IMG/VR virus record: IMGVR_UViG_3300030328_000536
Span: 1-23,578 of that record
Strand: one strand, 5' to 3'
DNA length: 23,578 bases
Source of the DNA: a virus
Shown: one piece after another, positions 1 through 23,578 of the stretch
Layout of the letters: every line of letters begins with the position of its first letter
Numbering within the stretch: the stretch's first letter is position 1
The notes under the pieces: model-generated
Told to the model about the DNA's origin: nothing
The model's database searches: none
What the model saw: only the letters and a program-made list of their open reading frames with translations
Translations under genes and position numbers: made by a program

Positions 1-280
1 GTAGGAAGATTGACATGTTATCTGCACGTTCTTTAGATGCAGATATGATCATTATTTTCTTTTCAGAATCTTTAAAGAGAGTCCAGAGGACGAAGGCTCC
101 TGTGATCCAACTTTTTCCAACTCCACGGAAAGCTTGAATCTGGAGACGTTTAGGTCCATTCTGAAGATAGTCTGCGATTGAGTATTGGGCACGAGTTGGG
201 GAGGGTAAGTCAAGTTGTTCCCACAGAGCTTGTAGGAACAGCTTAAAGTCTTCTTGTAGGGCGGTTAGGACGTTATTCAT
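1..280 (-). CDS. Terminase large subunit (T7 gp19-like, DNA maturase B), N-terminal part
   Basis: This is the ATPase/nuclease motor subunit that packages and cuts concatemeric DNA at the portal. Only about 93 N-terminal residues lie in the window; the gene runs off its left edge. Reading from the ATG at 280, the protein starts MNNVLTALQEDFKLFL and reaches the Walker A segment QAFRGVGKSW, then the block IMIISASKERADNMSIFL. This follows T7 gp19 closely (FRGIGKS, then LIVSASKERADANSIFI), so the family call rests on clear similarity. The start overlaps the stop of the HNH-like gene by 4 bases (ATGA), suggesting coupled translation. In T7 the small subunit lies only a few small genes upstream; here four genes for basic or HNH-like proteins lie between the two subunits. 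Confidence 0.95.
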   Translation of the reverse strand, partial: MNNVLTALQEDFKLFLQALWEQLDLPSPTRAQYSIADYLQNGPKRLQIQAFRGVGKSWITGAFVLWTLFKDSEKKIMIISASKERADNMSIFL

Positions 281-1707
281 TTCTTACGTTTAGGTTTATT
301 TTTAGGAGCGGCTGGTAGTGAGCCACCTTTAGCAACTTGTTTTACTCTAGTCGCACCTCTCATTTTATCACCTTCACCTAAAAATTTCTCACTTTCTTGA
401 ACCATACCTGTTTTCCTCATAGCAGTACCTACATCTTCTGTAGCTTTTAAGAAAGGAACAACTTCTTCTGAATATATTTCAATCATACGGAATATAGCAT
501 TAACATCAGCAGTACCGTCTAGGTATGCATCTCCTATAGCTTTCATGTAGTCAGCAAAGTCTAACATTCCAGCTTGTTCTAATCCTAATTCTCTAAATAA
601 ATTATGTACTTTAGTATGATCGGCTTTTGCCATTACAGTAAGATTACCAATAGTACCAGATGTAGGTATATCAAGCCGTCTTATGTGCTCCATTAAGTTA
701 AGAGCAACTAAAGGTTCTTGAGAAAGTTTCTGTAAGAATATAGATCCACCATCTTTATTTTGAAAAAATGTATGATGCCATTCTTGGCCTTTCTCTCCAA
801 AAGCTTCTAAAGTTTGGTCTAAAAGAGATTGAATCCTAAGTTTATCTCTATTCATTTTAAAAACCTGTTTATCTTGGGTTCTTAGATTAAGAGACGCATA
901 ATCAAACACTTGATCACGTGAAGCGGTCTTTATATTTTTCATTACACGATCTAAGGTTTTTCGTTTACCTCTTTCAGCAAATTTAGGATGATTTTTAGGT
1001 AATTCTGAAAGTTCTGCATGTATATCCATCCAATATTTTAAATTATCTGCACCTTTAATTAAACCTTCTTGACGTGTAATTATTGTATCGACAAGTTCAG
1101 GATTATCCATAGCTTCATCTAGTTGAACATAATTATGACGATCCCATAATTGTCTAGCCCCTGGACTATCAAATTCTTGACGAATTAGTTCAGGATTACC
1201 TTTAGCATCTACTAAACCAGTTTCTATTTCTGGAGTATTGGTTTCTCTATCTAAAGCTCTTTTCCTATGACCAGTCTGGTATTCTACACCAGTTTCAGCA
1301 GGTTTATAATCTTCTAACATATCAGTCAGTTGATCATTCATTCCTTTAGAACGTTGTTGATCTAGAATATCATATATAGCATCTTGAACTTCTGATTCAC
1401 TTTGATTTGAAACGTTTTTAAGCCAAGTCTCTGCTTGTTCAACTGATATATCTCCAGTATTCATACCTGTTGTTATAGCCCTTCTACCTGCGTTATCAGT
1501 AGATGGTCCTCTTAGTGGGAAATAAGTATTGGCTAAATCTCTACTTAAATCTCCTCTTTTAGTTACTTGAGGTAATAAATCTGGAGCTGCACCTGCACCA
1601 CCTTTAACAATTTTTTCACCTACTTCTCCAGCACCTTTTTCTAAAAATTCTTTGCCAATGACTTGTCCAAGCTTTTGTGTAGCTTTGGCTGCAAAACCTC
1701 CTGCCAT
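277..1707 (-). CDS. 476-aa protein with HNH-like (WHH-type) motif, terminase-adjacent
   Basis: I do not recognise the full-length family. The N-terminus (1-45) is Gly/Ala-rich and amphipathic (MAGGFAAKATQKLGQVIGKE); the middle is charged and helical; the C-terminus is basic (KNKPKRKK). Residues 305-375 carry W310-H311-H312, then G354-N355-L356, then H364 and H368 in the segment ADHTKVHNLF. The order HH, N, HxxxH matches treble-clef HNH/WHH nuclease domains, in which the first His is catalytic and the others bind metal or support the site. Established knowledge: HNH nucleases often sit next to terminase genes in tailed phages and assist packaging. Inference: this could be a packaging-associated nuclease or a virion protein carrying one. 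The start is fixed by AGGAGG six bases before ATG. The gene lies directly upstream of the large terminase, with a 4-base overlap. Confidence 0.75.
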   Translation of the reverse strand: MAGGFAAKATQKLGQVIGKEFLEKGAGEVGEKIVKGGAGAAPDLLPQVTKRGDLSRDLANTYFPLRGPSTDNAGRRAITTGMNTGDISVEQAETWLKNVSNQSESEVQDAIYDILDQQRSKGMNDQLTDMLEDYKPAETGVEYQTGHRKRALDRETNTPEIETGLVDAKGNPELIRQEFDSPGARQLWDRHNYVQLDEAMDNPELVDTIITRQEGLIKGADNLKYWMDIHAELSELPKNHPKFAERGKRKTLDRVMKNIKTASRDQVFDYASLNLRTQDKQVFKMNRDKLRIQSLLDQTLEAFGEKGQEWHHTFFQNKDGGSIFLQKLSQEPLVALNLMEHIRRLDIPTSGTIGNLTVMAKADHTKVHNLFRELGLEQAGMLDFADYMKAIGDAYLDGTADVNAIFRMIEIYSEEVVPFLKATEDVGTAMRKTGMVQESEKFLGEGDKMRGATRVKQVAKGGSLPAAPKNKPKRKK

Positions 1708-1713
1708 ACATTA

Positions 1714-1718
1714 CCTCC
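1714..1718 (-). promoter_or_regulatory. Strong ribosome binding site for the 476-aa HNH-like gene
   Basis: On the minus strand the sequence AGGAGG lies six bases before the ATG at 1707. It overlaps the TAG stop of the preceding basic-protein gene. It decides the start codon of the HNH-like gene and suggests independent, strong translation initiation. Confidence 0.75.
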
Positions 1719-2485
1719 TAGTTTTTCTTTTTCTTACGAGCAGCTTTCCATGCACGATGTCTTTGTTGTAAGGCCCATCGTTCATCATCAGAGAAATGTT
1801 TAGCTGCAGGACTATTACGTGATTTCTTTAACCAAGCTGCTTTCTCTGTTGAAGCTTTCTCTTTAGAAGGTTTAGAATCAGTTTTAGGTTTAGGATTAGT
1901 TACAGCTTCATTCTTAGTTTTAGATTTAGGATTAGTTACAGCTTCATTCTTAGCTTTTAACTCTTTCTTCTCTGCTGTTTTTCCCTTTAACTCTAAGTAT
2001 TTCTTCCTACCTACCTTTTTTAAAAGTGCTTTGTCTGCTCTATATTCCTTTAGAGTCTTTTTACCTTTAAATGCCCTATCTAATATTTCGTTTGTAGCAT
2101 AATCAGCAGCTATAGTGATACCTGCACCTATACCACCTTTAGCTAAACCTTTTAGATGTCTTAATTTACCTGCATGTTTACCAACTCCAATAGCTTTTTG
2201 AATAGCTCTATTTCCTTTTAAGGCTTTTGGTACTTTGGTTAGCCTACTTTTCACTTTAAGCTTACTGACATTTGGTTTTTTAACTTTATCAATTGACTTA
2301 AGAGTCTTGTTGATATCCTTAAGATCTTGTGCTTTAGCTTGTTTGAATTTTTGGCGACGATGGTATCGTGATTTAACTTTGCTTTTTTTAGCTTTTTTAG
2401 AATCTTCAACCTGCTTGGCTTTTTCTTCGTCAGTTAGTGGTCTACGATATTTCGGAGCAGATCTCCTTCTGTATGGATCAGCCAT
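1718..2485 (-). CDS. Lysine/arginine-rich 255-aa protein of unknown function
   Basis: The product is very basic, with Lys/Arg clusters throughout (for example KKSKVKSRYHRRQKFKQ and a C-terminal KAARKKKKN). A short Gly/Ala-rich, mildly hydrophobic patch (GLAKGGIGAGITIAADYA) sits in the middle. A 12-residue unit, KNEAVTNPK(S/P)KT, occurs twice in tandem. I recognise no domain. It is one of three consecutive highly basic proteins between the terminase subunits. Possible roles are nucleic-acid binding, a DNA-condensing virion protein, or a packaging accessory, all inferred from charge and position only. The ATG at 2485 lies five bases after the stop of the previous gene. The next gene's Shine-Dalgarno overlaps this gene's stop codon. 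Confidence 0.75.
   Translation of the reverse strand: MADPYRRRSAPKYRRPLTDEEKAKQVEDSKKAKKSKVKSRYHRRQKFKQAKAQDLKDINKTLKSIDKVKKPNVSKLKVKSRLTKVPKALKGNRAIQKAIGVGKHAGKLRHLKGLAKGGIGAGITIAADYATNEILDRAFKGKKTLKEYRADKALLKKVGRKKYLELKGKTAEKKELKAKNEAVTNPKSKTKNEAVTNPKPKTDSKPSKEKASTEKAAWLKKSRNSPAAKHFSDDERWALQQRHRAWKAARKKKKN
1887..1958 (-). repeat. Two tandem 36-bp repeats in the basic 255-aa gene
   Basis: Positions 1887-1922 and 1923-1958 are near-identical 36-base units, encoding KNEAVTNPKSKT and KNEAVTNPKPKT. The period is a multiple of three, so the frame is kept. It looks like a recent in-frame duplication within a low-complexity linker. Confidence 0.85.
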
Positions 2486-2490
2486 GATTT

Positions 2491-2883
2491 TTAATAATCC
2501 CTTACGCCAGGATTTCTAAATGCTGCTTCACGCTCTTTCTTTCTTTGCTCTTTCTTAATCTTTCTATACTTCTCAGGATTCTCTTTACGCATCTTCTGCA
2601 TCTTAGCTCTGTCAGATTTCCACTTAGCATGTGATTCTTGCTTACGTCTTAATTCAGATTTTTGGAAACCAGATTCAACTAATTTCTTCTGAATCCTACC
2701 AGCTGCAGTTTTTCTCCCTGAACCAGTATTTGCTATATTAGCTTGTCTGTTCCTCATTTCTTGAAGAGGATTCTTATCGCCTTTAATCCACTTTTTGGCT
2801 TTCTTAAACTGTTCTCCAATTTTAAGCCTGTTTTTCTTGTTTTTTTGTTGCGATACTTGACCGCTTTTTCCGCCCCATGCCAT
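2491..2883 (-). CDS. Lysine-rich 130-aa protein of unknown function
   Basis: A small, strongly basic protein starting MAWGGKSGQVSQQKNKKNRLKIGEQF. The C-terminal half (about residues 75-125) is an Arg/Lys/Glu-rich region likely to form one long charged helix or coiled coil (RKQESHAKWKSDRAKMQKM and what follows). There is no signal peptide or membrane segment and I recognise no family. It starts at ATG 2883, 12 bases after the stop of the 95-aa gene, with a modest TAGGA element upstream. It sits in the basic gene block between small and large terminase, so a packaging or DNA-associated role is conceivable but unproven. Confidence 0.75.
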   Translation of the reverse strand: MAWGGKSGQVSQQKNKKNRLKIGEQFKKAKKWIKGDKNPLQEMRNRQANIANTGSGRKTAAGRIQKKLVESGFQKSELRRKQESHAKWKSDRAKMQKMRKENPEKYRKIKKEQRKKEREAAFRNPGVRDY

Positions 2884-2895
2884 GATAATTAATTC

Positions 2896-3183
2896 CTATA
2901 CGTGATGATGTACGATTTTGAGTTTGTTTTTCTTTTTGTTTTTGGTTTCGACAGCTCTGTTTTTAGCTATCGATTCCCAACCATTTGTACCTTTGCCGTC
3001 AATGTTATGACCAGCTTCAGTACCTTTAGGTCTTTTACCTTTACGCAATAAAGCATTACGTAAGTTATCAGCTTTACGTCTGATACCCTTCTGCTGCTCT
3101 GTTTGCATATCAGCTTTTGCGCTGGATATCAAAGCACCATTAGCATATCTACCGGGTTTTCGTTTTTTATTTCCTTGACCCAC
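2896..3183 (-). CDS. Basic 95-aa protein, possible minimal HNH-like fold
   Basis: The start is GTG at 3183 and is well supported: GGAGG lies seven bases upstream, inside the 3' end of the small terminase gene, which it overlaps by 17 bases. The protein is Lys/Arg-rich. Residues around 38-75 read RKADNLRNALLRKGKRPKG followed by TEAGHNIDGKGTNGWESI. The pattern Arg-rich helix, GxxxGH/DH, then a G-N-rich loop and N-R-A recalls small phage HNH proteins of the kind with DHxDGNPxNN-type loops. Here the usual catalytic pair is at best partial (a single H in AGHNIDG). I therefore treat the HNH resemblance as weak. The tail ends KKKNKLKIVHHHV. Otherwise it is an unknown basic protein of the terminase-adjacent block. 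Confidence 0.7.
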   Translation of the reverse strand: MGQGNKKRKPGRYANGALISSAKADMQTEQQKGIRRKADNLRNALLRKGKRPKGTEAGHNIDGKGTNGWESIAKNRAVETKNKKKNKLKIVHHHV

Positions 3184-3409
3184 TGTAAAGCCTCCGATTT
3201 ACAAGTTCTGGATCTACTTTTGGCATTATCCTATTTAACTTGTCTAACGGGTTACCATCATAAGCAACACCACTTACATCATTAGTTTTAAGCCAATCAC
3301 AGGCTGCTTTTAAGTCTTGAGTTGTGGCCTCACCACTTTTGATTCTCGTTAGAAATTCTTTAGTGACGAGTCCATGCAACTCATTAAACTGTTTCTCAGT
3401 TGCTTTCAT
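3167..3409 (-). CDS. Terminase small subunit (T7 gp18-like, DNA maturase A)
   Basis: An 80-aa protein, close to the 89 residues of T7 gp18. It recognises phage concatemers and recruits the large subunit for packaging. It is helical and charged, starting MKATEKQFNELHGLVTKEFL, then RIKSGEATTQDLKAACDWLKTNDVSGV and a C-terminal segment MPKVDPELVNRRLY. This layout is characteristic of small terminases of marine T7-like phages: an N-terminal helix pair, the 'SGEATTQDLKAA..WLK.N' helix, and a short C-terminal tail that in T7-like systems interacts with the large subunit. The ATG at 3409 overlaps the end of the cupin gene by 14 bases, with no strong Shine-Dalgarno. The position just before the large-subunit block supports the call. 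Confidence 0.85.
   Translation of the reverse strand: MKATEKQFNELHGLVTKEFLTRIKSGEATTQDLKAACDWLKTNDVSGVAYDGNPLDKLNRIMPKVDPELVNRRLYSGSRK
3191..3195 (-). promoter_or_regulatory. Ribosome binding site supporting the GTG start at 3183
   Basis: GGAGG on the minus strand, seven bases before GTG. It lies inside the codons for the RRLY segment near the C-terminus of the small terminase, so the coding sequence doubles as an initiation signal. It is the reason for accepting a non-ATG start. Confidence 0.75.
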
Positions 3410-3932
3410 TTGCGACTTCTGTTGAAGTTATTTGTGTATCATGGGTATCTCCCATACATGAACCACCCTTCCAATCCATACCAACGGCTGAAGGTGCTAC
3501 ACCATTCAACCACTTCTGAACTGATAGAAAGCAGCCTCCTTCTGGACCTGACTTAGCAGAATGTTCAGTAGAAGGTTGTATCCTTACTTTCATATGATGA
3601 GCTGCAGATAAACTCTTACCTACATCATCTAATTTGTCTGCAAACCACATAGGTAATGTAGTCTTACCATCTGAGTAAAACTCCATACCTCTTAACGCTA
3701 CTTCATAAGAATCAACATTAGGATGAGTATGTGGTGGGATATAGGTGTTTGGTTTTACTGTAACAAGTTCTACTTGAAATGGTTCGTACCTATAAATACA
3801 TAATGAAGTTAAACCTTCTACAAAGTGTAAGGAACTTTTTAATGGCACATAAGGTATTTGACCTTTATCTAGATACCATTCTAGAAAGTCTGTTAAATCA
3901 TCGTTGAATTCTTTTCCAGTACCGTCTTTCAT
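3396..3932 (-). CDS. Cupin-fold (RmlC-like) protein, unknown substrate
   Basis: A 178-aa soluble protein with a single conserved cupin barrel. Motif 1 is seen in the segment PNTYIPPHTHPNVDSYEVALRG, which gives HxH followed by E seven residues after the second His and a closing G. Motif 2 is in IQPSTEHSAKSGPEGGCFLSVQKW, supplying the last metal-ligand-type His and the hydrophobic strand. Two HH-type sites (AAHHMKV) precede it. These residues fit a mononuclear metal site. Cupins are dioxygenases, isomerases or non-enzymatic binding proteins, so no reaction can be assigned. It overlaps the upstream 51-aa gene by 4 bases (ATGA) and the small terminase by 14. It may be an auxiliary metabolic gene or a virion-associated sugar-binding protein. 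Confidence 0.8.
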   Translation of the reverse strand: MKDGTGKEFNDDLTDFLEWYLDKGQIPYVPLKSSLHFVEGLTSLCIYRYEPFQVELVTVKPNTYIPPHTHPNVDSYEVALRGMEFYSDGKTTLPMWFADKLDDVGKSLSAAHHMKVRIQPSTEHSAKSGPEGGCFLSVQKWLNGVAPSAVGMDWKGGSCMGDTHDTQITSTEVANESN

Positions 3933-4084
3933 GAAAATAGTTTTTCTTTTACAATTGCGAGTGCTTGGTCATCAAGTTTATTATCAGTTCTCTTTACATA
4001 AGCTTCTAGTACATCGACTATCAACTTCTTAACAGAGTCTGATTTAATAAAGGCGAGAAGGATGGGCTTGATTAATAAGGTCAT
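3929..4084 (-). CDS. Small 51-aa protein between the secreted proteins and the cupin
   Basis: An ORF of 51 codons from ATG 4084 to TGA at 3929-3931, starting MTLLIKPILLAFIKSDSVKK and ending ALAIVKEKLFS. The N-terminal 14 residues are hydrophobic and could insert as a short membrane helix; the rest is a charged amphipathic helix including TDNKLDDQ. It fits perfectly between its neighbours, with ATGA overlaps at both ends, which is strong evidence that it is real. I associate this type (hydrophobic start plus 'K.TDN..DD..' helix) with small conserved hypothetical proteins of marine phages, possibly membrane or lysis related. No function is assigned. Confidence 0.8.
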   Translation of the reverse strand: MTLLIKPILLAFIKSDSVKKLIVDVLEAYVKRTDNKLDDQALAIVKEKLFS

Positions 4085-5004
4085 TTTAGTGGACATTTAG
4101 ATTTACTTGATTGCCAAGGTTTATACCAAGGCTTTGGTGGCTCTTTACATGCAAGAACCTTTTGTTCTGCTTTTTTATATGCAGAAATTGCTATAACATC
4201 ACTACATAAATGGTACACACGTGAACCAGGTAGTAACATAAAGCCTTTTTGTTGAAGTTTAGCACAGTTATCAATTCTAACTAGCTCATAATTCAACTTC
4301 ATCTTTTCATGTTGTTGTGCTGCAATAGCTCTACAACGTCTTAAACCTTCTCTATCTAAGGGTATCATAAAATTAATCTGACCACCCCAGTTCTCAGCCA
4401 TAGTATAGCTGGATGGACTCATAGAACCATCTTCAATCTCCCAAGGTTTGGTATGATTCCCCATATAAAATGGAGAGAAGGTCATGGTACTACCATTACA
4501 GCTTATGTTTGGACCATAAACTTGTCTAGATGGAGCACCATTATTTTGAAATTGGACGGCTTGGTTGGTCACATTGCCCGTTGCAGCCGCCACGGGGTTA
4601 GAAGTATTGTTTGTCTCACCCTCTTCTGCACGAACTGGCGCTACTGAGAGAAGACTGATAAGGAGACCGTAGTAGAGGTAGTGTCGATTTCTCTTTCTAT
4701 CTCTGTTACTGACAGGACTTGGCTGGCTGCTCTTGTCACTACTTCGAGTGAAAAGGGATCTCCAGCTGTGTGAAGGGTAAATACCGAATCGGAATCCACA
4801 ATTCCGCCTGATGTAGCGGATGTATGGGTTATATTCTCCCCACTCCACTTGTTTAAGGCTGACCCGTAGGTTGTCGTCGTGATTTCCTCCACGATCTCTT
4901 GAGTTGTAGTCGTCGTTGAGTTCATTGACCCCTGAGTGAATTGTGGGGTCACGAGCTCTGCTCTTGCTACCGAGGGTGAAAACAGTAGGAAGAGTAATAG
5001 CCAT
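4081..5004 (-). CDS. Secreted protein, start uncertain, reading frame overlaps upstream gene by 364 bases
   Basis: The confident part is the C-terminal ~200 residues. There is a signal-peptide-like segment (RKRNRHYLYYGLLISLLSV ending APVRA, cleavage before EEG). Then comes a secreted domain with NVTNQAVQFQNNGAPSRQVY, a Cys in NISCNGSTMTFSPFYMGN, FMIPLDREGLRRCRA and further Cys, ending KSKCPLK. Marine phages carry this secreted family beside a Thr-rich secreted protein; its function is unknown. The difficulty is the start. No ATG, GTG or TTG exists in this frame just before the signal peptide. The nearest in-frame options are GTG at 4848 and ATG at 5004; the latter is only 8 bases after the ATG of the neighbouring gene. 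Using 5004 gives a 307-aa product whose first ~108 residues are read in the -1 frame through the neighbour. A frameshift or a non-canonical start (ATT at 4782) are alternatives. Confidence 0.6.
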   Translation of the reverse strand: MAITLPTVFTLGSKSRARDPTIHSGVNELNDDYNSRDRGGNHDDNLRVSLKQVEWGEYNPYIRYIRRNCGFRFGIYPSHSWRSLFTRSSDKSSQPSPVSNRDRKRNRHYLYYGLLISLLSVAPVRAEEGETNNTSNPVAAATGNVTNQAVQFQNNGAPSRQVYGPNISCNGSTMTFSPFYMGNHTKPWEIEDGSMSPSSYTMAENWGGQINFMIPLDREGLRRCRAIAAQQHEKMKLNYELVRIDNCAKLQQKGFMLLPGSRVYHLCSDVIAISAYKKAEQKVLACKEPPKPWYKPWQSSKSKCPLK

Positions 5005-5012
5005 TTGTTCAT
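4641..5012 (-). CDS. Threonine-rich secreted protein with signal peptide
   Basis: A 123-aa protein. Residues 1-18 (MNKWLLLFLLFSPSVARA) form a textbook Sec signal peptide with an AxA cleavage site. There is no lipobox Cys, so it is not an Rz1-type lipoprotein. The mature part starts ELVTPQFTQGSMNSTTTTTQ and is rich in Thr/Ser with predicted beta strands, ending STTVSLSVFSQ. I associate this type with conserved small secreted proteins downstream of a holin-like gene in marine phages; its role, perhaps in the periplasm during lysis or in superinfection exclusion, is unknown. ATG at 5012 overlaps the holin-like stop by 4 bases (ATGA). Nearly the whole gene is overlapped in another frame by the following secreted-protein ORF. 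Confidence 0.8.
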   Translation of the reverse strand: MNKWLLLFLLFSPSVARAELVTPQFTQGSMNSTTTTTQEIVEEITTTTYGSALNKWSGENITHTSATSGGIVDSDSVFTLHTAGDPFSLEVVTRAASQVLSVTEIEREIDTTSTTVSLSVFSQ

Positions 5013-5314
5013 TCTTCCTTTTTCTTTGCCATAGGACAGTTAATTGGTTTACCTTTGTCTTTAGAATTACCAGTAGACAAGCCAAAAGTAGCCAGAGCTC
5101 CTGTAAACACTGATGCCACGAACGTGATATCTGAGTTACCGGATTTCTTAACCATGGGCAGTTCCACATAGTTTAAAGTTATTATAAACCCGGACCACAC
5201 TACAACTCCCAAACGCACAAAAGTTCCAAGAATCTGTATTTGTTGTTCTTGATCTTCTATTCCGTCTTTGAGTTTTTTAATGAGTCCTTTTTTTTCTTCT
5301 GGTTTTCCTTCCAT
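5009..5314 (-). CDS. Holin-like small membrane protein
   Basis: A 101-aa protein with a charged N-terminus (EGKPEEKKGLIKKLKDGIEDQEQQ), two hydrophobic segments (about residues 30-49, TFVRLGVVVWSGFIITLNYV; about 62-80, ITFVASVFTGALATFGLST) and a lysine-rich cytoplasmic-type tail (AKKKEE). This topology, with both ends probably cytoplasmic, is that of class II holins, which open the inner membrane to time lysis. T7 has its holin (gp17.5) at the same place, just after the fibre gene, which supports the call; no sequence motif proves it. The ATG at 5314 overlaps the proline-rich membrane protein gene by 58 bases, and there is no good Shine-Dalgarno, so translation may depend on coupling. Confidence 0.65.
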   Translation of the reverse strand: MEGKPEEKKGLIKKLKDGIEDQEQQIQILGTFVRLGVVVWSGFIITLNYVELPMVKKSGNSDITFVASVFTGALATFGLSTGNSKDKGKPINCPMAKKKEE

Positions 5315-5658
5315 TTATTAACTTTAGCTTGTAGTTGCTTTTGAACTTTCTTTTTGATAGGTTCAAATAAAGATTGAGTAACAGTGGTTGTTGCTACTGC
5401 TATGACAGCTGTTGTTACAGCCGTAACTACTACTGCAGTTTCCGGTATTGGCATTTTAATATCCAATACAGGAATCTTTAGAGTAGGAGCTTCTGGCTCT
5501 TCTGTTGTTTCTTCCGCCTCAGTCTCCTCAGGACGCTCTAAATCAGCCGGAGGTACAATCATAGGCTTATAGGCCGGAACGTCCGCTGTAGGCTGTCTGA
5601 GGTACAACTGAGGGATATCTAATGCTTTTGGTAGTTTAGCATCAGGTATCTGAATCAT
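5257..5658 (-). CDS. Proline-rich single-pass membrane protein
   Basis: A 133-aa protein. The N-terminal half is Pro-rich (MIQIPDAKLPKALDIPQLYL, then RQPTADVPAYKPMIVPPADL), followed by an acidic Glu/Thr stretch (EETEAEETTEEPEAP, about 45-58). A hydrophobic Val/Ala/Thr segment at about 74-94 (ETAVVVTAVTTAVIAVATTT) is a likely membrane helix. The C-terminus is a very basic amphipathic helix (KKKVQKQLQAKVNKWKENQ). Proteins with the 'LYLRQPTADVP' signature are conserved in cyanophages near tail and lysis genes without assigned function. The ATG at 5658 overlaps the 56-aa gene by 4 bases and its 3' end overlaps the holin-like gene by 58 bases. It may take part in lysis (for example as a spanin-like spanning element), but this is inference. 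Confidence 0.75.
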   Translation of the reverse strand: MIQIPDAKLPKALDIPQLYLRQPTADVPAYKPMIVPPADLERPEETEAEETTEEPEAPTLKIPVLDIKMPIPETAVVVTAVTTAVIAVATTTVTQSLFEPIKKKVQKQLQAKVNKWKENQKKKKDSLKNSKTE

Positions 5659-5825
5659 GAGTTCTCAGTTGTATTACCTGCGGCTAACCATTCTTTATAT
5701 TCAATATAGTCAGTATTATTATCATCGAATGGTATGCACCACTGTTGTTTACCGTCAACGTATTTATTAACGGTATTTGGGACAACTTCCCCATTAAGTT
5801 TGAAAAATTTGTATGTTATAGCCAT
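5655..5825 (-). CDS. Small 56-aa fibre-associated protein
   Basis: This short ORF begins MAITYKFFKLNGEVVPNTVN and ends EWLAAGNTTENS. The central segment, W-C-I-P-F-D-D-N-N-T-D-Y-x-E-Y-x-E-W-L-A-x-G-N-T, matches the 'PFDPxNTDYxxYxxWLAxGNTP' signature of small tail-fibre assembly/attachment-type proteins found at the end of fibre genes in many phages. ATG 5825 abuts the stop of the large fibre gene (TAAATG) with GGAG six bases upstream, and the TGA overlaps the next start by 4 bases. Both junctions support a real gene. A chaperone or tip-associated role for the preceding fibre is the likely interpretation. Confidence 0.85.
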   Translation of the reverse strand: MAITYKFFKLNGEVVPNTVNKYVDGKQQWCIPFDDNNTDYIEYKEWLAAGNTTENS

Positions 5826-7277
5826 TTAAAGCTCCGATGAAAATTCAATATTTAGTACTCTACAAGGTACCATATGACCACTACCAGGTCCATTAGCTGG
5901 AGCTGCTGCATTTGAATGACTAGCAGTCATAGTCATCATAGAGTTATTTGTACCATTATCAAAAGTCCAAGTAAGATTAGCTGCAGCCACACCAGTTGCA
6001 GAAGACCACGACCAACAAGCAAAGTCACCAGCAATACCAGAAGGGTTTGCTCTCATTGTTACAGGATGATCTGTATTCATTCTTGTAAATTGATGATCAC
6101 CTGAACCGGGGGTGTAAGTCATACAAGCACTATGGAACATATCACTCTTATAGTAATATCTTTGACACCTAGCTAATTCTTCACCATACGATCTATGTTC
6201 AAACTCAGTGGCAGCCTCTCCTACTTCTAATTGAACACCTGTAATTTCAAATGTTGAATCATTAGTTGTATACCAAGTAGATGTATTGTCAGGTGATCTA
6301 TCAGAACCACTATAAGCAGCCCAAGCATTTAATGTCTTACCGCTAGTTGTATAATCTGTTCCGAAGAAAGGCATCCAAGCTATTTGAAGTCCAGAGTCAT
6401 TATTATTATCAAACTGTAAGTTGGCATGACCTGGAATTACTACAGTTACTTTTTCCCAAGTATTCGCTGATAATGCAGTAGTTTGAAAGGTTAAAAGTTG
6501 GGCAGTCCCATCCATTGTTTTGACAAAACCGTAAAAGTTCTGCGCAACACTAGACTTAATCCAGAAACTTAAAGTAATTTTACTAGAGGCATTTGTGTAA
6601 TCCCATCCACTACTTGCTATATCTTGTGCTTCAATAAAATGATAAAGATAAATTATATCTGCTGCACCTGCTCCACTTGTTTGGTTTCCATTAGTCAAAT
6701 GATATGAATATCTAAAGCCTTTAGCCCAAGGTCCAGTATCACCAGAGGTTAAAGCGTGTTGAGCTTGGGTTGGTGCTTCATCAGTACCAGTGAAACCATA
6801 TTTGAATCTATCTACAGTTTGGTACAGGGCACTTGTAGATGAAGTCCCTCTTTGCGCCACGTTAAATGCACCATTAATTATTAAATTACGGAACGAAAGA
6901 GTATCTGTTGCACTAACATCTGCCCAAGTTAATCCTCCAGTATTACCTGATTGTTTTTGTAGATATTGGCCGTTACTACCAGCATTACTAATCTTTAAAT
7001 TATCTTCATCGACTATATTAGAAGCAATGACTGTAGCTCCATCAGCTGTAGATGTAACCTCACCACTATGGTTAGGGTGTACATAGTTATTTTCAAAAGC
7101 TGGAGGTGATCCAGCTCCTGTTGAGGTTAATACTTGTCCATCTGTACCCGGTCCTACTGCTGTAGGATTACCAGATGCGTCATATGTAATAATCTGACCA
7201 TCAGTACCACCAGCTTGTTTTGCAAGGGTTACAGCATCATCTGCTATACCGGGTGTTTTTACTTGTGTAATTGCCAT
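5826..7277 (-). CDS. Second tail fibre / receptor-binding protein with carbohydrate-binding-like domain
   Basis: A 483-aa protein when started at ATG 7277, which has GGGAGGT ten bases upstream and a TAATG junction with the previous gene; an in-frame ATG further upstream at 7313 would lie inside that gene. The N-terminal 120 residues are fibre-like, with DGQ(I/V)(I/L)T repeats (TDGQIITYDASGNPTAVG, TDGQVLTSTGAG). Residues about 131-360 form a beta-rich domain beginning NLIINGAFNVAQRGTSS, with VDRF, an ITLSFWIKSS strand and the signature GVQLEVGEAATEFEHRSYGE followed by ELARCQRYYYK. This arrangement is widespread in tail fibres and resembles carbohydrate-binding modules. The last ~110 residues are a variable distal domain. 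It probably binds surface polysaccharide or lipopolysaccharide. It is the largest of four accessory fibre genes after the gp17-like fibre. Confidence 0.85.
   Translation of the reverse strand: MAITQVKTPGIADDAVTLAKQAGGTDGQIITYDASGNPTAVGPGTDGQVLTSTGAGSPPAFENNYVHPNHSGEVTSTADGATVIASNIVDEDNLKISNAGSNGQYLQKQSGNTGGLTWADVSATDTLSFRNLIINGAFNVAQRGTSSTSALYQTVDRFKYGFTGTDEAPTQAQHALTSGDTGPWAKGFRYSYHLTNGNQTSGAGAADIIYLYHFIEAQDIASSGWDYTNASSKITLSFWIKSSVAQNFYGFVKTMDGTAQLLTFQTTALSANTWEKVTVVIPGHANLQFDNNNDSGLQIAWMPFFGTDYTTSGKTLNAWAAYSGSDRSPDNTSTWYTTNDSTFEITGVQLEVGEAATEFEHRSYGEELARCQRYYYKSDMFHSACMTYTPGSGDHQFTRMNTDHPVTMRANPSGIAGDFACWSWSSATGVAAANLTWTFDNGTNNSMMTMTASHSNAAAPANGPGSGHMVPCRVLNIEFSSEL
5832..5835 (-). promoter_or_regulatory. 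Ribosome binding site of the 56-aa gene
   Basis: GGAG on the minus strand, six bases before the ATG at 5825, embedded in the last codons (S-E-L) of the preceding fibre gene. It supports the short gene as genuine. Confidence 0.65.
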
Positions 7278-7870
7278 TAGGCTGCTACCTCCCATAACTG
7301 TAAAATAGAGCAAGTCCTTTGTCTTGTATTACCATCATTCTCATTATAGGCAGAATTAATAGTTAAATCTTTATTACTACCAGAACCTACTACAACTCTT
7401 AGATCATAGGCTATTGCAGAGCCAGAACTTCCAACTGCTGCTGTTAAATAACTAAAGGGTAGTGAGTTTATATGATAATTATCTTTAATAGATTCATTAG
7501 TGAATGTTCTAATTCGACTTCCAGCTGCATCACCTGTAGCTTCCTGTATTATTGAACCAGCTTTAAAAAAAGCAAATCCAATTCTAGAGTCGAAATCACC
7601 TCCGATACTGAGATGTCCCTGTATAAGTATTTTACTTGTTGAATATTCAGGTGTAATATTACAACTAATAACAGCTGCAGTAAAGCTACCAGCACCTCCA
7701 CCATTAAGAGAGGTCTTATCTGTTTTTACTGTTTGTTGTATTTGAACAATTGCACCAGGTATTACTAATTTCTTCTCAGGAATAGTTACCTTACCATCAC
7801 TAGCTAACACCATGTTAGCTGTACCTGAATTACTCCCATGAGTAATATTCGTTGTTTTTATTGTACTCAT
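7277..7870 (-). CDS. Small C1q/jelly-roll-like fibre protein (third of three)
   Basis: A 197-aa protein. A short variable N-terminal fibre or attachment segment (MSTIKTTNITHGSNSGTANM, then VLASDGKVTIPEKKL) leads into a beta-rich domain starting PGAIVQIQQTVKTDKTSLNG. That domain has strands CNITPEYSTSKILIQGHLSI and FAFFKAGSIIQEATGD and the C-terminal signature RTCSILQLWEVAA. The same framework (VVQV... S.ILA.....  ...YK/DL.V... ...LLEVAA) is seen in the two upstream genes, so the three are paralogues. The fold type is inferred from similar marine-phage proteins that resemble trimeric C1q/TNF-like jelly rolls and act as tail or capsid fibre tips. The ATG at 7870 overlaps the previous stop by 4 bases, with GGAGA upstream. 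Confidence 0.75.
   Translation of the reverse strand: MSTIKTTNITHGSNSGTANMVLASDGKVTIPEKKLVIPGAIVQIQQTVKTDKTSLNGGGAGSFTAAVISCNITPEYSTSKILIQGHLSIGGDFDSRIGFAFFKAGSIIQEATGDAAGSRIRTFTNESIKDNYHINSLPFSYLTAAVGSSGSAIAYDLRVVVGSGSNKDLTINSAYNENDGNTRQRTCSILQLWEVAA
7288..7292 (-). promoter_or_regulatory. Ribosome binding site deciding the start at 7277
   Basis: GGAGG on the minus strand, ten bases before the ATG at 7277. It is formed by the codons of the C-terminal W-E-V residues of the preceding C1q-like gene. It argues for a 483-aa product rather than the longer version from 7313. Confidence 0.75.
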
Positions 7871-8484
7871 GCTCCTATCTCCAATGCGACAATTTGTGTA
7901 CTACCAGTAGTTCTTTGCCAAGCATATTGACCTCCAGTAGCATAATTACCAGATCCATATAATTTATATTCAATAGCATTTGTAGTATTAGGTGAATCTA
8001 AATGTACAATCATATGTGGGGTATAGGTATTGTTCTCTACATATGTTCCACAAGATGCACCTGTAGCTGTAGCAGATCCACCACTAATATGTCGATATAG
8101 AATAGTATTTATCTGAATAGTAGCTCCGCTATTAGCACCACCAACACTACTAAGTTGAGCAAAATATAGTATCTTACTAGTAGCTGCTGACGGTGTTATT
8201 GTAAGTTTTACATCAGCTCCTAAATCACTAGGTCCAACTGCGTTACCACTATTATGACTTATATTTATAGCATTAGTAGATTGAAAAGGATTATTAGCTA
8301 CTACTTGAAGCACTTTACCTCCACCAGCCCAAGACAGAACTCCTGAGCCATTTGTCTGTAACAATTGGTTAGCATCTCCATCATTTACTGGAAGAGTTAA
8401 TGTTACATCTGCACCACCTGTTGTACTAGCAGGAGCATCTATTGATACGCTCCCTGATGAGGAGCCGTTTAGTTTTAATGTCAT
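7867..8484 (-). CDS. Small C1q/jelly-roll-like fibre protein (second of three)
   Basis: A 205-aa protein. The N-terminal 55 residues (MTLKLNGSSSGSVSIDAPAS, GGADVTLTLPVNDGDANQLL, TNGSGVLSWAGGG) are the fibre-shaft type also seen in tail fibres and head fibres. The globular part begins KVLQVVANNPFQSTNAINIS, continues with LTITPSAATSKILYFAQLSS and TIQINTILYRHIS, and ends STQIVALEIGA, paralleling its two neighbours. The ATG at 8484 overlaps the previous stop (ATGA) and has GGAGG seven bases upstream, inside the preceding gene. It is likely a trimeric receptor-binding or decoration fibre; the specificity is unknown. Confidence 0.75.
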   Translation of the reverse strand: MTLKLNGSSSGSVSIDAPASTTGGADVTLTLPVNDGDANQLLQTNGSGVLSWAGGGKVLQVVANNPFQSTNAINISHNSGNAVGPSDLGADVKLTITPSAATSKILYFAQLSSVGGANSGATIQINTILYRHISGGSATATGASCGTYVENNTYTPHMIVHLDSPNTTNAIEYKLYGSGNYATGGQYAWQRTTGSTQIVALEIGA

Positions 8485-9011
8485 GCTGCTACCTCCAGAA
8501 GAGTTATTGTTGATTTAGCACTACTTGCTTTATTAATCCTGATACGATCACTACTAGATTGATCACTTACAGCAGCTTGAACTTTATATGTATAAGAAGC
8601 TCCTGCACTATGACTACCGATAATATCTAAATAAGTTGGAGTCCAAAAAGATCTCCAAACTGCATTACCGTTAAATGGTCCTATATAAAATCCTTCTGGT
8701 CCATTAGTGCCATCATCTTCACCTTGGTATAGTGTCGTAGAATCTCTTAGAAGTCTTAAACCAAATCCACCAGAGGCAGAACTTCTATTAAAAGCAAATG
8801 ACATTGTAACCATAGCTAAAATAGAACTATTAGCTAAACTGGTTGTTATTGATTTTGTAAGAGAAGTATCTCCCCAAGTTTTAGAGGTTATATCATCTAA
8901 AGATGTAAAAGAAAAACTAACCACCTGTACTACTGATCCCGTAGCCATGGATGTATCTGGTAAAGTAGTTATACCTGTGACACTACCATTTCCATTAATT
9001 GTTATTGCCAT
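8481..9011 (-). CDS. Small C1q/jelly-roll-like fibre protein (first of three)
   Basis: A 176-aa protein. It begins MAITINGNGSVTGITTLPDT with a short 25-residue stalk, then the domain GSVVQVVSFSFTSLDDITSK, strands SSILAMVTMSFAFNRSS and GGFGLRLLRDSTTLYQGEDD, then ASYTYKVQAAVSDQSSSDRI and the terminal STITLLEVAA. This is the clearest member of the marine-phage C1q-like fibre family: strands 'GFGLRLLRDSTTLY' and 'YTYKVQ' plus a C-terminal 'LLEVAA'. The ATG at 9011 lies three bases after the stop of the large fibre. It is probably a receptor-binding tip or accessory fibre attached to the gp17-like fibre. Confidence 0.75.
   Translation of the reverse strand: MAITINGNGSVTGITTLPDTSMATGSVVQVVSFSFTSLDDITSKTWGDTSLTKSITTSLANSSILAMVTMSFAFNRSSASGGFGLRLLRDSTTLYQGEDDGTNGPEGFYIGPFNGNAVWRSFWTPTYLDIIGSHSAGASYTYKVQAAVSDQSSSDRIRINKASSAKSTITLLEVAA
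8492..8496 (-). promoter_or_regulatory. Ribosome binding site of the second C1q-like fibre gene
   Basis: GGAGG on the minus strand, seven bases before ATG 8484, encoded by the L-E-V codons of the C-terminal LLEVAA of the preceding gene. Confidence 0.7.
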
Positions 9012-9014
9012 AAT

Positions 9015-11549
9015 TTAAACGATTGTCCATGTGTCGCCAGCATCTACCGTAACAGTAATGCCATTGTTTATTGTTATTGGTCCTGCTGACATAGCATTAC
9101 ATGCTGCACCAAATTCAGTACCAACAGTATAATTAGTAGTTACAGTTGTACCATTTTCCCAGAATATCTGATCTGTACTTCCACCTATAGCACCAGCAGC
9201 TACATCTGCCCATTCAGGATCATTAGCACCAATTTTCAAGAACTGGCCATTTGTACCTTTAGCTAATCTTGCATCGGCACTAGCAGCTCTGTAGATAATA
9301 TCTCCACGAGTTGTAGTGGGTGTTCCCGGTGGTACTGCTGCCCATTCCATACCATTAGAGGTATATCCAAGGAATTTATCTGTTCCACTAGGAGCAGCGT
9401 GTATATCTAACTTAGCTTCTGATATAGAATCATCTGCTAACTTACTACCTGCAATATCTGCAGATGCGTTAACATCAGCATTTAATATAGCTCCATCTAC
9501 AATCTTAGCAGATGTAACTGTATTATCTCCCGGTGTAGGAATACTTACAGCTGAACCTATTTGTACTATAAATACACTATCACCACTTTCTAAATTAGCA
9601 CCGAATAAAATAGTATGACCATCTACCATTACAAAGCCTTCTGATGGAGCACTTGTTCCAGTATTAGCTTTCTGTACAACACCGTTAATACTAACCATCA
9701 ACTGAGCAGCAACAGTGACACTAGCTAATGAACCTGATGTACTAGTTTCTCTAAGGTCATATTTAGATATAGAACCGTTGAGTACACCTGCATTACCTGT
9801 GCCTGAATTAAATACACAAAGAACTAGATGTTTAAATTCACCTGTAGATGTTACCTCACCCCAAGCATCATTAGCTGCATTTCTGACATACATTTTGTCA
9901 GTGCCAGTATCATAATATAAATCACCTGCGTCATTATCAGATCCCGGAGCTGAACTTGCTATACGATATCTATTATTAAAGTCGTTTATATCATCACTTA
10001 ACTGTACAAAGTCTGACTCCCTTATCATTGCCTGATGGTAATTATAAGTCTGACTTGATCCAGTAGACTGAACCATTAAACCAGCACCAGCCTGGAATAC
10101 ATAAGGATCAGGGTTTGTACCAACTCCACCTCTTAATTCCGAAGGGAATCCATTAATAGTTATAGTTGAGTTATCAAGAGCATCACCATTAGTAGATACA
10201 CCACTAGAGTTAACTTGTAATCCAGCGCAGTCAGTTATACTAATTACAACACCAGCGGATGGGATTGTATTAGGAAATGATTCATCATCTGCTATAACTT
10301 CAAGACCACCAATAGGGGCTAGCTGTGCTGCTACATAATCAACAACAGCTCCTGATGTAGGAATATGTGAGTCACTGTCTGATATAGTTGTTTGCTCACA
10401 ACCTATCATACCGATTTCAACTGCATCATTAGCAATTGTTACTGCACCAGAGTTAGATAAAGTTACATCACCTGATATAGCCACAGCTGTAGGGACAGTA
10501 GAACCGTTACCTACAATTACTTGACCATCAGGTACTGCTTGAAGTTTACTATGAGCAATAGCTGCACCAGCATTAACGTCATCATTTACAATTGTTCCAT
10601 CTACAATATTATCTGAGTCTACTGAAGCAGAAGACATATGCTCAAGATCAATAGCACCTGCAGCTATATGTTCAGAGTTAATTACATCATCTTGTATGTT
10701 ATCACCGTCTATAATATCAGCTGCTAGGTGTACATGATCAATTGAACCGTCAACATACTGATCACTGTCAACTGAGTTCGCTGACATGTGAGCTAGATCT
10801 ATACTTCCATCTACATACTGATCACTGTCTACAGAGTTTGCTGACATATGAGCTAGATCTATTGATCCGTCTACATATTGATCACTGTCCACAGAGTTAG
10901 CTGACATGTGGGATAAATCAACACTACCATCTACTAACTCAGAAGAATCAACAGAATTAGCACCCATCATCGTGGCTGTAACTGTGGCTGTATCTCCTGT
11001 TGTTATTACTGTTCCTGTAGTATTAGGAAGAGTAATAGTTTTATCAGAACCTGATGGATCAGCTACTGTAAGAGTAGTCTCATATCCATCGTCTGTTGCA
11101 CCTTCAAATACAATCTTCGTATCCTCACCCATAGTGAGGTCACCAGTCATCGTACCACCAGTAGATGATAACTTCTGATCATCATACTCCAGAGCTTTAC
11201 GTAAAAGCTGTGTCTGGTTATTATTAAGGTCAGCTGATGTAATAGATGCACCTGGAGCATATGTAGCCCTTGGTGTAGGGTCTCCCATATCAGTCTCAGG
11301 TCTTATTATGATTACACCGCTAGACAAATTAGCACCACCAATATGTATGGTTTTAGCTGCTGTGTCTACAGTATATTCTCTAGGGGAGGCGGATTCATTT
11401 ATGGTTGACGCTGTATAGGTCAACACTACGTTGTCTAATAATGCAACTACTTCTGTTCCTTTGAATACATCAAAACTCCCAGAGTAGCTAAATGTATTAG
11501 CAGCTCCCGTATTTTGGGAGTATGTTTTTGTTACTTTTGTATGTGCCAT
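9015..11549 (-). CDS. Main tail fibre protein (T7 gp17-like)
   Basis: An 844-aa fibre. Residues 1-125 match the T7 tail-fibre N-terminal domain that attaches fibres to the tail (MAHTKVTKTYSQNTGAANTF, then VVLTYTASTINESASPREYTV, RPETDMGDP and the helical SITSADLNNNQTQLLRKALE). Residues 126-190 are a shaft module (GGTMTGDLTMGEDTKIVFEG, then ITLPNTTGTVI). Residues 197-310 are 20-residue repeats of the form ANSVDSDQYVDGSIDLAHMS. The C-terminus has the module TTTRGDIIYRAASADARLAK and ends with TVTTNYTVGTEFGAACNAMS and GITVTVDAGDTWTIV, a terminal motif also seen in cyanophage fibres. No enzymatic domain or cleaved chaperone is seen. ATG abuts the gp16-like stop (TAAATG). Receptor specificity may be shared with the four fibre-type genes downstream. 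Confidence 0.9.
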   Translation of the reverse strand: MAHTKVTKTYSQNTGAANTFSYSGSFDVFKGTEVVALLDNVVLTYTASTINESASPREYTVDTAAKTIHIGGANLSSGVIIIRPETDMGDPTPRATYAPGASITSADLNNNQTQLLRKALEYDDQKLSSTGGTMTGDLTMGEDTKIVFEGATDDGYETTLTVADPSGSDKTITLPNTTGTVITTGDTATVTATMMGANSVDSSELVDGSVDLSHMSANSVDSDQYVDGSIDLAHMSANSVDSDQYVDGSIDLAHMSANSVDSDQYVDGSIDHVHLAADIIDGDNIQDDVINSEHIAAGAIDLEHMSSASVDSDNIVDGTIVNDDVNAGAAIAHSKLQAVPDGQVIVGNGSTVPTAVAISGDVTLSNSGAVTIANDAVEIGMIGCEQTTISDSDSHIPTSGAVVDYVAAQLAPIGGLEVIADDESFPNTIPSAGVVISITDCAGLQVNSSGVSTNGDALDNSTITINGFPSELRGGVGTNPDPYVFQAGAGLMVQSTGSSQTYNYHQAMIRESDFVQLSDDINDFNNRYRIASSAPGSDNDAGDLYYDTGTDKMYVRNAANDAWGEVTSTGEFKHLVLCVFNSGTGNAGVLNGSISKYDLRETSTSGSLASVTVAAQLMVSINGVVQKANTGTSAPSEGFVMVDGHTILFGANLESGDSVFIVQIGSAVSIPTPGDNTVTSAKIVDGAILNADVNASADIAGSKLADDSISEAKLDIHAAPSGTDKFLGYTSNGMEWAAVPPGTPTTTRGDIIYRAASADARLAKGTNGQFLKIGANDPEWADVAAGAIGGSTDQIFWENGTTVTTNYTVGTEFGAACNAMSAGPITINNGITVTVDAGDTWTIV
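10620..10961 (-). repeat. 60-bp tandem repeats in the tail fibre gene
   Basis: At least three strongly similar 60-base units lie at 10741-10800, 10801-10860 and 10861-10920, with more diverged units on both sides. Each encodes a 20-residue block of the type DSDQYVDGSIDLAHMSANSV. The period keeps the frame. These are probably shaft-building repeats, and copy number could change by recombination or slippage, altering fibre length. Confidence 0.9.
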
Positions 11550-14500
11550 TTAGTTTTTCGGGAATTGATCTATTGATTTATCAGGGAAACTGAGATCTAA
11601 TATCTCTTGTCTATTATCTCTTGTCTTAGAATCCTTACCATCTTTCTCAGATTTTAATTTTTGAACTTTTGAATACCCTGGATGTGATGGGTCATTAAGT
11701 TTAGCCCAAGCTTTAGATCTAGCTTGGTTCATGACATTATCTATAAGAGTATTATGAGGATATGTATTAGGATCAAGATCCCAATTGGCTGGGTTCTTGC
11801 TATCTCTTTGCATATCTTCCATAGAATTCTTAACATCTTTTCTCTTAGATAAATAGTTTAATGCTTCTTCTACATTTTTAAACTTCTTAAATCCAACCGT
11901 AATTGGAACAGTACCTATAGCATTCTGGAAGTGTGCTCTAACATGAGCATCCTTAACAAAGGAGTATCCACCATAAGCATAGGTTGTAGATTTCAGATCG
12001 TAGTTACTATCTAACAAAAGTCTTCTTCCAGGTGAATCATTCCTAATATCTAGTGATACTGGTGATACAGCATTAAAAGATCTACCAATTATATTCCAAT
12101 TCTTAATTGGCTTACCATTCAGTAAATCACTTTTCTCTGGGAGCTTTTCTTCTCCTGCTAAGAATTCAGTAGCTTGGTTTCTGTTTCTAATATTAGTCCA
12201 CATATCAGAGTTCAACTCCTTCATGTGTGGATTAATCCATTTACCAAATTCATTTCTCATACCTGCTAAAGGTATACTATTATTAAGTATATTTGCTCCA
12301 GCTTTATCTAAAGCACCTGGCTTCATCTGTGCTATCTGCATCAACTGATCTAATCCAGACATATATGTTTTACCTGTCAAGCCTCTTCCTATTACATATG
12401 CAGCAGCTTGCAACCGTTTCTCTGACCACTCACTACCCATCAACTCCATGTTATCACCTATATCAGCAATAGCAGAGAAGATTACATTATAAGGTTCTAG
12501 GGTTGTATAATCAAACCCTACATCACCTATATAGAAATGGTTAGGTTTCCATCCAGCATTCAGCCAGTTCTGTTTTAACTGTCTGTCAGCAGGACCATTA
12601 CCAGTTAACTGTCCTCCCATATACATAGCACTCATTGTACCAACAACTGCAGAACCAACTGCCTGTCTACCTGCAAAGAGGTTTCTAGCGTTGGCTAAAT
12701 CATTAGCATTCTCAATACCATATTTATGTAGTGCAGAGAAATCATCTCCTGTATGTCTTAGTATATCAATAGATTCTTTATGTAAAGCTCCTAATAGTGG
12801 TGTGTTTTTATATGTAAAGTTCAGTCCATTAACACCAGTTCTAGCAAATAGATAGAATGGTTTAATTAAAGGTATATCATTAAATACTTTATCTAATTTA
12901 GCGGCTTGTCCTTTTAACTCAGATGTTAATGTAACTTCTTCAAACTGCTTCTTCAACCATGAATCATTAGCTAGATTTATATTGCCGTCAGCATCTAACA
13001 AATGAGCATAGTGTATATCTTCAGCTTGTTTCAGTAGATCTGGTGTAAGATGTTCAAAATCATCACCAACCACTTCTAAAGCATTACGCATTCCTATCTC
13101 TTTAGATCTAGCTCTTGCTAATAACCACCTGAATGTATCATCAGTAGCAGCTAAAGCACGTGGAGACCAACCGAAAAGTTTGTTATTTGTAAGTTCTCTT
13201 GCCTGATTATTGATATAAAACGCTGCTTTTTCTCCTGGTGTGCCTCTTTGTTCAGTCCAAATACGTTGTGCTTCCCAAAGTTGATCACCTTTTGTAGGAG
13301 CTTCTGAGTATCTAGTTCTAATATCTGCAATATTTGCATTGAATTTCGAATTCCATTGTTTTCTAAATACATCTGTTGCTTCTGGTATCAACTCAAACAT
13401 GCCTTTCAATTTAGCAATAGAAGCTTTTCTTGCAACAACATCATTTGTAAATGGTGCTCGTAGTGTAGCTCCAGCTACTTCATTGATAGCATTAAGATAA
13501 GAGTTTACAGTAGTACCTAATAGTGCTCTAAGAGGAGTCTTAGGTCCACTAAGTATACTTTGAACCATAACCCCTTGTAGGTTTTGGATCATCTCACCTG
13601 TCTTCACCTTACCCTGGAATTCACCACCTACTAATTTCTGGTGCATCCATGCATCAAAATCTTTCCAGTTATGTACATCATTCGATACTTTAAAGACATC
13701 TAATACTGCTTCAGCTAATTCATCATTAGGTTGTTCTTGTAGCATTCGGGTCATTAAATTGATCCCGTCTCTGGTTTCTCTCAGAATCCTTCTTTCAGCA
13801 GTTGCTGATTGAGAGATTAGAGCATCCATCATTTCTTTTGTTACCTTACCATTATTCTCTTTTAAGAGTTGTCTAGCTAAGTTCCAAGTGAATTGTGTCT
13901 TTTTAACTTGACCTAAACCTACAGAAAGATTATCACCGATTCTCCTCATAGGACCATCTACAGCGAATATATCAGTTTTACCTAACATCTCCCCTGTAGC
14001 ATTAGCAGAATCTCTTAGTTGTAATAGAAGAGATTTGTTAATACCATCTTGGACTTCCATATTTTTGATAGCCCATTGATCGAAATCAGAGAGCTTTTCA
14101 AATGAATCTGCATCTAATTTACCATCTAAGATAGCTTTACCCCAGAATTCATCCGGGCTCATTGCAGCTGCATCTCTACCTAATATTTCTTGAATACTTT
14201 TTCTAGCACTATCCGATGCTGTTCTTCTAGTACCTGTACCTTTCTTTAATGGGTTGAAATCAGATAATTGTTTTTTCCATACTTTATCTTCTGCTAATTC
14301 TTTAGCCCATTTGCCGAATTTAGAATCAGCAATACCAGCTTTAGCAGCCTTAGCAAACTCAACTTGATTGAAAATAGAATCTGTACTACCAACTTGACCT
14401 GTAAATAGGTCATAGCGCATCTCATCAATATCATTTACGATTTGACGTATACCACTTCTAACCTTAGACCAACCTTGGCCAATCATTGGTGCTCCATTTT

Positions 14501-16166
14501 TATAAACACCAAAAGCTATACCAGGGTCATCTGCAGTACCAACGAAAGCATTTCTAAAACCTTCAGAAGTTTTACCCATCTGAACTTTACCAGCATGTGC
14601 TATATCAGCTGCTTGTTGCTGTCCTTTTCTTATGAATGATTCTGGATTAGCTAGTTCAGCGTCTATTCGTGTATGAAGTGAATGAAGACTTGTATCGAAT
14701 TGCTTTCCTATATTCTTGCCCCAACGTTGTGCTCCATGAGCTGCTGGACCTACATTATTATGAGCCCATCTGAATAGTTTACCAGTATATTTTAAACCTT
14801 TACCAAATCCGAAAGCTAGCATGCTTTCACCCATTATATTATCATACTTTTTAAAGTGTACTGAATTATAATAATTAGCTACTGATGGAGTGAACAATTC
14901 TGCAGGTCCACCATAATGTTCTGTGATGATTTGTAGCGGTCCTCGCTGTCTCATCATACCTACACCATGGTCAGAGTAATCTCTGAATGATGCTGGTACT
15001 ACTGTATCTGCAATAATACCTTTACCTAAACCTGTGGTTGTGAGCCCTGATATTGCACCACCTATACCGGGAGCACCCATACCAGTTAAACCACCACCTA
15101 CCGTTCTATAACCTGCTGCTGCCATTAAAGCAGTTGTAGCAAAATAAGTACCATTATAAATATCTTTTGAATATTCAGTTGTAACTAGAGGGTTATTAAC
15201 TAAGAACTCTAATGATTGAGTATTCTTATGTTGTAGTAGATCATCATCAAATGTAGAGTCTTCATTCCAACTCTTACCTTGCATGACGTCACCAACACTT
15301 CCTACTGTTTCTAGTAATCCAGCACCTATTTCAAACCATGCTGCACTACCTGATGCTTTAGTGTCTTCTTGCCAACTAGGATCAAAGTAACCTTTACGTT
15401 TCCTATTGATATATAGTGCCATGTTCTGACCAGCACCATACTGTTGCCATAAACCTTTAAGGCGTTGTTCTGCATCTGGGTTAAGCATAGCTTCTAACCA
15501 TTCTGCAGTTGCTACCTTGTCCTCTTCATCAGTCATCCCATCACCACCATTCAAATTGGTAGTATCAAAGAAGTCATCATATGTTATTTCGCCATCATTA
15601 TTATGATCATAAATCTTTGTAAGATTCTCACTTTCTCTAATCATATGGAAAGCTTTTAATTTATTAAGTTGGTTAGTACCACTTAACAACTCATGAACTT
15701 GATCTTCTTGAGGATCATAATCACGTGTTAATTTAAGAGCTTGGATAACTTCTCTACCATTAGCACCTTCACTTATTTTATTACCTTCCCAGTCTAATAT
15801 AGAGTCTATATGTACGTCACCAGTTTCTTGGTCATATACTCTAGCAGTTAGGTGTTGTGTTCTTTCTGCTTTACGCTGTTCTTTCTCAGCTGCTTTCTGA
15901 GCTTCTACTTGTTCTGGAGTAGGTCCAGCCGGTTCTTGTGGCTGTACAGCTTCCGTAGGTACTCCTGCTTGTTGTTGAGGCTGTTGAGGTTGTTCTTGAC
16001 CACCTCCGAGAGTAGCATCTAAATCAGCTTGCTTTTCAACGGGTGTTCTAAAATCCTCTTCAGGATATGCATTCTCTATTTGTTCTACCTGATCTTCGAA
16101 TCCTTCTACTTCGAAGGTTGAGTCAGTAACACCTAATGCATCAGGTTGTAAATTCAGTTCATCCAT
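11550..16166 (-). CDS. Internal virion (ejection) protein, T7 gp16-like
   Basis: A 1538-aa protein, longer than T7 gp16 (1318). It belongs to the ejected inner-core complex that spans the cell envelope and moves DNA into the host. Assignment rests on order (after gp15-like, before the fibre), size, and C-terminal features typical of gp16 proteins (LKQNWLNAGWKPNHFYIGDV, then TLEPYNVIFSAIADIGDNME). The N-terminus is acidic and Gln/Pro-rich (GGGQEQPQQPQQQAGVP). Residues 187-198 (DHNNDGEITYDD) look like an EF-hand calcium loop. A Gly/Ala-rich hydrophobic region follows at about 340-385. I see no lytic transglycosylase signature such as the one at the N-terminus of T7 gp16. The ATG at 16166 overlaps the gp15-like stop by 8 bases. 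Confidence 0.88.
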   Translation of the reverse strand: MDELNLQPDALGVTDSTFEVEGFEDQVEQIENAYPEEDFRTPVEKQADLDATLGGGQEQPQQPQQQAGVPTEAVQPQEPAGPTPEQVEAQKAAEKEQRKAERTQHLTARVYDQETGDVHIDSILDWEGNKISEGANGREVIQALKLTRDYDPQEDQVHELLSGTNQLNKLKAFHMIRESENLTKIYDHNNDGEITYDDFFDTTNLNGGDGMTDEEDKVATAEWLEAMLNPDAEQRLKGLWQQYGAGQNMALYINRKRKGYFDPSWQEDTKASGSAAWFEIGAGLLETVGSVGDVMQGKSWNEDSTFDDDLLQHKNTQSLEFLVNNPLVTTEYSKDIYNGTYFATTALMAAAGYRTVGGGLTGMGAPGIGGAISGLTTTGLGKGIIADTVVPASFRDYSDHGVGMMRQRGPLQIITEHYGGPAELFTPSVANYYNSVHFKKYDNIMGESMLAFGFGKGLKYTGKLFRWAHNNVGPAAHGAQRWGKNIGKQFDTSLHSLHTRIDAELANPESFIRKGQQQAADIAHAGKVQMGKTSEGFRNAFVGTADDPGIAFGVYKNGAPMIGQGWSKVRSGIRQIVNDIDEMRYDLFTGQVGSTDSIFNQVEFAKAAKAGIADSKFGKWAKELAEDKVWKKQLSDFNPLKKGTGTRRTASDSARKSIQEILGRDAAAMSPDEFWGKAILDGKLDADSFEKLSDFDQWAIKNMEVQDGINKSLLLQLRDSANATGEMLGKTDIFAVDGPMRRIGDNLSVGLGQVKKTQFTWNLARQLLKENNGKVTKEMMDALISQSATAERRILRETRDGINLMTRMLQEQPNDELAEAVLDVFKVSNDVHNWKDFDAWMHQKLVGGEFQGKVKTGEMIQNLQGVMVQSILSGPKTPLRALLGTTVNSYLNAINEVAGATLRAPFTNDVVARKASIAKLKGMFELIPEATDVFRKQWNSKFNANIADIRTRYSEAPTKGDQLWEAQRIWTEQRGTPGEKAAFYINNQARELTNNKLFGWSPRALAATDDTFRWLLARARSKEIGMRNALEVVGDDFEHLTPDLLKQAEDIHYAHLLDADGNINLANDSWLKKQFEEVTLTSELKGQAAKLDKVFNDIPLIKPFYLFARTGVNGLNFTYKNTPLLGALHKESIDILRHTGDDFSALHKYGIENANDLANARNLFAGRQAVGSAVVGTMSAMYMGGQLTGNGPADRQLKQNWLNAGWKPNHFYIGDVGFDYTTLEPYNVIFSAIADIGDNMELMGSEWSEKRLQAAAYVIGRGLTGKTYMSGLDQLMQIAQMKPGALDKAGANILNNSIPLAGMRNEFGKWINPHMKELNSDMWTNIRNRNQATEFLAGEEKLPEKSDLLNGKPIKNWNIIGRSFNAVSPVSLDIRNDSPGRRLLLDSNYDLKSTTYAYGGYSFVKDAHVRAHFQNAIGTVPITVGFKKFKNVEEALNYLSKRKDVKNSMEDMQRDSKNPANWDLDPNTYPHNTLIDNVMNQARSKAWAKLNDPSHPGYSKVQKLKSEKDGKDSKTRDNRQEILDLSFPDKSIDQFPKN
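15573..15608 (-). other. EF-hand-like calcium-binding loop in the gp16-like protein
   Basis: Residues 187-198 read DHNNDGEITYDD: D1, N3, D5, G6, I8 and D12 agree with the 12-residue EF-hand loop (position 12 is Asp instead of the usual Glu). It is flanked by helical segments (ESENLTKIY before, FFDTTNL after). A second, weaker acidic site (GGDGMTDEED) follows within 20 residues. Confidence 0.6.
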
Positions 16167-18438
16167 TTGGGTTATAGCTGTGTATACCTATCCAAGGCAT
16201 TAGATTCTCATTTCTATCAAATACAGAAGTTGGCATTGCTTTACCTGAGTACATTCCATCTTGGAAGCAACCTCTTTGATATAATAAAGTTGATTTAGAT
16301 GGAAAGCCTGAACATGCTGAAATAGATCTTCGTAATCCCTCGACCTCTGGAGCTACGATATCTTCACCATTCTCATCCTTACCTTCCATAAAGATTTGGA
16401 TTTCAGGTTTACCTTCTGGCCATAATCCTGCATGACCGTTAGCTTTTAATTGGGCATCTAAAAGACCCATCCAATTATTATCTCTACCACGTGCTAAACC
16501 TTTGTAATACTGTATAGCACCTTTATCCATAGTTAATCCTTTCTTGACACCATATTTGTCAATGTTACCAACTACAGAATCTATCTGCCTTTGGCCATAA
16601 TCACCACCTATAGTACCGTTGAAGATGATATTAGGATCATCTCTCATTTCTCTTTTACCACTAGCAATTCTAGCTACTCTAAGGTGACCAGGTTTGATAA
16701 GTTTCTCAACACTTTGTCCTGATATAACATACTTACTACCTTCTCCATTAGTTTTAATTTCATGAAGAACACCAACTGAATCCACTAACATATCACCTGT
16801 TTCTGGATCTTTAACTTGTTGTGCATGTAAGGCATGATGACTAGCTTCTGCTGGAGTATACCCCATTGAGATATATCTATTATACTTCTCAGCATAATCA
16901 GCTTTAGCATTAGCCATAGCTTCTACATAAGCAGGGCTCTTCTCATTACCTTTGATACCCATATTAGTAAAGGCTGTATCAAGATGAGCTTTAATTTTCT
17001 TCTCAGCATCAAATGCTTTGAGAGCTTCTTTTTGGAACTTATCAGCTTTTTCTCTATATTCTAGAGCTGCTTTAGGATGAAATTGATCTAACTCTTCATG
17101 AGTTATACGACCATTATTAGATGCTACTAAAGCTTCTAATGTATCTTTATCTTCTCTTTCATCTCTATCACTTAAGGTCTCATAATTCTTAACATCCCCT
17201 GGTATAGGTAATCCTAACTGACCAAACTTTCTCTTGTACTCGTTGACTTCTTGTGAAGAGAGAGCACCTCCTCTTGCTTTAGTTTTAAACTCATTAGTAA
17301 GTTCTGTACCTGCAGCATTGATGAACTTCTCTTCATCGTTAACTTCTTTTACATATCCAGCTTTGATATCCCTCTTAAGTTTTGCAAACCTGTCAGGCCA
17401 TTGCTGTGCATATGTAGTACCTTTCTTAGCACCTATCTGTAACCTTAAAGATTCAGGTATTTCATAGCTACCTATCTTATCTGCATACTGTGGGCTATGT
17501 GTAGCTATACCTTCTTTCTTTAGTATCTCCATAACCTGATCCCAACCACCTGAATTACCTAACAAGTTACCTTTGTCATCGACAGTAGCACCATTGATAA
17601 GTAAAAGACGGTGTAGATCATAGCCTGTTTTCTCAGACCGAGACCAATCTAATTCAGCCTTCTGCCTAGTTCTCATAGAGGAATCAAGATTATATCTTTC
17701 TCTATGTTTCCCCATTTGAGAATCCTTTGCTTTCTGAATGGCATCTTCAGTCTTAGATAGCTTTAACATTTCAGGTGAGAACCTATCGATGTTAGAATTC
17801 TGTCTAATTTTTTCTGCTAGATGTTCCATTGCAGCTTCCTTCATTGGAAGAGCTAAAGGATTACCATTAATTTCTGCTGGATTAAAGGTAATACCACCAA
17901 GGGTTATCTCCTCAGTACTATTCTGCATAGCATGAGCTAGTTTATCATCAAAAGATTCGTTGAATACACGTAACTTCTCTTGAGCATAACCAACCTGAGC
18001 CCATGGTGATAACTGAGCAATACGATCAGCTTCTGGGTAACCATTAGGGCCACTCAGCTTAAGCATATTAGCTTTAATCTGCTGATATGCTGTGTCTTGT
18101 GCCTTAGCATCTTCAAATTCAAATGCTAATTCACCTGTTTTTCTAGCATCTTCTATAGCTTGAATCTGTTTTCCATACTCAGAAAGCTTATCAAGTTGAT
18201 CCTTCTTACTTCTTCTAGCATCTGCTATACCTATTAGCTTCTGCTTTTCTATATCTTTTGTTTTCCATTCCTGTAAAGCTGTAGAAAAGGGTGTTAATCC
18301 TTCCCAAGCTTGAGCGTTTTTAATACGTCTCTGGCCTTCATATTGACCAGCCAATTGAAATTGGGTTTGTTCTTGTTGAGAGACAGAAGCTTGATTTGCC
18401 TTTAATCTCTCAATATTTCTATCGTAAGATTTAGACAT
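16159..18438 (-). CDS. Internal virion (ejection) protein, T7 gp15-like
   Basis: A 759-aa protein, nearly the length of T7 gp15 (747). In T7, gp14, gp15 and gp16 form the inner core and are ejected to build a trans-envelope channel; gp15 forms the periplasmic tube with gp16. The sequence is soluble, helix-rich and highly charged (MSKSYDRNIERLKANQASVS, long Lys/Glu/Gln segments such as KKDQLDKLSEYGKQIQAIED), with no signal peptide or membrane segment. The C-terminus (CFQDGMYSGKAMPTSVFDRN, then NLMPWIGIHSYNPNG) has a globular, cysteine-containing character. The identity rests mainly on length, composition and synteny. TAAATG junction with the gp14-like gene; its stop overlaps the gp16-like start by 8 bases. 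Confidence 0.85.
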   Translation of the reverse strand: MSKSYDRNIERLKANQASVSQQEQTQFQLAGQYEGQRRIKNAQAWEGLTPFSTALQEWKTKDIEKQKLIGIADARRSKKDQLDKLSEYGKQIQAIEDARKTGELAFEFEDAKAQDTAYQQIKANMLKLSGPNGYPEADRIAQLSPWAQVGYAQEKLRVFNESFDDKLAHAMQNSTEEITLGGITFNPAEINGNPLALPMKEAAMEHLAEKIRQNSNIDRFSPEMLKLSKTEDAIQKAKDSQMGKHRERYNLDSSMRTRQKAELDWSRSEKTGYDLHRLLLINGATVDDKGNLLGNSGGWDQVMEILKKEGIATHSPQYADKIGSYEIPESLRLQIGAKKGTTYAQQWPDRFAKLKRDIKAGYVKEVNDEEKFINAAGTELTNEFKTKARGGALSSQEVNEYKRKFGQLGLPIPGDVKNYETLSDRDEREDKDTLEALVASNNGRITHEELDQFHPKAALEYREKADKFQKEALKAFDAEKKIKAHLDTAFTNMGIKGNEKSPAYVEAMANAKADYAEKYNRYISMGYTPAEASHHALHAQQVKDPETGDMLVDSVGVLHEIKTNGEGSKYVISGQSVEKLIKPGHLRVARIASGKREMRDDPNIIFNGTIGGDYGQRQIDSVVGNIDKYGVKKGLTMDKGAIQYYKGLARGRDNNWMGLLDAQLKANGHAGLWPEGKPEIQIFMEGKDENGEDIVAPEVEGLRRSISACSGFPSKSTLLYQRGCFQDGMYSGKAMPTSVFDRNENLMPWIGIHSYNPNG

Positions 18439-19173
18439 TTACTCAGCTCCCAGGTAAGGAGAAAAATCAAAATCCATATCTGCATCTCTAGCCCAATTAT
18501 AAGTTTTACCTTCTTCTGCCATTGTAGCTTTCTTAGCTACATTAGCCTTACCTTGCTTGAATGCTTTAAATCCTGATCCTGCTAATCCTAGCAATAAACC
18601 TGCTTTACTTTTCTTACTTTCCAATGCTGGAGCTGCAGGTCTGAATCCATGGACTGGTGCAAAGGCTACCTCTTGGTGTAAAGCATGAGACTTATCCTTA
18701 GCTTGTTTCCATGATGCTTGCTTAGTTCTATTAATATCATCAACAGCCATCATCTTACTATGTAATGCTCTGGATTTAGCCATACCAGCCTTACGTGCTG
18801 ACTTACCTGCTAGTCTAGCTGCTGTACCACCTGTCTGAGTTCCTGCATATGATCCCTCATGCATAGCAATGATAGCATCTTCAATAGCAAAATCTTGTTG
18901 AGCAAATAGCTTCTTTAATTCTGCATCATCAGATGACCATTGATCTAAAAGAGCTGTATAGAGAACATCTTGTTGGTTCTCCTGCTCTTGTACATCATTC
19001 AAGTATTGTACATTATCAAGGTTAGCAGTAACATCATATTGTCTTTGAGCTCTATGGTGAGCTTTTAGTTTACCATTATTTCTAGCGTCAACAGCTGCGT
19101 CTTCAGCACTTGATGCTGCTATTTGTTGGGCTCCTGAGATCCCCATCGAGATCATTGATACTGGTTCGCACAC
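18439..19173 (-). CDS. Internal virion (ejection) protein, T7 gp14-like
   Basis: A 244-aa protein (T7 gp14 is 196). The N-terminus MCEPVSMISMGISGAQQIAA resembles gp14 proteins, which begin MC followed by an Ala/Gly-rich hydrophobic helix and form the outer-membrane pore after ejection. The middle is helical and polar (QYLNDVQEQENQQDVLYTAL), then Ala/Gly-rich (GTQTGGTAARLAGKSARKAG), with a short hydrophobic segment KAGLLLGLAGSGFKAF near residue 200. The start is GTG at 19173, chosen because the Cys-containing N-terminus is conserved in the family; ATG at 19155 is the alternative. With GTG, the gene overlaps the gp13-like gene by 71 bases. Confidence 0.85.
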   Translation of the reverse strand: MCEPVSMISMGISGAQQIAASSAEDAAVDARNNGKLKAHHRAQRQYDVTANLDNVQYLNDVQEQENQQDVLYTALLDQWSSDDAELKKLFAQQDFAIEDAIIAMHEGSYAGTQTGGTAARLAGKSARKAGMAKSRALHSKMMAVDDINRTKQASWKQAKDKSHALHQEVAFAPVHGFRPAAPALESKKSKAGLLLGLAGSGFKAFKQGKANVAKKATMAEEGKTYNWARDADMDFDFSPYLGAE

Positions 19174-19597
19174 GGCAAAATTCTATAAAGGTTAATTGGT
19201 TAGGACCATGTTTAAGTTCCCTTAAGAACTTGAATCCTAAAAACTTTAGAAGTTTCAGATGAGCGGCATTCCGTTTATCTACTATATTCCAAAGGAGTTC
19301 TTCTTTTCTACTTTCTATAAATCGTTTGGCTTCACGAGCAAAGGTTAAAGGGTACTCATGGATTGCGTTAGTACACAACATCCATATCATACCTCCTTCC
19401 TGCACTCCCGCTAATCCGGCAGTCTTGCCGTTGGGGACTTCGAACCAAACTGTGTCTCCACAGAAAGCTGATGCTGGAATATGGAGAAGTGGTTCATGAC
19501 CGTGGCCTTCTTTCACTTCTCTATAATCATCATCTCGAAGATGAGAAGCTACATATAGAGCAGCTTCTTCTGTAATTGGGTGAATGTAATCAGACAC
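19103..19597 (-). CDS. T7 gp13-like protein (GNAT-like fold)
   Basis: A 164-aa protein (T7 gp13 is 138). The C-terminal half, ELLWNIVDKRNAAHLKLLKF, LGFKFLRELKHGPNQLTFIEF, aligns by eye with T7 gp13 LWNYVWVGNTSHIRFLKTIG and FHEEYTRDGQFQLFTI. The preceding parts GDTVWFEVPNGKTAGLAGVQ and ARE-AKRFI also fit. The family looks like a divergent N-acetyltransferase fold. In T7, gp13 is needed for virion morphogenesis but is not a structural protein of mature particles. GTG start at 19597, overlapping the tail tube B stop by 8 bases. The last ~21 residues (RTSINDLDGDLRSPTNSSIKC) extend beyond T7 gp13 and are encoded within the gp14-like gene. Confidence 0.82.
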   Translation of the reverse strand: MSDYIHPITEEAALYVASHLRDDDYREVKEGHGHEPLLHIPASAFCGDTVWFEVPNGKTAGLAGVQEGGMIWMLCTNAIHEYPLTFAREAKRFIESRKEELLWNIVDKRNAAHLKLLKFLGFKFLRELKHGPNQLTFIEFCRVRTSINDLDGDLRSPTNSSIKC

Positions 19598-22500
19598 GTT
19601 GATAGTATCTTGGTGAGAAATCTCCTTCCCAATTCATAGAATGAATGGTAGCTGGAGATGGGTGATTAGATTTTAAAAATACTGTTAGGTTTTCATTTCT
19701 ATCATATACTGGTATAGTGTGTAAGTATCCTTTAGCAATAGTTGCTGTAGATGCTAGTACATTATCCCATTCTAATGATTCAACGGTATAGGTATAATCA
19801 TCTCTTCCTCTTCTTTTAAGTGTAACATCTATAACACCTACATCTCCAAAGTCAAAGTTCATCCTATGGATAGTAAGTGATCCTCTAGTTTCAGATGAAG
19901 ATTTTTGTCCATCTGATTGATTAATATATATCTTAGGTAATTCAACTTCAAACTCATATTCATATCCTACAATCAAACCTACATTAACTGAACTTCCATC
20001 TTTTGTAGAAGTCTTCCAATTACCGGGAAGAGTTACTGTTTCATTAGGAGCTGTCCCAGTAATCTTAGCAGCTGGAACATCATAACTTTTACCTGCATCA
20101 TCACTATCTGTAATACAGTATACAGTTAAGTTCTTAGAACTGTAATATCCTGAACCTAATGTAAACGTAGAAACATCAGTCTGTCCGTTGTAGGTTATAT
20201 CACCTGTTGCAATAGTTTTCTTGGTATCTAAATGTACCCTATTTTCGTCAGGTGCAGACCCTATCATAGGAGTATCTGAAGTTAATTTTATGTCAAATTT
20301 TTCTAGTGTAAATTTATTGTTATCACTATTACCTAATACTGCATAGTATACATCATCTAATATTGAATGATATATAACTTTGTTAGGCATAGTCCATCTG
20401 AACCAAGCTGATTGAGATCTCTTCCCACCTGATTCAAAGAACTTATACCCCCACACTTCATTTGTAGAAGTATGTAATGTACTATCTACACCGAATAAAA
20501 GTATATCATTTTCATTTGAAGATGCTACATTAGTAATCTTCTGTGGAAATAACTCTCCTACAATCTTAGTCTGTTCCATTACTGTAGGTTCTTGCTTTGC
20601 AGCAACATTACCCATCTCATAGAAACGAGCTTGTCTAGCAGTACTATTTAAGAAACCTATTGTTGTACCTAATGAAACTGGTACTGTATCAGGATTAAAT
20701 CCATAAGATGATAAGAAACTAATCTTAGCTGTCTCAGGAGTAAGTAAAGCTTCAGCACCTGAACTTAGTAGAAACTGTTCACTAGCACTGAAGATAACTA
20801 AACCTCCAGCTGACTCAATTGCATCAAATAATTTTGTTGGATATGTTGAGCTGGATTGTAAGTCAATAGGATCAGCATTAGAGATAGCCATAGCTGTCTT
20901 AACCCAGAAGCTATAATAATCATTAACCCTAGATAGGATAATATTTTCATTACTGAGTAGAGCTATTCTATTTCTAAAGAAGATCATCTTTTGAATAGGA
21001 TTCCCTATGAATGTAGGTAGAGAGTTAGTTACATCATCACCTACATCACGCTTACCCCATGCTGGATAATCAAATCTAAAGGCACCATTAGAGTAGGTAC
21101 GAGAAGCACCACCATTGATAGCATATGTCCCAGGATTGACCCTGGTGAGCTTCAGAGGCATCGTATCATCGTCTAAGGTAGTTGTTATCCCAGGAGCTGC
21201 TACCTCTTCCCACACGCCCTCTCCGAAGCGAGACGGAGTGTATGTACATGTAGCACCTGCACTGATAGTACCTGATGATGTATTACTAGCTAAATCGAAA
21301 GCATCAGAAGATACGTTAGAGACTGTATATAAACCGTCCCCTGCTGCTCCACTGGTGAAGTCAATGAAAACTGTATCACCATTAGATAGACCATGTGCTG
21401 TTGATGCAACACTAACTGTTGTACCAGCTCTAGAGTATGTTGATGCTACTGAAATGTTTGCACTAATACCTTCAGCTTGAAACCGTAGGTAGTAATCATC
21501 CATATCCTCACCACTATTAACCACACGGACAACATATCCATGACGGCATACACGTGGTAGATCGGCTATATTATTAACCTCAGTCGTAGCAATAGACATC
21601 AAAGTTTTCTCAGGTGTTGTTACACCGAATGGAGTAGCTCTGTATAGATGTATTCCGTTACCACATATAGTACATGTTATACCTGTTCCACTGATAGCAT
21701 CTAAGGTAGCTTTTAAATCACCTAATATACCAGCTGTTGAAACATGTTCATCACTTGTAGATGATGTGGCAGGCGGTCTTACAGCAGCTACGTTAGCCCT
21801 TGATACAATAGTCTGAGTGTTCTTAATTTTTACTGTAGTAGTTACTCCCTTCTCTGATGTATAAGAGTGAGTATCATTAACTGCCCATCCTTCTCCACCA
21901 AACTGTAGTTTTACAAATGGTTGATATGTATCATGATATGAATAACTGTCATCAACTGGTGCTGTAGGCTGTGGTGTACATCTAGTATCTATTTCATACC
22001 TAAGTCTGGATTTACCATTAGCACTCATATTAGGTGGTGAAGTACTAAACTTATCTGTACCTGTACTTATATTAACTGTCTCTCTACCCATACCCAAACA
22101 GTCACCATTAGATGTACCACTGTAACTTGTAGATTCATCTACTGAAATAGCAGTAGCTCTAGTGTGTGTGTATGTGGTATTATCTGATGGATCAAATATA
22201 TCTAAAGCATATTGTTTACCATAAGATATAGTATCAAGAGATATAAATGCTTCATTCAATTGAGCTGGTGATTTATCACCTGTTCCAGATTTGATAGCAG
22301 TATTCTTTCTTCTATTAACAAAGAAAGTAGTCTCGTTAATTGTCAGTACCTGTATATCAGCAGAAGTTTCATCTGATAAAGCTGTGTTATCTAAGTAAGT
22401 TGCAACGTTTGTTCCTGCAACAAGAGAATAATCTACAGGTATTGAAGCACCATCACTACATCTCCATATTGTAACTGCTCCATTAGCAGCACACTGACCT

Positions 22501-22766
22501 ATATATTGTTCATCACTTTTAGTATAAATGCTAAACCATTTTGAATTAGCAGCTGTGCTGACAGCATATGTCTTACTATCACCATAAGGATTGCTTGTAG
22601 TTGTTATCTCTTTTACCAGTTGACTGCCAGGACGTTTGGTTAACTGATTAACCACATCAGGTACACCATTAACTAGGTCAACAACTTGTCCTGGTATTTT
22701 CTTTTCATCTGGTTGTGTTGATATACCTAAGACATAATTAGGTACTTTCTGTGTAACACTTGCCAT
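19590..22766 (-). CDS. Tail tubular protein B (T7 gp12-like nozzle)
   Basis: A 1058-aa protein, larger than T7 gp12 (794). It forms the hexameric nozzle of the short tail below tail tube A. The N-terminus is diagnostic (NYVLGISTQPDEKKIPGQVVD, then NGVPDVVNQLTKRPGSQLV), as are VNRRKNTAI, GYVVRV with YYLRF, GVWEEVAAPGITTTLDDDTM followed by PLKLTRV, GNPIQKMIFFRNRIALLSNE, and LSRVNDYYSFWVKTAMAISN. Residues about 434-511 look like an added beta-rich module (AHGLSNGDTVFIDFTSGAAG) interrupting the conserved YYLRF...GVWEE segment and partly explaining the extra length. The ATG at 22766 overlaps the tube A stop by one base (TAATG). The protein runs to a C-terminal FSPRYYQRV. Confidence 0.95.
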   Translation of the reverse strand: MASVTQKVPNYVLGISTQPDEKKIPGQVVDLVNGVPDVVNQLTKRPGSQLVKEITTTSNPYGDSKTYAVSTAANSKWFSIYTKSDEQYIGQCAANGAVTIWRCSDGASIPVDYSLVAGTNVATYLDNTALSDETSADIQVLTINETTFFVNRRKNTAIKSGTGDKSPAQLNEAFISLDTISYGKQYALDIFDPSDNTTYTHTRATAISVDESTSYSGTSNGDCLGMGRETVNISTGTDKFSTSPPNMSANGKSRLRYEIDTRCTPQPTAPVDDSYSYHDTYQPFVKLQFGGEGWAVNDTHSYTSEKGVTTTVKIKNTQTIVSRANVAAVRPPATSSTSDEHVSTAGILGDLKATLDAISGTGITCTICGNGIHLYRATPFGVTTPEKTLMSIATTEVNNIADLPRVCRHGYVVRVVNSGEDMDDYYLRFQAEGISANISVASTYSRAGTTVSVASTAHGLSNGDTVFIDFTSGAAGDGLYTVSNVSSDAFDLASNTSSGTISAGATCTYTPSRFGEGVWEEVAAPGITTTLDDDTMPLKLTRVNPGTYAINGGASRTYSNGAFRFDYPAWGKRDVGDDVTNSLPTFIGNPIQKMIFFRNRIALLSNENIILSRVNDYYSFWVKTAMAISNADPIDLQSSSTYPTKLFDAIESAGGLVIFSASEQFLLSSGAEALLTPETAKISFLSSYGFNPDTVPVSLGTTIGFLNSTARQARFYEMGNVAAKQEPTVMEQTKIVGELFPQKITNVASSNENDILLFGVDSTLHTSTNEVWGYKFFESGGKRSQSAWFRWTMPNKVIYHSILDDVYYAVLGNSDNNKFTLEKFDIKLTSDTPMIGSAPDENRVHLDTKKTIATGDITYNGQTDVSTFTLGSGYYSSKNLTVYCITDSDDAGKSYDVPAAKITGTAPNETVTLPGNWKTSTKDGSSVNVGLIVGYEYEFEVELPKIYINQSDGQKSSSETRGSLTIHRMNFDFGDVGVIDVTLKRRGRDDYTYTVESLEWDNVLASTATIAKGYLHTIPVYDRNENLTVFLKSNHPSPATIHSMNWEGDFSPRYYQRV

Positions 22767-23398
22767 TATCGTCTAAGTGCTGTATAAGGTTTATAAGATT
22801 GATAAGCTGATTCATCAGGCCAACCCATATAGTTATGGTCACCTTGATTGCATTCGTATTCCATAGCTGCTGCTCTGGATTGTATCTCAAACTGTGCGAT
22901 CATCTTCTGTAACTGTCCATTAGATACTAACTGTACAGCTGCTCTACCTGATGCTTTATATATTATATACCTTTGGAATGGTGCTGGTATATCTTCAAAT
23001 GGTAATAGTCTTACTTTGTTTACATAGAAGTAATCATCATCTGGAAATTCAAATGTATGGTTTACTCTGTCGTATATCTTCCAAAGACCATCACTGTCTT
23101 TTCTTCTTACAAAGTCACGGGTCTTATCCCATGCATCTGTATTATCTATACGGATAACATCAGATGCTATAATGATTTTATTATCACTAGAATTAACATT
23201 CTCTTTTATATGGTATTCTATATTAAATTGCCAGCCTTCATTCTGTACATCTTGATTTGATTCTTTGAGTAGATTATATATGAATGATATCTCAGGGTTC
23301 GCAAAGTCTAAGCCTGATATAGGGGACTGACCAATGCTACCAAGAATCGCATTGACTGCGGATAGTTCGGTATCGATATCAACGGTTGTGGTAGTCAT
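22766..23398 (-). CDS. Tail tubular protein A (T7 gp11-like gatekeeper)
   Basis: A 210-aa protein (T7 gp11 is 196) that forms the dodecameric adaptor joining portal and nozzle and anchors the fibres. The N-terminal signature LSAVNAILGSIGQSPISGLD, then EISFIYNLLKESNQDVQNEG and WQFN, is that of the T7-like tail tubular protein A family. So is the later segment FQRYIIYKASGRAAVQLVSN with an ARAA-type helix. It is the first gene after the terminator; its upstream region is short (54 bases to the previous stop) and lacks a convincing Shine-Dalgarno or sigma-70 promoter, so expression probably comes from terminator read-through or a phage promoter upstream. Confidence 0.95.
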   Translation of the reverse strand: MTTTTVDIDTELSAVNAILGSIGQSPISGLDFANPEISFIYNLLKESNQDVQNEGWQFNIEYHIKENVNSSDNKIIIASDVIRIDNTDAWDKTRDFVRRKDSDGLWKIYDRVNHTFEFPDDDYFYVNKVRLLPFEDIPAPFQRYIIYKASGRAAVQLVSNGQLQKMIAQFEIQSRAAAMEYECNQGDHNYMGWPDESAYQSYKPYTALRR

Positions 23399-23414
23399 AG
23401 TTAAGAATTATAAA

Positions 23415-23446
23415 TAAAAAAAAGGGAGGTAGTGATACCCCCCTTT
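23415..23446 (-). terminator. Intrinsic terminator between the capsid-region gene and tail tube A
   Basis: On the minus strand an 11-base-pair stem (arms 23436-23446 and 23421-23431, with one G-U pair) closes on a four-base loop (23432-23435) and is followed by a run of T's. The stem has six consecutive G's paired with a C/T run. It is a strong Rho-independent terminator placed exactly where T7 has its T-phi terminator, downstream of the capsid gene 10. Confidence 0.88.
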
Positions 23447-23452
23447 ATTGTG

Positions 23453-23578
23453 TTAGTTATACTGTGCTGTTACGACAGCGCAAGTGTCTAGGACACCTGA
23501 TCCGCCTACAGTATTGTATGCTAAACGTAAGTTTTTAGTTGTGGAGGCAACCGCTGAAGGGGTGCCTGATCCACTTGT
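23453..23578 (-). CDS. 3' end of the gene upstream of tail tube A, probably capsid-related
   Basis: Only 41 C-terminal codons plus TAA are present; they read TSGSGTPSAVASTTKNLRLA followed by YNTVGGSGVLDTCAVVTAQYN. The frame continues off the right edge. By gene order (immediately before the terminator and tail tubular protein A) it should be the major capsid protein or a small capsid-decoration protein inserted after it. The Gly/Ser/Thr-rich beta character fits either. Sequence alone does not identify it. Confidence 0.6.
   Translation of the reverse strand, partial: TSGSGTPSAVASTTKNLRLAYNTVGGSGVLDTCAVVTAQYN

Follow-up and report, generated by a model that had tools for sequence, protein, structure and literature searches.

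Two genes for exported proteins, here called A and B, share 364 bases in a marine cyanopodovirus, the second being read in the -1 frame of the first. Comparison with relatives gives a probability of roughly 0.83 that this overlap is real and under selection as dual-coding DNA, and that B starts at ATG 5004 in the clade of the window (the whole stretch of DNA analysed, a 23.6-kb fragment held as a virus record). Both frames were found to be conserved and to be protected from stops beyond what chance would give, and the comparative evidence also points to an independent start of the second frame. The best reading is that the phage makes A and B as distinct exported proteins, and their arrangement in the window is one state of a B start that moves.

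The nearest named relatives of A and B belong to Prochlorococcus podoviruses of the genera Cheungvirus and Tangaroavirus (NATL1A-7, P-SSP10, P-SSP6 and NATL2A-133), with NATL1A-7 and P-SSP10 as the nearest isolates. On the minus strand, tail-fibre-like genes are followed by a gene for a small protein (5658-5257), a DUF6450 gene (5314-5009), A and then B; the terminase small subunit (3409-3167, minus strand) lies farther along, past B. An earlier, sequence-only reading had placed A and B directly behind a holin-like gene. The position is correct, but Pfam assigns this gene to DUF6450, and the label ‘holin-like’ has no basis other than size, position and a transmembrane prediction in the annotation of a homologue. 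The TGA of the DUF6450 gene overlaps the ATG of A (ATGA), and coupled translation from the former to the latter is possible. The two upstream genes (5009-5314 and 5257-5658) themselves overlap by 58 nt, and the four-gene cassette that includes A and B is strongly compressed. The features, with the evidence for each, are as follows.

5009..5314, minus strand: upstream gene for a DUF6450 small membrane protein (sequence, Pfam)
5016..5019, minus strand: AGGA, possible shared Shine-Dalgarno sequence of both ATGs (sequence; common context in the clade)
4641..5012, minus strand: gene A, secreted Thr-rich all-beta protein of 123 aa, phrog_650 (sequence, profile match, AF2 model)
4081..5004, minus strand: gene B from ATG 5004, 307 aa, -1 frame relative to A (sequence, comparison of relatives)
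5002..5004, minus strand: probable B start codon (+8 from the A ATG), formed from AAA TGG (K3-W4) of A (invariance in the clade)
4846..4848, minus strand: GTG at +164, an alternative start of B supplied by the W56 codon of A (sequence; relative L091)
4684..5004, minus strand: putative N-terminal extension of B, 107 aa, overprinted on A (stop avoidance without clear residue conservation)
4627..4683, minus strand: signal peptide of B, HYLYYGLLISLLSVAPVRA, overlapping the C-terminal codons of A (sequence, column conservation)
4084..4626, minus strand: mature B, 181 aa, with four invariant Cys and a 35-residue helix, phrog_848/phrog_1755 (profile match, model)

Direct reading of the sequence bore out the geometry described in the sequence-only reading: the overlap occupies 4641-5004 exactly, with B in the -1 frame; the starts ATG 5012 (A) and ATG 5004 (B frame) are 8 bases apart; AGGA at 5019-5016 precedes the two ATGs by 3 and 11 nt; the B frame is stop-free from ATG 5004 through A and open to a stop at 4081; and no ATG, GTG or TTG occurs between 4848 and the B signal peptide. 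From the last base of A codon 3 onward the codons of A fall inside B, and each B codon consists of the third base of one A codon and the first two bases of the next. An NTG in the B frame within A requires an A codon that starts with TG, i.e. Trp or Cys (709 Trp and 29 Cys codons in the survey of relatives, plus 26 cases at stop codons). This is why start codons are scarce near the B signal peptide: A of the window's clade has W4 and W56 as its only residues of this sort, which give the B-frame starts at +8 and +164. Besides ATG 5004, the -1 frame of the window contains GTG 4848 and the non-standard ATT 4782. The frame is open further up, to ATG 5169 inside the upstream gene; openness above 5004 is not conserved, for in 124 relatives the preceding in-frame stop is found at a median distance of 39 nt upstream of the +8 ATG.

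Gene A runs from ATG 5012 to TAG 4641, begins with the signal peptide MNKWLLLFLLFSPSVARA and matches the phrog_650 profile with E 8.6e-32. Rates of approximately 0.1 for amino-acid-changing and 0.8 for synonymous substitutions indicate that strong purifying selection acts on it. The AF2 model of A (pLDDT 86) is all-beta, with two strands of 23-24 residues. Foldseek searches against PDB yielded weak matches only (best E 0.09), namely phage collar proteins and long-stem beta pores, structural matches in VIA reached a Z of at most 3.7, and the good structural matches were exclusively uncharacterised viral proteins, partly from cyanophages. As modelled, A weakly resembles the stems of oligomeric beta pores. 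Its C-terminus, SLSVFSQ, shows strong conservation irrespective of the frame that B occupies. Gene B matches phrog_848 (E 4.3e-56) and phrog_1755 (E 5.6e-54), and a Foldseek search of its structure against PDB gave no match with E<=0.001. Given the likely cleavage of its leader (see below), mature B is probably the same protein in all lineages; it is also found in many T4-like cyanophages, and homologues are sometimes annotated as gp165.

Selection on the second frame was assessed in 128 distinct full-length relatives, which were chosen by the identity of A only, without regard to openness of the other frame. The -1 frame is open over A codons 3-54 in 127 of them, and 127 are stop-free from ATG 5004 to the end of A; the loci are related, so that such counts overstate independence, and tree-based counts agree with them. 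The +1 frame, taken as a control, contains stops in every clade sequence. When the first 52 codons were randomly recoded with synonymous codons, the probability of an open frame was 0.018 with the codon usage of other ORFs, 0.065 with that of A from lineages with a late B start, and 0.36 with the clade's own, already biased usage in A, which is the most conservative choice. If B is translated, the third base of an A codon cannot be T before AA, AG or GA. At such stop-prone third bases T accounted for 0.4% of weighted cases in the clade between +8 and +163. The corresponding values were 22% at the remaining sites of that stretch, 58% at stop-prone sites of other ORFs on the same contigs, and 34-58% at stop-prone sites in the portion of A lying >205 nt upstream in lineages whose B starts late. 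In other lineages the frequency falls to zero below their own B start, partly by definition. On the clade tree, synonymous changes to T numbered 8 at stop-prone sites versus 212 elsewhere (Fisher p=2e-15). It is therefore extremely improbable that one frame alone is a gene and that the other is open by chance or owing to the Thr-rich composition of A, as the recoding tests reject chance openness; moreover, A is under strong purifying selection and mature B is conserved with its invariant Cys, even though ACN codons never yield stops in the -1 frame and public records usually list a single frame, with full annotation of both being rare.

The +8 ATG is present in 131 of 131 clade members. Codon 3 of A, which contributes its first base, is AAA in 130 of these and AGA (Arg) in one, never AAG, and its third base shows 0 changes on the tree versus 42 at codon 2. 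Conservation of the +8 and +164 starts is in itself weak evidence, because any Trp codon gives an NTG in this frame, and the test was for this reason based on the third base of the Lys codon and on stop avoidance. Among 392 loci, an ATG near the A start accompanied a frame open through A in 172 cases and was absent in 5, all of which stem from a mis-chosen Met in A; where the frame was closed, it was absent in 205 and present in 10, so that the ATG is needed but insufficient. Not only the main clade but also several other branches have fully open frames, in every case with an A start (mostly MxKW) that produces an ATG near +8, and in lineages without that Trp (MKKLL, MKKLI) the B frame is closed. 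Shine-Dalgarno strength at +8 is modest (-3.25 vs -2.56 at control positions). Stop avoidance, the invariant ATG and the return of stops above it together indicate that the extension of approximately 107 residues is almost certainly translated. Of the options listed in the sequence-only reading, a dual-coded N-terminal extension from ATG 5004 is thus the one strongly supported in the clade.

Initiation at the internal GTG 4848 (+164), with the frame above it open for another reason, is unlikely for the clade in general and is probably needed by one relative. In L091, alone among the clade members, stops at codons 18 and 41 interrupt the -1 frame inside A. Its B must start at +164 or later, and it has no usable B start above GTG +164. 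Nearly all clade members also retain the +164 NTG in the form of ATG or GTG, including those whose residue 55 of A is not Lys, and other lineages start B at 190-211. However, a start at +164 leaves the stop avoidance, the invariant ATG and the sharp boundary at +8 unexplained, and independent lineages with an extended B often have CTG or TTG at +164 and always ATG at +8. Both the +8 and the +164 starts could be used for B. A non-standard start near the signal peptide, such as ATT 4782, has next to no probability: short leaders do occur in other lineages, but this codon varies among relatives (I in 82, L in 40, V in 3 and M in 2 of 128) and so late a start fails to explain the open frame above it.

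The position of ATG 5004 was placed in a wider context by seven scans of viral contigs and phage records, which gave about 540 loci, 532 of them with both genes. Counting distinct loci, 420 have B in the -1 frame and 36 have it in the +1 frame. Of the 420 -1-frame loci, 419 possess a standard start after the last in-frame stop and ahead of the signal peptide; the exception, L544, has separate genes, with B carrying its own ATG before the signal peptide, and a gap of roughly 540 nt between A and B. The main B start positions are 61-64, 109, 190, 205-211 and ~361 nt before the A stop, and in lineages with a later start (61-211 bases before the A stop) the codon is nearly always an NTG from a Trp, rarely a Cys, codon of A. 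Loci of the +1 frame, most of them P-RSP2-like podoviruses, start B directly before the signal peptide, mostly with ATG 50-53 nt before the A stop. Four others (L469, L487, L488 and L496) are cyanomyovirus-like and start with TTG or GTG; they form a separate branch of the B tree from the P-RSP2-like podoviruses, and the frame of B has therefore probably switched at least twice. The start class changes 29 times on the B tree compared with about 136 times with shuffled labels, which means that the start moves often yet follows ancestry; the direction of its movement could not be polarised on this tree. Mean anti-Shine-Dalgarno energies at B starts of classes 190, 211 and 61 were -6.2, -10.7 and -5.2 kcal/mol, against -1.5, -3.3 and -1.7 kcal/mol at the control positions, and no signal was detected at starts of class 109 or of the +1 frame. 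The starts of these other lineages support separate initiation of B.

Homologues with a clean start just before the signal peptide, which the sequence-only reading had named as evidence against an extension, do exist, namely the +1-frame loci and L544; the extension stands nonetheless, since these loci belong to other lineages. The same loci bear on a -1 ribosomal frameshift from A, which would give an A-B fusion and which we consider highly improbable. The order of A and B is the same everywhere and the overlap is conserved, but at about 36 loci B is read in the +1 frame from a start of its own, L544 has separate genes, and a start is kept in 419 of 420 loci though a frameshift needs none. 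Inspection of the window by eye found no slippery heptamer at the start of A or near its end, and with codon 2 of A being AAG, AAA, AAC or AGA (AAC in the window) the A-rich start is no conserved slip site.

The extension of B from ATG 5004 is hydrophilic (GRAVY -1.1), and its residues vary as the synonymous sites of A do (N/D/H/Y at Thr codons); residue-level constraint on it is weak, absent or not measurable. The ratio of A-synonymous/B-nonsynonymous to doubly synonymous rates was ~0.46 at +11..163, ~1 at +164..320 and ~0.43 in the signal peptide, values that are inconsistent among these stretches and rest on few doubly synonymous sites. Residue-level selection on the extension was dropped as a claim for this inconsistency. 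The signal peptide itself is conserved in the clade (RKRNR.Y.YYG.LISLLS.AP.RA). Its cleavage site was assessed by column conservation, a loose AXA pattern having been abandoned because it matched almost everything. The Ala at -1 is 99% conserved, both in the clade that has the extension and in -1-frame relatives whose leaders are shorter, which makes cleavage after VRA likelier than membrane anchoring; the suggestion that a signal sequence so far from the N-terminus would act as an internal membrane anchor is accordingly disfavoured.

We propose that one Shine-Dalgarno region may serve both ATGs, and that ribosomes coming from, or re-initiating after, the upstream DUF6450 gene would start at either of them. 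Translation of B would then begin in the -1 frame at a separate ATG (5004), 8 nt past that of A, and the 107-residue extension would be a by-product of this start, kept free of stops and otherwise nearly free in sequence. The signal peptide behind the extension would still export B, and signal peptidase would probably remove the whole leader. A more speculative and rather doubtful possibility is that the B start is a moving regulatory element, pulled by selection toward the A start, where one re-initiation would split ribosomes between two frames and so set the A:B ratio of a two-protein envelope complex; the signal peptide of A (W4) and its body would have been edited for starts and stop avoidance, and the leader of 107 residues would have no job or a minor one. 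An envelope role for A and B is a guess from export and position, and a role in the envelope or in lysis is possible.

The late-gene neighbourhood of A and B, behind a small membrane protein and near the terminase, is one that we take to be T7-like. Spanin pairs (Rz/Rz1 of lambda, 18.5/18.7 of T7, LysB/LysC of P2) likewise encode two envelope proteins in different frames of the same DNA, with both +1 and -1 registers known (PMC6139136). A pattern search detected a lipobox in 0 of 429 A proteins and, by a loose pattern, in 3 of 455 B signal regions, i.e. essentially none, and the pair thus falls outside the definition of two-component spanins. It was rejected as such a pair for want of the lipobox Cys of an o-spanin, which is an outer-membrane lipoprotein. 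An i-spanin has an N-terminal transmembrane segment and a periplasmic coiled coil; in B an N-terminal hydrophobic segment and a single 35-residue helix were observed, but its conserved -1 Ala suggests cleavage. Unlike spanins, A is all-beta with a cleavable-type signal peptide, and the B start moves upstream across the whole of its neighbour. The phages in which Kongari et al. could identify no spanin include 20 that infect Prochlorococcus/Synechococcus (PMC6139136).

Overlaps that arise by an upstream shift of a start (5' extension) share their route with the one described here, which, according to PMC2268670 and PMC3887535, consists of the loss of in-frame stops and the gain of a new upstream start. 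In contrast to the known cases, a graded series up to near-complete nesting exists here within one gene family, starts are tied to Trp codons of the host frame, and some lineages use the opposite frame. The overlap is of a known kind, but with its graded series, its frame switches and its link to Trp codons it is an unusually informative variant. The nested genes known from small phages (E in D and B in A of phiX174) are dual-coding with independent internal starts; they overprint a whole new protein, whereas here the overprinted part is the variable leader of an older one. Our literature searches found no report of this A/B overlap.

Among public records, those of NATL1A-7 and P-SSP6 give B from +8 and omit A, that of P-SSP10 gives B from +164 and omits A, and that of NATL2A-133 has A plus a truncated B; in each of the four annotated isolates checked from the group of the window, one of the two proteins is thus missing or cut short. 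Overlapping genes are usually viewed as finished products. One abundant marine phage gene pair here ranges from full separation, via short overlaps in one or the other alternative frame, to almost complete nesting, and such a graded series within a single pair makes the routes and costs of start-codon migration measurable.
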